Below are positions 1 to 52,009 of a stretch of DNA of 52,009 nucleotides, piece after piece. This stretch comes from Rhodohalobacter sulfatireducens. Its GTDB lineage: Bacteria > Bacteroidota > Rhodothermia > Balneolales > Balneolaceae. The position numbers and the translations under genes were made by a program. The stretch lies in contig NZ_JAKLWS010000031.1 in the NCBI RefSeq assembly GCF_022012475.1, positions 1 to 52,009 of the forward strand. The letters run 5' to 3'. The notes beneath the pieces were generated by a model. That model was not told the DNA's origin and made no database searches. It saw nothing but the letters and a program-made list of their open reading frames with translations. How positions within the stretch are numbered: position 1 is the stretch's first letter; every line of letters starts with the position of its first letter.

Positions 1-58
1 CTTCTTTGACCGGCGACTTTTGCAAAGGGTAATAAATGTAAAAGGCTGCAATCTGTCT

Positions 59-136
59 GGCTTTAGCTCTGGAAGGGAATGGGGCTAAAGCCCACTCCTT
101 AGAATAGAGCTTCCAGCCGTTGGCTGAAGCCAACGG
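59..136. repeat. REP-like pair of palindromes upstream of the M16 peptidase gene
   Basis: Two hairpins lie side by side. One pairs GGCTTTAGC (59-67) with GCTAAAGCC (84-92). The other is a perfect 9-bp stem, CCGTTGGCT (117-125) with AGCCAACGG (128-136), and a 2-nt loop. Both stems are GC-rich and the spacing resembles REP/BIME elements. No T-run follows, so this is unlikely to be an intrinsic terminator. Bases 1-58 contain only short open stretches in every frame; I could not identify the end of an upstream gene there. Confidence 0.55.
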
Positions 137-267
137 TAATGAATTGAAGAATTCTGCCAAAATGAACGGTAGTCTCAGTCATTCTATTCAGTTATTATCA
201 GTTTAAATTTGACTCGCCTTATTCGTACTTTTGGGCAAATAATTCATTTCGACTATAAATAATCTAT

Positions 268-1527
268 ATGACATCTACATCTACGGCAGCCGGGAAAACG
301 ATTCAAAAATCAGTTCTTCCAAACGGTCTAAAAATTGTTACTGAGCACATTGAAAGTATAAAAAGCATATCGGCCGGAATATGGGTAAAAACAGGCAGCC
401 GAAACGAGAGTGATGCACAAGCAGGTATAACTCATTTTCTTGAGCACATGTTATTTAAAGGAACCGAAAACCGTACTTCATTTGAGATTGCTCAGAGCAT
501 GGAATCGGTTGGGGGATATCTCAATGCATTCACTTCTACAGAATACACATGCTATTACGCTCGATGCCTGGACAGTAAGTTGGAAGACGCCCTGGATGTT
601 CTGAGTGATATGGTCCGTCACTCCATTTTTCCTGAAGAGGAGATGCAAAAGGAAAAGAATGTAGTACTCGAAGAGATGAAGATGTACAACGACAGTCCGG
701 ATGATTTTGTAATGGAGGAGTTCAGCGGACAGCTCTTTCCGGATCATCCAATCGGCCGGCCGGTTTTGGGTTACGAAGAGACGGTGGTCTCCTTCACTCG
801 TGAGGGATTATTTGATTATATCGACAACCGGTATAATCCCGATAATTTACTGGTTGCCGTAGCCGGGAATGTGATTCACGAAGATGTAGTAAAACATGTT
901 ACACGGCTTTTGGATCAAGATGCATCAGGGGCTACGGTTAACGAAACACAAGCGATCCCTCCCTATGAAATCACTCAAAAAGAGCTGACGAAGCCGATTG
1001 AGCAGTCTCATATGATTTTGGGCCGGCGTTCATTGAATTACGACCATCCCGATAAATACCTGTTACTGCTTGCAAACACCATTTTGGGAGGGGGGATGAG
1101 CTCCAGGCTTCATCAAAATATCCGGGAAAAATATGGATACTGCTATTCAATTGGACCATTCAATCAATCGTACCTGGATTCCGGACTTTTTGGGGTATAC
1201 ATCGGTACGGACAAAGATTATGTTTCCCATGTCCGTGAGTTGATTACGGCTGAATTTATGCGATTACAGGAGGAAAAAGTGGGGGAGAAAGAGCTCAGTG
1301 AAGCAAAAGCACACTTGAAAGGAAAGCTTATGCTATCACAGGAGAATACCAGCAACAGGATGACAAGAATGGCGAAAAGTGAAATCTATTTCAACCGCTA
1401 TGTAACTCTCGATGAACTTGTTGAAAACATAGATGCCGTCAATTCCGAAGATCTGAGAACATTTTCTGAAGAGTTCTTCAATCCTGAAATGTATTCAGAG
1501 ACATTGTTGGTGCCGGAGAAGAAATAA
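268..1527 (+). CDS. M16 family zinc metallopeptidase (processing-peptidase-like)
   Basis: This 419-residue protein carries the inverted zinc motif HxxEH as HFLEH (His56, Glu59, His60). A downstream acidic stretch (VVLEEM, near residues 132-137) supplies the expected third zinc-ligand glutamate. M16 enzymes (pitrilysin/mitochondrial processing peptidase type) degrade or process peptides. A ~420-residue protein is the short form, which works as a dimer of one active and one inactive half or as a homodimer. No signal peptide is visible at the N-terminus (MTSTSTAAGK), so a cytoplasmic location is inferred. The ATG at 268 is preceded by an A/T-rich stretch without a clear Shine-Dalgarno sequence, as is common in Bacteroidota-like genomes. 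The next gene is a transposase separated by repeats, so this looks monocistronic. The family is confident; the substrate is unknown. Confidence 0.93.
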   Translation: MTSTSTAAGKTIQKSVLPNGLKIVTEHIESIKSISAGIWVKTGSRNESDAQAGITHFLEHMLFKGTENRTSFEIAQSMESVGGYLNAFTSTEYTCYYARCLDSKLEDALDVLSDMVRHSIFPEEEMQKEKNVVLEEMKMYNDSPDDFVMEEFSGQLFPDHPIGRPVLGYEETVVSFTREGLFDYIDNRYNPDNLLVAVAGNVIHEDVVKHVTRLLDQDASGATVNETQAIPPYEITQKELTKPIEQSHMILGRRSLNYDHPDKYLLLLANTILGGGMSSRLHQNIREKYGYCYSIGPFNQSYLDSGLFGVYIGTDKDYVSHVRELITAEFMRLQEEKVGEKELSEAKAHLKGKLMLSQENTSNRMTRMAKSEIYFNRYVTLDELVENIDAVNSEDLRTFSEEFFNPEMYSETLLVPEKK

Positions 1528-1566
1528 CTTTTAAGTTCTAAACCACAAACTTCAATAACGATTTTA

Positions 1567-1619
1567 CTTGTCCCGAAGGTCTCCTTCGGGACATTGCACA
1601 ACGAAGGTCTGCTTCCGGT
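1567..1619 (-). repeat. REP element, copy A (inverted orientation)
   Basis: The core hairpin is TCCCGAAGG-tct-CCTTCGGGA (1571-1591), followed by a second short GAAGG..GCTTCC segment. It matches the reverse complement of the copies at 1661-1716 and 2386-2440 in layout: a GAAGC..GCTTC foot and an AAGGAGACCTT-type head. It lies between the M16 gene and the transposase and belongs to the cognate repeat set of that transposase. Confidence 0.7.
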
Positions 1620-1660
1620 AAACCATACGGATGCGATAATTTTTAAAGGGGTGTAATTGG

Positions 1661-1716
1661 AGAATAGAAGCGGAGCTTCAGAGTGGCCGTGCCAAAGGAG
1701 ACCTTTGGCACGAGTT
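1661..1716 (+). repeat. REP element, copy B (direct orientation)
   Basis: The unit consists of a foot GAAGCGGAGCTTC, a linker, and a head hairpin GTGCCAAAGG-aga-CCTTTGGCAC (1689-1711, perfect 10-bp stem), ending in a GAGTTA-like tail. It is almost the same as the copy downstream of the transposase at 2386-2440, so the transposase is bracketed by direct copies. Confidence 0.75.
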
Positions 1717-1741
1717 AAAAATCACAGATTCCAAACTTATT

Positions 1742-1791
1742 TACTTGTTTCGAAGGTCTCCTTCGAAACATTGCGCGTAGAAGCTCTGCTT
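1742..1791 (-). repeat. REP element, copy C (inverted orientation)
   Basis: The head hairpin is TTTCGAAGG-tct-CCTTCGAAA (1748-1768), followed by a GAAGCTCTGCTTC foot. Paired with copy B it forms a BIME-like inverted pair upstream of the transposase start. Stem bases differ from copies A and B but pairing is kept, which suggests that structure rather than sequence is conserved. Confidence 0.7.
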
Positions 1792-1849
1792 CAAAAAAAC
1801 TTTGTAAGGTTTTTGCTCAAGCAAGTTCATACAATAAAGAGTCTTGATT

Positions 1850-2386
1850 ATGAGCAGAAGTCGCTACAAAATCTATGAAACAGAATACCCATACTTTCTT
1901 ACCAGTAGTATAGTTGAAGGTATCCCACTATTTGCAAATCCTGAAATTGCACAATTCATACTTGATGGATTTCAGTTTCTACAAGAATCAAAAAATGTGG
2001 ATTTGTATGCGTATGTGATCATGGAGAACCATATCCATTTCATTGCTGCTCACGATGATTTACCGAAGAAGTTGAAAATTTTTAAATCCTATATGGCTCG
2101 TCAGATAGTCGATTTTCTTGTAGAAGGAAATTATCATCGTTTATTGAAACAAATTAAACGAGCTAAGTTACAGCATAAAAACCAGAGTAAGTATCAAGTC
2201 TGGCAGGAAGGGTATCATCCGAAGCAAATTACTACACCCGAAATGATGATTCAGAAGATAGAGTACATTCACAATAATCCTGTAAAACGAGGATATGTTG
2301 ATGAACCTGAGCATTGGAGATATTCATCGGCGCACAATTATTTAGGATTGGAGGGTTTGATACCTATTAAGTTGTACGAGGAGTGA
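1850..2386 (+). CDS. REP-associated tyrosine transposase (RAYT, Y1/HUH family)
   Basis: This ~178-residue protein belongs to the single-strand Y1 transposase group. The metal-binding HUH motif is visible as ENHIHFIAAH near residues 60-68. The C-terminal family signature KIEYIHNNPVKRG is present, whose tyrosine (near residue 139) is expected to be the nucleophile. The sequence PEHWRYSSAHNY follows, as in other RAYTs. The frame is open two codons further upstream (ATG at 1844); I prefer the ATG at 1850, MSRSRYKIYE. Family members recognise REP hairpins and are domesticated, rarely mobile transposases. Here four REP-type hairpins surround the gene (1567-1791 and 2386-2440), which is the hallmark genomic context. 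The gene is intact. Whether it still mobilises repeats cannot be judged from the sequence. Confidence 0.92.
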   Translation: MSRSRYKIYETEYPYFLTSSIVEGIPLFANPEIAQFILDGFQFLQESKNVDLYAYVIMENHIHFIAAHDDLPKKLKIFKSYMARQIVDFLVEGNYHRLLKQIKRAKLQHKNQSKYQVWQEGYHPKQITTPEMMIQKIEYIHNNPVKRGYVDEPEHWRYSSAHNYLGLEGLIPIKLYEE

Positions 2387-2440
2387 ATAGAAGCGGAGCT
2401 TCGAGGTGGCGAGCCAAAGGAGACCTTTGGCACAAGTTAA
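2386..2440 (+). repeat. REP element, copy D, downstream of the RAYT gene
   Basis: A GAAGCGGAGCTTC foot is followed by a head hairpin GCCAAAGG-aga-CCTTTGGC (2413-2431). It begins at the transposase stop codon and is in the same orientation as copy B, so the two copies bracket the gene as near-identical direct repeats of about 55 bp. Confidence 0.75.
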
Positions 2441-2537
2441 GTATAGTTAATTCTCTTTCAACTGACGAATTTTCAACGTTGCATTATCAGTTGTGAATAT
2501 CTCTGTGTTGATCACAGCAATTCTTCCCGGTAACTTG

Positions 2538-2545
2538 TATTTTTG
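2538..2545 (+). promoter_or_regulatory. Possible Bacteroidota-type -7 element of asnS
   Basis: TATTTTTG matches the TAnnTTTG -7 consensus of Bacteroidota housekeeping promoters and lies about 43 bp before the asnS start. I see no well-placed -33 TTTG, so this is a weak call. The rest of 2441-2587 shows nothing distinctive. Confidence 0.25.
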
Positions 2546-2587
2546 AGCGAAAATTTCAGAAAACGAACACAAACTATAGGATAATTT

Positions 2588-4090
2588 ATGAGTATCTCTT
2601 CAGTTAAGAATCTCGCCGATCATCAAGACAAAATCGTAACACTCAAAGGATGGATCTATAATATTCGCAGCAGCAAGGCGATCCATTTCCTGGAAGTTCG
2701 GGACGGAAGCGGACTATGCCAGTGCATTGTTGCCGCCGATGAGGTATCTGAAGGGGTATTTGAAGCGGCCGGAAGCCTGAAACAGGAGAGCTCGCTTGAA
2801 ATTACCGGGAAAGTTGTGAAGGATGATCGAAGTATCGGTGGGTATGAACTTCATGCTACAGATCTGAAAGTGATACAAATTGCTGAAAATTATCCCATCA
2901 CTCCGAAAGATCATGGTGTGGAATTTTTGATGGAGAACAGACATCTGTGGCTGAGGAGTCAACGGCAGTGGGCGGCGATGCAGGTTCGAAATACCATCCA
3001 GTTTGCAATACATCAATTTTTCCAAAAGGAGGGATTTATCCAGATGGATGCACCCATTTTTACCGGAAATGCCGCCGAGGGAACGACCACTCTTTTTGAG
3101 ACCGACTATTTTGATGAGAAAGCTTACCTCACACAATCGGGTCAGCTCTATGCCGAAGCGATGGCGATGGCACATGGAAAAGTGTACACCTTTGGCCCTA
3201 CATTCCGGGCGGAAAAAAGTAAAACCCGCCGTCACCTCACCGAATTCTGGATGATTGAACCGGAAATGGCTTTTTACGATCTGGAAATGAATATGGACCT
3301 GGCCGAATCGATGTTACAGTTTATCGTTCAAACGGTTTTAGATGAAAATGAGTCTGAACTCGAGATACTTGAACGCGATACAACCTACCTGGAAAAAGCG
3401 GCTAACGAAAAATTCATCCGGATCTCCTACTCCGACGCCGTGGAGCAACTGAAAAGCAAGGAAACGGCTGAGCTCCTTGATCAGATGGAAGTAGATCGTA
3501 AAGAGGAGTTAAAAGAGATTCAGAAGGAAGAGAAGGAGATTAAAAAAGAGCACGGATCGGCGAAGAAATGGCGTAAAGCGCAGATCGATCAGCGGATTAA
3601 GGAGATTAACGCCCGGGTAGATCAGATTGAAGAAGATTTAAGAAATATCCCGGTTTGGAAAGAATCGGCTGCAAATTTTAAATGGGGAAATGATTTTGGC
3701 GGCAGTGATGAAACGATCCTGACGATGCAGTATGATACACCGTTGATGATCCATCGCTATCCTGCAGAGGTAAAAGCCTTTTACATGAAGCGTGATCCCG
3801 AAAATGAAAAACTGGCATTGGCCCTGGATGTACTTGCGCCCGAAGGATATGGAGAGATCATTGGAGGAAGTGAGCGGGAAGATAGCCTTGACGTTCTGCA
3901 GGCAAGAATTGAGGAGCATGATCTGCCTGAAGATCTGTTCAACTGGTATCTTGACCTTCGAAAATTCGGAACGGTCCCGCATTCCGGTTATGGATTGGGC
4001 CTGGAACGAACCGTGGCATGGATTTGCGGTCTGCAGCACGTGCGCGAGACGATTCCATTTCCACGTATGCTGGGTCGATTGAGGCCATAA
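2588..4090 (+). CDS. asnS: Asparaginyl-tRNA synthetase
   Basis: AsnRS charges tRNA-Asn with asparagine in the cytoplasm. An N-terminal OB-fold anticodon-binding domain spans roughly residues 1-105 (VTLKGWIYNIRSSKAIHFLEVRDG). A class II catalytic core follows, with motif 2 (FRAEKSKTRRHLTEFWMIEPE) and motif 3 (GYGLGLERTVAWICGL), and the C-terminus IPFPRMLGRLRP is typical of AsnRS. At 500 residues it is longer than the usual ~465. A lysine/glutamate-rich, coiled-coil-like insertion of about 70 residues (roughly 295-360, from LLDQMEVDRKEELKEI to EEDLRNIPVW) sits between motif 2 and the KWGNDFGG strand. The frame is uninterrupted, so the insertion is genuine. The ATG at 2588 gives the expected N-terminus. 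Confidence 0.96.
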   Translation: MSISSVKNLADHQDKIVTLKGWIYNIRSSKAIHFLEVRDGSGLCQCIVAADEVSEGVFEAAGSLKQESSLEITGKVVKDDRSIGGYELHATDLKVIQIAENYPITPKDHGVEFLMENRHLWLRSQRQWAAMQVRNTIQFAIHQFFQKEGFIQMDAPIFTGNAAEGTTTLFETDYFDEKAYLTQSGQLYAEAMAMAHGKVYTFGPTFRAEKSKTRRHLTEFWMIEPEMAFYDLEMNMDLAESMLQFIVQTVLDENESELEILERDTTYLEKAANEKFIRISYSDAVEQLKSKETAELLDQMEVDRKEELKEIQKEEKEIKKEHGSAKKWRKAQIDQRIKEINARVDQIEEDLRNIPVWKESAANFKWGNDFGGSDETILTMQYDTPLMIHRYPAEVKAFYMKRDPENEKLALALDVLAPEGYGEIIGGSEREDSLDVLQARIEEHDLPEDLFNWYLDLRKFGTVPHSGYGLGLERTVAWICGLQHVRETIPFPRMLGRLRP

Positions 4091-4136
4091 TTTTTTTAAC
4101 CGCAATGGTGCGGAGTATCGCTTACTGGTAGAATTC

Positions 4137-4211
4137 ACTCATTCCGAAGCTCCGTTAACTGAATGAGTAAACTGTTTCAGATCCACGAAGTTTTTGAAAC
4201 TTCGTGGATCT
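4137..4211. repeat. Two hairpins downstream of asnS
   Basis: ACTCATTC (4137-4144) pairs with GAATGAGT (4161-4168). A perfect 15-bp stem, left arm 4179-4193 and right arm 4197-4211, encloses a 3-nt loop. The second is followed by A-rich rather than T-rich DNA on the + strand. It could act as a weak terminator between the convergent asnS and toxin genes, or it may be a small mobile palindrome. Confidence 0.45.
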
Positions 4212-4245
4212 ACTTAAAAAGATTGATAGTAAGTATACATTACTT

Positions 4246-4537
4246 TTAACGTTGTGGCTTCTTTTCAGGATTTTCTCTCACATCAAAAAAGGAAAGGATT
4301 ATTATTTGATGATCTTTTATTCGATAAAAAACACGTGTCTGCTTTGAGAGTTGGAACCCCCGAATCTTTTTATGAGCATATTCAATGCTCCCTAACTCAG
4401 GAAATAATTCTACTAAATCGAAAAAGTCTTTTGTTTTTTTCAAAGGCCGAGGCACATTTTCTCCCCGCTCATCGGAAATAAAACGCTTTGTAGAATTGTA
4501 GGTTTTCTTCAGCTCTTTTGTTGAGAAGTATTTTCAT
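4246..4537 (-). pseudogene. RelE/ParE-type toxin, apparently frameshifted
   Basis: The C-terminal half is an open frame from a GTG at 4455. It reads like a RelE/ParE toxin: FPELG, then IRGFQLSK, VFYRIKDHQIIILSFFDVRENP. The natural start would be the ATG at 4537, which overlaps the antitoxin stop as ATGA. That frame gives a toxin-like N-terminus (MKILLNKRAEENLQFYKAF) but hits TGA after 22 codons. The C-terminal frame itself stays open back to the antitoxin stop. One or two indels therefore separate the halves. Either the toxin is inactivated or the sequence has an error here. The pair with the upstream small gene is a type II toxin-antitoxin layout. Confidence is moderate for the family and fair for the break. 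Confidence 0.55.
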
Positions 4538-4767
4538 GAATCAGAATCAAAGAGTTCATCTCTTGTAATTAAATTCTGCTCGTTCTCTGATACTTCGAAT
4601 GATAATAAAACTTCATTTTTTTGCTCTTGGGACAGTGAGTTCCAAAGAGAAACAGTTTTAACATTTTCTCTACCTTTTAAAAAGTCATAGAGGGACTGCA
4701 ACAACTCTTGATTTTCTATCCGATCGATTATTTGATGAATATTGTGTTTGAGTTTAAATGTTTCCAT
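4534..4767 (-). CDS. Small antitoxin-like protein of a type II TA pair
   Basis: This 77-residue acidic protein begins METFKLKHNIHQIIDRIENQ. A central segment reads LWNSLSQEQKNEVLLSFEV, and the C-terminus ITRDELFDSDS is acidic. The frame extends to a TTG at 4788. I chose the ATG at 4767 because it has an AGAAA stretch just upstream and gives a compact helical start. Its stop overlaps the putative toxin start as ATGA, the usual antitoxin-first translational coupling. The protein resembles the small helical antitoxins found beside RelE/ParE toxins in Bacteroidota. I recognise no specific DNA-binding fold, so the call rests mainly on size, acidity and the neighbour. Any autoregulatory operator upstream was not identified. 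Confidence 0.6.
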   Translation of the reverse strand: METFKLKHNIHQIIDRIENQELLQSLYDFLKGRENVKTVSLWNSLSQEQKNEVLLSFEVSENEQNLITRDELFDSDS

Positions 4768-4803
4768 AACATTTCTTTTAAATTTCAATGATCTATTTAA
4801 ACC

Positions 4804-5754
4804 TCAATCATCATTCTTCATCCATGCCGGCTGAATTTCTGACTTGTGATCGGCTCCCATGATCTCCCGAAACAGCTTAGGCTTTCGTGCATTTCGATAT
4901 CGAAATCCACCCGCAAGTTTCAGTTTATCTGATGTGATGGTTGCTGTTGTCACTTCATCTTTAAACGATTTGATCTCTGTTACCACATCGCCATAGGGAT
5001 CAAGAATCAAAGCGTTGCCGTTTTTCAGATGTTCGCCGTCGTACCCAATCGGATTGGTGAAAGCGTAATAAACGCCGTTGTCGAATGCGCGTGCGGGCAG
5101 CCAGCGCATCAGCCATCCAATTCCTTTCGGACCGTCGAACTCCATTCGAAGGGGGACCGGATCGAGGTGTCGATTTTCCCAAAGTTCATGATCTACATAC
5201 CCTCGTCCCGGCATGGAAGATGGCGTGCACATTGTAACGTGCGGGGCAAAGATCACTTCAGCTCCCAGCAGTGTGGTTGCACGGGCATTTTCGATCACGT
5301 TGTTGTCGTAGCAGATCAGGATTCCGCATTTCCAGTCGTTCAGTTCAAAAACGGTGTATTCTTCACCGGCCGACAAGTATTCACTAATAAAGGGATGAAT
5401 TTTTCGATGCTTTCCCAATACACCGGATTGATCTACACAGATATAGGAGTTGAAATATTGATCGCCATCTTTTTCCACAAGTCCGGCGAGGATCGGAACA
5501 TCATACTTTTTAGAAAGCTGGATCAGTTTCTGTGTACTCTTGCCATTGGGAATCTCTTCGGAGAGATCATCGAGTTGCTGTTTGTTCAAATCTTTCAGGT
5601 GAGTATATGCTGTGATGCATAGCTCATGAAAACTGACGACCTCGGCACCGTCCGCCTTGGCTTTGGCTGTAAGTTTTTCAATAACCGAGAGATTGTAATC
5701 TTTATCTCCATCTGTGGGTTCAAATTGTGCAACGGCAATGTTAAATGTGCGCAT
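4804..5754 (-). CDS. Carbon-nitrogen hydrolase (nitrilase superfamily)
   Basis: This 316-residue cytoplasmic amidohydrolase carries the Glu-Lys-Cys triad: Glu44 in SFHELCIT, Lys118 in GKHRKIHPF and Cys148 in CGILICYDNN. The nearly complete domain follows the MRTFNIAVAQFEP start that is typical of the superfamily. Members cleave non-peptide C-N bonds by a thioimidate or acyl-enzyme mechanism. The sequence does not tell nitrilase, N-carbamoyl-amidase or omega-amidase apart. The ELCITAYTHL and FISEYLSAGEEYTVFE segments recall the aliphatic amidase/carbamoylputrescine group, but this is only a resemblance. It lies alone on the minus strand between the TA pair and a hydrolase gene separated by an inverted repeat. 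Confidence 0.9.
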   Translation of the reverse strand: MRTFNIAVAQFEPTDGDKDYNLSVIEKLTAKAKADGAEVVSFHELCITAYTHLKDLNKQQLDDLSEEIPNGKSTQKLIQLSKKYDVPILAGLVEKDGDQYFNSYICVDQSGVLGKHRKIHPFISEYLSAGEEYTVFELNDWKCGILICYDNNVIENARATTLLGAEVIFAPHVTMCTPSSMPGRGYVDHELWENRHLDPVPLRMEFDGPKGIGWLMRWLPARAFDNGVYYAFTNPIGYDGEHLKNGNALILDPYGDVVTEIKSFKDEVTTATITSDKLKLAGGFRYRNARKPKLFREIMGADHKSEIQPAWMKNDD

Positions 5755-5809
5755 TCGATTAAGTGTAGCTATTTGATGATTCCAGGTGATAAGAAAATAT
5801 GAAAAAATA

Positions 5810-5881
5810 ACCGCAGTGTACGCGGAGGGTCGCAGAGTTTTTTAAAGAATTCCTCTGCGTTTCTCCGCGCTCTTTGCGGTT
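5810..5881. repeat. Long imperfect inverted repeat between two minus-strand genes
   Basis: AACCGCA, GCGGAG and GCAGAG on the left pair with CTCTGC, CTCCGC and TGCGGTT on the right around a centre near 5845. A large interrupted hairpin can form downstream of the hydrolase gene and upstream of the nitrilase gene. The right end touches the hydrolase stop region. It may end or stabilise the hydrolase transcript; no T-run is evident on the minus strand. Confidence 0.5.
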
Positions 5882-5884
5882 ACA

Positions 5885-6688
5885 TTACATGATTATCTCT
5901 TCAAGTAAACCCTTCAACCGCTCCCAGGCGGCATCGCGGGCAGCTTTTGATGCTTCATCTGCATTTGGATCATCGCCGGCTCGCATAAAAGCATGGCCGG
6001 CACCTTCATAAATTTCATACTCATACATTTTTCCAAATTCGTTCATCATCTCTTCAATGGCCGGAATTCCCGAGTTGATTCGTTGATCGTTCTCACCGTA
6101 AAAGCCGTAGACCGGCGCGCTGATTTGCTGTACGGCTTCAGGGTCATCGGGTGCAGATCCGTAGAAAACCATATAAGCTTCAGGTTGGTCACTGTTGGTA
6201 GCATAACGAAATGTTTGCGATCCTCCCCAGCAGAAACCGGCTACTACCACAGTTCCGGTTGAAGCAGGAACATTGCTGATGTACTCTCGTACGGCGTGAA
6301 GGTCTTGAGTGATCTGATTGGGATCGAGAGTGTAGAGGGCATCGCGCGCGGCATCGGAGGTTGGAAAATCGGTTGTGCGTTCATATTCATCACTAAAGCC
6401 GGATAGCAGATCGGGTGCGATCGCAATATAACCGGCTTCAGCAACCTGGTCGGTGAAGCTCCTTGCCCAGTCATTCAAACCGCGATTTTCATGAATGACG
6501 ATTACCGCAAGCGTTTCTTCATTAGTTTCGGGATAGGCCACAAAATTGTGGATGGTTCGGCCGTTGTATTCCACATCCACCCACTCGTGGTGACGCGGTG
6601 AATTTTCAAGTTGATCAACGGCATAGTCTTGTGCCATTAAACCGGTAGTGAAGAATAAACTCGCCAGGATAACTATTACTGATTTCAT
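5885..6688 (-). CDS. Secreted dienelactone hydrolase family protein
   Basis: An alpha/beta hydrolase of 267 residues with a clear signal peptide (MKSVIVILASLFFTTGLMAQ, cleavage near residue 20), so it is periplasmic. The nucleophile is Cys153 in GFCWGG, the hallmark G-x-C-x-G-G of dienelactone hydrolases. The acid is Asp201 in YGENDQRI and the base His232 in GAGHAF. HENRGLNDW near residues 66-74 is the conserved N-terminal loop. Family members hydrolyse dienelactones or other lactones and esters. The presence of a signal peptide argues against a classical chlorocatechol pathway role, and no aromatic degradation genes are nearby. Substrate unknown. It stands alone with 150 bp of A/T-rich upstream DNA. 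Confidence 0.9.
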   Translation of the reverse strand: MKSVIVILASLFFTTGLMAQDYAVDQLENSPRHHEWVDVEYNGRTIHNFVAYPETNEETLAVIVIHENRGLNDWARSFTDQVAEAGYIAIAPDLLSGFSDEYERTTDFPTSDAARDALYTLDPNQITQDLHAVREYISNVPASTGTVVVAGFCWGGSQTFRYATNSDQPEAYMVFYGSAPDDPEAVQQISAPVYGFYGENDQRINSGIPAIEEMMNEFGKMYEYEIYEGAGHAFMRAGDDPNADEASKAARDAAWERLKGLLEEIIM

Positions 6689-6841
6689 AAGATTTGATAT
6701 TAGGTAGAAGTTGATGTTCTATAGCAAGCAACAATCTATCAATAAGCATTCCTCAATAAACGATCAATAGTGTTTACAAGGTTTAAGAAATTAAATTTGG
6801 CATGTTTTGAATTTTCCTTGAATTAATTAGTGAGATTAATC

Positions 6842-7633
6842 CTACTGTATAGACTTTTGGGAGAGGAAAAATGGATAGCCAACGATATGCAGCCAGTGTC
6901 GTTCAAACATATAGGCCTGAATGTGAGCACCTTTTGACAATCGATGCATAGATTCCAGTGCTTTTCGTGAAATTTGTGAAAGAATTGAATTCTGAACCGC
7001 AAATATAGCGCCGTACGTTAATTGTCCAAAAAGATTTGAGGCGGCCAACTCAGCACGCTCGGGAAGTCCACACATGTTCAGAAAATGTTCTGAGAGATTT
7101 GTGCCTTCTTTTAAATCATATTGAGTACGATATATTCTATTCAGTTTGATTGAAAACTCATCATGAAATTTCAAAAAGTCCATAGAGTAGACAGAAAAGG
7201 GCTCAAGCCGAACCCGAAGATCACCCACAAAGTTGTTTTTGTCGTTTTTTAAAAGGACGTCAGGAGGTAAAAAATCTTTTTTGTATCTAAAGGATAGAGG
7301 CTGGACTGGTTTCCACTTTGATTCGTTTTGAAGTAGCTTCAAGAAATCCGGACTATGTTCAAATGGATCGGCCTGAGTGAAAACAGAATATCCGTTTGGA
7401 TTGATGTATGATTTTCTCTCCGTTAGATACGTGATATAAGTTTCCGATTCACGTCCAATATTTTTCTGCTGGCTTACCTGTAAATTTTGCCTGTAGATTT
7501 GATTGAGTGAAAGCGGTTCTCCCTTGTTGTAAATTTTTATACCAAACTTTTTAGGAACATGCCTGATCCATGAAATATCTTCATTGAAACGAGCAATAAC
7601 CAGCGTATGAGGGCTTTCGAGAGTAGATGCCAT
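6842..7633 (-). CDS. DUF3431 family protein, copy 2
   Basis: A protein of 263 residues related to its upstream neighbour. It opens with HTLVIARFNEDISWIRHVP and IKIYNKG. A NIGRESETYITYL block and a FTQADPFEHSPDFLKLL block follow. These match the DUF3431 pattern, in which a vARy-E-dvsWl start, a (p)N-GRE-xxYL centre and an F-Q-x-xxxH segment are conserved. The pattern recalls a GT-A-like sugar-transferring fold, but no function is established. It starts 8 bp after the stop of the related gene at 7642-8532, so the two are a tandem duplication in one transcript with glf. The first copy has NCGREAETYL where this one has NIGRESETYI. A role in building a galactofuranose-containing glycan is inference from context only. 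Confidence 0.75.
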   Translation of the reverse strand: MASTLESPHTLVIARFNEDISWIRHVPKKFGIKIYNKGEPLSLNQIYRQNLQVSQQKNIGRESETYITYLTERKSYINPNGYSVFTQADPFEHSPDFLKLLQNESKWKPVQPLSFRYKKDFLPPDVLLKNDKNNFVGDLRVRLEPFSVYSMDFLKFHDEFSIKLNRIYRTQYDLKEGTNLSEHFLNMCGLPERAELAASNLFGQLTYGAIFAVQNSILSQISRKALESMHRLSKGAHIQAYMFERHWLHIVGYPFFLSQKSIQ

Positions 7634-7641
7634 TCTGAAGA

Positions 7642-8532
7642 TTACAATTGAACTTCTTGAAATTTGTTGCTTGGGATCTCCCTTTCGTTTAATAAAAAAG
7701 GTTCACCAAAAATATGCATCCAATGGCGTTCAAAAAGGTAGCCATATTTATCATCCTTATGAGTTAAGTCATACATTGAGTAGATAGATTCCTCTTGCAA
7801 ATCATTGAGCAATTGATTCTTTACAGCGAAGATGGCTCCGAATGTAAAACGCCCCAGATTGTGACAAGCCGCTGTTTTTGCTATTTCAGGCAGATTGCAT
7901 TCTTTCAAAAAATGATGAGAAATATTTACTCCTTCCCCCAGGTTTCTCTCGGATTGATACCATTTCGTTGTGTATTGAATCCCTTTATCCAGGAAATAAA
8001 TAGTTCCCAAAGAGTATAGCGAAAATGTTTCCACCCGAACTCTTAAACCTTCAATAAAATGACGTTTATCCATCTTTAATACTTCTTTTGGTGGGATATT
8101 CCTGTCTTTCCTCCAGCGATAGGAGAGAGGTTGGAGCGGATCCCAGAGATGAACGCGGTTAAGCAGTTGAAGGAAGTCCGGGCTGTGCTCAAAAGGGTTT
8201 CCCTGGCAGAAAACCGTATAACTTTCGGGATCACCATACTCAGCAGTTTCCTTTACATATCGCAAATAAGTTTCTGCTTCGCGTCCGCAGTTGGGAATGT
8301 GGACGACTTGAATACGGTCATTGAGTTTGCATAGAAGTTTTTGAAATAGTGGAAGCCGTTTGCTTTTGTTGTAGATGATAATGTCGAATGAATCCGGTAC
8401 ATGTTTCACCCACGAAATATTTTCTTTGTACCTGGCAATAACCAATGTGTGTACAGTTCTTTCGGTTGATGAAGTATTCAATTGAAATATGCTATTTGAT
8501 TCAATCAGGTGATCATTTGTGTTGAACTGCAA
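7642..8532 (-). CDS. DUF3431 family protein, copy 1
   Basis: A 296-residue protein with the conserved blocks HTLVIARYKENISWVKHVP, IIIYNKS, HIPNCGREAETYLRYV and VFCQGNPFEHSPDFLQLL. The C-terminal part (FGAIFAVKNQLL, YLFERHWMHIFGEPFLL) is closely matched in copy 2 (YGAIFAVQNSIL, YMFERHWLHIVGYPFFL). The ATG at 8532 overlaps the 3' end of glf by 28 bp, so the two are likely translated from one message. A later start is possible, since the first ~27 residues precede the domain. No signal peptide or membrane span is visible, so a cytoplasmic enzyme is likely. Its job beside UDP-galactopyranose mutase and a DUF707 protein is probably in surface glycan synthesis; this is inference. Confidence 0.78.
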   Translation of the reverse strand: MQFNTNDHLIESNSIFQLNTSSTERTVHTLVIARYKENISWVKHVPDSFDIIIYNKSKRLPLFQKLLCKLNDRIQVVHIPNCGREAETYLRYVKETAEYGDPESYTVFCQGNPFEHSPDFLQLLNRVHLWDPLQPLSYRWRKDRNIPPKEVLKMDKRHFIEGLRVRVETFSLYSLGTIYFLDKGIQYTTKWYQSERNLGEGVNISHHFLKECNLPEIAKTAACHNLGRFTFGAIFAVKNQLLNDLQEESIYSMYDLTHKDDKYGYLFERHWMHIFGEPFLLNEREIPSNKFQEVQL

Positions 8533-9647
8533 AGGTCTTTTTCAAAAAGGCTTAATGCACGTGCCACGGCTTGATCCATATCGTAATAAAGATAGTCAGC
8601 CAGGCGGCCGGCAAAAAGAACATTCTTCCCAAGCTGTTTTGATTCTGATTTATATTTCCTAAACAGTTCTCGGTTTTCAGGGTGGGGAATTGGATAATAG
8701 GGCAGTGATTTACCCTGAATATGAGCCTTGGGGAATTCATAGGCGATTGTAGTTGACCTGCTCTTTTGTCCAGTCAGATGTTTGAATTCTGTTATTCGGG
8801 TAAAATCAAATTCATTGGGATATGTTACGATACCGGCTGACTGGTGAAACTCCTGCTCAAAGTGTCTGTATTCAAATTGAAGGCTTCGGTATGGAAGTTC
8901 ACCGTGTAAGTAATCGAAGTAAGCATCAATCGGGCCGGTATAAATCATCCTGTCGAATGATATATCATTTACTATATCTTTATAATTGGTACTCAGCACT
9001 ACTTCAATATTCTCATTATCGATCATCTTTTTGAACATCTCTGTATACCCCTCCAGTGGGATGGCCTGGTAGATGTCCTGGAAATACCGGTTATCTCTGC
9101 TGATATGGATGGGCACTCTTGCCGTCACGGAATCATCGATCTCTTCGGGTGTTAATCCCCACTGTTTGGTTGTATAACCCAGGAAAACATGCTCATATAT
9201 ATAATTGGCAAGAAAGCTAAGTTCACCGCTGGATCTCTCCTTCATTTTTAGAATTGGAATTTTTCTCCCGTAGCCAAATTCGTCAATAAGCAAAGTTTCG
9301 AGTTTCCCGGCATATAAAGGAGGAAAGCATTGATATAACGCGTTCAAATTAAATGGAATGGGCACCTCGATTCCTTCAACTGTAGCAAGCGATTTATGAT
9401 AGTAGGGGCGCCAATTGGTGAATTGTGAAAGATAATTCCACACTTTTTTACTATTCGTATGGAAGATATGGGGGCCATATTTGTGAACCAGGATTCCGGC
9501 TTCGTTATAAAAATCATGAGCATTGCCCCCAATATGATCTCTTTTTTCAACAAGCAATACTTTTTTATCAAGTTGGGAAGCAAGTCGTTCAGCTAAAACG
9601 CTCCCCGTAAAACCGGCTCCCACAATCAGATAATCAAATTGATTCAT
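8505..9647 (-). CDS. glf: UDP-galactopyranose mutase
   Basis: Glf is a FAD enzyme that converts UDP-galactopyranose to UDP-galactofuranose, the donor for Galf residues in surface polysaccharides. The N-terminus DYLIVGAGFTGSVLAERLA is the FAD-binding Rossmann motif. It is followed by LLVEKRDHIGGNAHD and the conserved block KYGPHIFHTN. The sequence GYTTKQWGL and the C-terminal FAGRLADYLYYDMDQAVARAL are also characteristic. The frame is open to 9695, but the ATG at 9647 is preceded by a strong AAGGAGG Shine-Dalgarno at ideal spacing and gives the canonical MNQFDYLIVGAG start (380 residues). It overlaps the upstream DUF707 gene by 14 bp and the downstream DUF3431 gene by 28 bp, so all are probably one operon. 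Confidence 0.96.
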   Translation of the reverse strand: MNQFDYLIVGAGFTGSVLAERLASQLDKKVLLVEKRDHIGGNAHDFYNEAGILVHKYGPHIFHTNSKKVWNYLSQFTNWRPYYHKSLATVEGIEVPIPFNLNALYQCFPPLYAGKLETLLIDEFGYGRKIPILKMKERSSGELSFLANYIYEHVFLGYTTKQWGLTPEEIDDSVTARVPIHISRDNRYFQDIYQAIPLEGYTEMFKKMIDNENIEVVLSTNYKDIVNDISFDRMIYTGPIDAYFDYLHGELPYRSLQFEYRHFEQEFHQSAGIVTYPNEFDFTRITEFKHLTGQKSRSTTIAYEFPKAHIQGKSLPYYPIPHPENRELFRKYKSESKQLGKNVLFAGRLADYLYYDMDQAVARALSLFEKDLCSSTQMIT

Positions 9648-10311
9648 AGACCTCCTTCGTGAGATTATATTTCTCAATATATCTTTGAAGTTCATCGAAA
9701 TGCTTTGATTGAACCGGTCTTGAATGAAAGGACATTACATCGTCAATAATGGCCATATTTTTCTGTTTATAATCCACAATGTCTCCCCAATGAAAGTCCA
9801 TCCCCCAGCCACTTTTATTTTCTTTAAATGTAAACAAAGTTTTTTTGAGAGCCTCCCTGGAAAAACAGGGTTGCATAATTTCTACAAAATTGGTGTATCG
9901 CAGCTTTGAATTTAACTTCAAACAAGTATGTGGATAAGAATAGAATTTATTAATCAGGGCGGGTTGTGCGATTGCAAGATTATATCTCTTCATGTATGAA
10001 AATAGGCGCTGAATTGCTTCCGGTTTGATGATTATATCATCATCAGGCATATAAAAGTATTCATATTGATTTAGGAAGTCTTCATTCTCTTTGAGGTAAT
10101 CATAGATCAGGTTGTACTTATATCCTTTTGATTGTTTGATAAATGGCGTGTCAGTGTCATATTTATCTATAGAATCATCATAAACGATTAAGTGAAGATC
10201 AAAACGGCTGTTTTCACTGATCCATACAGGATGCTTGCTTTTCTCACCTACCGCAGATATAACACAATATGGATGAGAGGGTCTTGGATCTGTATTTTTG
10301 TTATTCCCCAT
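9634..10311 (-). CDS. DUF707-like protein, probable glycosyltransferase
   Basis: This 225-residue protein has an acidic motif YFYMPDDDIIIKPEAI that resembles the metal-binding DxD of GT-A glycosyltransferases. Next come LAIAQPALINKFYSYPHTC, YTNFVEIMQPCFSREAL and KSGWGMDFHWGD. The combination of a Q-P-A-L block, a V-E-x-M-x-P-x-F-S-R block and G-W-G-x-D-F is the DUF707 signature. A sugar donor cannot be deduced. It overlaps glf, so it may use UDP-galactofuranose or act on the same glycan; that is inference. No signal peptide or membrane segment is visible. Confidence 0.75.
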   Translation of the reverse strand: MGNNKNTDPRPSHPYCVISAVGEKSKHPVWISENSRFDLHLIVYDDSIDKYDTDTPFIKQSKGYKYNLIYDYLKENEDFLNQYEYFYMPDDDIIIKPEAIQRLFSYMKRYNLAIAQPALINKFYSYPHTCLKLNSKLRYTNFVEIMQPCFSREALKKTLFTFKENKSGWGMDFHWGDIVDYKQKNMAIIDDVMSFHSRPVQSKHFDELQRYIEKYNLTKEVYESI

Positions 10312-10410
10312 TATGATTTTTCAGATTACTCACAGAAAATTTAATGAATCAGCCTGAAATGCGTGAAGTTATTTTGCTTTTCTTCAGCGTTGAATTCGGT
10401 TTAATAATAC

Positions 10411-11412
10411 TCAATCCGACGGAAACTCCAAGTACCAGGAGTCATTGTTATTTGTTGGAGCACCAGCACCGCCAACGCCCCAGATTTTATTTTTAAAGAC
10501 AGCATTGGCGTGACTATATCTCCCAAAGTAAGGTTCTGTCTTCTGCCAGTTAACTCCATCACTGCTGTACCAGATCTGTTTGCTTACTGTACCTACTATA
10601 CCATTCACACTCTCATCAATTATGAACCCTCCGATAAGCCAAATTTTATTATCAAATACAACGCATTCGAAATAGATTAAATTAGCAAATCCAGCATTTT
10701 CAGAAGCCATCGTCCAATCTATTCCATTTTCACTGTACCATACATCATTGTGTCCATATCCACCAATTACCCACATTTTATCATCAAATACTACACTTTC
10801 ATGGCCGGTTCGAGGTTTAAAGGCCGCATCATCCGTGGCTTGTGACCAGTTCACCCCATCTGAGCTATACCATGCATCATTACGGATATATGTCTCATTA
10901 AAATCGTCACTTATTTCACTGCCGCCAATCACCCACATTTTGTTGTCAAAAACTACACTTGAGTGGCCGTTTCGTCTTCCAAGAGGAGTATCATCAGCAG
11001 CCTCTACCCAATGGCTTCCATCTTCGGTATACCAAACATCTTTGAAAAAACCACCGACAATCTCACCGCCAATTAGCCACATTTTATCATCGTATGCGAA
11101 TGCAGTGTGCTGCACTCTCGCGGGAAAATCAGCTTCTTCAGTTGCTAATTCCCAATGAATCCCGTCCTCGCTATACCAAACGTCTTTCATCCCAAATCGA
11201 TGCTGCAGGCCACCGAACATCCATATTTTATCATTAAAAACTACCAGGGAATGTCCTTGTCGCAACAGCATTCCTATATTTTCATTTGCAATTACTCCAC
11301 TACCATGAGAAATGTTTTCATCTTCAGGATCAACCGGTGAGTCCGAACCACAGGAAATGATGAGAGTGGTAAACAAAATTATAAATGTGCAGAAAATTTT
11401 ATAGTCACTCAT
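10411..11412 (-). CDS. Kelch-repeat lipoprotein, six-bladed propeller
   Basis: The N-terminus ends in a lipobox, LIISC, giving an acylated cysteine at residue 21, so the 333-residue protein is a membrane-anchored lipoprotein. Six repeats follow, each with a core such as HSLVVFNDKIWMFGG, HTAFAYDDKMWLIGG, HSSVVFDNKMWVIGG and HESVVFDDKMWVIGG. Each repeat also has a partner strand like DVWYSEDGIHW. This is the Kelch beta-propeller pattern, and six repeats fit one complete propeller. No catalytic residues are apparent and galactose-oxidase-type features are absent. It may be a surface binding protein. The next gene on the same strand is about 100 bp downstream. Confidence 0.85.
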   Translation of the reverse strand: MSDYKIFCTFIILFTTLIISCGSDSPVDPEDENISHGSGVIANENIGMLLRQGHSLVVFNDKIWMFGGLQHRFGMKDVWYSEDGIHWELATEEADFPARVQHTAFAYDDKMWLIGGEIVGGFFKDVWYTEDGSHWVEAADDTPLGRRNGHSSVVFDNKMWVIGGSEISDDFNETYIRNDAWYSSDGVNWSQATDDAAFKPRTGHESVVFDDKMWVIGGYGHNDVWYSENGIDWTMASENAGFANLIYFECVVFDNKIWLIGGFIIDESVNGIVGTVSKQIWYSSDGVNWQKTEPYFGRYSHANAVFKNKIWGVGGAGAPTNNNDSWYLEFPSD

Positions 11413-11469
11413 GATGGAATATTGATGAAAGATTAACCTTCATCTTAAAAAAATCGAAGATGCATTTGG

Positions 11470-12468
11470 TTATAATTCCCGAATAATCTCCTTCAACTCT
11501 TTCTGAGATTTAAAGAACTTTAAGTTTTTCCCCTCTTGTTCTTTTAAGCATCCTTTTTCGGGCAGGATAATTGTTTTATCATAACTTTTTGCAAGTGGAA
11601 CTCCTCCGGATGCAAGTACACTCTTGTAATTAAAAACAAGAAAATCGGCCGCGTTGAAAAATTCGGGAACACAATCTTCTTTGATGAACTGTGGAATCAG
11701 AAGTACGTTATTCATCTCCTGAGAAGCTTTGCGAATTTTTTTGAAGTATGCCATTTGTCCTTTTTTTACCGGCCCAACAACCAGTAGTTTTTTGTTTAAA
11801 GGCTCATCTTTAAAGATTGCGCAAACTTTGTCAACCTGCTTATAAGGGCTGATGTGTCCGAACATCAAATAGATTCGGTCCTGGATTTTAATTTTCACAT
11901 CGTAACGGTGGTTAATAGCCTCGATGGCGGCTGCTCGCGGCATCAGTTGTGGTGGATAACCGGGATGCGACCAGACACGGAATTTTTTGGGAGAGACGTT
12001 AAAATAGATCGACAGATCCGGAATTATTGATTCACATTCCACAACAAGCCGATCTGCTTTTTTTGCAAGCCACCTCCGGGCTTTAATATGCAGCCATTCA
12101 TGGTTGCAATCCGGCGGAACTTTGTTATGCAGAGACCAAACAAGTTTACCGCCTAAAAGCAGGTACAGTTGAATGCAGAATAATTTAAAAAGGAATACAA
12201 AAACAGATCCTAAACCAGAAAACTGGATCCAATGATAGTGTAAAATTGAGTCGCCTTTGATGAGCTGGTGAAGTATAAATTTCAGATGCCCGGCTGTACT
12301 TACATCAAATATTTTAAAATCCGGTGAGTCGAGCAGTTTTTTATAGAAAAGATAAAGGTAATCAGACTTTTTGTGAGTATATCGAATACGGGGAGCCACA
12401 AACAACGTTGTAGGTTCGGATCTGATCAGCCCATCATATAGTTCATCCAGTTCATTGATCTCACTCAT
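11470..12468 (-). CDS. Glycosyltransferase, GT4-like
   Basis: A protein of ~332 residues with a GT-B layout. The N-terminal half contains LHYHWIQFSG and LVWSLHNKVPPDCNHEW, typical acceptor-side motifs. The C-terminal half has YLMFGHISPYKQVDKV, LLVVGPVKK and a FFNAADFLVFNYKSVLASGGVPLA segment, corresponding to the donor-binding E-x7-E region, though the usual glutamates are not clearly placed. The frame extends to a TTG at 12486, overlapping the PorV-like gene upstream; I chose the ATG at 12468. The coupling to a T9SS cargo-like protein and two PorV-like barrels suggests it decorates the same surface material. That link is inference; the sugar donor is unknown. Confidence 0.82.
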   Translation of the reverse strand: MSEINELDELYDGLIRSEPTTLFVAPRIRYTHKKSDYLYLFYKKLLDSPDFKIFDVSTAGHLKFILHQLIKGDSILHYHWIQFSGLGSVFVFLFKLFCIQLYLLLGGKLVWSLHNKVPPDCNHEWLHIKARRWLAKKADRLVVECESIIPDLSIYFNVSPKKFRVWSHPGYPPQLMPRAAAIEAINHRYDVKIKIQDRIYLMFGHISPYKQVDKVCAIFKDEPLNKKLLVVGPVKKGQMAYFKKIRKASQEMNNVLLIPQFIKEDCVPEFFNAADFLVFNYKSVLASGGVPLAKSYDKTIILPEKGCLKEQEGKNLKFFKSQKELKEIIREL

Positions 12469-12482
12469 AGCAGACCCACTAA

Positions 12483-13670
12483 TCAAAAATAGTATTGAAC
12501 TCCAAAAGAGTGGACTGTACCGAATCCCGTTGAAAATGGCACAAGTGCATAATTAACACGAACAGATTCAATCTCCAGGCCCAATCCAAAACTGTAAGGT
12601 CGCTCGGTTGGCCCCCATCGATATCCACCCTGAATAAATAAAAGATCTCCTAAATTCAGATCCATTGCAAGAGTAAAAAAACTTTCGTTTTTGTTACTGT
12701 CAATAAAATCACTTCCGGGGTTTTCCCGGATTGGTTTACTCCAATCCGCAATCAGACTCACCAGCACCGGTAAATCATTTCGGCCGGGTGTGTTGAACTG
12801 AATCAAACCAGCAGAGAGCCCGGTGTTAAATGAAGTGGGGAGAGGAGTAGATTCCTGGTCGAGGCTTTCCATATTTCCAATGTTCTTAATTGCAGCTGCA
12901 GCCCGGATTTTATCATCTATAAAAGTTGAGGTGATTCCCGCATTAAAAGCATACCCGGAGGCCCGAAACTGGAACACCTCCTCGCGCAGGTATTGACCGG
13001 TGATACCCACAGAAAAGGGACCCAGTTTTTGAGCGACAGCACCAGCCAGAGATAAATATCGAATGGAGAAATTTCCAACAGATGGCCCGGGTTGATCTCT
13101 AGCCTCAAACCCGTCACTGCCGGAGGAGTAGACTCCAAATGCAAATGCCCGATTGTCTCTTTTAAGATTCATGGCCGCGAACTGGTTATTCACGTTGGCA
13201 ATCCAAAGTGTATAGCTTACATCCAGGCTCGACTGGTCATCATAAACCAACAGCGACGGATTGGAATAGATTGCCGATGGCCCGACGGCCGAAGCAGTGG
13301 TTGCTTCAGAAAGTGACAGCATACGCGACGATGGACCGATATTCAAAAAATCGAGTCCGCTGCCGGTGTCTTGGGCATTAAGATTTGGACCTGAAAAGAG
13401 AAGGGTGAGGGTTGCGAGAATTAGAATCGATAATCCGGCGTGTTGTGTAGGAAAGTAACTGTTAAGTGATTTGATGGACGAAAAAAGTGAATCTCTTGGT
13501 GCTGACCGTTTTTTCGCCCTCATCCCTTCGCCTCTCTCCCCGCGGGAGAGGGATTGAGGGAGAGGGTTAAATGATGATTGGCCTGGAATCGGCCTTTTAG
13601 CGCTAAACACATACGAAGAGAACCTTCGCAACGAGTTAGACATCTGGAATTTGTTAAAAAAGCGGATCAT
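12483..13670 (-). CDS. PorV/PorQ-like outer-membrane barrel with repeat-derived N-terminal segment
   Basis: The mature part begins at LNAQDTGSGLDFLNIGPSS and carries the family hallmark: GPSSRMLSLSEATTASAVGPSAIYSNPSLL near residues 112-141, then alternating beta-strand sequence up to a C-terminal FGVQYYF. PorV-like proteins help T9SS cargo across the outer membrane. The ATG at 13670 overlaps the upstream stop as ATGA. Between residues ~37 and 50 (NPLPQSLSRGERGEGM) the DNA is a palindromic CTCTCCC-CGC-GGGAGAG element of the kind usually found between genes. It stays in frame and sits before the hydrophobic stretch AGLSILILATLTLLFSG. Translation could instead start at Met50 (13523). The long N-region makes the signal peptide unusual. 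Confidence 0.8.
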   Translation of the reverse strand: MIRFFNKFQMSNSLRRFSSYVFSAKRPIPGQSSFNPLPQSLSRGERGEGMRAKKRSAPRDSLFSSIKSLNSYFPTQHAGLSILILATLTLLFSGPNLNAQDTGSGLDFLNIGPSSRMLSLSEATTASAVGPSAIYSNPSLLVYDDQSSLDVSYTLWIANVNNQFAAMNLKRDNRAFAFGVYSSGSDGFEARDQPGPSVGNFSIRYLSLAGAVAQKLGPFSVGITGQYLREEVFQFRASGYAFNAGITSTFIDDKIRAAAAIKNIGNMESLDQESTPLPTSFNTGLSAGLIQFNTPGRNDLPVLVSLIADWSKPIRENPGSDFIDSNKNESFFTLAMDLNLGDLLFIQGGYRWGPTERPYSFGLGLEIESVRVNYALVPFSTGFGTVHSFGVQYYF

Positions 13671-14704
13671 AAATTCAGCCTGATTGCAAATACATGCATG
13701 GTTGAGAGTCCCGAAGGTTCCCTCAGAAATGAATAATCAATCGAGGGGGACAATGCATCATAGGGTAAATGTATGGAAAATCCGGCAGCGGGTTGCAGAT
13801 CATTTCCTTCACCTAATTCGTTTATCTGGGCCCCGGCGCGAAGTGTAAATCTTTCATGGAGTTGGTAGCTCGTTCCAGTACGCAAAAAATGACTGACAGA
13901 AGTTTTTTCTGATCGATCGATCGATTGACTCTGCTCATCATGAACTGGTAGAGTTTCATATGATTGCCGGCGATGTTCAATATCTAAACTGATCAGCCAA
14001 ATCTTATTGATTTGATATGATGCACCTGCCACCATCCGAACAGGAAAAAACTCCTGGTTATTGGATGAATCTGTTCCGTAAAGATCTGATGTATTGAACC
14101 TGTAGGAGGCCAGTAGATCCTGAACGTTCAGCCCAAGCCGTAGTTTTGGAAATGGGTGAATCAATAATCCTGCATCAATTCCCAAGCCGGAGCTTGTGGG
14201 CAGTTTGGGGTGATACCGGGCGATGTTATATTTGAGCCCGATACCTGCCCAAATGGATTGCGAAAAGCGGATTCCAAAATTACTGATTACCTGGAATTCA
14301 TTTGTCGATAGATTTTCTGTGTGATACCCGTTCAGATCTCGCCCATCTATTTTGCCGACACTGCCATGCAAAACACTGAGAGAAAGACCCGCAGAAGGCG
14401 GAAGCTGAAAATGAGAATGCAGCATGTTGAGCCTGCGGTCGAAAGGGAGCAGAGCCGTTCCGGCATCAATTTGGATCAGGTCAGATTTTATGGCCGCAAA
14501 AGCGGGATTGTAGTAACTGTAGCTGCCTTCCTGTACAACGGATGTCATAGCATTTCCCATCGCCATTCCGCGGGGAGAAAATCCCATTCTTGAGAAAGAA
14601 CCAGCAAATCCACCGCTTTTCTCCTGTGAGAAAAGCTCATTAGACCATCCGAAGGTCATAAATATCAATAAGATATAGATCGGAATGGATTTAAGATATT
14701 TCAT
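13667..14704 (-). CDS. PorV/PorQ-like outer-membrane barrel
   Basis: A 345-residue protein with a signal peptide (hydrophobic IYILLIFMTFG, cleavage near FSQEKSG). The family block FSPRGMAMGNAMTSVVQEGSYSYYNPAFAAI follows, then amphipathic beta-strands ending in FAIRLNL, a typical barrel terminus. It is a paralogue of the next gene and resembles the shuttle proteins of T9SS. The ATG at 14704 shares a base with the stop of the upstream cargo-like gene (TGATG), so the two are translationally coupled. The frame is open one codon further (TTG at 14707), which I ignore. A dedicated export partner for the upstream protein is an inference from coupling. Confidence 0.82.
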   Translation of the reverse strand: MKYLKSIPIYILLIFMTFGWSNELFSQEKSGGFAGSFSRMGFSPRGMAMGNAMTSVVQEGSYSYYNPAFAAIKSDLIQIDAGTALLPFDRRLNMLHSHFQLPPSAGLSLSVLHGSVGKIDGRDLNGYHTENLSTNEFQVISNFGIRFSQSIWAGIGLKYNIARYHPKLPTSSGLGIDAGLLIHPFPKLRLGLNVQDLLASYRFNTSDLYGTDSSNNQEFFPVRMVAGASYQINKIWLISLDIEHRRQSYETLPVHDEQSQSIDRSEKTSVSHFLRTGTSYQLHERFTLRAGAQINELGEGNDLQPAAGFSIHLPYDALSPSIDYSFLREPSGLSTMHVFAIRLNL

Positions 14705-16326
14705 CAATCAAGCAGTAGAATTTTGCCATTTGTAAACCCGTTGGATGTCTCGATGGAGTAAAAATAGGTTCCGTTTGAAGCGATTCGCCCCGATTCAGTC
14801 AGCCCGTTCCAGGCGGTTTCATAAGACCCGGATGATGGAACTGTTGGCACACGAATCGTTTTGACGGGATTCATTCCAAAATCAAAAATGCGTATGGTGG
14901 CAGGCCCGGGATTCTTCATCCGGTATTTGATTCGAACAACCGAATGTTGCGTTGGTGAAAAGGGATTGGGGTAGGCATAACTGTTTACATTCGGAGCATC
15001 GGGTTGATACTGATTGCCGCCACTCAAAGGAACATCAACCCGCAAGATTTCCCAGTTTTCTCCACCGTCTGATGTTGATGCAATTCCGTCGGATGTTCCC
15101 ACCCAAAGATTCTGTTCGGTGGAGGTGACTGCAAAATACCGGGCATCCGGCTTGATGAATGTATTGGGACTTGAAATTTGAGGAATTCGCTTCCAGTTTT
15201 CACCATCATCTCTTGAAATATAGAGGCCGTTATCTGCAGCTACATAAATATCTTCATCAAAAAAACCGATGTCGTTGGCTCGAACTCCTTCAAGAAATTG
15301 GTGGAAAGTTTCTCCTTCATCATCGGTATACACTATACCATATTCATCTCGATTCTCGGAATCGGTGATCCAGTTTGTCATCCAGATTCGGTCGGTGTCA
15401 GGTTGCTGGCGAATTGTAACCACCCAGTTAGACAGGAGTCCCTCTTGCGATTCCGGGTTCCATGAAAAGTGCCTCCATTCAATTCGGTCGACCGGAGCTG
15501 TTAACGCATTTTCGGAGACATTGATACCGGATGCTGTTCCAACCCATACCCGTTGCTGGTCGTCAATCAGCAAGCCAAACCCAAGTAGATTGTTATCAAA
15601 CCGGGGATCGTATCGATTAATCACTTCATCATCGGGAGTTACGGAGACCCACCCATAAGATTCTTCGGGATTCAGGTTCGATACATTCGACGGTGGTAAA
15701 AAAATCCGTTCCCAGTTCTCCCCGTTATCGCGGCTGCGCAATAGTCCGGATGCCCAGTTTACAGATAAAATCGTTTGATCATAAAAATCGACTTCATAAG
15801 GCGGTGATTGTTCGGGTACGGTTATTCGGGTGCGAATATAAGTTGTGTCTCCATATTCAAATTCAATATCACAGGGAGGGCCAATCGAGGCGGCATCACA
15901 GGAATCATCAGCTTTTTCATCAAGCGGAAAAGTGATGAAATCCCAATCATTTCCGGAATCGTTAGATTGATAATATCCCTGAGCTGCATTTACAGATGAA
16001 CCGCCACGGGTTGAGGTAAATCCCAAACCGGCTAAAATTCTGGTTCCCTGAACTTCTAAAGAGAAGACCCGTCCGCGACCGTTAAACACACTGTCGGCAT
16101 TTGCGGGTACATAAATATCCCCGGTAAATTCCCCATAAGCATTCAGTCCCGGGCCAATCCATACTGCCTGATCGTTTCCTTCCAAAGTAGAGTTAGAGTT
16201 TTGACGTAATGTAGAATATCGATCTTCAATGGGGCCGTACGTTTGTGAAAAAAGGAGAGATGGAGAGACAAAGAGGCAGAAGCAAATTAAATAGATCTTG
16301 ATAAAAATCGAGTTTCCGTTCTGCAT
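14704..16326 (-). CDS. T9SS-sorted propeller protein
   Basis: A 540-residue exported protein. A signal peptide (FIKIYLICFCLFVSPSLLFSQ) is followed by a beta-propeller region with Asp-box/BNR-like turns such as SNDSGNDWDFI, SRDNGENWERI, TDDEGETFHQF, SRDDGENWKRI and STSDGGENWEIL. The last ~90 residues form a FlgD-like/T9SS sorting domain. It starts YAYPNPFSP and contains VRIKYRMKNPGPATIRIFD, WNGLTESGRIASNGTYFYSI and a KILLLD end. This argues for secretion by the type IX system and surface anchoring or release. It is the first gene of a tight operon with two PorV-like barrels and a glycosyltransferase. No catalytic site for a sialidase or peptidase is visible. Confidence 0.88.
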   Translation of the reverse strand: MQNGNSIFIKIYLICFCLFVSPSLLFSQTYGPIEDRYSTLRQNSNSTLEGNDQAVWIGPGLNAYGEFTGDIYVPANADSVFNGRGRVFSLEVQGTRILAGLGFTSTRGGSSVNAAQGYYQSNDSGNDWDFITFPLDEKADDSCDAASIGPPCDIEFEYGDTTYIRTRITVPEQSPPYEVDFYDQTILSVNWASGLLRSRDNGENWERIFLPPSNVSNLNPEESYGWVSVTPDDEVINRYDPRFDNNLLGFGLLIDDQQRVWVGTASGINVSENALTAPVDRIEWRHFSWNPESQEGLLSNWVVTIRQQPDTDRIWMTNWITDSENRDEYGIVYTDDEGETFHQFLEGVRANDIGFFDEDIYVAADNGLYISRDDGENWKRIPQISSPNTFIKPDARYFAVTSTEQNLWVGTSDGIASTSDGGENWEILRVDVPLSGGNQYQPDAPNVNSYAYPNPFSPTQHSVVRIKYRMKNPGPATIRIFDFGMNPVKTIRVPTVPSSGSYETAWNGLTESGRIASNGTYFYSIETSNGFTNGKILLLD

Positions 16327-16372
16327 CAGGAAAAAGTATCAGTGTGCTTTATTGAAATCAAATGAATAAAAA

Positions 16373-16993
16373 TCAGAATTCATATTCAAACAGGTTGATA
16401 TCTGTCTTGTGAGAATGTCGCACTAATTCCCGGGTTTTATCCGTGTAATATTCCCGGTAATCGGTATTGTTCAATTTGTTGATGTGAGGCAGTTCCGCCT
16501 GTATCCCGATGATGGAGCATATTTTTTCGAAATCCTGCTCCAGATTTTCAAAACGGGCGACAAAATCCACCAGTTTCTCTCCATTTTTTGAGTAGATGAA
16601 TTTTTTTTGGGGAGCATATGATTTCTGACACCTGTCTTTAATGTATTCATCGAAATTCCTGAAGCTCTTCGTGCGCTCATGCAGAAAATGATTTTTATCC
16701 GCAAGCAAGTAATTGTAGAGTGATACATTCCAATCCCAGGGATTTCGTACCACGGCAAATGAGAAATAGGAATCAAACAGGTCACGCCCTATTTCCTCAA
16801 CCAGCTCTTCCGCTTTGATATGTTTTCTGTAGGGCATGGGGTTCATCGCCTGAATGTGAAAGATCCTGAGAACACGATGGGCAAAAATCCGAAAATGATT
16901 TGAACAAAAAGGCATGAGCGCACGGGATATGCTGGAACCTGCATTCTTATAGATATGGATAAAAATAAAGTTGTGTTTTTCTGAGATCAGCAT
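16373..16993 (-). CDS. Sulfotransferase family protein (family 2-like)
   Basis: A 206-residue protein with the PAPS-binding P-loop-like motif FIHIYKNAGSSISRAL (residues ~11-26) and a second 3'-phosphate-binding block FAVVRNPWDWNVSLYNYL. These match the carbohydrate sulfotransferase group (chondroitin/heparan type). Family members transfer sulfate from PAPS to sugar hydroxyls. RFENLEQDFEKICSIIGI is the usual C-terminal helix. At 206 residues it is compact but not obviously truncated. No signal peptide is visible. It sits just upstream of the T9SS cargo-like gene and may modify the same surface glycans; this is inference from location. Confidence 0.85.
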   Translation of the reverse strand: MLISEKHNFIFIHIYKNAGSSISRALMPFCSNHFRIFAHRVLRIFHIQAMNPMPYRKHIKAEELVEEIGRDLFDSYFSFAVVRNPWDWNVSLYNYLLADKNHFLHERTKSFRNFDEYIKDRCQKSYAPQKKFIYSKNGEKLVDFVARFENLEQDFEKICSIIGIQAELPHINKLNNTDYREYYTDKTRELVRHSHKTDINLFEYEF

Positions 16994-17021
16994 ACCGATT
17001 ATCGAGTTATAAGTCTATAAT

Positions 17022-17049
17022 ATAATATCCTTAAATGTATAAATATCAA
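17022..17049 (-). promoter_or_regulatory. Candidate promoter of the sulfotransferase gene
   Basis: On the minus strand TTGATA (17044-17049) and TATTAT (17022-17027) are spaced by 16 bp and lie about 30 bp before the start codon. The surrounding DNA is very A/T-rich, so chance matches are likely. Confidence 0.35.
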
Positions 17050-17196
17050 GTATATAAGTTGTCTGTCTGGTTAATAATGAAACATTAAAAGATACATTTT
17101 ATTTAAATTTGAATCTGCTGTACTTTTTTTCATTTCGCCTTTTCCCATTACAAATAAATTATCTTTCCTCATCATTAATTTTATACCTTACAGAAA

Positions 17197-17232
17197 AGAA
17201 AAAAGCCTCCGATCAAAGAGGCTCTTTTTTTG
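17197..17232. terminator. Bidirectional intrinsic terminator after ftsZ
   Basis: GCCTC (17205-17209) pairs with GAGGC (17218-17222), flanked by an A-run on the left and a T-run on the right, so both strands end in U-rich tails. It lies about 80 bp beyond the ftsZ stop and most likely ends the long dcw transcript. The remainder of 16994-17313 holds only A/T-rich DNA. Confidence 0.75.
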
Positions 17233-17313
17233 ATTTAGCAATCTATAGAGTGGACACAAAGTGCCCATCTTATGTTATAAAGCAATCATTGAATCATGGA
17301 ATACATTGAAATG

Positions 17314-18654
17314 TTAGTCCATGATTTTTCGAAGGAATGCAGGTTGTTCACTGTCACGCTTGTCGATTCTTTCAGATCGATCATTCAGGCCTGAAGAATC
17401 GTCGTTACCGGCTTTGCGCTGTTCCTGCTTAGGTTCGGATATCTCCTCATCGGCTTCCTTATCATCATTCGTTCGAATGTGTTTCAAACTTCTGCGATGG
17501 ATGGCCGGTGAGTCGAGGTTTTTCAGGTTTTTCTCGCCTTTATAGAAATTGCTGTCCATTGCTGTTCTTCGCTGGGCAATTTCACTTGCCTTCGGCAGCA
17601 TGGTTGATGGTTTCTTCTCGCTGACAGCTTCATTTTTCTTGGACGAAGAAGGTTGAGATTGAGATTTAACATTGTTCTCTTCAAACTCAAAACCGGTGGC
17701 TATTACGGTTACCCGCAACTCCTCATCAAATGATTGATCCAGAACGCTACCGAGAATAATCTCTGCATCTTCGCCGGCTTCCTGCTGGATGATTCGTGTA
17801 GCCGTTGTGGTTTCTTTAATCCCCAGGTTCGATCCGGCTGAAATATTCACCAGAACATTACGTGCCCCGCGAATACTTACACCATCAAGCAGGGGAGAGT
17901 TAATCGCTTCGCGGGCGGCGATCTCTGCGCGATCGGGTCCGCTTGCAGTCGCAGATCCCATGATGGCAGCACCACCGTCAATCATAGTAGTTCGGACATC
18001 TGCAAAGTCGAGATTAATAAGTCCCGGCATCAGGATCAAATCAGAAATTCCTCTTGTCGCGTTATAGAGCACTTGATTGGCGTTATCAAACGCTTCAACC
18101 AGTGTTGTGTTTTCGTCGGCAATATCCAGTAATCGTTCATTGGGAATCACGATGACGGTATCACAATTTTTCTTCAGTTCGGCAATGCCTTCAACGGCAT
18201 ATTTCATCCGAACTTTGCCTTCAACGAGGAAAGGAGTGGTGACGATACCCACCGTTAAAATTCCTTTTCGCTTGGCAATACCTGCTACCACAGGAGCTCC
18301 TCCCGTTCCGGTTCCGCCGCCCATTCCTGCCGTTATGAAAATCATGTCGGCATTGTCAACAGCTTCATCCAATTCATGGCGATTTTCTTCGACAGCCTCG
18401 CGGCCAATTTCAGGTCTCGCACCGGCTCCCAATCCAGATGTCAGGTTGGCTCCAACCTGGATGGAGATATCGGCGTCATTATTTTTGAGCGCCTGGGCGT
18501 CTGTATTCAGTGCGATATACTCTACACTGTCTAATCCTTTTTGGATCATGTTGTTGATGGCATTACCACCGCCACCGCCAACACCGATCACTTTGATCTT
18601 CGCATTATCCTGACCTTTCTCGTCAAAACTAAAGCGTGAGGTTACGTATTCCAT
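17314..18654 (-). CDS. ftsZ: Cell division GTPase FtsZ
   Basis: FtsZ polymerises into the division ring at midcell. The 446-residue protein has GVGGGGGNAINNM, the tubulin-like GTP signature GGGTGTG (residues 112-118) and the T7 synergy loop region LINLDFADVRT. A basic, variable linker follows, and a C-terminal peptide PAFLRKIMD for binding FtsA and other partners. GGAG precedes the ATG at 18654 with good spacing. It is the last gene of the dcw cluster, separated from ftsA by 117 bp that contain a small hairpin (GTAGGGTA with TACCCTTAC, 18737-18763 region). This gap may allow extra ftsZ transcription, as is known for other dcw operons; I see no clear promoter. Confidence 0.98.
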   Translation of the reverse strand: MEYVTSRFSFDEKGQDNAKIKVIGVGGGGGNAINNMIQKGLDSVEYIALNTDAQALKNNDADISIQVGANLTSGLGAGARPEIGREAVEENRHELDEAVDNADMIFITAGMGGGTGTGGAPVVAGIAKRKGILTVGIVTTPFLVEGKVRMKYAVEGIAELKKNCDTVIVIPNERLLDIADENTTLVEAFDNANQVLYNATRGISDLILMPGLINLDFADVRTTMIDGGAAIMGSATASGPDRAEIAAREAINSPLLDGVSIRGARNVLVNISAGSNLGIKETTTATRIIQQEAGEDAEIILGSVLDQSFDEELRVTVIATGFEFEENNVKSQSQPSSSKKNEAVSEKKPSTMLPKASEIAQRRTAMDSNFYKGEKNLKNLDSPAIHRRSLKHIRTNDDKEADEEISEPKQEQRKAGNDDSSGLNDRSERIDKRDSEQPAFLRKIMD

Positions 18655-18771
18655 AGTTAACTCCGTTTATGATTGCTATCTGTAATGATTATTGATTGCT
18701 TCTTTCTTGTTTATTCGATTTCTCGTAGGGTAATTCTTGAACTACCCTTACAAGTTTGGGTTTTTTGATTG

Positions 18772-20031
18772 CTAAAGTTCTTTAAACCAACTTTTCATTC
18801 GTTCGGTGATACTGTTCATCACCTTCTCGACTCCGGTTCCTTTTGATGATGACGGAACCATCTCGTTCTCCACACCTTCTGCTTTCAGCGCGTGTAATAC
18901 TAAACCCACACTGGTTGCATAGATGGGGCTGTTTACTTCTTCGATCAACCCGCCTGCAAGCCCGAGAGGACGGCCAATTTTGGCATCCATTCCGAGTACT
19001 TCATTTGCAAGCGGACAGATATTCTTGATGAGTGATCCGCCACCGGTAACCACAATTCCTGCACTCAGGGAATCGGCGTATCCGCTGCGTTTCACCTCGA
19101 TGGCTACGATCTCCAGGATCTCTTCCATTCTCGCCTGGATGATTTTTGCCAATATGCTTTTTGTAATCTCTTTGGGTGGACGACCTGCAATGCCGGGAAT
19201 GGTGATTGATTCATCATCTTCAATCAGGTCTACAAAACATTCGCCGTGCTGATGTTTCAGTTTCTGTGCCTGGTCATCCAACACACTTAATCCAATTTTG
19301 ATGTCATCGGTCACTTTCTTTCCGGCAATCGCGATGACGGCTGTATGGCGAATCGTATTCTCCTGGAACACGGCAAGGTCCGTCGTTCCGCCGCCGATAT
19401 CCACCAGAACTACTCCAGCCTCTTTCTCTTCATCATCTAATACTGCATAGGATGAGGCGAGGGGTTCGAGAATGATATCCGCAACCTGGTAACCGGCGCG
19501 CTCTACACATCGGTAGAGGTTCTTTGCCGCAGAAACCAAGCCGGTGATTATGTGCACTTCGGCTTCCATTCGCATACCGCTCATGCCAACAGGGTCACTG
19601 ATTCCGTCCTGACCATCCACTACGAATTCCTGCGGAATCACATGTAAAATCTGCTGATCGGGCGGAAGCATAATCTGCTGGCAGTCCTTCAAAATCCGCT
19701 CGACATCCTGTACTGTAATTTCTTTGTCTTTATTGTTGATGGTAATAACACCCTTGCTGCGAATACTCCGGATATGATCGCCGGCAATTCCAACGTTCAC
19801 GGAATTCACCTCAATCCCCGAAGCCAGTTCAGCCTGTTGAATGGCCGTTTTGATGGCGTTCACAGTCTTGTCAATATTCACGACGACCCCGCGATTTAAA
19901 CCCTCGCTGGGGGCTTTACCGACACCCAATATGTGGATTCGATCCTGCGTATTAATCGATGCCACAACGGCACAAACTTTGGTCGTGCCGATATCGAGTC
20001 CTACAACAATTCGTTCATTTTCCTGTTCCAT
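18772..20031 (-). CDS. ftsA: Cell division protein FtsA
   Basis: An actin-like ATPase that tethers FtsZ filaments to the membrane. The 419 residues include the phosphate-1 motif VGLDIGTTKVCAVV, the 1C (SHS2) subdomain with the preceding VNVGIAGDHIRSI, the phosphate-2 block VVLVDIGGGTTDLAVF and the adenosine motif IVVTGGGSLI. The C-terminal helix (VEKVMNSITERMKSWF) is amphipathic and is the expected membrane anchor. The upstream gap to ftsQ is occupied by a MITE-like inverted-repeat element. Length and motif order are normal. Confidence 0.97.
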   Translation of the reverse strand: MEQENERIVVGLDIGTTKVCAVVASINTQDRIHILGVGKAPSEGLNRGVVVNIDKTVNAIKTAIQQAELASGIEVNSVNVGIAGDHIRSIRSKGVITINNKDKEITVQDVERILKDCQQIMLPPDQQILHVIPQEFVVDGQDGISDPVGMSGMRMEAEVHIITGLVSAAKNLYRCVERAGYQVADIILEPLASSYAVLDDEEKEAGVVLVDIGGGTTDLAVFQENTIRHTAVIAIAGKKVTDDIKIGLSVLDDQAQKLKHQHGECFVDLIEDDESITIPGIAGRPPKEITKSILAKIIQARMEEILEIVAIEVKRSGYADSLSAGIVVTGGGSLIKNICPLANEVLGMDAKIGRPLGLAGGLIEEVNSPIYATSVGLVLHALKAEGVENEMVPSSSKGTGVEKVMNSITERMKSWFKEL

Positions 20032-20090
20032 ATGCGATCCTGATCTGTTATTGATTGCTAAACTTTTTTTAATTTTTTTAAAAGAAACTG

Positions 20091-20216
20091 ATAGTGTCCT
20101 AAGAAAACGACAAGATCAAGGCGCGCGAAGGTCAAAAAAGCGCAGTGTACTGCGTGTACACGAGCATTTTTTGAACAAGCGGAACGCAGATATTGATGTT
20201 TTCTTAGAGACACTAT
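20091..20216. mobile_element. MITE-like element in the ftsQ-ftsA gap
   Basis: A 126-bp element is bounded by inverted repeats. The left end ATAGTGTCCTAAGAAAAC (20091-20108) matches the reverse complement of the right end (20198-20216) except for an inserted TC/C difference. Inside, GTCAAAAAAGC and GCATTTTTTGAAC form a second inverted pair around a GTGTAC-rich centre. The right end abuts the ftsQ stop codon. It carries no ORF. The internal sequence belongs to a type of dispersed palindromic repeat I recall from other bacterial intergenic regions, but I cannot name it. Insertion into an essential operon suggests it is transcriptionally tolerated. Confidence 0.65.
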
Positions 20217-20948
20217 TTAAGAATTTCGTGTTACAATTTGATCTTCAAAGCGGAGATCGATGCTGGTAAACGCTGCCATCCCTTTTTTAGATATCACCTC
20301 GGTATAAAAGGCATCCCAGTTTTTCATCTTTTCTTCGAATTGATCATTTCCAAAAAGAAGTTTCACTCCATTTTCATAGGTGAGCGCAACTACACCTTCA
20401 CTTTCATTCCAAGAAACTTCACTGATAGTGACCCAACCGATTTCATTTTTTCGTGCAGCGATCAAAAAATCCTCCACTTGTCTATATGAATCTGATTTCA
20501 ATGTATCACTCAATGATCGAGCTGAAAATCCATAAACCAGCGGGACATCTTTTACTTTTTCAGGAATGACAGGGAGCTTGATCCCTCCTTGCGCCACGTA
20601 AACCCGACGATTTCCATCCACAAGCATGGCAAATGGTTCTCGCTCTGTAACCTTGAAAGTCAAAGTTCCAAGGATTCCCATACTTACCGTGGCATCTTCC
20701 ACATAAGGCAGTGCTTTTAAATCCATAAAAAGACTGTCATAAGAAACACTGTCTGCCAGCATGCCAATCGGTAACTCCAATGCTTCTTCCAAAGATTCAA
20801 GATCCGTATAGTGATTTCCTTCAAATTTCACCTCTTCAATCCTCATGTTATTTTCGAGGTAAAGTCCGGCAAGAACGGCACTTGTAAAGAGTGCGAGAGT
20901 CAAAACAATCCAAACAGTGTTTTTCAGTATGCTCGATATCTTCGCCAT
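20217..20948 (-). CDS. ftsQ: Cell division protein FtsQ/DivIB
   Basis: A bitopic membrane protein of ~243 residues with one N-terminal membrane span (NTVWIVLTLALFTSAVLAGLY). A POTRA-like domain follows (MRIEEVKFEGNHYTDLESLEEAL) and then the beta domain, which scaffolds the septal FtsBL-FtsWI complex. The frame is open to 20966, but the ATG at 20948 has a strong AAGGAGGTG Shine-Dalgarno, and the upstream Met lies inside that site. It overlaps murC by a few bases. FtsQ is poorly conserved; the call rests on topology, POTRA sequence and its canonical position between murC and ftsA. Confidence 0.92.
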   Translation of the reverse strand: MAKISSILKNTVWIVLTLALFTSAVLAGLYLENNMRIEEVKFEGNHYTDLESLEEALELPIGMLADSVSYDSLFMDLKALPYVEDATVSMGILGTLTFKVTEREPFAMLVDGNRRVYVAQGGIKLPVIPEKVKDVPLVYGFSARSLSDTLKSDSYRQVEDFLIAARKNEIGWVTISEVSWNESEGVVALTYENGVKLLFGNDQFEEKMKNWDAFYTEVISKKGMAAFTSIDLRFEDQIVTRNS

Positions 20949-20949
20949 A

Positions 20950-22365
20950 TTAAACACCTCCTTCATTTACAAGATCAAGAAACTGTTCGCCGTATTTATA
21001 AACGTCGCCGGCACCCATCGTGATGATGATATCGCCATCCTGCAATATCTCTTTCAATTTTTCGGGGAGATCTGATTTTTCTTCAACATAGTGGACATTT
21101 TTATGGCCGTAATTTTTAGCCGTATCAGAAATCAACTGGCCGGTTACACCTTCAATTGGTTTCTCCCGCGACGGATACACATCCGTCACGACCAAGACCT
21201 CTGCATCAAAAAAGGAAAGGCCAAATTCTTTGTACAGTTCTTGAGTTCTGGAATAAAGGTGAGGCTGAAAAACGGCAACAATTCTACGGTTTTTCCAACC
21301 TTTTCGGGCAGCTTGAATACTTGCCTGGACCTCTGTTGGATGATGAGCATAATCATCAATCACAATCAGTTCATCGGTATTGTGTTTGACCTGGAATCGC
21401 CTGAAAACACCCTCAAACCGCTCTAATCCAGATTTTATCTTCTCAAATGAGATTCCGAGTTCAAGCCCAACCGCAACCGCTGCCAATGCATTTTTTACAT
21501 TATGATCACCGGGAGCTTTTAATTGGATTTCGCCGAGTTCATGACCCGATGAGATCACGGTAAACGTGCTGTTCAGAGTTTCGTGGGAAACATTTACCGC
21601 ACGTACTTGAGCTTGTGGATTATATCCGTAACTAATGGTTCGTTTTTTGATATTCGGCCGTATACTTTTCACTTCAGGATCATCAAGGCAAACCACAACG
21701 GCACCATAAAAAGGGACTTTATTGGCAAAATCGGTAAAGGCCTGTTTTACATCATCCAGGTCCTCATAGATATCCATGTGCTCCGCTTCGATGTTGGTAA
21801 TCACCACCAAGGAAGGGGATAGGCGTAAAAATGTTCGGTCGTACTCGTCGGCTTCAACGATGATGATATCACCTTTACCGACAACAGCATTGGTTTTTGC
21901 AAAACTGTGAACTCGTCCGCCCACGATAATAGTTGGATCAAATTGTCCGTCTTGCACCACATGACCGGTCATGGTCGTAGTGGTTGTTTTCCCATGGGTT
22001 CCGGCAATGCCAATTCCATACTTGGTACGCATTAATTCGGCCAGCATTTCCGAGCGTTTAATTACCGGAATTTTTTGGGACAGGGCTTCTTTCGTTTCCA
22101 CGTTATCATCGGCCTTAACCGCGCTGGTATAGACCACCACATCGGCACCTTCAATATTTTCCGGGGCATGCTGATAAAAGATATTAGCACCAAGTTCTTC
22201 AAGTCGGTACGTCGTTTCCGATCTGCTTTGATCCGATCCACTGACCCGGTATCCGCGAAGTAGCAATATCTCGGCCATTCCGCTCATACCAATCCCACCG
22301 ATGCCCACCATGTGAATGTGGCGGGTTCGTCCAAAAACGGGTTGTGTTTGAATGGAATTACTCAT
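20950..22365 (-). CDS. murC: UDP-N-acetylmuramate--L-alanine ligase
   Basis: MurC adds L-Ala to UDP-MurNAc, the first peptide step of peptidoglycan synthesis. The N-terminal glycine motif HMVGIGGIGMSGMAEILL is followed by the ATP P-loop GIAGTHGKTTTTTM, NIEAEHMDIY and the C-terminal DDYAHHPTEV block. All are characteristic of MurC. The start is the ATG at 22365, whose A overlaps the murG stop (TGATG); the frame itself extends one TTG codon further. 471 residues is normal. Tight coupling with murG and ftsQ fits a single dcw transcript. Confidence 0.97.
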   Translation of the reverse strand: MSNSIQTQPVFGRTRHIHMVGIGGIGMSGMAEILLLRGYRVSGSDQSRSETTYRLEELGANIFYQHAPENIEGADVVVYTSAVKADDNVETKEALSQKIPVIKRSEMLAELMRTKYGIGIAGTHGKTTTTTMTGHVVQDGQFDPTIIVGGRVHSFAKTNAVVGKGDIIIVEADEYDRTFLRLSPSLVVITNIEAEHMDIYEDLDDVKQAFTDFANKVPFYGAVVVCLDDPEVKSIRPNIKKRTISYGYNPQAQVRAVNVSHETLNSTFTVISSGHELGEIQLKAPGDHNVKNALAAVAVGLELGISFEKIKSGLERFEGVFRRFQVKHNTDELIVIDDYAHHPTEVQASIQAARKGWKNRRIVAVFQPHLYSRTQELYKEFGLSFFDAEVLVVTDVYPSREKPIEGVTGQLISDTAKNYGHKNVHYVEEKSDLPEKLKEILQDGDIIITMGAGDVYKYGEQFLDLVNEGGV

Positions 22366-23525
22366 CAATTTTGCTTCTCTAAGAATGAAAAAATTTTGTT
22401 TTTGATCTCTTCTGCAGCATTAGGTTTTGCAAGTGATTTCATCGCGGATGACATCTTGTTCAGCTCTTCCTCATTTCGAATCAACTCGGTAACAGCTGAA
22501 TAGAACAACTCATCAAGCGTCGATTCTTTTAAAAGTTTGGCAGCTCCTGCATTCACCAATGATTGAGCATTTGTGGTCTGATGATCCTCAGCTACATAGG
22601 GTGATGGAACCATAATGGCCGGTTTTTCGGTTGCAGCCAGTTCGCTAAATGTTCCGGCTCCGGCCCGGGCAACCACCAGGTCAGAAGCTCCATACGCCGC
22701 CGACATATCGTCGATATAGGCCATCAATCTCAAATTCGGATACTTCTCAACATCAATTGTATCAACCAAACTATCATAATACTTGGGTCCGCATTGCCAG
22801 ATGATTTGAAGATTCGCTTCATTGTGAAGTCTGTCGATCTCGGAACTCATGATATCATTCAAGCCTTTAGCTCCGCCGCTACCACCGATAATTAATAAAA
22901 CCGGCCGGTCACTTGAGAAATCGAATCTTTCTAAAGCGGAGGCCTTGTCAAGAGATTTCACCTGCCCCCGTACCGGATTTCCGGTAAGAGTGATTTTCTC
23001 TTCCGGCAGATACTGTTTTGCATCATCAAAAGTGGTAAAGATCGCTGTGGCATGTTTGGCTAGAAGCCGATTTGTCAATCCCGGGTAACTGTTCTGCTCC
23101 TGCAAAAAGAGTGGGATTCCAAGTTTCGCCGCAACCCATCCAATCGGACCGGATGCAAATCCACCGCATGCAATCACGATATCGGGGTTGAATGATTTCA
23201 CAATTGAAAAACTCTGAAAGATGCTTGTTATCAGTTTGATTGGGAACAGGAGGTTTTGAGCCGTTAGTCTCCTGTGAATTCCGCTAATCCAAATGCTTTT
23301 AATCTCATAGCCGTACTTCGGAACGGTTTCCCATTCCATTCGATCACGGGTTCCCACAAACAGAAAATCCGCATCCGGTTTAGCTTTTTTAATCGCATCT
23401 GCAATGGCAATCGCCGGATAAACATGACCACCCGTACCACCGGCTGCCATGAGCACACGAATGTGACCCACGGCAGCGGTGAGGGTATCTGTAGATGATA
23501 TGTCCTTTGCAACGGTTGCGATCAT
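22365..23525 (-). CDS. murG: UDP-GlcNAc:lipid I N-acetylglucosaminyltransferase
   Basis: MurG makes lipid II from lipid I at the inner face of the membrane. The GT-B fold shows the first glycine motif HIRVLMAAGGTGGHVYPA, VIACGGFASGP, the third motif LLIIGGSGGAKGLN and the donor block VVARAGAGTFSELAA. The ATG at 23525 overlaps the ftsW stop as ATGA and gives 386 residues, with about 20 residues before the usual first strand. Translational coupling favours this start. MurG is normally a peripheral membrane protein and no membrane span is present. Confidence 0.97.
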   Translation of the reverse strand: MIATVAKDISSTDTLTAAVGHIRVLMAAGGTGGHVYPAIAIADAIKKAKPDADFLFVGTRDRMEWETVPKYGYEIKSIWISGIHRRLTAQNLLFPIKLITSIFQSFSIVKSFNPDIVIACGGFASGPIGWVAAKLGIPLFLQEQNSYPGLTNRLLAKHATAIFTTFDDAKQYLPEEKITLTGNPVRGQVKSLDKASALERFDFSSDRPVLLIIGGSGGAKGLNDIMSSEIDRLHNEANLQIIWQCGPKYYDSLVDTIDVEKYPNLRLMAYIDDMSAAYGASDLVVARAGAGTFSELAATEKPAIMVPSPYVAEDHQTTNAQSLVNAGAAKLLKESTLDELFYSAVTELIRNEEELNKMSSAMKSLAKPNAAEEIKNKIFSFLEKQN

Positions 23526-24715
23526 CCGTTATAAAATCTTGTTTTGATGTTTGCTATATGTCTTGAAATATTCAGCAGCATGCCTGACATTGCTCCGGCA
23601 AAAACCATGCTTGATCCGCCATAACTCACGAATGGCATCGGCAGTCCGGTTACCGGCAAAAGCCCGGTGGCCACGCCCGCATTCACAAATGCATAGAGTG
23701 AAATCAAAAGAGTACAGCCGAAGGCAATCAAAGTGCCCAGAACATCGGGCGCCTGTCTTGCGATCACTGCGATTCCGCGATAGAGAATCAACAGGTATGC
23801 AAAAATCACGGAGATGGCTCCGACAATACCATACTCTTCAGCGATGATGGCGAAAATAAAATCGTTGTAAGGTGCCGGTAGAAAATCACGCTGCGTGCTC
23901 TTGCCGATTCCAACGCCAAAAAGCTGTCCCTGTGCGATTGCTATATGCGCCTGCTGAGCCTGGTAACCTTCAGCTGATTCAAAATTCTGATCGTTGATTT
24001 CGGTGATTTGAGCTACATATTGATCAATTCGGCTCTGTCGTTCAGTTGATGTGCTGATAAATCCGGCAACACCGATCAATCCAATCAAAACCAAACCCGA
24101 AAGTTGTGGAATGCTGATTCGCCCAACGAACATCATCAGGATACAAATGCCCATCAGTACTGCGGCACTACTCAGATCTTCGGTTCCGATCAATACAAAC
24201 GTGACTCCCACCCAGAACATAATCGGGAGAAAAGCACGCTTAAAATCTTTGATATATTCCTGTTTTTCATACAAGAGTACGGCCACATGGAGAATGAGTG
24301 CTATTGCAGCAAAAGATGTTGGCTGAAATGATACACTGCCGATAGAAAGTGAACGCTGGGCTCCCCAGGATACATCTCCGTAAAGGTGCATGACAATAAG
24401 AAGTCCCCAACTGAGAAGCATAGCGAAACGGCTAAATCTCGCCAATACCCGATAATTTATTTTTGATATAAAGATCATTACGAAAAATGCGATCAGCAGC
24501 TTAATGGCATGACCGGAAACCAAACTCACTGCAGTCGTTCCATGCGACTGGGCAAAGAAAGCGATGGAGGAATACACTGCCAGGCAACCGAAAATCATCA
24601 GCCCGATGATGGTAACCAACAGGACCTGGTCGCTGCTCCGGTCCGGCGCATCCAGCTCATCCTTGGTGGTGCCGAAAATGGATCCGACTTTGCTATTTGG
24701 TGTGGTGTAGTACAA
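23522..24715 (-). CDS. ftsW: Septal peptidoglycan glycosyltransferase FtsW (SEDS)
   Basis: A 397-residue polytopic protein with about ten hydrophobic spans, beginning DQVLLVTIIGLMIFGCLAVYSS. It ends with the SEDS signature ATGLLPVTGLPMPFVSYGGSSM. FtsW polymerises glycan strands from lipid II with its partner FtsI, also in this operon. GIGKSTQRDFLPAPYNDFIFAIIAEE is the conserved large loop. Position between murD and murG identifies it as FtsW rather than RodA. The 51-bp gap upstream contains short direct heptamer repeats. Confidence 0.96.
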   Translation of the reverse strand: MYYTTPNSKVGSIFGTTKDELDAPDRSSDQVLLVTIIGLMIFGCLAVYSSIAFFAQSHGTTAVSLVSGHAIKLLIAFFVMIFISKINYRVLARFSRFAMLLSWGLLIVMHLYGDVSWGAQRSLSIGSVSFQPTSFAAIALILHVAVLLYEKQEYIKDFKRAFLPIMFWVGVTFVLIGTEDLSSAAVLMGICILMMFVGRISIPQLSGLVLIGLIGVAGFISTSTERQSRIDQYVAQITEINDQNFESAEGYQAQQAHIAIAQGQLFGVGIGKSTQRDFLPAPYNDFIFAIIAEEYGIVGAISVIFAYLLILYRGIAVIARQAPDVLGTLIAFGCTLLISLYAFVNAGVATGLLPVTGLPMPFVSYGGSSMVFAGAMSGMLLNISRHIANIKTRFYNG

Positions 24716-24727
24716 GTTTTTTTGGTT

Positions 24728-24765
24728 TGTTGTCAGTTGTCAGTTGTTAGTTGTTAGTTGTTTAT
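24728..24765. repeat. Short heptamer direct repeats between murD and ftsW
   Basis: Five tandem copies of a TTGTCAG/TTGTTAG-like heptamer occupy the gap upstream of ftsW. Such simple repeats can change copy number by slippage, which would alter the spacing just upstream of ftsW without touching coding sequence. Confidence 0.55.
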
Positions 24766-24766
24766 G

Positions 24767-26125
24767 TTACAAGTCTAATACCGCCTGTTTAAACTCATTA
24801 CCGCGGTGTTCGTAATTTTCAAACATGTCGAATGAGGAACATGCGGGGCTCAGTAAAACTACCTCACCTCGTTTAGCTTTCTTTTTGGATAGTTTAACCG
24901 CTTGTTTCAGCGTATCAGCTTCCATGTAATTCGGTACAACTTTTCCGAGTTGATTTTTAATAGCCGATTTTGCCTCACCAATTGCGACTATTGTGTGCAC
25001 TTTTTCACGGATTTGATGTTCGAGAACAGACCAGTCATTTCCTTTGTCACGGCCGCCAAGAATCAGTACAATTGGCATATTGTAACTGTCCAGTGCAAAC
25101 CAAACGGCGTTGATGTTGGTCGCTTTGCTGTCATTTACATATCGTACGCCTTTCAGGTTGCGCACCTCTTCAAGCCGGTGTTCAACCCCTTCGAATGTTT
25201 GCAGGCTTTCACGAATGAACTCGTTTTTAATCTCCGAGGCCCGTGCTGCCAAAGCCGTAGCCATTCCGTTCTGTAGATTGTGTGTTCCGCTTAAACCGAT
25301 TTCACCAATTTGCATGAGTTGTTCCTCTTTGTTGTTGATTTTTAAAATCAGTTTGCCATCCCGCACAAAAGCACCATTTGAAATTTCATTATCACTGGAA
25401 AATGCCAGTAAACGTGGTGCCTCTTCTTTTTTTGATAACTCCTCTGCGTAGTTCGAGAGGACGGGATCGTCATCGTTGTAGATGAACCAGTTCGAATCAT
25501 CCTGATTTTCAGCGATTCGAAACTTGGATTTGGCGTACATATTAAAATCGTTTTGATATCGATCCAGGTGATCTTCCGTGATGTTTAAAATGATGCTTAT
25601 ATCCGGCTTAAATTGGTCGATATGGTCAAGCTGAAAACTGCTGACTTCAAGCAGAGCTGTAATCTCTTTGGAGGTTTCATCAACATGATCAGAAAATGCC
25701 GTTCCGATATTACCGGCCAACAGATGTTCCTGATTAGCCACTTTCCATGTATGAGCCAGCCAATTTGCGACGGTTGTTTTTCCGTTGCTTCCTGTCACAG
25801 CTACAATGGGAGACCGGTTGAACCAGCTTGCAACTTCAATTTCTGAGAAAACCTTTTTACCTGTATTCAGATAGTTCCGGGCAATTTTTGATGATGTTGG
25901 CACACCCGGACTCAATACAAGAAAATCTCCATTCATCGCTTTCTCTGAATGTTGATTTTGTTCGAATTCTATCGATTCAGCTCGCAGTTGTTCTGCAAAT
26001 TCAGAACTGATCGAACTAAAGTCCGTCACAAATGGAATGGCGCCTTTCTTCTTCAAGAGTTTGGCAACAGCCACGCCACTTCTGGCGGCACCGGCAACGA
26101 CGATATGTTTATTCTCTACATTCAT
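24767..26125 (-). CDS. murD: UDP-N-acetylmuramoyl-L-alanine--D-glutamate ligase
   Basis: MurD adds D-Glu to UDP-MurNAc-L-Ala. It begins MNVENKHIVVAGAARSGVAVAKLL and carries the ATP motif VAVTGSNGKTTVANWL, ILNITEDHLDRY and the C-terminal NDSKATNINAVWFAL and LILGGRDKGNDWS blocks. The frame is open for 29 more codons, but those overlap mraY. The ATG at 26125 shares its A with the mraY stop (TAATG) and gives 452 residues, the normal size. Coupled expression with mraY and ftsW is expected. Confidence 0.97.
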   Translation of the reverse strand: MNVENKHIVVAGAARSGVAVAKLLKKKGAIPFVTDFSSISSEFAEQLRAESIEFEQNQHSEKAMNGDFLVLSPGVPTSSKIARNYLNTGKKVFSEIEVASWFNRSPIVAVTGSNGKTTVANWLAHTWKVANQEHLLAGNIGTAFSDHVDETSKEITALLEVSSFQLDHIDQFKPDISIILNITEDHLDRYQNDFNMYAKSKFRIAENQDDSNWFIYNDDDPVLSNYAEELSKKEEAPRLLAFSSDNEISNGAFVRDGKLILKINNKEEQLMQIGEIGLSGTHNLQNGMATALAARASEIKNEFIRESLQTFEGVEHRLEEVRNLKGVRYVNDSKATNINAVWFALDSYNMPIVLILGGRDKGNDWSVLEHQIREKVHTIVAIGEAKSAIKNQLGKVVPNYMEADTLKQAVKLSKKKAKRGEVVLLSPACSSFDMFENYEHRGNEFKQAVLDL

Positions 26126-27261
26126 TATCGCAGTTTGAGTGTTAAGAGGCTGATGATTCCAAGCAGTATGGCGATAATCCAAAACCGAATAACGATTTTC
26201 GATTCCGGCCATCCCAGTTTTTCAAAATGGTGGTGAATCGGTGTCATCAAATAAACTCTCCGGCCTTCGCCGTATTTCCATTTGGTATATTTGAAGTAAC
26301 TTGTTTGAATAATTACAGAAACGGTTTCAGCGACAAATACACCACATATGATTGGCAGAAGCAGTTCCTTGTGAATCATTATGGCCATCGCTCCCAAAGC
26401 TCCGCCGAGTGCCAGTGATCCCGTATCCCCCATAAATACAGAAGCGGGGTAGGTGTTGTACCAGAGAAAACCGAGACACGCTCCCACAAGTGAAGCCGCA
26501 AAAATTGTCAATTCACCGGCTCCCGGGAGATACATGATGTTCAAAAAGTTTGAAAAGTCAGTCCGGCCGGAGACGTATGCAAATATTCCGAGAATTACAC
26601 CGGCAATGGCAGACGTGCCGGAAAGCAATCCATCAAGGCCGTCGGTGAGATTTGCAGCGTTACTCACGCCGGTAATAATAAAAACCACGACCGGTATGTA
26701 GATCAGCCATCCGGCTGTATCACCAAAAAAGGCATAATCAATATTCACTTCCTTTAGAAATGGAACTGTGGTTAGAGTGTTGTATTCGCTAAATGCAGGC
26801 CAGAAGTAGAGCGTTGCGCCGAGAATAATTCCTACGAAAACCTGGCCAAATACTTTAACCCAGCCGTGAAGTCCGGATTTATTTTGCCGAACAACTTTGA
26901 TGTAATCGTCTACGAAACCAACCACACCAAGGGTTAGCGTTACAAATACAATCATCCAGGTATAGATGCTAAACATGTTCATCCAGAGCATAGCGGGAAT
27001 TACCGTTGCTAAAATGATAATCACTCCACCCATGGTTGGAGTATTCACTTTGTTCAGATGTGTATGCAGCCCGATGTCCTCACGGATTACTTCTTTCAAC
27101 TGCATTTTTATGAGCCATTGAATGATTTTTCGTCCAATAATCAGGCTGATAATCAATGCAGTAGCAGCTGCAAAAGCGGTTCGGGTAGTGATAAAGTCAA
27201 ACGCATCAAACCCGGGAGGCGCGTACTGATCGTTGAGCCATGCAAGCAGTTCGTATAACAT
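26125..27261 (-). CDS. mraY: Phospho-N-acetylmuramoyl-pentapeptide-transferase
   Basis: MraY is the integral membrane enzyme that makes lipid I from UDP-MurNAc-pentapeptide and undecaprenyl phosphate. About ten membrane spans are visible. Signature motifs are TPTMGGVIII, VGFVDDYIKV with the catalytic aspartates, NAANLTDGLDGL and the C-terminal PIHHHFEKLGWPESKIVIRFWII. The 378-residue length is slightly longer than the E. coli protein. It overlaps murE (TGATG) and murD by one base each. Confidence 0.98.
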   Translation of the reverse strand: MLYELLAWLNDQYAPPGFDAFDFITTRTAFAAATALIISLIIGRKIIQWLIKMQLKEVIREDIGLHTHLNKVNTPTMGGVIIILATVIPAMLWMNMFSIYTWMIVFVTLTLGVVGFVDDYIKVVRQNKSGLHGWVKVFGQVFVGIILGATLYFWPAFSEYNTLTTVPFLKEVNIDYAFFGDTAGWLIYIPVVVFIITGVSNAANLTDGLDGLLSGTSAIAGVILGIFAYVSGRTDFSNFLNIMYLPGAGELTIFAASLVGACLGFLWYNTYPASVFMGDTGSLALGGALGAMAIMIHKELLLPIICGVFVAETVSVIIQTSYFKYTKWKYGEGRRVYLMTPIHHHFEKLGWPESKIVIRFWIIAILLGIISLLTLKLR

Positions 27262-28748
27262 CAGACGGCCCCCTCTTTTTTCGTTGTGTCGTCTCTTTTT
27301 TGAAGGGCTTCGAGGGCGATTTCACGGTCATCAAAATGAATTCGATCCCCGTTTATCTCCTGGTAGGTTTCATGTCCCTTGCCGGCTATTAAAACAATCG
27401 ATCCGGCTTTGGATGTAAACACGGCTTCATGAATGGCATCTCTGCGATTGGTAAGTCTTGTGATATTTTCAGGATTTTTAAATCCCTCCATGATATCATC
27501 AATAATCAAATCGGGATCTTCTGAACGCGGGTTATCCGATGTTACAATCACTCGATTTGCATACGATTCAGCAATTTTAGCCATTTTTGGCCGCTTGGAT
27601 TTGTCACGGTCGCCCCCGCATCCAAACACGCAAACCAATTTCTGATGCCGGGTTTTCAGCTCCCTCAACGTGGAGAGTACATTTTCTAATGCGTTGGGAG
27701 TGTGGGCGTAATCCACAAATACAATCGGTTCATTTGAAGTATCTAATTCCTGGTTTATACGCTCCATACGCCCGGGGGCTCCGGTACAATGCTTAAGTAT
27801 TTCAGCCGCTTTTTTGCCGTCAACACCAAGGGCTGTACAAGTCAGAAGTGCTTCAACAACATTGTATGCGTTGAACCGGCCGACCAATGGTGTTTCAATT
27901 TTTGTCTCATCTATTGAGATCGTCATGCCTTTGGCGTCTGATTGTAAGATCTTGGCCTGCAGAAGGCCTTTGTCCTCAAAACTGAAGCTCAAAATTTTTG
28001 CCGGGGTAGAATTCACAATCCATTCACCCCGTTCGTCATCGGCATTTGTGATGGCCCAGCTTTTGCTATCTAAAGAGTTGAATAATTTCTTTTTTGCAGA
28101 TGCATACTCATTCATCGTCTCATGATAATCGAGATGATCATGGCTTAAATTTGTAAAAACAGCTACTTGAAATGAGATACCCTTTGTTCTTCCCTGGTCC
28201 AATGCATGAGAAGAAACTTCCATCACCAGGTATTCACTACCGGCATCTGTCATCTCCTTCATTGCTTGTGCCAATTCTATGGGGTCGGCAGTTGTTAGTC
28301 GGCTGGGAGATTTGTCCTGAAGAACTCGTTTCTCAATGGTACCAAGAAGAGAGGCCTGATAATTCAATTTTGTTAAAATTTGCCAGACTAATGTGGTGAC
28401 AGTGGTTTTACCATTTGTGCCCGTCACACCAATAATTTTTAGCTTATCAGCAGGATTTCCCTCCATTTTTTGCGCTAACTTACCGAGCAATTTCCGGGTT
28501 TTTTTCACCGTGATGACGGTTACGTTTTCATTAAGTTCAATCTCTTTTTGGCAGATGATTATACCAGCGCCTCGTTCAATCGCTTCATGAATAAAATTGT
28601 GCCCATCTGATTTTGAGCCCTTTACCGCGATAAAAATATCACCTGGTACAACCTCCCTGGAATCTTGCCGCAACTTCCCTATGGTTTCCGGTTCCGGGCC
28701 GGAAATGGAAATCGGTTTGCAAAATGATATGAGTTCCTGGTAGTTCAT
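27261..28748 (-). CDS. murE: UDP-MurNAc-tripeptide ligase, meso-DAP type
   Basis: MurE adds the third amino acid to UDP-MurNAc-L-Ala-D-Glu. The ATP loop is VTGTNGKTTVTTLVW and the substrate-specificity motif near the C-terminus reads DNPR (VTSDNPRSEDPDLI). This is the sequence associated with meso-diaminopimelate rather than lysine, so the organism is predicted to have A1-gamma-type DAP peptidoglycan. 495 residues and the ATG at 28748 are normal. It ends overlapping mraY; no murF follows, unlike in many proteobacterial dcw clusters. Confidence 0.97.
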   Translation of the reverse strand: MNYQELISFCKPISISGPEPETIGKLRQDSREVVPGDIFIAVKGSKSDGHNFIHEAIERGAGIIICQKEIELNENVTVITVKKTRKLLGKLAQKMEGNPADKLKIIGVTGTNGKTTVTTLVWQILTKLNYQASLLGTIEKRVLQDKSPSRLTTADPIELAQAMKEMTDAGSEYLVMEVSSHALDQGRTKGISFQVAVFTNLSHDHLDYHETMNEYASAKKKLFNSLDSKSWAITNADDERGEWIVNSTPAKILSFSFEDKGLLQAKILQSDAKGMTISIDETKIETPLVGRFNAYNVVEALLTCTALGVDGKKAAEILKHCTGAPGRMERINQELDTSNEPIVFVDYAHTPNALENVLSTLRELKTRHQKLVCVFGCGGDRDKSKRPKMAKIAESYANRVIVTSDNPRSEDPDLIIDDIMEGFKNPENITRLTNRRDAIHEAVFTSKAGSIVLIAGKGHETYQEINGDRIHFDDREIALEALQKRDDTTKKEGAV

Positions 28749-28751
28749 GGT

Positions 28752-30896
28752 TTAGTAAGACGCAATCGATTGAGATTGACTTATGGATTTCGCTTTTCCG
28801 CGAACGGTCACGGTTCGGCCCTTCTTCATCAGGTCGCCGGCTCTCGGAAATTGTGTATAAACAGTTCCGGAGCCCACCGTTTCAATTTCAAAACCCCTGC
28901 TCATTAGCAGGAATGTTGCCTGCCGCATATTGAGATTCGTGAGATCGGGTATTTGAGCATATCCTTCGGGAATAGAATCCGTGGTTTGATTCGTTAACTT
29001 GATCTCCAGCGGTTTGTTCGGGTCAATTTTCTCACCGGGAGCAGGAATTTGCTCTTCAACAAATATTCCTTCTCCTATTTTTTTAAAAGGGATTCCGTTT
29101 TTATTCAGAAGGATGGAGGCGTTCTCAAATTGAAGCCCGGTTAATTTAGGTGCTACATTTGGAGCATCCTCTGCAATCATATCTTTCGGAGTAGATTTTT
29201 GAATAGAATTGTCCAGGCCTGAGATTCGAGTGGCAATTTCTTTGAAAATTGAGCCGGCCGTAAATCCACCGTAAATACTTGTTTTTGGTTCATCTAACAA
29301 AATAAAAATTGCATGTTCAGGGTCTTCAACCGGGAAAAATCCAACAAATGAGGCACGATATTTAGTCTGATATTGACCGTCTTTAAATTTCTGAGCTGTC
29401 CCTGTTTTACCGGCAATCCGCAAACCTTCGACCATGGCCCAACTGGCCGTACCCGAATCAGAAACAACATCCTCAAGAATTGGAATCAGTTTATCAATTG
29501 TCTCTTCATCTGCAACTTTTCGAACGCTTACCGGTTTCCTCTGTTGAAGAATATTGCCAAATTCATCCCTGACAGACTCAACCACGTAGGGTTTCATCAT
29601 CACTCCGTCATTAGCTACAGCAGCATAGGCCTGAATCATCTGCATAGGAGTTACCTGCACCTCATATCCGATTGACATCCAGGGCAGAGTAACTAAACTC
29701 CATTCATATGGACGTTGAAGCCTCCCCTCTTTTTCGCCCGGCAGATCGATCTGCGTGGAAGTTCCGAACCCAAGATTACGGGCATACTGGTAAAATGATT
29801 CCGGTTCCATTCTCATCGCAATTTCTGAGGTAGCAATATTCGATGATTTTGAGATCACTTCGGAAAATGTTAAAGTGCCAAGTGGATCATGATCCCGCAT
29901 CGTCTGGCCGTGAATCATCTTGTACCCTTTTTCAGGTGTTTCAAACTTCTCATCAAATCCTACCAGTTCCTGTTCAATTGCGGCAATGGCCGTAGCTACC
30001 TTAAATGTAGATCCGGGTTCTATCTGATCGGAAATTGCATAGTTCCTTCGATTTTCATTTTCAATAGTTGCCGGCGAATTTGGATTGAAATAGGGAAAGT
30101 TGGCCATCGCTTGAATCGCGCCTGTTTTAGGATCCATGATTATGGCGGTTCCTTTATCGGCCATGTGGCGCTCAATACCGGCTTCTAACTCTTCCTCAAC
30201 AATAGCCTGTATCTGCGAATTGATCGTAGTGTGGAGGGAATATCCCTGTTCCGGCTGTTTACGGGGCGCTCCCACATAAGCAAAAATATTGTTTAAGGGA
30301 TCTTTTCGAACTTGCTGTAATCCGTCAGTACCTTTTAAAATATCATCGTACTCAGATTCGAGTCCGGCCATGCCTTTCATCTCATGATTCACAAACCCTA
30401 CAACATGTGCTGCCAATGATCCAAAATTATAATTCCGTCGATACTCTTCTTCCAACAGCAGGCCGCGTATATCCAGCAAATTCAGGTCTTCGTATGCCTG
30501 AACCGGAACACTTTTCTCTAAAACCACATATTGTGATCGAGAAGGGGCATTTTGAATTTTTCTCTTGTAGTAGTTTACATTTCTGGAGGTGTGATTGCTC
30601 AAGGTCTCTGCAATCCGTTGAATATCCTGAGAAGTTCGGCCTACCGTTTTCGGATCAACGGCTACCTGATATATAACCTGGTTGGTAGCCAGTATGGAAC
30701 CGGTGGCATCATATATATCTCCCCGCTCTGCCGGAATGGATACATAGTCGATCGCTTGAGAGTTCCAGAGTTCACGCAGACCATCCCCCTCTGCAACATT
30801 TACCCGAAGCAGTTGAAAGAAGATGCCTGCCGGCAGCAATAGCAGAAACCCGAAGAGCAGGAACATCCGGCTCATAATTGAACTGCGATCACTCAT
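28752..30896 (-). CDS. ftsI: Division transpeptidase FtsI (class B PBP with PASTA domains)
   Basis: A 714-residue class B penicillin-binding protein that crosslinks septal peptidoglycan with FtsW. One N-terminal membrane span (FLLFGFLLLLPAGIFFQLL) is followed by the pedestal domain (PAERGDIYDATGSILA). The transpeptidase domain has the nucleophile in STFK (Ser296), SSN (351-353) and KTG (497-499). Two PASTA-like repeats lie at the C-terminus, roughly 580-640 and 645-706, e.g. IPDLTNLNMRQATFLLMSRG. PASTA tails are not found in E. coli FtsI but are usual in several other phyla. The ATG overlaps the ftsL stop as ATGA. It ends 3 bp before murE. Confidence 0.96.
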   Translation of the reverse strand: MSDRSSIMSRMFLLFGFLLLLPAGIFFQLLRVNVAEGDGLRELWNSQAIDYVSIPAERGDIYDATGSILATNQVIYQVAVDPKTVGRTSQDIQRIAETLSNHTSRNVNYYKRKIQNAPSRSQYVVLEKSVPVQAYEDLNLLDIRGLLLEEEYRRNYNFGSLAAHVVGFVNHEMKGMAGLESEYDDILKGTDGLQQVRKDPLNNIFAYVGAPRKQPEQGYSLHTTINSQIQAIVEEELEAGIERHMADKGTAIIMDPKTGAIQAMANFPYFNPNSPATIENENRRNYAISDQIEPGSTFKVATAIAAIEQELVGFDEKFETPEKGYKMIHGQTMRDHDPLGTLTFSEVISKSSNIATSEIAMRMEPESFYQYARNLGFGTSTQIDLPGEKEGRLQRPYEWSLVTLPWMSIGYEVQVTPMQMIQAYAAVANDGVMMKPYVVESVRDEFGNILQQRKPVSVRKVADEETIDKLIPILEDVVSDSGTASWAMVEGLRIAGKTGTAQKFKDGQYQTKYRASFVGFFPVEDPEHAIFILLDEPKTSIYGGFTAGSIFKEIATRISGLDNSIQKSTPKDMIAEDAPNVAPKLTGLQFENASILLNKNGIPFKKIGEGIFVEEQIPAPGEKIDPNKPLEIKLTNQTTDSIPEGYAQIPDLTNLNMRQATFLLMSRGFEIETVGSGTVYTQFPRAGDLMKKGRTVTVRGKAKSISQSQSIASY

Positions 30897-31336
30897 TCTG
30901 TATCTGTACGAATATATATGATTTGGTCTGCCGGCCCGGCATTAACAAACCCAAGCTCGCGTGCTTTTTGGTAGATTACTTTTGGGCCGGTCAAACGTTC
31001 GTATGTAAGTCTCTTTTCCTGGTATATTCGTAGTGCTTTATTATACTCAGCTTCAAGCTGGTTGACCTCGGTCAACGTCTGCTGAGTATTAAAGACATGA
31101 CTGATGTAAATAATCCCACAGAATCCGATCAAGAACACTGCGAGAACAATCTTCCAGGGGGTGAAAGCCGGAAGGTTTGATATTTTATTTTTTGGGTCTT
31201 TAATACGCCTGCCATGATTTGGGGCAGAACCATCTGTATTAAATGCTTTATCGAAGAAATTTTTCTTCTTGTTTTTAGCGGGCTTACCGCCGGAAATTCC
31301 TTTTCGTTTATTTTTTGAAGGGGTGATTACATTCAT
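30893..31336 (-). CDS. ftsL: FtsL-like division protein
   Basis: A 147-residue bitopic protein with a basic cytoplasmic tail (residues 1-60, many Lys/Arg), one membrane span (WKIVLAVFLIGFCGIIYISHVF) and a heptad-like helical segment (LTEVNQLEAEYNKALRIYQEKRLTYERL). It ends in a short basic-acidic tail. FtsL forms a coiled coil with FtsB and binds FtsQ and FtsWI. Sequence conservation in this family is low; the call relies on topology and its fixed place between rsmH and ftsI, both overlapped by ATGA junctions. Confidence 0.85.
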   Translation of the reverse strand: MNVITPSKNKRKGISGGKPAKNKKKNFFDKAFNTDGSAPNHGRRIKDPKNKISNLPAFTPWKIVLAVFLIGFCGIIYISHVFNTQQTLTEVNQLEAEYNKALRIYQEKRLTYERLTGPKVIYQKARELGFVNAGPADQIIYIRTDTE

Positions 31337-32262
31337 TCTTCTTCATCCTCCTTCACTTTTTCCGCAACTCTTAATTTTGCACTCCGAGCTGCAGGGTTTT
31401 CTTTTATCTCTTTGTCTGATGGCGTGATGATCTGTTTTGTGATCACATTAATCGGTTTTACGGGGTTACCGAAAAAATCTTTTTCAATCTCGCCCTCAAA
31501 ATTTCCACTCCTGAAAAAGTTTTTAACAATCCTGTCTTCCAGCGAATGATAGGAGATGGCAACAATCCGACCACCGGATTTCAGAATATCTAGTGACTCC
31601 TGAAGGCCTTGTTTCAAAACATCCAGCTCTCGGTTTACTTCAATCCGAATCGCCTGGAAAACACGGGCTACCGTTTTGATGGTATGCCTGCCATAAATGA
31701 CATTTTCAATGGATTCACGAAGCTCTCCGGTGGTCTCAATCGGGCGGTTATCAATTATTTCACGAGCAATCTGTCGGCTCAATCGCTCTTCACCGTAATG
31801 GTAGATTATATCTCTCAGTTTCTCATAATCGTAGGTATTCACGACATCATAGGCCGATACACCACTCAGATCACTCATTCTCATATCAAGTGGGCCGTCT
31901 TCCTGGAAACTAAAACCACGTTCGGCTTCTTTGATTTGATGAGTGGAGACCCCCAGGTCAAACAGAATACCTGAAATTTTTCCGTGATATTTTGGCGGAA
32001 TTAAAGTAGACAGGTGGCCAAAGTTCCCGGAGATGGTTTCCAGTCTGGGATCATCGCCGAGCCTTTCTTTTGCAGCTTCAAGTGCTTCCGGGTCCTGATC
32101 AAGGCCGATAAGGGTAGCATCAACAGAAAGAGTTTCGAGAATCTTCTTACTATGTCCGCCGCCTCCCAAAGTTGCATCTATATAAATACCACTCTCATCC
32201 GTCACCAGGAATTCGATGGCGGGTTGTAAAAGCACGGGGGTATGTGGATGATATGTTGCCAT
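31333..32262 (-). CDS. rsmH: 16S rRNA (cytosine(1402)-N(4))-methyltransferase
   Basis: RsmH methylates C1402 of 16S rRNA using SAM. The SAM-binding motif is IDATLGGGGHSKKIL. ILFDLGVSTHQIKEAERGFSF, the DGPLDMRM segment and the conserved TVARVFQAIRIEVNREL, IAISYHSLEDRIVKNFF blocks are diagnostic. The frame is open to 32286, inside mraZ; I chose the ATG at 32262 (MATYHPHTPVLLQPAIEFL), which matches the usual N-terminus. It lies directly after mraZ and overlaps ftsL. 309 residues is normal. Confidence 0.96.
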   Translation of the reverse strand: MATYHPHTPVLLQPAIEFLVTDESGIYIDATLGGGGHSKKILETLSVDATLIGLDQDPEALEAAKERLGDDPRLETISGNFGHLSTLIPPKYHGKISGILFDLGVSTHQIKEAERGFSFQEDGPLDMRMSDLSGVSAYDVVNTYDYEKLRDIIYHYGEERLSRQIAREIIDNRPIETTGELRESIENVIYGRHTIKTVARVFQAIRIEVNRELDVLKQGLQESLDILKSGGRIVAISYHSLEDRIVKNFFRSGNFEGEIEKDFFGNPVKPINVITKQIITPSDKEIKENPAARSAKLRVAEKVKEDEEE

Positions 32263-32263
32263 A

Positions 32264-32728
32264 TTAATTTTCACTCTCTGGTTCATCCCCCATTACTTCT
32301 TCAAAAAGATCAGCGTATGCATCATCGTCGAGCATTGAATCAATTTCATCGAGCTTCTCAGGAGCCCAAATTTCGATACGCTCTCCGCTTCCGATAAAAA
32401 TGGCTGTTCCGTCGATTTGAGACCACTCTTTAAGATGTTGTGGAAGAGAGATGCGGTGTTGCTTGTCGAGGGTAACATCTTCGGCGTATCTCAGAATATT
32501 TCGTTTTACCGTACGGCCTTTCCTGCTGAAACTGTTGATTTTATCGAGTTTATTTTCAACTACTTTCCACTCATCCTGAGGATATAAATAAAGGCAAGCG
32601 TCAACACCACGGAGGAGAGTATATCGATCTTCAGCATCAGGGCTCACATTTTTGCGTAGCTTGGCCGGGAAAGCAACACGGCCTTTATTATCTACACTGT
32701 GTTCATATTGCCCTTTGAAGCTTGGCAC
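32264..32728 (-). CDS. mraZ: Transcriptional regulator MraZ
   Basis: MraZ is the DNA-binding repressor of the dcw operon. Two SpoVT/AbrB-like half-sites are present in its 154 residues: HSVDNKGRVAFPAKLRK near the N-terminus and VTLDKQHRISLPQHLKEW in the second repeat. These form the double-AbrB ring protein. It is the first gene of the cluster, and three GTGGG boxes 10 bp apart lie directly upstream, which supports direct autoregulation. The ATG at 32728 gives the expected MPSFKGQYEHSVD start. Confidence 0.95.
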   Translation of the reverse strand: MPSFKGQYEHSVDNKGRVAFPAKLRKNVSPDAEDRYTLLRGVDACLYLYPQDEWKVVENKLDKINSFSRKGRTVKRNILRYAEDVTLDKQHRISLPQHLKEWSQIDGTAIFIGSGERIEIWAPEKLDEIDSMLDDDAYADLFEEVMGDEPESEN

Positions 32729-32797
32729 GTGAATTCTCTATTTTTAAATGATTGCTAAACTACTTGGCAGGATGTGATTGATGTGATACTCGATTAA

Positions 32798-32822
32798 CCC
32801 ACTATCCCCCACTTCTCCCCAC
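32798..32822 (-). promoter_or_regulatory. MraZ operator: three GTGGG boxes
   Basis: On the minus strand GTGGG occurs three times at exact 10-bp spacing (CCCAC on the + strand at 32798-32802, 32808-32812 and 32818-32822). Known MraZ sites in other bacteria are repeats of a TGGG(A/N)-type box separated by about 5 bp. They lie just downstream of the -10 element, a position suited to repression. Confidence 0.75.
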
Positions 32823-32852
32823 AATGTACCCTATTGCCCCCTAATATGTCAA
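32823..32852 (-). promoter_or_regulatory. Promoter of the dcw operon
   Basis: On the minus strand TTGACA (32847-32852), an exact sigma70 -35 consensus, is followed after 18 bp by TACATT (32823-32828) as -10. Transcription would start within or next to the MraZ boxes and give a leader of about 85 nt before mraZ. Confidence 0.6.
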
Positions 32853-33012
32853 GAAAAATGTTTTGATTATTAAAAATAAGATTCCTGTTCTATTAATTTA
32901 ATATCCCCCATTAGAGCGTTCTGAGGGCGATATCAGAAAAGTATTTTAAGGAATAGGGTAAACTGTGGTAAAAAGTGGTGAGTCATTAGAGAGCTAAGTG
33001 GATGCTAGTGAG

Positions 33013-33084
33013 ATGAAATCACTAAGATTCGGGTTTATTGAACTTTTGTTAGTTGTCGGAGTGCTTACACTATCCATTAATTGA
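33013..33084 (+). CDS. Possible 23-residue membrane peptide, prepilin-like start
   Basis: An ATG opens a 23-codon frame whose product contains FGFIELLLVVGVLTLS, a hydrophobic helix resembling the start of type IV prepilins (GF-x-x-E-LL-VV). It is closed by TGA right after the hydrophobic segment. No clear Shine-Dalgarno is present, and an inverted repeat (TAGTGA..TCACTA) overlaps its start. It may be a remnant of a pseudopilin gene, a tiny membrane protein, or chance. The rest of 32853-33150 holds nothing else I can name. Confidence 0.2.
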   Translation: MKSLRFGFIELLLVVGVLTLSIN

Positions 33085-33150
33085 ACTCATTTCGGATTTA
33101 TTTACGTATATCGGAGTGAAGCAGAAATCAAACTCTAATAACAAACTATC

Positions 33151-33777
33151 ATGAAGAAGAGAAGGTCAATTCAAATAACATTTCTCGTATCAATATTTTT
33201 CTTGAGTTTCACTCAAGTCTTAGCACAAGAAAAAGGGTATAAGATAGATATGAACTCTGGTATGTATGAACGACTTACTCAAGAGGCCAAAGAATCAAAT
33301 GAGGGGCTGCCCGCAGAAGAGCTGGCACGGTTTTTCTCTCGAAATCTGACTATAAGTTCAACGGCTGAAGAACCAATTAAATCTCGTCTAATTATACTTT
33401 TTATGGATGGGAAAGGGAACATCATCAATCGATACGGTCTTGATGCGGAAGAGTTATCGAACAGGAGAATGAGGCTCGGTAGATTATTGAGCTCATCGCA
33501 AATTGCAGGAATCATGAGGGAGAGTGTTCCGTCCACAAACTGGATTCCAGGTACTCAATGGCTTTCAGATAATGCACCTTTGCGAAATACGGACGAGATA
33601 GAGAGAGTTGCGCGGCAAATGGCTATAAAAATTGGATCACCAGCTCGGAATGATGAGTTTAGAAATTCCCATAGCTTGGCATTTGTAGTTGCACCCCCTG
33701 AAATAGTTGCGCCCTCTGAAAATGAATTCGATAAACCTACTCTGTATTTTGCTGTATTCTCATTATATACTAAGTAG
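33151..33777 (+). CDS. Exported protein of unknown function
   Basis: This 208-residue protein has a clear Sec signal peptide: basic MKKRRS, hydrophobic ITFLVSIFFLSFTQVLA, then cleavage before QEKG. The mature part is mixed, with acidic helical stretches (MYERLTQEAKESNEGLPAEELARFF) and no recognisable domain. A run FRNSHSLAFVVAPPEIVAPSENEFDKPTLYFAVFSLYT closes the protein. I do not recognise a family. It is transcribed divergently from the dcw operon and followed by repeat-rich DNA and a hairpin with a T-rich tail. Periplasmic or outer-membrane location is likely. Confidence 0.75.
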   Translation: MKKRRSIQITFLVSIFFLSFTQVLAQEKGYKIDMNSGMYERLTQEAKESNEGLPAEELARFFSRNLTISSTAEEPIKSRLIILFMDGKGNIINRYGLDAEELSNRRMRLGRLLSSSQIAGIMRESVPSTNWIPGTQWLSDNAPLRNTDEIERVARQMAIKIGSPARNDEFRNSHSLAFVVAPPEIVAPSENEFDKPTLYFAVFSLYTK

Positions 33778-33780
33778 CTA

Positions 33781-34056
33781 AACGCGTTTACCAGTTAAGA
33801 TTGTAAGCAATAAAACCCTATAGTTATCTGAAATGAGTTTTTTTAGCTTTTGTCATTCCTCCCGACAGCGGTCGGGAAAAAGCACCCGAATCTTCCCCCT
33901 TACATCCTACGCCAAACATGCTCACCGTAGCCTTGCGCGAAGGAGAGGCTTCGGAGCACAGGTCGAAGGGGGACTCAGGGGGATGATCAGCCTATAAAAC
34001 ATGCTTCATATAATGAATACGACTATAGCTTTTTAAATTCAACTGGTAACCGCGTT
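33781..34056. repeat. Repeat-rich block bounded by inverted repeats
   Basis: AACGCGTTTACCAGTT (33781-33796) and AACTGGTAACCGCGTT (34041-34056) are inverted copies with a single mismatch, enclosing 244 bp without a plausible gene. Inside are a hairpin TCCCGAC-agc-GGTCGGGA near 33868-33886 and a CTTCCCCCTT/AAGGGGGA pair. The layout is that of a MITE-like insertion downstream of the exported-protein gene. ACTAAG occurs just outside both ends and could be a target-site duplication, but at six bases this may be chance. Confidence 0.45.
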
Positions 34057-34093
34057 AACTAAGCATTTTAATTTTTTTAAAGAAAATCTACTC

Positions 34094-34130
34094 AAGCCGG
34101 GATTAAAAAACGATTCCGGCTTTTCTTTTT
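34094..34130 (+). terminator. Probable intrinsic terminator
   Basis: AAGCCGGGAT and ATTCCGGCTT pair around a TAAAAAACG loop and run into TTCTTTTT on the + strand. It lies some 320 bp after the exported-protein gene and well before the next gene. The remainder up to 34290 is A/T-rich with no other feature. Confidence 0.55.
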
Positions 34131-34290
34131 AGACCGATGATATTCATTTGAATCAATTCTATAAAATATTTCGCATCTATTGGTACAGGGATTTAGTAAA
34201 CCTTGTTATATTTGGATTTAATACGACCAGATAAATTTTCTAAAGACATATTTCATCAAAACAGCTAACTAAACCGAACAAAAGATTCGA

Positions 34291-34914
34291 ATGAGTAAAC
34301 TACTATTACCGATAACCATTGTTCTGTTTCTATCGATCTCAAACAATAAATTGCAAGCACAAGAACGCAGTTTCGGAATCAAAGGAGGAGCCGCCGGATA
34401 TCAGCTTACAAGCGAGTTGGGTGATTTCTCATCAACTTCAGACCGAAAGATTGCGTTTGAAGCCGGTATTTTTGGTGAGTTTCCAATCAACAGGTTACTT
34501 GCCATTCAACCGGAAGTTGTTTTTGTACAGAAGGGCGGCGAAGAAACAAGTCAGTCGTTAGGCAGTTCATCGGTTACTCTCAACTATATAGATGTACCCT
34601 TATTGTTGAAAATTAATGCACCCGTTGACGGAAGTCTTCAACCATTTATCTTTGGCGGCCCATATGCCGGGTACCTGATTGAAGCAACAAGTGATTCAGA
34701 AGGAGAGAGCCAAGATTTAACAGAGTTCCTGAATGATATTCACTATGGTATTAAAGTAGGAGTGGGCTTAAATATCGGCCCTGTATTAATTGATGCAAGG
34801 TACGATATGGGGTTTGCCAATCTCTATAAAGAGGATGAGGAATTGGATGGATTTGACGGTGATTTTGAATTCACAACAACCGGCTTTGTTTTAAGCTTAG
34901 GCCTTAGATTTTAA
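34291..34914 (+). CDS. Outer-membrane beta-barrel protein (OmpA-like/porin family)
   Basis: A 207-residue protein with a signal peptide (MSKLLLPITIVLFLSISNNKLQAQ) and the typical start of the small barrel family, ERSFGIKGGAAGYQLTS. Alternating amphipathic strands follow (IQPEVVFVQKGGEE, VTLNYIDVPLLLKINA, GVGLNIGPVLIDARYDMGFANLY). It ends FVLSLGLRF, a C-terminal aromatic signature of assembled outer-membrane proteins. This matches the Bacteroidota outer membrane beta-barrel family (PF13568-like), usually called porin family protein. No function is established for such members. It is monocistronic and closed by a hairpin shared with hom. Confidence 0.88.
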   Translation: MSKLLLPITIVLFLSISNNKLQAQERSFGIKGGAAGYQLTSELGDFSSTSDRKIAFEAGIFGEFPINRLLAIQPEVVFVQKGGEETSQSLGSSSVTLNYIDVPLLLKINAPVDGSLQPFIFGGPYAGYLIEATSDSEGESQDLTEFLNDIHYGIKVGVGLNIGPVLIDARYDMGFANLYKEDEELDGFDGDFEFTTTGFVLSLGLRF

Positions 34915-34936
34915 ATAATCACGTATAGAAATCAAG

Positions 34937-34977
34937 AGAAGCCCCTTGTTAAGCAGTGTTAACAGGAGGCTTTTTTT
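34937..34977. terminator. Shared terminator between barrel gene and hom
   Basis: GCCCCTTGTTAA (34941-34952) pairs with TTAACAGGAGGC (34959-34970) with two mismatches, followed by TTTTTTT on the + strand. It ends the barrel gene transcript; the hom stop codon sits right at the T-run. On the minus strand the tail is only partly T-rich, so termination of the met operon here would be weaker. Confidence 0.7.
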
Positions 34978-36055
34978 ATGCGATTGAAAGAACGTCAGCC
35001 AAGATTCCGGCAGCAGTTACCTCTTTGCCCGCACCGGGTCCCTGGATAACCAATGGCTGATCGTAGTATCGTTTAGTCTTGATCTGAACCAGGTTGTTTG
35101 TGTCTTTAAGCTGACCCAAGGTGGAAGATTTTGGAACTTCGCTAATTCCAACATTTATTTTTCCGTCCCTCAACACACCGGTATATCGAAGTGTATTCCC
35201 GGCTTGATCGGCTTTTGAGACCCTTTCACTCCAGTCTTTGTCAAACTTGTAGAGTTCTTCAAGGAATGTGGTTGCATCTACATCTTTCAATTGATCGGGT
35301 ATCAGTGATTCCACTTTAAGATCATCGCGCTCCATTTTGTAACCACAGATTCTGGCGAGAATCAGAAACTTTCGTGCAACATCCTCTCCGGAAAGATCAT
35401 CACGAGGATCGGGTTCGGCATAACCAAGGCTGCGTGCTTTAATCACAGATTTGCTGAAACTATTTCCTTTGTCAAGTTCAGAAAAAAGATAGGTCATGGT
35501 TCCTGAAACAACGCCGCTGATCTCGATGATCTTATCGCCGGTTTGAATCAGGTTCTTGATGGGATTTACAATTGGAAGTCCGGCGCCAACATTAGTTTCA
35601 TAGAGAAATTGCACATTTTTTTCAGCGGCAAGTTCATGCAGGGATTCAAAATCATCCTGACTTTGCGTATTTGCCAGTTTGCTGGGGGTAACAACATGAA
35701 TATTCTCCTTCAGCAATTGTGGATAGATTTTCGTGGTTTCCAGGCTTCCGGTTGCATCTACAAAAATAACTGAACCTTTAGGGTAGGAGGTCAATTTGCT
35801 GGTGATCGACTTCCAATCCTTTTGCGGTGCCTTCAAAAGTTTTTCAAGCGTGTATTCAGTCTGGCTGTGATCGTACCAAAGAACATGCTTTCGATTACAA
35901 ACGCCCAGTACGCGCAGGGATTTCTGAGAACCGTTTTTTGAAATCTGCTTTAAAAGCGTGCTGCCCACCGCCCCCACGCCGGCTATAAAAACTTTCTTCA
36001 CCTGTTTTGCCTGATCCGGTTTGACTTGTTTATATGCTTTCAATTGTGATGACAT
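34976..36055 (-). CDS. hom: Homoserine dehydrogenase
   Basis: The enzyme reduces aspartate semialdehyde to homoserine. A Rossmann start VKKVFIAGVGAVGSTLLKQI is followed by the family signature AEPDPRDDLSGEDVARKFLILAR and the homoserine-binding region with ISGVVSGTMTYLFSEL. At 359 residues it corresponds to the dehydrogenase half of bifunctional ThrA/MetL enzymes, without the aspartokinase and without a C-terminal ACT domain. It lies 2 bp after metX as the last gene of the methionine operon. In this location it most likely feeds homoserine to MetX, and its control by the leader upstream would limit homoserine when sulfur amino acids are plentiful. Confidence 0.94.
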   Translation of the reverse strand: MSSQLKAYKQVKPDQAKQVKKVFIAGVGAVGSTLLKQISKNGSQKSLRVLGVCNRKHVLWYDHSQTEYTLEKLLKAPQKDWKSITSKLTSYPKGSVIFVDATGSLETTKIYPQLLKENIHVVTPSKLANTQSQDDFESLHELAAEKNVQFLYETNVGAGLPIVNPIKNLIQTGDKIIEISGVVSGTMTYLFSELDKGNSFSKSVIKARSLGYAEPDPRDDLSGEDVARKFLILARICGYKMERDDLKVESLIPDQLKDVDATTFLEELYKFDKDWSERVSKADQAGNTLRYTGVLRDGKINVGISEVPKSSTLGQLKDTNNLVQIKTKRYYDQPLVIQGPGAGKEVTAAGILADVLSIA

Positions 36056-36057
36056 AA

Positions 36058-37104
36058 TTAATAGCTCAGTGTCTGTTTTTCTTTAATAAATGGTTTGATA
36101 ATGTCGTTGATCTGTTCAAATTCAATCAGGAATGCATCGTGTCCGTACGACGATTTAATTTCTTTGTATTCTGCATTCTTTAATAATTTTGCCAGCTCTT
36201 TTTGTTCATGAGTTGGATACAAATGGTCGGATTCAATACCAATGACTTTAACAGGTGATTGAATCTGCCCGAGAACTTCTTGAAATGAACCTCGATCCCT
36301 GGATACATCATGCGAATCCATTGCTTCTGTTAAGGTGATGTAGGAATGAGCATCGAACCGGTCGGCCAGCTTTTTGCCCTGGTAATTCAAATATGATTCC
36401 ACCTGGAACTGATCAGAATCTCCCTGGAGTCCGCGGCTGAATTTCTTCTCATAATCAGATGGGGTTCTGTAGGTAATCATCGCCATCATTCGTGCTGCAG
36501 CGAGGCCTTTAGCGGGTCCGTCATTTTTATCGTAATTACCATTATTCCACTTTGGATCGGTAAATATTGCCTGCCTTTGGGCATGGCTGATTCCAATAGC
36601 CCACGGACTGTGAGATTTCCCCATCGCTATAAGTGCTGCGGATTCGATACGATCGTCCATAATAGAAAACTCGAGTGCCTGCATCCCTCCAAGCGAGCCT
36701 CCAAGTACCAGTTCAATTCCGGTTATTCCAAGCTGATCTAACAACTGCTGCTGAAATCGAACCATATCCCGAACTGTAATTTCAGGAAAGGAGCTTTTGT
36801 ACGGTCTGCCGGAATCAGGATTTTCTGACCAAGGACCGACAGACCCGTAAGGACTGCCGGGTACATTAATACACAGAATAAAATTTTTAGCGGGATCGCA
36901 AACCCGGCCCGATCCAAAAATCCCGGGAAACCACTCATCGGCCGCAGCATGGCCCGTTAATGCGTGGCAAATGAGAATCACATTATTTTTCTCTTTATTC
37001 AGTGAACCCCATGTTTTATAGGCTACATCCGGTTCATTAAACCGAAAGCCTGCCTCTGTGATAAAAGGCTTTTTTAATTTCTCTATGGTAATTCCTTCGT
37101 TCAT
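36058..37104 (-). CDS. metX: Homoserine O-acetyltransferase
   Basis: MetX activates homoserine with acetyl-CoA. The alpha/beta hydrolase fold carries the nucleophile in GGSLGGMQALEF, the acid in GIESDHLYPTHEQ and the base in YGHDAFLIE. The oxyanion-region motif HALTGHAAADEW and the LCINVPGSPYGSVGPWSENP loop are typical of the MetX family. The frame extends nine codons to a GTG at 37131, but that GTG lies beside a perfect CCGGTTTTAAACCGG palindrome; I prefer the ATG at 37104. Acetyl versus succinyl specificity cannot be proven by eye; the adjacent metY argues for O-acetylhomoserine. It is coupled to hom with a 2-bp gap. Confidence 0.93.
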   Translation of the reverse strand: MNEGITIEKLKKPFITEAGFRFNEPDVAYKTWGSLNKEKNNVILICHALTGHAAADEWFPGIFGSGRVCDPAKNFILCINVPGSPYGSVGPWSENPDSGRPYKSSFPEITVRDMVRFQQQLLDQLGITGIELVLGGSLGGMQALEFSIMDDRIESAALIAMGKSHSPWAIGISHAQRQAIFTDPKWNNGNYDKNDGPAKGLAAARMMAMITYRTPSDYEKKFSRGLQGDSDQFQVESYLNYQGKKLADRFDAHSYITLTEAMDSHDVSRDRGSFQEVLGQIQSPVKVIGIESDHLYPTHEQKELAKLLKNAEYKEIKSSYGHDAFLIEFEQINDIIKPFIKEKQTLSY

Positions 37105-37158
37105 TTGCTTTTCAATGTTTAATATTCCCACCGGTTTTAAACCGGCAGGAACTTACAC

Positions 37159-37695
37159 TCAAAACTTCTTGAAATCTACCTGACCGTCAATTTTTACAGG
37201 ATTGCTTATGATATCAAGAACCGGGCAACGGTCTACAGAAAGCTTTTCAAGTGTTTTAAGTTTTTCTGTATCAGTTTCATTCGTTTCTATTGTCGTTTTA
37301 TAAGAGACAGATTTAAATCCGGCTCGTTCTTCTGAAAGATTCAGGAAACCATGCAGGTCCAGATCACCGTCCACCTCAACATGTACTGCTTTGATATCGA
37401 TATCCAATACCGTGGCATAAGCTTTAATGACTATTTCCTGGCACGCAGCAAAAGCACCTAATACATATTCAACGGGGTTCGGTCCTTCATTTGTCCCGCC
37501 AAGTTCAACAGGTTCGTCTGAAACAAATTCAAAATTCCTGATTTTTATATTCGACAAAAAACCGTTTTCCAGTGTTGATTTTGCCTTAAATGTGGCATCT
37601 GCCTGTTCAGGATTCTTTTGGATTCCCTGTATTAAATTCAAAAGCGAATTTTTCAGTTTATCGTTGTTAAGATCAATAACTGTTTCTGTACTCAT
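37159..37695 (-). CDS. OsmC family protein
   Basis: A 178-residue cytoplasmic protein with the two conserved OsmC cysteines, Cys85 in AFAACQEI and Cys157 in VDRCPVLDII, in the usual redox-active arrangement. GGTNEGPNPVEYVLGAFAAC is the family signature. OsmC/Ohr proteins reduce organic hydroperoxides; the broader YhfA-like branch has unknown substrates and lacks a demonstrated peroxidase role. This one clusters better with the latter by sequence feel (VSDEPVELGGTNEGPNP). Its place inside a methionine operon hints at a thiol-related function, which is inference. About 100 bp with two hairpins separate it from metY. Confidence 0.9.
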   Translation of the reverse strand: MSTETVIDLNNDKLKNSLLNLIQGIQKNPEQADATFKAKSTLENGFLSNIKIRNFEFVSDEPVELGGTNEGPNPVEYVLGAFAACQEIVIKAYATVLDIDIKAVHVEVDGDLDLHGFLNLSEERAGFKSVSYKTTIETNETDTEKLKTLEKLSVDRCPVLDIISNPVKIDGQVDFKKF

Positions 37696-37723
37696 TACTT
37701 TGTATTTTATGGTTGCATGATAT

Positions 37724-37756
37724 GTATGCTGAATCCTTAAAAAAGATACAGCATAC
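37724..37756. repeat. Hairpin between metY and the osmC-like gene
   Basis: GTATGCTG (37724-37731) pairs perfectly with CAGCATAC (37749-37756) across a 17-nt loop containing a run of A. It sits directly upstream of the OsmC-like gene on the minus strand. Confidence 0.45.
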
Positions 37757-37762
37757 TGTTAA

Positions 37763-37801
37763 TTAGCAGCAGGACTCCCGCCCGGAGTCCTGCTTTTTTT
37801 A
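37763..37801 (+). terminator. Strong hairpin with T-run on the strand opposite to the operon
   Basis: AGCAGGACTCC (from 37766) pairs with GGAGTCCTGCT over a CGCC-type loop and is followed by TTTTTTT on the + strand. On the minus strand, where the genes lie, the hairpin is preceded by A and not followed by T. As an intrinsic terminator it would act on antisense transcripts; for the operon it may only protect the 3' end of a processed metY message. Confidence 0.5.
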
Positions 37802-37802
37802 T

Positions 37803-39149
<1,347 letters not shown>

Positions 39150-39264
39150 TTAATGTTAGTTGAAGGTCTGTATTAATTTTTCCGTGAAGGAGGTAAGATC
39201 AGCTTCATGTTTTGGAGCTGATCAATGAGTATGTTTCGTAGTTTGAATGGTACATTGGTTTGAT

Positions 39265-39702
39265 TTATTGATGATCCCTGATTAAAAACTGGTGATCAAC
39301 TTTCATACATCTGTTTTGAATCATTGTGATGTTTTCTTTCTGTGCTCTTTTTACCTGGTCGGGATGGTTACCCGTACCCAGTTGCAGCCAGATAACATTG
39401 GGCTGCAGCTGAATTGATTGATCCACAACCTCAGGAATCCATTCAGGCGGTAAAAATACATTTACAACATCCACTTTTCCCGGGATTGATCGTAAATCCG
39501 GATATGTTGGCTCGCCAAGAATTTCATCTGCATTTGGGTTCACAGGTATAACCTTATACCCGGCATTTTGTAAATATCGGCCTACATACCGGCTGTCTTT
39601 ATGTCGATTTCTGGAAATTCCCACAATTGCAACTGTTTCAATTTTCGTTAATAACTGCTGTATGCGATCTGTTTCTTCTGACAATGCATGATCAGATCGC
39701 AT
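39265..39702 (-). CDS. CoA-binding domain protein
   Basis: A ~145-residue Rossmann-type CoA-binding protein (CoA_binding_2/YccU-like). The glycine motif IETVAIVGISRNRHKDSRYVGRYLQ and GYKVIPVNPNADEILGEPTYPDL are family hallmarks. VVNVFLPPEWIPEVVDQSI, VIWLQLGTGN and the C-terminal RCMKVDH follow; the terminal cysteine-lysine-x-D-H block is conserved in the family. The frame continues to a TTG at 39738, but ATG 39702 gives a family-sized protein. No enzyme activity is established for such stand-alone domains. As the first gene after the SAM riboswitch it shares the control of the methionine genes. Confidence 0.88.
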   Translation of the reverse strand: MRSDHALSEETDRIQQLLTKIETVAIVGISRNRHKDSRYVGRYLQNAGYKVIPVNPNADEILGEPTYPDLRSIPGKVDVVNVFLPPEWIPEVVDQSIQLQPNVIWLQLGTGNHPDQVKRAQKENITMIQNRCMKVDHQFLIRDHQ

Positions 39703-39771
39703 TTTCTTATCGTACCAGTTTGTAAATGTATTTTTCAAAACTTCTTATAGATTCTGTTTCCCGTTGAAAAC

Positions 39772-39830
39772 AAAAAAGCCTCTTCCAAATTTCTGTCCCT
39801 TTTATGGGAAAGATGTTCAGAAGAGGCTTT
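39772..39830 (-). terminator. Expression-platform terminator of the SAM-I riboswitch
   Basis: On the minus strand AAAGCCTCTTC (39830-39820) pairs with GGAAGAGGCTTT and is followed by six T (39777-39772). Inside, CTTTCCC and GGGACAG extend the stem. It lies ~20 nt after the aptamer and ~70 nt before the CoA-binding gene, the expected place for a SAM-dependent off switch. Confidence 0.85.
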
Positions 39831-39850
39831 TATTTACTTGTGCCTTATCG

Positions 39851-39980
39851 TCTTATCTTTCCCAAACTCGATGCAAGATCGAATCGGGCAGGATTTAGCA
39901 CCTGACTTCCGATAATATGAATTATCGAAACGGTTGCTAAGGTTTCACAGGGCCTGTCCCTCCACCTTTCTGGATAAGAA
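39851..39980 (-). ncRNA. SAM-I riboswitch aptamer (S-box)
   Basis: Read on the minus strand the sequence opens with the P1 strand TTCTTATCC, then AGAAAGGTGGAGGGAC and AGGCCCTGTGAAACC. TTAGCAACC, the GGTGCTAAATCCTGCC block and a closing GGGAAAGATAAGA follow. These are the conserved core elements of the SAM-I family in the right order and spacing (about 130 nt). P1 pairs CTTATC with GATAAG. SAM binding normally favours the downstream terminator. It controls the CoA-binding/metY/osmC/metX/hom operon. Confidence 0.95.
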
Positions 39981-40020
39981 TTCAATTTTTTAAAGAACTC
40001 ATCCGCGGTTTGCGGTTATC

Positions 40021-40048
40021 AAAAAAGCCCTGCTGGTATCCAGAGGGC
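40021..40048 (-). terminator. Attenuator terminator upstream of the SAM riboswitch
   Basis: On the minus strand GCCCT-CTGG (40048-40040) pairs with CCAG-C-AGGGC (40036-40027) around an ATA loop, followed by six T (40026-40021). The 5' arm contains CCCTCTG, which is also the exact complement of CAGAGGG at the leader ORF stop codon. The hairpin is thus one of two competing structures. Confidence 0.85.
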
Positions 40049-40088
40049 TTTTCAATATTTTAATGAAAAAAAGATCTGTCCCTCTGCA

Positions 40089-40157
40089 TCACGTGCTACA
40101 ACAACACATACACATTATGCAGAAACAACAAGCAATATTTTCGTTGAATTTTTTCAT
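40089..40157 (-). CDS. Cysteine-rich leader peptide of the methionine operon
   Basis: A 22-codon ORF from an ATG at 40157 to TGA at 40089. Seven of its codons are Cys, concentrated in the stretch ACCFCIMCMCCCST, and two further Met codons lie among them. It begins MKKFNENI. It sits between a promoter and an intrinsic terminator, the arrangement of amino-acid leader peptides. The region coding TTC TGC ATA (segment 1, TCTGCAT) is complementary to ATGCAGA at the stop codon (segment 2). Segment 2 continues as CAGAGGG, complementary to segment 3 in the terminator. With the ribosome stalled on Cys codons, segment 2 is free to pair with segment 3 and block termination. The ATG lies only 6 bp from the -10 element, so the message is probably leaderless. 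Confidence 0.82.
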   Translation of the reverse strand: MKKFNENIACCFCIMCMCCCST

Positions 40158-40163
40158 CGCCAT

Positions 40164-40193
40164 ATAATACAAGAGAAATGTCTATAGTTGCAA
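40164..40193 (-). promoter_or_regulatory. Promoter of the methionine operon leader
   Basis: On the minus strand TTGCAA (40188-40193) and TATTAT (40164-40169) are separated by 18 bp. The predicted start point falls at or within a base or two of the leader ATG (40157). It lies 37 bp beyond the stop of the upstream porin-like gene, which is on the same strand, so some read-through into the leader is also possible. Confidence 0.6.
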
Positions 40194-40229
40194 CATTTTT
40201 TTTAAGAGCTAAAAAAGTTGAGTAAAATC

Positions 40230-41321
40230 CTAGAAACGGATTTCCGTGATTATTTCCAATCGATTAATATCTTCAACCTTTCCGTCAATTTTCATCCAGT
40301 TCCTTCTCACGTTTAAGATAATCTTAGAACTATTTGGGAAACGATAAGCAATTCCCCCCACCGCCTGCCTTGAAGTCCACAGGTTGGTGTCGGTATTTAC
40401 AATCTCATCAAATCGGTTGATGAGTTTTATCGGAATACTTTTGATAGGCCTTATCTCGATAAAATGGCTCCATCCTTTTAAATCTATAGGTTGAAAATTG
40501 TTCGTAACAAAGTTACCTGAAGCATCACCGGTACCTGTAAATCCCTGAAATACAGTTGTAAACTGAAATGATTCATAAGAAAGCGCCGTTGAGATCATTT
40601 CAAAATCGGGGCTTTCCGGGATATTTCCTTTACCGTAGGAACCGAAAATACTAGTTTGAAATCCTGGAATATGGTCAGGTAATGGTCGAATCGTCAATCT
40701 TCCCTCAAGCAGTTTATTGTTGTTTTCTTCAAGAGAATTGTAACCTCCGCCATTGTAAATTCCAACGCTAAGGCTACCGTATCGGCCTGGATAGGAGGAT
40801 TGAATGTCCTGTTGGAAGGTTTCGTCAATTTCTCCACCAATTAAAGAGGCAAATGTTACTCCAAAATCAGCTGAACTTACAAGGCCATTCTGATCCAGGA
40901 ACATCGATTCCTGAGAGCGATAGTCATTTATTTTTTGTTCAAAATCGATCCAGGGCCGATGAACAACGCCTATTTCGGCATATGGACTTGTCAGAAATCC
41001 GTAGTCATCAAAGTTTAATTTTAAAAGAGCATATTTCAGCCGGAGCTCGATATTTCCTTTACCATCTCCTTCCTGGTCAATTGAAACATCCTGGGTAAAA
41101 CGGATCTGGGCCATTCGAGTAAGTCGTTTTCGAAATGTTATATACCCTCTCTGAATGGTGAACTCATTGTTAACACCTTCATCCTCAAAGATTCGCTCAT
41201 AAGAAAAGAAAAACTGGCCACTGAAATCGACGCTGGTATCAAGGTCTTGGCTATAAAGCATAAATGGAAAAAACAGCAATCCCACTAAAACCCATCTCAT
41301 GGTAGTATATTTTATTTTCAT
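40230..41321 (-). CDS. Porin-like outer-membrane beta-barrel protein
   Basis: A 363-residue exported protein. A hydrophobic signal segment (MRWVLVGLLFFPFMLYSQ) is followed by a barrel of alternating strands such as VDFSGQFFFSYERIF, FTIQRGYITFRKRL, IRFTQDVSIDQ and IELRLKYALLKLNF. It ends IEIITEIRF-like with a terminal phenylalanine, the usual outer-membrane signature. The order (Gln-Arg-Gly-Tyr-Ile-Thr-Phe, then Lys-Tyr-Ala/Leu strand) recalls phosphate-selective porin O/P-like proteins, but I would not assign a substrate. It is upstream of, and on the same strand as, the methionine operon leader, without a clear terminator between. A link to sulfur uptake is possible but unsupported. Confidence 0.82.
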   Translation of the reverse strand: MKIKYTTMRWVLVGLLFFPFMLYSQDLDTSVDFSGQFFFSYERIFEDEGVNNEFTIQRGYITFRKRLTRMAQIRFTQDVSIDQEGDGKGNIELRLKYALLKLNFDDYGFLTSPYAEIGVVHRPWIDFEQKINDYRSQESMFLDQNGLVSSADFGVTFASLIGGEIDETFQQDIQSSYPGRYGSLSVGIYNGGGYNSLEENNNKLLEGRLTIRPLPDHIPGFQTSIFGSYGKGNIPESPDFEMISTALSYESFQFTTVFQGFTGTGDASGNFVTNNFQPIDLKGWSHFIEIRPIKSIPIKLINRFDEIVNTDTNLWTSRQAVGGIAYRFPNSSKIILNVRRNWMKIDGKVEDINRLEIITEIRF

Positions 41322-41430
41322 ATAACGGTAGAATCTTGCCCAAACATAGAGGATTTAAGACTCTTTTTGAAGTTTTCTGAGTTATTTACTCTGTTCAAGC
41401 CATTTTTGTAAAATTTGAGTCAATTTTTAT

Positions 41431-41781
41431 ATGCAATCACAGGCAATGCCAGGGAAGGGATACGGTCATTCATCGAGTCTGTCTGAGTTCAACTGTAAGT
41501 ACACATTTTGTCAGTTGAATGACGAACAGAAACACAAATATGCTCTTATCGAATTCTGAATTTCAGACTGATCAAAACCACTCGATAAAGATTCGGATTG
41601 GATTTGATGATCAGTTGTTTGAAGGAAACCCGTATGTACGAACATCGATAGAAATCCGCCTGATGGCACGAATCGATTGTTTGTAAGTGAATTGAATTGC
41701 GTAAAATTTGGATCTCTGTTGATAGTATATAGAACAGAGCAACCTTTTCCCGGTGAAGAAGAAATCATACCCGGGGTTTAA
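41431..41781 (+). pseudogene. Possible decayed coding remnant
   Basis: The 471-bp gap between the porin-like gene and era contains coding-like stretches in different + frames. One frame reads QSQAMPGKGYGHSSS from an ATG at 41431. A second reads NHSIKIRIGFDDQLFEGNP, up to 41686. A third reads RNPPDGTNRLFVSELN and ends in PGEEEIIPGV at about 41781. Together they look like a gene broken by at least two frameshifts. The DGTNRLFV string recalls the N-terminal block of PQQ-dependent sugar dehydrogenases, a weak hint. The minus-strand ORF of 85 codons in the same place has no recognisable features. Confidence 0.3.
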
Positions 41782-41792
41782 ATTATTACCTG

Positions 41793-42674
41793 CTAATACC
41801 CCAAGTTCCGGACCCAGTTTTCATCTTCTCTCCACTTTTCTCGAACCTTGACGTGGAGATCGAGAAAGACCTTTTTCCCGATAAAATCCTCAATTGCTTT
41901 TCGTGCCTCTATGCCGAGTTGTTTGATCGCTTTTCCGCCTTTCCCAATTAACATCCCTTTTTGTGATTTTCTGTTGACGATGATATTGGCAGAAATTCGG
42001 TCGATATCGATATCCGCATCGTAGGAGACAATATCTACAGTGCAGGAGTATGGAATTTCTTGCTGGAACTGCAGGTAAACTTGTTCACGGATCAGTTCAG
42101 ACACGAAAAAACGAACGGGATGCTCGCTTAAGTCTTCTTTCGGGTAAAAAGGAGGTCCCGATGGGAGATAGGATCGAATATCCTCAAGAAGCTCGGTAAT
42201 TCCCTCGCCATTTAGTGCTGATACAAAATGGGTAGAAGAGATACTGAGTTTATCTTCAATTTCATCAGCTTTCTGCTCGCCTAATTCATTTTTTACCCGG
42301 TCCATTTTGTTTACCACCAAAATTGTTGGTTTGTTGATCGATTTGAGCAGTTCAATCACCTCTTTTGTCGGGTGTTTATCGGTCGGGTCAAAGATAAAAA
42401 GAAGAACATCGGCATCAGCCCTTGCCCGGTTAACGGTATTCATCATCGCTCGTTGCAGTTCATATTTTGGGGTGATCACACCCGGAGTATCCAGGAATAC
42501 GATCTGGGTGTTCTCATCAGAGTAGATACCAACCACCTGGTGCCGGGTAGTTTGGGCCTTGTGAGTAGTAATGGAGATTTTGCTTCCGAGAATCCGATTC
42601 ATTAGCGTAGATTTACCTGCATTCGGTTTCCCGATGATGGCTGCGTACCCGGATTTGTGTGATTTTTCAGTCAA
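41793..42674 (-). CDS. era: GTPase Era
   Basis: Era is a GTPase that binds the 3' end of 16S rRNA during small-subunit assembly. The G domain shows GKPNAGKSTLMNRI (G1), the switch region ITTHKAQTTRHQVVGI, DTPGVI (G3) and NKMD (G4). The C-terminal KH domain is visible in VNRKSQKGMLIGKGGKAIKQLG, followed by VFLDLHVKVREKWREDENWVRNLGY. 293 residues is normal. The only in-frame start compatible with the family N-terminus is TTG at 42674; there is no usable ATG upstream. It seems monocistronic, with repeat DNA before pdxJ. Confidence 0.96.
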   Translation of the reverse strand: MTEKSHKSGYAAIIGKPNAGKSTLMNRILGSKISITTHKAQTTRHQVVGIYSDENTQIVFLDTPGVITPKYELQRAMMNTVNRARADADVLLFIFDPTDKHPTKEVIELLKSINKPTILVVNKMDRVKNELGEQKADEIEDKLSISSTHFVSALNGEGITELLEDIRSYLPSGPPFYPKEDLSEHPVRFFVSELIREQVYLQFQQEIPYSCTVDIVSYDADIDIDRISANIIVNRKSQKGMLIGKGGKAIKQLGIEARKAIEDFIGKKVFLDLHVKVREKWREDENWVRNLGY

Positions 42675-42840
42675 TTTTTTGATTTTTTTTTTGAAATACC
42701 TCCCCGAAGGGAAAAAACGAATGTAATGAGCCTCGGGATGACACCCTTCCCGGCTGGCGCTATACTCCCCTCAAGGGGAGATGCCCTACCCCTGATTAAT
42801 CGCTGAACACAATTGAATCTGCCTCCTCCCGACAGGGGAA

Positions 42841-43560
42841 TTATTTATTCATAATTTTCAAATATTCTTTAACCGTACGCTCCAATCCCCAGAAAACGGA
42901 TTTGGAGATGAGGGCGTGCCCGATACTTATATCCTCCAAATGATTGACATGATCAATTAGGATTGGAAGATTTTGGAGGTTTAAGCCATGTCCTGCGTTT
43001 ACAATCATTCCCAAATTATGAATAAGTTCTGCAGCCTCAGATAATCGTTCGAGCTCTTTTTGCTGAGTATCTTCATCAGGGGCATTTGCAAACGTTCCTG
43101 TGTGAAGTTCAATAGCATCTGCCCCAAGATTGTGGGCCAATTCAATATCCTCTGGGTTCGGGTCGAGAAAAAGACTGATCTTAATACCGGAACCGTGAAG
43201 TGCCGGAAATACACGATTTTTAAAGTCATTAAATATAACTTTCATATCCAGGCCACCCTCTGTTGTCAATTCTTCACGGCCTTCAGGCACCAGCGTGCAG
43301 AGGTGAGGCTCTACATCTTTACAAATCTCAATCATCTCATCGGAAGCCGACATCTCGAAATCAAGGGTTCCTTTCACAAACTTTTTGAGTCGGTAGACGT
43401 CTTCATCACGTATATGTCGCCGATCACGCCGAAGGTGAAAAACAATTCCGGAAGCTCCGGCCTGCTCACAAACTGTAGCGGCATCCGCCGGATCAGGATA
43501 ACCTTCACCACGGGCATTTCGTAAAGTTGCTACATGATCAATATTAACAAGTAACTGCAT
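42841..43560 (-). CDS. pdxJ: Pyridoxine 5'-phosphate synthase
   Basis: PdxJ closes the ring of pyridoxine 5'-phosphate from 1-deoxyxylulose 5-phosphate and 3-amino-2-oxopropyl phosphate. The TIM barrel begins MQLLVNIDHVATLRNARGE. HLRRDRRHIRDEDV, the LVPEGREELTTEGGLD and FLDPN blocks and VNAGHGLNLQN with IGHALIS near the C-terminus are all diagnostic. The frame is open to a TTG at 43584; the ATG at 43560 gives 239 residues and the canonical start. The 42675-42840 gap to era holds a TCCCCTcaAGGGGA palindrome and a GC-rich REP-like stretch but no gene. Confidence 0.96.
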   Translation of the reverse strand: MQLLVNIDHVATLRNARGEGYPDPADAATVCEQAGASGIVFHLRRDRRHIRDEDVYRLKKFVKGTLDFEMSASDEMIEICKDVEPHLCTLVPEGREELTTEGGLDMKVIFNDFKNRVFPALHGSGIKISLFLDPNPEDIELAHNLGADAIELHTGTFANAPDEDTQQKELERLSEAAELIHNLGMIVNAGHGLNLQNLPILIDHVNHLEDISIGHALISKSVFWGLERTVKEYLKIMNK

Positions 43561-43640
43561 TGATTTTTTACTTTCAGAAATCAAATTAATTAAGAATATT
43601 TATATAAATATCATCCTGAAGATACAATATCCCCATACAA

Positions 43641-44222
43641 ATGTTTAATTCGCTCGCATCCCAAAGGGTAACTTTATTTGCGACTCTCGGAGTACTCTGT
43701 TTTTATTTGAGCGGATGCGGAATCTCTAAAAGGACCGCTGCCCCAGACCCTCCCGAAGTGAGTTCAAATCCACTGGAGGAACCGGCGGTTCAAACAGAAC
43801 CCGAGCAGCCGGTCCCCGCAGCAATGGATATCTCAAATGCTTATGAGAATATCACCAGCGTTCGAAGGCAGTTGCAAAATGCACATCGGGAATGGAAGGG
43901 AACTCCCTATAGATTTGGAGGAGAAACCAGTAGCGGAATCGATTGTTCGGCATTTACACAACAGGTATTCCGGGACTTTTTTAAAAAGGATCTTCCGCGA
44001 CATACTCGCAGCCAACTCCAGGAGGGGACCGTCATCAGGAGGCGATCGATAAAAACCGGGGATCTTATCTTTTTTAAGACAGGGCGGAGATCGCTCCATG
44101 TGGGTATATCAATGGGGGATGGCGATTTTCTGCACGCATCTGTTACATCCGGAGTAATGATCTCTAACATCGGCGAAAGTTACTGGACAACTCGTTTTCT
44201 TGGAGCGCGAAGAGTTTTATAA
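43641..44222 (+). CDS. NlpC/P60 family lipoprotein (putative peptidoglycan endopeptidase)
   Basis: A 193-residue lipoprotein with lipobox YLSGC (Cys26) followed by a Pro/Glu-rich linker. The NlpC/P60 domain has the catalytic Cys102 in GIDCSAFTQQVF, His153 in LHVGI and His165 in FLHAS. WKGTPYRFGG is the conserved domain start. Such enzymes cleave D-Glu-meso-DAP bonds in cell-wall peptides, which agrees with the DAP-type MurE in this window. It is divergent from pdxJ, separated by 80 bp. The E. coli counterparts MepS/Spr and NlpC have the same architecture. Confidence 0.92.
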   Translation: MFNSLASQRVTLFATLGVLCFYLSGCGISKRTAAPDPPEVSSNPLEEPAVQTEPEQPVPAAMDISNAYENITSVRRQLQNAHREWKGTPYRFGGETSSGIDCSAFTQQVFRDFFKKDLPRHTRSQLQEGTVIRRRSIKTGDLIFFKTGRRSLHVGISMGDGDFLHASVTSGVMISNIGESYWTTRFLGARRVL

Positions 44223-44226
44223 GGCG

Positions 44227-44307
44227 TTTACCGGTAAAATTATCATACAAAAGGTCCTTTCCATGAAGTCGAACTTTGCGAGGACTTTTCAGACCCTGGC
44301 AGGTTCT
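44227..44307. repeat. Palindromes downstream of the NlpC/P60 gene
   Basis: TTTACCGGTAAA (44227-44238) is a perfect palindrome. AAGGTCCT (44251-44258) pairs with AGGACTTT (44281-44288) with one wobble. AGACCCT-ggc-AGGTTCT (44291-44307) forms a third small stem. They fill the gap before the xyl promoter region and look like a REP-type element; no T-run follows. Confidence 0.4.
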
Positions 44308-44438
44308 ATATAAAGATACTTTTGACAGATAAAGGCGTTATTATAGTCTTTTTTGTAAATGATAAAAGGAACCCGCATTTTCCAATGAAATAGGGTATTT
44401 ATAGTCGTTGTTCAGTTTATCATTTTATTATTGCATAC

Positions 44439-45932
44439 ATGAGAAAGAAAGTTTTATTAGGATTCGATGTCGGAAGTTCATTTGTAAAAGGTTCTGTAAT
44501 TGATGCTGATGATGGGGACCTAATTGCCTCAGCATCCGCACCCGATAATGAGATGGCCATGTATTCACCCAAACCGGGCATGGCAGAGCAGAAACCTGAA
44601 GTTTGGTGGGAGCAGATCAAATCACTGACGCATCAACTTCTTTCCTCAGATACATTTAGCAAAGATGATGTGGCGGGTATCGGGATATCTTACCAAATGC
44701 ATGGTTTGGTTGCTGTAGATAAAGATCTAAAGGTTCTGCGACCCTCTATTATATGGTGTGATAGCCGGGCTGCTGCAATTGGGAGAGAAGCTTTTCATGA
44801 TCTTGGTGAAGATTTTTGCCTGAAGACCTTCCTGAATTCACCGGGAAACTTTACCGCATCGAAATTGAAATGGGTAAAAGAGAATGAGCCGGAAATTTAC
44901 AATGAGATTTGGAAAATTATGCTTCCGGGTGATTTTATCGGGATGAAACTGACTGGTGAAGTCTGTACCACAAAATCGGGCTTATCTGAAGGAATTTTTT
45001 GGGATTATAGTGAAAAAGATGTGGCACGGTCCCTGTTGGATCATTACGGGATCTCTGCCGATCTCTTGCCGAAAGCCTACGATTCGTTTGACGATCACGG
45101 AAGTCTCACGCAATCCGCCGCTGATGAGTTAGGTTTGAAAGCGGGTACGCCCGTGACTTATCGAGCAGGGGATCAACCTAATAATGCATTTTCTTTAAAT
45201 GTGATCAATCCCGGTGAAGTAGCAGCTACAGCGGGTACATCCGGGGTGATTTACGGAGTGATCGACAAACCTGTGACGGATGCAAAATCCAGGGTAAATA
45301 CCTTTATTCACGTGAACCATGGGGCAGAAAAGGAACGCTATGGAATGCTTCTTTGCATAAATGGCACCGGAATTCTGAATAGCTGGATCAAAAAGCAGTT
45401 GGCTGATGACAGACTTTCGTACGATGAAATGAATGAGCTTGCCGCAGGGATTGAGATCGGTTCAGAAGGATTGAGTGTTTTACCTTTTGGAAACGGTACG
45501 GAGCGTGTACTTGAGGATCAAAATCCTGGAGCTCAATTCGGTGGAATTGATTTTCACCGGCACACCAAGGCACATATGTTCCGGGCGGCACAGGAGGGCA
45601 TTGTATTCTCCCTCAACTATGGATTGCAAATCATGGAAAAAACAGGCATTGAGTGCAAAACTGTGAAAGCGGGCCATGCCAACATGTTTTTGAGTCCTGT
45701 ATTCAGAGAGGCATTTGTAAATACGACCGGGGCAACTTTAGAATTGTATGATACCGACGGTGCACAGGGTGCAGCTCGGGGTGCCGGAGTTGGTGCGGGT
45801 GTTTATGAATCAATCGATGAGGCGTTCCAGGGACTTAAGCTAATTGAAACTGTGAGTCCGGAAAAAGAGAAATTATCCAAATACCGAAAGACCTATCAGG
45901 AATGGGTTTTAACATTACAATCAAAACTTTAA
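44439..45932 (+). CDS. xylB: Xylulokinase
   Basis: XylB phosphorylates D-xylulose to xylulose 5-phosphate, the entry to the pentose phosphate pathway. The FGGY kinase fold shows [41 protein letters not shown], the substrate loop [13 protein letters not shown] and the C-terminal [21 protein letters not shown] and [14 protein letters not shown] blocks. 497 residues is normal. It lies 10 bp before xylA, so both form a two-gene operon. No xylose transporter or XylR-like regulator is present in the window. A TTGACA at 44322 has no good -10 partner. Confidence 0.95.
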
Positions 45933-45942
45933 ATACAGACTG

Positions 45943-47256
45943 ATGAGCGAAGAATATTTTCCATCGATAGATAAAATTGAATATGAAGGGCCGGAAACGG
46001 ATAATCATCTGGCGTTTCGATATTATGATGAATCGAAAGAGATTGCAGGGAAAACCATGAAGGAACATTTCCGGTTTGCAATTGCCTATTGGCACTCCTT
46101 TTGCAATGAGAATAGTGATCCTTTTGGGGTGGGGACCAGAACATTTCCGTGGGATAAAAGCAGTGATCCAGTAGACAATGCTAAATTCCGCCTGGATGCT
46201 GCATTTGAATTTTTTACCAAGTTAGGAACGCCATATTACTGCTTCCACGATCGCGATCTTGCTCCAGAGGGAGTGACGATTCATGACTCCGAAAAAAACC
46301 TTATTGATCTGGTTTCCAAAGCTAAAGAGTACCAGGGAGAAACCGGGGTAAAGTTGTTGTGGGGAACGGCCAACCTCTTTTCTCATCCACGCTATATGAA
46401 TGGTGCGGCCACCAATCCCGATTTTGAAGTTGTTTGCCACGCAGCTGCCCAGGTAAAAGCAGCGCTCGATGCAACCGTTGAGCTTGATGGCGAAAACTAC
46501 GTTTTCTGGGGCGGACGTGAAGGATATATGAAACTCCTGAACACCCAGATGAAACGTGAGCAGGATCACCTTGGTGAGTTTTTGCGGTCAGCCAGAGATT
46601 ACGGACGAAAAATCGGGTTTGAAGGAAATTTCCTGATCGAACCGAAACCGATGGAGCCCACCAAGCAACAGTACGATTTTGATTCTGCAACGGTGATTGG
46701 ATTCTTGCGTGAGCAGGATCTGCTGGATGACTTTAAACTGAACATTGAGGCAAATCATGCCACGCTCGCCAGCCATAGCTTTGCACACGATTTGGCGGTT
46801 GCAGCGGAAAGAGGTTTACTTGGCAGCATAGACGCGAATCGCGGTGATGCCCAAAACGGCTGGGATACCGATTACTTCCCAACCGATCTGTATGATGCTA
46901 CTGAAGCGATGGTTGTTGTTTTGGAGAATGGCGGAATTGCACCCGGTGGTTTCAATTTCGATGCGAAAATTCGAAGAAATTCTACGGATCTGGAAGATCT
47001 CTTTCACGCTCACATTGGCGGAATGGATACATTCGCACGCGGGCTGATCATTGCCGATAAAATTATGAACGATTCTGACTTCAAAAAGATCCGCTACGGA
47101 CGCTACTCTTCTTTTGATGATGGAAACGGCAAAAGTTTCGAAGAAGGCAATCTGTCTCTCGAAGAGCTGAGAACATTTGCCATTGAGGCCGGTGAGCCTA
47201 AGATGACAAGTGGGAAGCAGGAACTGCTTGAAAATATCGTAAATCGATACATCTAA
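45943..47256 (+). CDS. xylA: Xylose isomerase
   Basis: XylA converts D-xylose to D-xylulose. The (beta/alpha)8 barrel shows the catalytic histidine and aspartate in [22 protein letters not shown], the metal-binding glutamate and histidine blocks [18 protein letters not shown] and [19 protein letters not shown], and [17 protein letters not shown]. At 437 residues it belongs to the longer class II xylose isomerases. The gene follows xylB directly. The tail ([20 protein letters not shown]) is usual for this class. Confidence 0.96.
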
Positions 47257-47264
47257 ACATGAAT

Positions 47265-47315
47265 ACTGGTACAGGTTTGTCCCAAGGGGATTCCCTCGGA
47301 GTAACTTGTACCAGT
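47265..47315. repeat. Inverted repeat after xylA
   Basis: ACTGGTACA (47265-47273) and TGTACCAGT (47307-47315) are perfect inverted copies. Between them AAGGGgattCCCT forms a second hairpin. Together they make a two-tier cruciform of about 50 bp. No T-run follows; this looks like a mobile palindrome rather than the main terminator. Confidence 0.5.
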
Positions 47316-47498
47316 TCTTTGTGATATCTTCGCACAAGTCAAAGACTTGCGCGAGTTTTGATTTATAGGTGTGTTCATCACATCATTTGAAAGATCATGA
47401 TAGCTGAAATCACGTAGACACACCCCTGATGTTTACGCTGAAGGCTTCAACATCTGTCCCCTCTCAAGAGGAGAGATTCGTTACGAAAACGTAAAAAA

Positions 47499-47536
47499 TA
47501 AAAAAAGGAGGATACCTCTCGGCCGCCTCCTTTTTC
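47499..47536. terminator. Bidirectional terminator between xylA and icd
   Basis: AAAAAGGAGG (47502-47511) pairs with CCTCCTTTTT (47526-47535) around a 14-nt loop, giving T-runs on both strands. It sits between the convergent xylA and icd genes and can serve both. Other bases of 47316-47498 show a short CTCTC..GAGAG palindrome but no gene. Confidence 0.85.
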
Positions 47537-47556
47537 TTATTTTTTTCGGAATAGAT

Positions 47557-48804
47557 TTACATTCCTTTAACGATCTCTTCGCCAAATTCAGAGCACTTCA
47601 GGAGTGTTGCGTCTTCCATCAGTCGTTCGAAATCGTAAGTGACTCGTTTATTGCTAATTGCTTTTTCGAGTCCCTTTTCAATCAGGTCAGCTGCTTCTTT
47701 CCAACCCATGTATCGAAGCATCATGACTGCAGAAAGAATCAGTGAGCCCGGATTTACTTTGTCCTGGCCGGTGTACTTTGGAGCTGTTCCGTGGGTTGCT
47801 TCGAAAACGGCAATCCCGGAGTTATAATTAATGTTGGCACCCGGTGCGATTCCAATTCCACCCACACAAGCTGCAAGTGCATCGGATACGTAATCGCCAT
47901 TAAGGTTCATCGTTGCAATCACGTCGTACTCATCAGGACGAGTGAGAATTTGCTGCAGAAATGCATCGGCAATCACATCTTTAACAACAATTCCGTTTGG
48001 CAATTTACACCACGGTCCTTCGCCAATCACTTCGGCATCGAACTCTTCTCTGGCTACTTCATATCCCCAGTTTTTAAAGCTTCCTTCAGTAAACTTCATA
48101 ATGTTTCCTTTGTGAACCAGGGTCACACTGTCACGCTCTTCCTCAATTGCATAATTGATCGCAGAACGAACCAGTCGTTTGGTTCCCTCAATGGAGATCG
48201 GCTTGATTCCCAAAGATGATGTTTCAGGAAATCGGATGCTGGTAGCACCGAGCTCATCAATCAAAAAGTCTTTTAACTTTTTATTCTCGGGTGTTCCTGT
48301 CTGATACTCAATTCCCGCATAAATATCTTCGGTATTTTCTCGGAAAATCACCATGTCTGTTTTTTCAGGATGCTTGACTGGAGAAGGGGTGCCGGTGTAA
48401 TATTTTACCGGACGGACACAGGCAAACAGATCCAATTTCTGGCGAATAGCTACATTAAGGGAGCGAATTCCGCCTCCAACAGGTGTCGTCAACGGTCCTT
48501 TAATTCCTACAAGATACTCCTGGAATGCAGTTAAGGTATCTTCAGGCAACCACGTATCGTCGCCATATTCCTCAACAGCTTTTTCACCGGCGTATACTTC
48601 AAACCAGTTAATTTTCTTCTTCCCGTCGTAAGCTTTTTCAACAGCACTGTCTACAACGTGTTTCATGGCAGGTGTGATATCAATTCCAATACCGTCGCCT
48701 TCAATAAACGGAATAATCGGGTCGTCTCCGACTACCAGGGATCCGTCTTCTTTTTTCTTGATGACGGAGCCAACAGAAGGTTTTTCTAATTTTTCAAAAC
48801 TCAT
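47557..48804 (-). CDS. icd: Isocitrate dehydrogenase (NADP-dependent type)
   Basis: A TCA-cycle enzyme that oxidatively decarboxylates isocitrate to 2-oxoglutarate. The 415-residue length and layout match the E. coli Icd group. [20 protein letters not shown] holds the substrate-binding serine. [31 protein letters not shown], the metal-binding DAFLQQ and [20 protein letters not shown] are typical, as is [21 protein letters not shown]. The cofactor region near the C-terminus fits NADP, but I did not verify each residue. Terminated by the hairpin at 47499-47536. Monocistronic. Confidence 0.95.
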
Positions 48805-49093
48805 TCGATTTGGTCATTTTTTTTGGGTTAGCAATTTCAGAAAGGCAAAATAATGAAATTAGTTGGGATTTGTTATTCGAGCCAAAGGAAACATGGTATT
48901 TCTTTCGAATCAGATGATCATACCGTCATATTTTTTTCAGTTACTGAATCTATCTATTCATCTGTTTAAAAAATACCATGCTTAGTATGAAGTTTATCCT
49001 TGAAAAAAACTGCAAATTCCGGTTCTCAAATTGTATCTTTAAAATAGTTTGTAAACCGAGTCGTTTAGTGTAAAACGAAAAAGCGGAGTACAC

Positions 49094-49297
49094 ATGATGA
49101 AACCCATGTTCGGCTTCAGAGCCAAGCCCAGAAAATTTGACATGCCGACGCGCTATTATGACCCTGAGAAGGAGAAAAAGCGCAGGCAGCGAATGAAGTT
49201 TGAAACAAAACGAAAGCGCCATCGTGCTCAGAATATTCGCGTCGTATTATATGCGGTTGGCTTAATTATGGTTATTTGGATTATTGCAGCTCTGTAA
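49094..49297 (+). CDS. Small basic single-span membrane protein
   Basis: A 67-residue protein. The first ~45 residues are strongly basic (FGFRAKPRKFDMPTRYYDPEKEKKRRQRMKFE region), followed by one membrane span (VVLYAVGLIMVIWIIAAL) at the very C-terminus, so it resembles a tail-anchored protein. GGAG lies 5 bp before the ATG at 49094; ATG at 49097 is equally possible. It ends 30 bp before mutL and is probably co-transcribed. I do not recognise a family. The polybasic segment could bind nucleic acid or the acidic inner leaflet of the membrane; this is only a guess. The upstream 289 bp to icd hold A/T-rich DNA with no other feature. Confidence 0.7.
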   Translation: MMKPMFGFRAKPRKFDMPTRYYDPEKEKKRRQRMKFETKRKRHRAQNIRVVLYAVGLIMVIWIIAAL

Positions 49298-49327
49298 GCA
49301 TCACCTAAAAAATTTGGACTGAGTTAT

Positions 49328-51160
49328 TTGAATCAACAAGGAGAAATCGGGCAGTCGGTTATTCGAACCATGCCCCCCGAACTTTCCAATAAAATTGCCG
49401 CCGGTGAGGTCATTCAGCGACCCGCATCTGTAGCAAAAGAACTTCTCGATAACGCCATTGACGCAGGCGCCGATCACATCAAACTGATCGTCCAGCAGGC
49501 CGGCCGTACACTTATCCAGGTTGTGGATAATGGATGCGGAATGTCTGAAGAGGACGCCAGGCTCTGCTTCGAGCGGCACGCAACATCAAAAATAGAATCG
49601 ATTGAGGATCTTTTTCGAGTCCGAACAATGGGTTTTCGCGGTGAAGCGATGGCATCGATTGGCTCTGTCTCGCAAATTGAGATGAAGACCAAGCGGGTGG
49701 AAGATGATGCCGGAACACTTCTTGAAATTTGGGGTGGAGAGGAGAAACGATTTGAACCGGTGGCTGTGGATGATGGCACCTCTGTTGCCGTTCGAAATCT
49801 TTTTTACAATGTACCGGCGCGCCGTCAGTTTTTGAAGACCGATGCCACCGAACTCAAACATATCATAAACGCTTTTCAGAACAGTGCGCTTGCGAATACC
49901 AATATTGAGTTTGAATTACATGCGGATGGTGACCGTATGTATCATCTGCCAAAACAGGATTTGAAAGAACGGATTCCTGCTCTTTTTGGGAAGCAGTATA
50001 AAGCCAGCCTGATACCTTTTGAAGAGGAAACCAGTTATGTGAAAATTCACGGGATGCTGGCCGATCCAAAACTGGCCAAGAAAAGCCGGGGAGAGCAGTT
50101 CCTTTTTGTAAACGGTCGACCCTTTCAGCACCGATACCTAACCTATGTAATTCTGAGTCTGTTTGATACATGGACTCGTCAAAACGAATATCCTTTTTAC
50201 GCGATCTATTTTGAGATCGATCCAACGCAAGTAGATGTGAACGTCCATCCCGCCAAACTGGAAGTGAAGTTTGATGATGAACGGAGCATCATTCAGCTGG
50301 CCCGATCGGTGATTAAAAAGGCGATCAATGAATATTTTGCTGTTCCCGATATTGAAACCTCAGAACGAGTAGAGAATGATTTCGATCTCTCATTAGATCA
50401 GTTTTCAAACCGCAGTGATAGCCAGAGAAATCGTGGAGGAAAAACCGATCCTATCAATATACCTTCAAGGATCAATTTTCGAAAATCCGGAATCGACGGT
50501 GAAGAATCGGCGGAGCGTTTGTATGGGGGAACAGACACCGATGGCGATTATTCTGAAGAGGAGCAAAGGCAATCGTCTGCTAAACAAGGCCAGTCGCGGG
50601 ACAGAGGATTCTGGCAGCTTCACAATCGATATATTCTCACCCAAACACGTACAGGTTTATGCGTGATAGACCAGCATGCGGCACATAAACGAATTATTTT
50701 TGAAAAGGCGATGAGCGCTACGGAAGAGTCACTTCCCGGCACACAGCAACTTCTCTTTGCTCAAACGGTTGAATTAAATGCCACTGAGTTTTCACTGTTG
50801 AAAGAGCTATTGCCAATCATCCAGCGAATGGGATTTAGCATTCAGTTGCTCAGCGGAAATACATCCATTATCAATGGCGTACCGGCAGATATCGAGATAG
50901 GAGATGAAAAAGCGGTGCTTCGAGATATGCTTCAGCAGTATCGGGAACTCACTAAAAAACCATCTCTTGATGCACGTAAGCGGGTAGCTATTGCTTTTGC
51001 TTCTCGTACGGCAATTCCCAGAGGGAAGAAACTCTCAGAGCAGGAGATGGAGATGTTGATTGACCAGCTTTTTGCCTGCAATGAGCCCTATCATGACCCA
51101 CTCGAAAAACCGACACTCGTAACGATGTCTATGGACGAAATGAAGCGTCGGTTTAGATAA
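49328..51160 (+). CDS. mutL: DNA mismatch repair protein MutL
   Basis: MutL couples MutS mismatch recognition to strand removal. The GHKL ATPase domain is intact: KELLDNAIDAGAD (motif I), VDNGCGM (motif II), ERHATSKI, and TMGFRGEAMASI (motif III). The C-terminal domain begins after a charged linker (about 350-425). It carries DQHAAHKRIIFE at residues 448-459, where the endonuclease-type MutL consensus is DQHAxxExxxxE; Lys454 replaces the first metal-binding glutamate. A CPHGRP box is not evident; CNEPYHDPLEKPT is at that place. The TTG at 49328 is taken as start because family N-termini include the IRTMPPELSNKIAAGEV residues; an ATG at 49370 would lose the first of these. The TGA/TAA end is followed by the tandem array. 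Confidence 0.95.
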   Translation: MNQQGEIGQSVIRTMPPELSNKIAAGEVIQRPASVAKELLDNAIDAGADHIKLIVQQAGRTLIQVVDNGCGMSEEDARLCFERHATSKIESIEDLFRVRTMGFRGEAMASIGSVSQIEMKTKRVEDDAGTLLEIWGGEEKRFEPVAVDDGTSVAVRNLFYNVPARRQFLKTDATELKHIINAFQNSALANTNIEFELHADGDRMYHLPKQDLKERIPALFGKQYKASLIPFEEETSYVKIHGMLADPKLAKKSRGEQFLFVNGRPFQHRYLTYVILSLFDTWTRQNEYPFYAIYFEIDPTQVDVNVHPAKLEVKFDDERSIIQLARSVIKKAINEYFAVPDIETSERVENDFDLSLDQFSNRSDSQRNRGGKTDPINIPSRINFRKSGIDGEESAERLYGGTDTDGDYSEEEQRQSSAKQGQSRDRGFWQLHNRYILTQTRTGLCVIDQHAAHKRIIFEKAMSATEESLPGTQQLLFAQTVELNATEFSLLKELLPIIQRMGFSIQLLSGNTSIINGVPADIEIGDEKAVLRDMLQQYRELTKKPSLDARKRVAIAFASRTAIPRGKKLSEQEMEMLIDQLFACNEPYHDPLEKPTLVTMSMDEMKRRFR

Positions 51161-51163
51161 GAA

Positions 51164-52009
51164 CGCCGGACAGCTTGTCCGGCATCATAGGGTTTCGCTG
51201 TGGTAAAAAACGGGAAAGTTGGGGTTGGACCGAATTTCGGTATCCTGTTCCACCTCTCTCAGTAAAATTGAGTTTATCAGTAACGGGCAAGCTGCCCGTT
51301 GTACGATGTACGCCGGACAGCTTGTCCGGCACCACAGGGTGTCGTTAGGTAAAGAACAGGAATGTTGGGGTTGGACCGGGTTCCGACATCCTGTTCCATC
51401 TCTCTCAATAAATTTGAGTTTATCAGTAACGGGCTGGCAGCCCGTTGTACAATGTACGCCGGATAGCTTGTCCGGCACCACAGGGTGTCGTTAGGTAAAG
51501 AACAGGAAGGTTGAGGTTGGACCGGGTTCCGGCATCTTGTTCCATCTCTCTCAATAAATTTGAGTTTATCAGTAACGGGCTGGCAGCCCGTTGTACGATG
51601 TACGCCGGACAGCTCGTCCGGTACCACAGGGGTTTGTTATGGTAAAGAACAGGAATGTTGGGGTTGGACTGAATTCCAGCAACCTATTCCACCTCCCTCA
51701 AGAAATTTGAGTTGATCAGTAACGGGTTGGCAGTCCGTTGTACAATGTACGCCGGACAGCTTGTCCGGCACCACAGGATCTCGTTATGATAAAGAACGTG
51801 AAGGTTGAGGTTCGACCGGGTTCCGGCGACCTGTTCCACCTCTCTCAATAAATTTGAGTTTATCAGTAACGGGCTGGCAGCCCGTTGTACAATGTACGCC
51901 GCACAGCTTGTCCGGCATCACAGAGTTTTGTTATGGTAAAGAACAGGAAGGTTGAGGTTGGACCGAGTTCCGGTATCTTGTTCTACTTCCCGCAACAAAT
52001 TTGAGTTTA
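51164..52009. repeat. Tandem array of ~147-bp units, nearly six copies
   Basis: Units begin with CGCCGGACAGCTTGTCCGG at 51164, 51311, 51457, 51603, 51750 and 51897, a period of 146-147 bp; the last is cut by the window edge. Each unit contains a GCCGGACA..TGTCCGGC palindrome, an ACGGGCT-ggc-AGCCCGT palindrome, a GTACaatGTAC palindrome and a CTCAAtaaATTTGAG palindrome. In unit 1 the second palindrome reads ACGGGCA-agc-TGCCCGT, with both arms changed in a compensating way. No convincing ORF is present; open frames in it are repeats of one another. It starts three bases after the mutL stop. Confidence 0.85.

Follow-up and report, generated by a model that had tools for sequence, protein, structure and literature searches.

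A probable cysteine- and methionine-codon attenuator in series with boxA and a SAM-I riboswitch ahead of a methionine operon of Balneolales

We analysed a window of 52,009 nucleotides from Rhodohalobacter sulfatireducens (the window being the whole stretch of DNA under study), in which a methionine operon on the minus strand is preceded by a short cysteine-rich open reading frame, four RNA segments with alternative pairings, an intrinsic terminator, an rRNA-type boxA and a SAM-I riboswitch. Judged from sequence comparison and folding models, the leader very probably acts as a ribosome-mediated attenuator that senses the charging of tRNA-Cys, and probably also of tRNA-Met, in series with the SAM-I riboswitch. 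The open reading frame and its covarying pairings are conserved among relatives, and in genomes with two SAM-I riboswitches the leader is found at the metY operon and not at metH.

Leader, riboswitch and operon in the window

An earlier note on this DNA had described a promoter followed by a 22-codon open reading frame with seven Cys codons, and four segments pairing as 1:2, 2:3 and 3:4 ahead of a run of six T. Both were found on the minus strand between 40193 and 40021, and the parts of the locus are as follows.

40164-40193, minus strand: sigma-70-like promoter TTGCAA-18-TATTAT (-35 at 40193-40188, 18-nt spacer, -10 at 40169-40164)
40089-40157, minus strand: leader open reading frame MKKFNENIACCFCIMCMCCCST, ending in its stop codon (ATG at 40157, stop codon at 40091-40089, 22 codons)
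40117-40123, minus strand: segment 1, TCTGCAT, partner of segment 2
40080-40089, minus strand: segment 2, ATGCAGAGGG, at the leader stop codon, partner of segment 1 or 3
40040-40048, minus strand: segment 3, GCCCTCTGG, partner of segment 2 or 4
40027-40036, minus strand: segment 4, CCAGCAGGGC, partner of segment 3
40021-40053, minus strand: intrinsic terminator 3:4 of the attenuator, with six T ending at 40021
39981-39998, minus strand: rRNA-type boxA GTTCTTTAAAAAATTGAA, a sequence match and predicted Nus site
39850-39980, minus strand: SAM-I riboswitch aptamer (RF00162, 81.1 bits)
39772-39831, minus strand: SAM-I riboswitch terminator, from folding of the region downstream of the aptamer
39265-39738, minus strand: CoA-binding protein (PF13380), first gene of the operon
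37803-39131, minus strand: O-acetylhomoserine sulfhydrylase, metY (PF01053; TIGR01326, 695.8 bits, cut-off 495.1)
37159-37695, minus strand: OsmC-like protein (PF02566)
36058-37131, minus strand: homoserine O-acetyltransferase, metX (PF00561; NF001209, 381.5 bits, cut-off 331)
34976-36055, minus strand: homoserine dehydrogenase, hom (PF00742)

The seven Cys codons of the leader (six TGT and one TGC) are accompanied by two Met codons besides the start, and the -10 box ends 6 nt upstream of the ATG. When the leader RNA (40165-40015) was compared with dinucleotide shuffles, a z-score of -3.37 was obtained, 2 of 200 shuffles folding as well. A DNA search of the same genome gave no second copy of the attenuator (next match E 0.18). 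The SAM-I riboswitch, well above its cut-off of 44.4 bits, is the only RNA in the window that reaches the Rfam gathering score, and a whole-genome search gave no other SAM-I copy. A candidate antiterminator of the riboswitch, read from the sequence, is formed by GGGAAAGAT (39863-39855) and ATCTTTCCC (39814-39806), which are exact complements over 9 nt. The operon then runs in the order CoA-binding protein, metY, OsmC, metX and hom; metX also matches TIGR01392 at 419.1 bits, under the cut-off of 500 for that model. The nearest relatives of its first gene carry Balneolaceae titles. The OsmC-like and CoA-binding genes are thus embedded in an operon for methionine.

A strong terminator behind a conserved open reading frame would also be seen if the short transcript ending at 40021 were a small RNA, or the messenger of a small cysteine-rich protein, with the operon transcribed from a promoter of its own. 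The consensus scan detected no promoter between this terminator and the aptamer, which is a weak test because promoters of the family stray from that consensus, and boxA and the aptamer come immediately after the terminator. The separate-transcript reading moreover leaves the complementarity of segment 2, and its position at the stop codon, without a role, and we regard it as highly improbable.

Conservation of the leader in Balneolales

Matches to RF00162 were present in 82 of 92 family genomes and in 114 of 128 from the order. The DNA upstream of 104 Balneolaceae and 32 other Balneolales SAM-I loci was scanned by script and for the most part also read by eye. Under a slightly looser motif, 111 of these 136 loci are of the boxA type, and a short open reading frame with at least three Cys codons was found at 89 of the 111. 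Where the motif was missing, 5 of 25 loci had such a frame, and two or three of the five resemble true leaders. The count of 89 is an underestimate because a window of fixed size, together with the rule of taking the first start, passed over the leaders of L099, L135, L086 and L172. At further boxA-type loci (G006, G042, G072, G092, G104 and G105) the leader has two Cys codons together with some Met codons, and no convincing leader was found at the boxA and SAM-I loci of G037, G061, G099 and G102 or at five g19 loci. Among 24 loci from named records, many of them contigs of the same genomes, 15 carry an ATG-started leader with three Cys within ten residues; Rhodohalobacter halophilus (L039) bears both leader and boxA. 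Against shuffles that keep TG and GT, the Cys count of the single leader reached p≤0.05 at 56 of the 111 boxA-type loci. The Cys count of one leader judged singly is therefore only moderately unusual, and it is the conservation that carries weight. A chance open reading frame was ruled out, since the frame, the position of segment 2 and the pairings are all conserved.

The short reading frame is enriched in candidate control codons of two kinds. After the start codon, Cys makes up 16.3% and Met 12.6% of the residues in the 89 leaders, which were selected on Cys and not on Met, against 0.5% and 1.5% in eight proteins of the window. Blocks such as MCMCC, CCMSC, CCMPC and CCMRC recur over several families. 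Comparison across relatives, the check proposed in the earlier note, shows that homologous leaders retain their Cys codons; the richness in Cys stands, and the enrichment of Met codons is added to it.

The excess of Met raises the possibility that methionine is sensed first and cysteine incidentally, the leader being a Met attenuator that backs the SAM switch. A ribosome placed at Met codons likewise yields the antiterminator in the models described below (173 of 215 codons), and one leader, that of G121, has five internal Met codons and one Cys. Cys is nevertheless the commoner residue, though in leaders selected on Cys, and metH, the step that makes methionine, has no leader, in keeping with Cys, and not Met, as the signal. 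We consider the methionine-first reading unlikely and take the leader to sense both Cys and Met, the former being the main signal. The leader of G121 (L160), MKKVMSMSMSMMSCLGG, may represent a shift of specificity to Met.

The high density of Cys would also be compatible with a nascent-chain sensor, in which the peptide itself responds to a metal or to thiol stress and works the same RNA switch under another signal; copper, for instance, is sensed by Cys-rich leader peptides of other systems. Among the leaders studied here, however, the Cys and Met codons stay while the peptide sequence and the distances between Cys residues differ greatly, and both TGT (253 codons) and TGC (124 codons) are used for Cys in the leaders. 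Together with the association of the leader with the metY operon in two-riboswitch genomes, these observations make a nascent-chain sensor quite improbable, and we retain the codon-reading attenuator.

For the analysis of pairing we used 70 Balneolaceae loci with boxA, terminator and open reading frame, and duplex energy was the only criterion by which segment 2 was placed. The other 34 of the 104 Balneolaceae loci were excluded for want of an exact GTTCTTT or of the terminator pattern (22 metH loci, six g19 loci, L021, L072, L080, L085, L086 and L133); in some GTG- or TTG-started leaders (G059, G065, G075, G077 and G078) the ATG rule shortened the reading frame. The 5′ start of segment 2 fell between -15 and +2 of the stop codon, a range chosen after inspection of the pairing results, in 69 of the 70 loci, the expectation from shuffles being 13.7. 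The 2:3 duplex was better than shuffles at p≤0.05 in 64 of the 70 loci. The 1:2 duplex reached this level in 35 and gave p>0.2 in 18, so that 1:2 is the weakest of the three pairings.

The loci were divided into groups A, B and C by terminator sequence, and covariation was counted in group A only, which comprises 30 sequences with CCCTCTGG-type terminators; the extraction rules for its segments mention G070, G072 and G073 by name and fall back on alternative patterns for some further sequences. (Alignment A3 holds 24 of the 28 group C loci, G004, G005, G035 and G074 being omitted.) In group A, 154 of 180 cells are paired in 1:2, 207 of 210 in 2:3 and 225 of 240 in 3:4. One position covaries over all four segments, being T or C in segment 1, A or G in segment 2, T or C in segment 3 and A or G in segment 4. 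At this position G044 carries T, A and T in segments 2, 3 and 4; segment 1 does not follow, and the 1:2 helix appears to be lost in this genome. The key column of 2:3 accordingly shows A-T, G-C and T-A pairs. For each of the three helices none of 1000 shuffles of the partner column paired as well at the key column, a statistic inflated by kinship. Most pairs are invariant, and changes on both sides, counted without a tree, occurred in 3 of the 6 pairs of 1:2, 1 of the 7 of 2:3 and 2 of the 8 of 3:4. Overall, the pairings are kept with compensating changes, the check that the earlier note had proposed, with the reservation already made for 1:2. Both sequence and folding make the antiterminator 2:3 and the intrinsic terminator 3:4 mutually exclusive.

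The ribosome was then represented in folding models by an assumed footprint from -15 to +14 around a codon, and the RNA was folded only as far as segment 3. With the ribosome at any of the seven Cys codons of the window leader, segment 3 is predicted to pair with segment 2; with the ribosome at the stop codon, segment 3 is free. Of the 70 loci, 67 formed the antiterminator when the ribosome stood on one or another of their Cys codons (227 of 292 codons in all); G003, G011 and G032 formed it at none. With the ribosome at the stop codon, it formed in 2 of the 70. These co-transcriptional models thus reproduce the behaviour put forward in the earlier note, in which stalling at Cys codons favours 2:3 and a ribosome at the stop codon allows 3:4; by geometry and by folding, segment 2 would be covered at the stop and free upon a stall at control codons. 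The general claim of amino-acid attenuation geometry ahead of a methionine operon is likewise supported by conservation, covariation and models. Since 2:3 still forms in 34 of the 70 ribosome-free models, the state without translation would not be uniformly off. When the full-length RNA of the window leader was folded at equilibrium, the terminator won for each ribosome position tried, and therefore the switch would have to be kinetic, as in trp.

The promoter is conserved in its position relative to the leader. A TTG[CA]-type -35 with a -10 ending 6-9 nt before the start codon was found at 50 of 69 family loci (47 of them at 6 or 7 nt; the count omits G051, and the start-codon rule took an inner ATG in at least one locus, G034), as compared with 1 of 340 control positions. 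The strict sigma-70 consensus scan gave a site in 9 of 70 loci and the looser scan for a TTGC-type -35, a pattern chosen after viewing the family sequences, in 55 of 69. Because the -10 box ends so close to the start codon, the leader open reading frame is probably leaderless, transcription starting at or beside its ATG. Judged by eye, the 5′ end is longer in the g3 group and the f5 family.

The relatives of the window locus belong to Balneolaceae, and the device recurs in other families of Balneolales. A Cys-bearing reading frame, a terminator and a segment 2 at -15 to 0 of the stop codon were found together at 23 of the 32 other Balneolales loci (f3, f4, f5 and two genomes of f2), and 21 of the 23 reached p≤0.05. 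G098 could not be parsed by script, and no terminator was returned for G106; by eye, both leaders resemble the rest. Four further f2 genomes (G092, G094, G095 and G096, with loci L162, L151, L154 and L171, respectively) have Cys/Met-rich leaders with no convincing intrinsic terminator behind them. In some of these the start of the reading frame may, by eye, pair just before boxA, which suggests another mode of control. For comparison outside the order, 69 Bacteroidota loci, a part of the matches, were prepared and one (L195) was dropped for its short flank. None of the 68 sampled loci, 19 of them from f19, showed a convincing Cys leader; short reading frames with three Cys in ten residues were present at seven (G168, G171, G184, G186, G195, G203 and G212) and look like chance.

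boxA and the metY operon

An exact GTTCTTT within 60 nt of the aptamer was found at 79 of the 104 Balneolaceae loci and 28 of the 32 other Balneolales loci, as compared with 5 of 619, 0 of 188 and 2 of 408 control windows in Balneolaceae, other Balneolales and the phylum, respectively. GTTCTTT is the boxA-like element of 16S leaders in the order, as in GTTCTTTGAGAATATTGA (G041), GTTCTTTATAATATTGAAAG (G066) and GTTCTTTGACCGATTGAAAAG (G125), so that the element ahead of the riboswitch is in sequence the same as that of the rRNA leaders of the lineage. It is also exact in the 16S leaders of G009 and G092 and was absent in this exact form from those of G023 and G003; G000 and G103 gave no 16S match in this comparison. 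In G000 the extended element has one exact copy, at 39998-39982, and three sites with one mismatch. Ahead of TPP riboswitches, boxA was found at 1 of 29 sampled loci (L312 being skipped).

Outside Balneolales, boxA precedes the SAM-I aptamer at 38 of the 68 sampled loci, in 11 of 26 families, and at 19 of 49 when the heavily sampled f19 is set aside; it was absent in 15 families, each sampled by one to five loci. In these outside genomes boxA often stands just after a TAnnTTTG-like box, as seen by eye, and could possibly be part of a promoter there. At the window locus a promoter role was ruled out by the intervening terminator and by the more than 150 nt that separate boxA from the promoter. 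Pairing of boxA with a downstream strand is also unlikely, the exact complement AAAGAAC being found at 2 of 107 Balneolales motif loci.

Two SAM-I riboswitches occur in each of 22 genomes, which allowed a comparison within single genomes: one copy is located ahead of metH and the other ahead of the metY operon, whose first gene is metY in 18 cases and the CoA-binding gene in 4. These classes rest on short motifs, that of metH being present in 22 of 22; metH of L007 and metY of the window were checked with NCBIfam models, and L128, L139 and L141 were read by eye as carrying the CoA-binding gene. All 22 metY-operon copies have a Cys/Met-rich leader, with at least three Cys in 21 and two in G006, and 21 of the 22 have boxA. 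In contrast, an exact GTTCTTT was found at none of the 22 metH copies, and metH copies such as L007, L012, L002 and L074 are without leader or boxA. Two metH copies have a TTG-started reading frame with three Cys (L089, p 0.04; L077, p 0.07), which we took as chance. By these sequences, the leader goes with the metY operon, and metH lacks it.

The routes to cysteine were surveyed in 14 genomes. A match of at least 360 bits to cystathionine beta-synthase (CBS) was obtained in 12 of the 14, two of them above the curated cut-off; in Balneolaceae it covers mainly the catalytic part. Matches to cysE of 162-173 bits were seen in 7 of the 14, none above the cut-off of 210.65, and no cysE-like match was found in the leader-bearing G003, G009, G023 and G103. 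In these four, homocysteine may therefore be the route to cysteine. Control of metY by cysteine would make sense, because the homocysteine made by metY plausibly feeds cysteine in genomes without a cysE-like match. The 25 cysE, cysK and CBS-like loci scanned yielded no convincing Cys leader; isolated matches at L260, L276 and L281 were taken as chance.

Proposed mechanism and known systems

We propose that RNA polymerase starts at or beside the leader ATG and that a ribosome loads on the 5′ end of the transcript. With Cys-tRNA plentiful, the ribosome would reach the stop codon and cover segment 2, 3:4 would form and transcription would end at 40021. With the tRNA for Cys (or Met) short, the ribosome would stall on Cys or Met codons and segment 2 would capture segment 3 before segment 4 is made, leading to read-through. 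The polymerase would then cross boxA and meet the SAM-I riboswitch, whose terminator is expected to be on at high SAM, and full expression of the operon would require both a shortage of Cys and a low level of SAM. Such a gate fits an enzyme that incorporates sulphide into homocysteine, from which methionine and, via transsulfuration, cysteine are both derived.

In a wider form of this model, to which we give about an even chance, the leader is a relay of three stages, a leaderless Cys/Met attenuator, a boxA that loads Nus factors and the SAM-I riboswitch. Here boxA would help polymerase, shielded from Rho, through the long untranslated riboswitch or tune the riboswitch decision, the boxA-SAM-I pair would be the older arrangement in Bacteroidota into which the attenuator was inserted in Balneolales, and the gate for short Cys and low SAM would act on metY and not on metH.

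The ribosome-mediated attenuators of the trp, his, thr and ilv operons of Proteobacteria have four segments, mutually exclusive 2:3 and 3:4 hairpins and control codons in a short reading frame. The Balneolales leader resembles them in its four segments, exclusive hairpins and control-codon reading frame, with the antiterminator segment at the stop codon; if it reads both Cys and Met, it would be comparable to the thr and ilv leaders, which also use more than one kind of control codon. By sequence and models it thus appears to have the structure of the trp type, allowing for a 1:2 helix that is significant in half of the loci. It differs from them in its use of Cys (and Met), in its probably leaderless start and in its place in series with boxA and SAM-I.

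Cys leaders have been described or predicted in other phyla. Passages of PMC1262725 report actinobacterial Cys leader peptides, those of Mycobacterium without a conserved terminator hairpin; mycobacterial polycysteine short reading frames are leaderless according to the title of Canestrari 2020 (cited in PMC13236596 and PMC9094748), and translation attenuation is the mechanism given for mycobacterial cysteine genes in a portion of PMC13236596. As far as these passages go, the Balneolales device is similar in having a Cys-codon leader upstream of sulphur genes, with a leaderless start as in the mycobacterial case. Unlike the mycobacterial leaders, it has an intrinsic terminator and covarying 2:3 and 3:4 helices. 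The uORFC-8-2 motif upstream of cysS in Rhodobacterales is predicted in part of PMC8632094 to be a ribosome-mediated Cys attenuator with an intrinsic terminator; it differs in its two tandem Cys codons, its target cysS and its alphaproteobacterial hosts, and neither riboswitch nor boxA is mentioned for it in section 24 of that paper. Leader-peptide systems, according to part of a 2010 survey (PMC2965389), had previously been shown only in Proteobacteria and Actinobacteria, to which that survey adds cases in Firmicutes.

Tandem SAM-I/AdoCbl and SAM-I/T-box(Met) leaders are treated in sections of the review PMC9481103, the main text of which does not contain the term leader peptide. The Balneolales leader likewise joins two sensors in one leader with a combined logic, and the T-box(Met) and SAM-I pair also links a tRNA signal to SAM; unlike in the T-box(Met) tandems, the tRNA sensor of Balneolales would be a translated reading frame. 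Part of PMC5725501 describes targets of boxA and Nus factors outside rRNA, among them putative sites that precede genes for Nus factors and other genes. The Balneolales boxA shares the rRNA-type GTTCTTT element and, unlike the sites in that part, is placed after an attenuator and before a riboswitch in the leader of an mRNA. The open-access matches listed describe no Cys attenuator in Bacteroidota and none that stands in series with a SAM riboswitch, and none of them reports a SAM riboswitch preceded by boxA.

If our reading is correct, translation-coupled attenuation with intrinsic terminators and covariation extends to an order of Bacteroidota, and a sensor of tRNA charging and a metabolite riboswitch act in series on one operon. 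The contrast between metY and metH inside the same genomes provides a ready control, and the presence of boxA before SAM-I aptamers allows a direct test of Nus antitermination on metabolic mRNA leaders. At the g19 loci L124, L104, L115, L113 and L117, a short hairpin-like repeat is followed by boxA directly ahead of SAM-I, with no Cys leader. rRNA leaders carry the order boxB-boxA, which this arrangement of repeat and boxA resembles.
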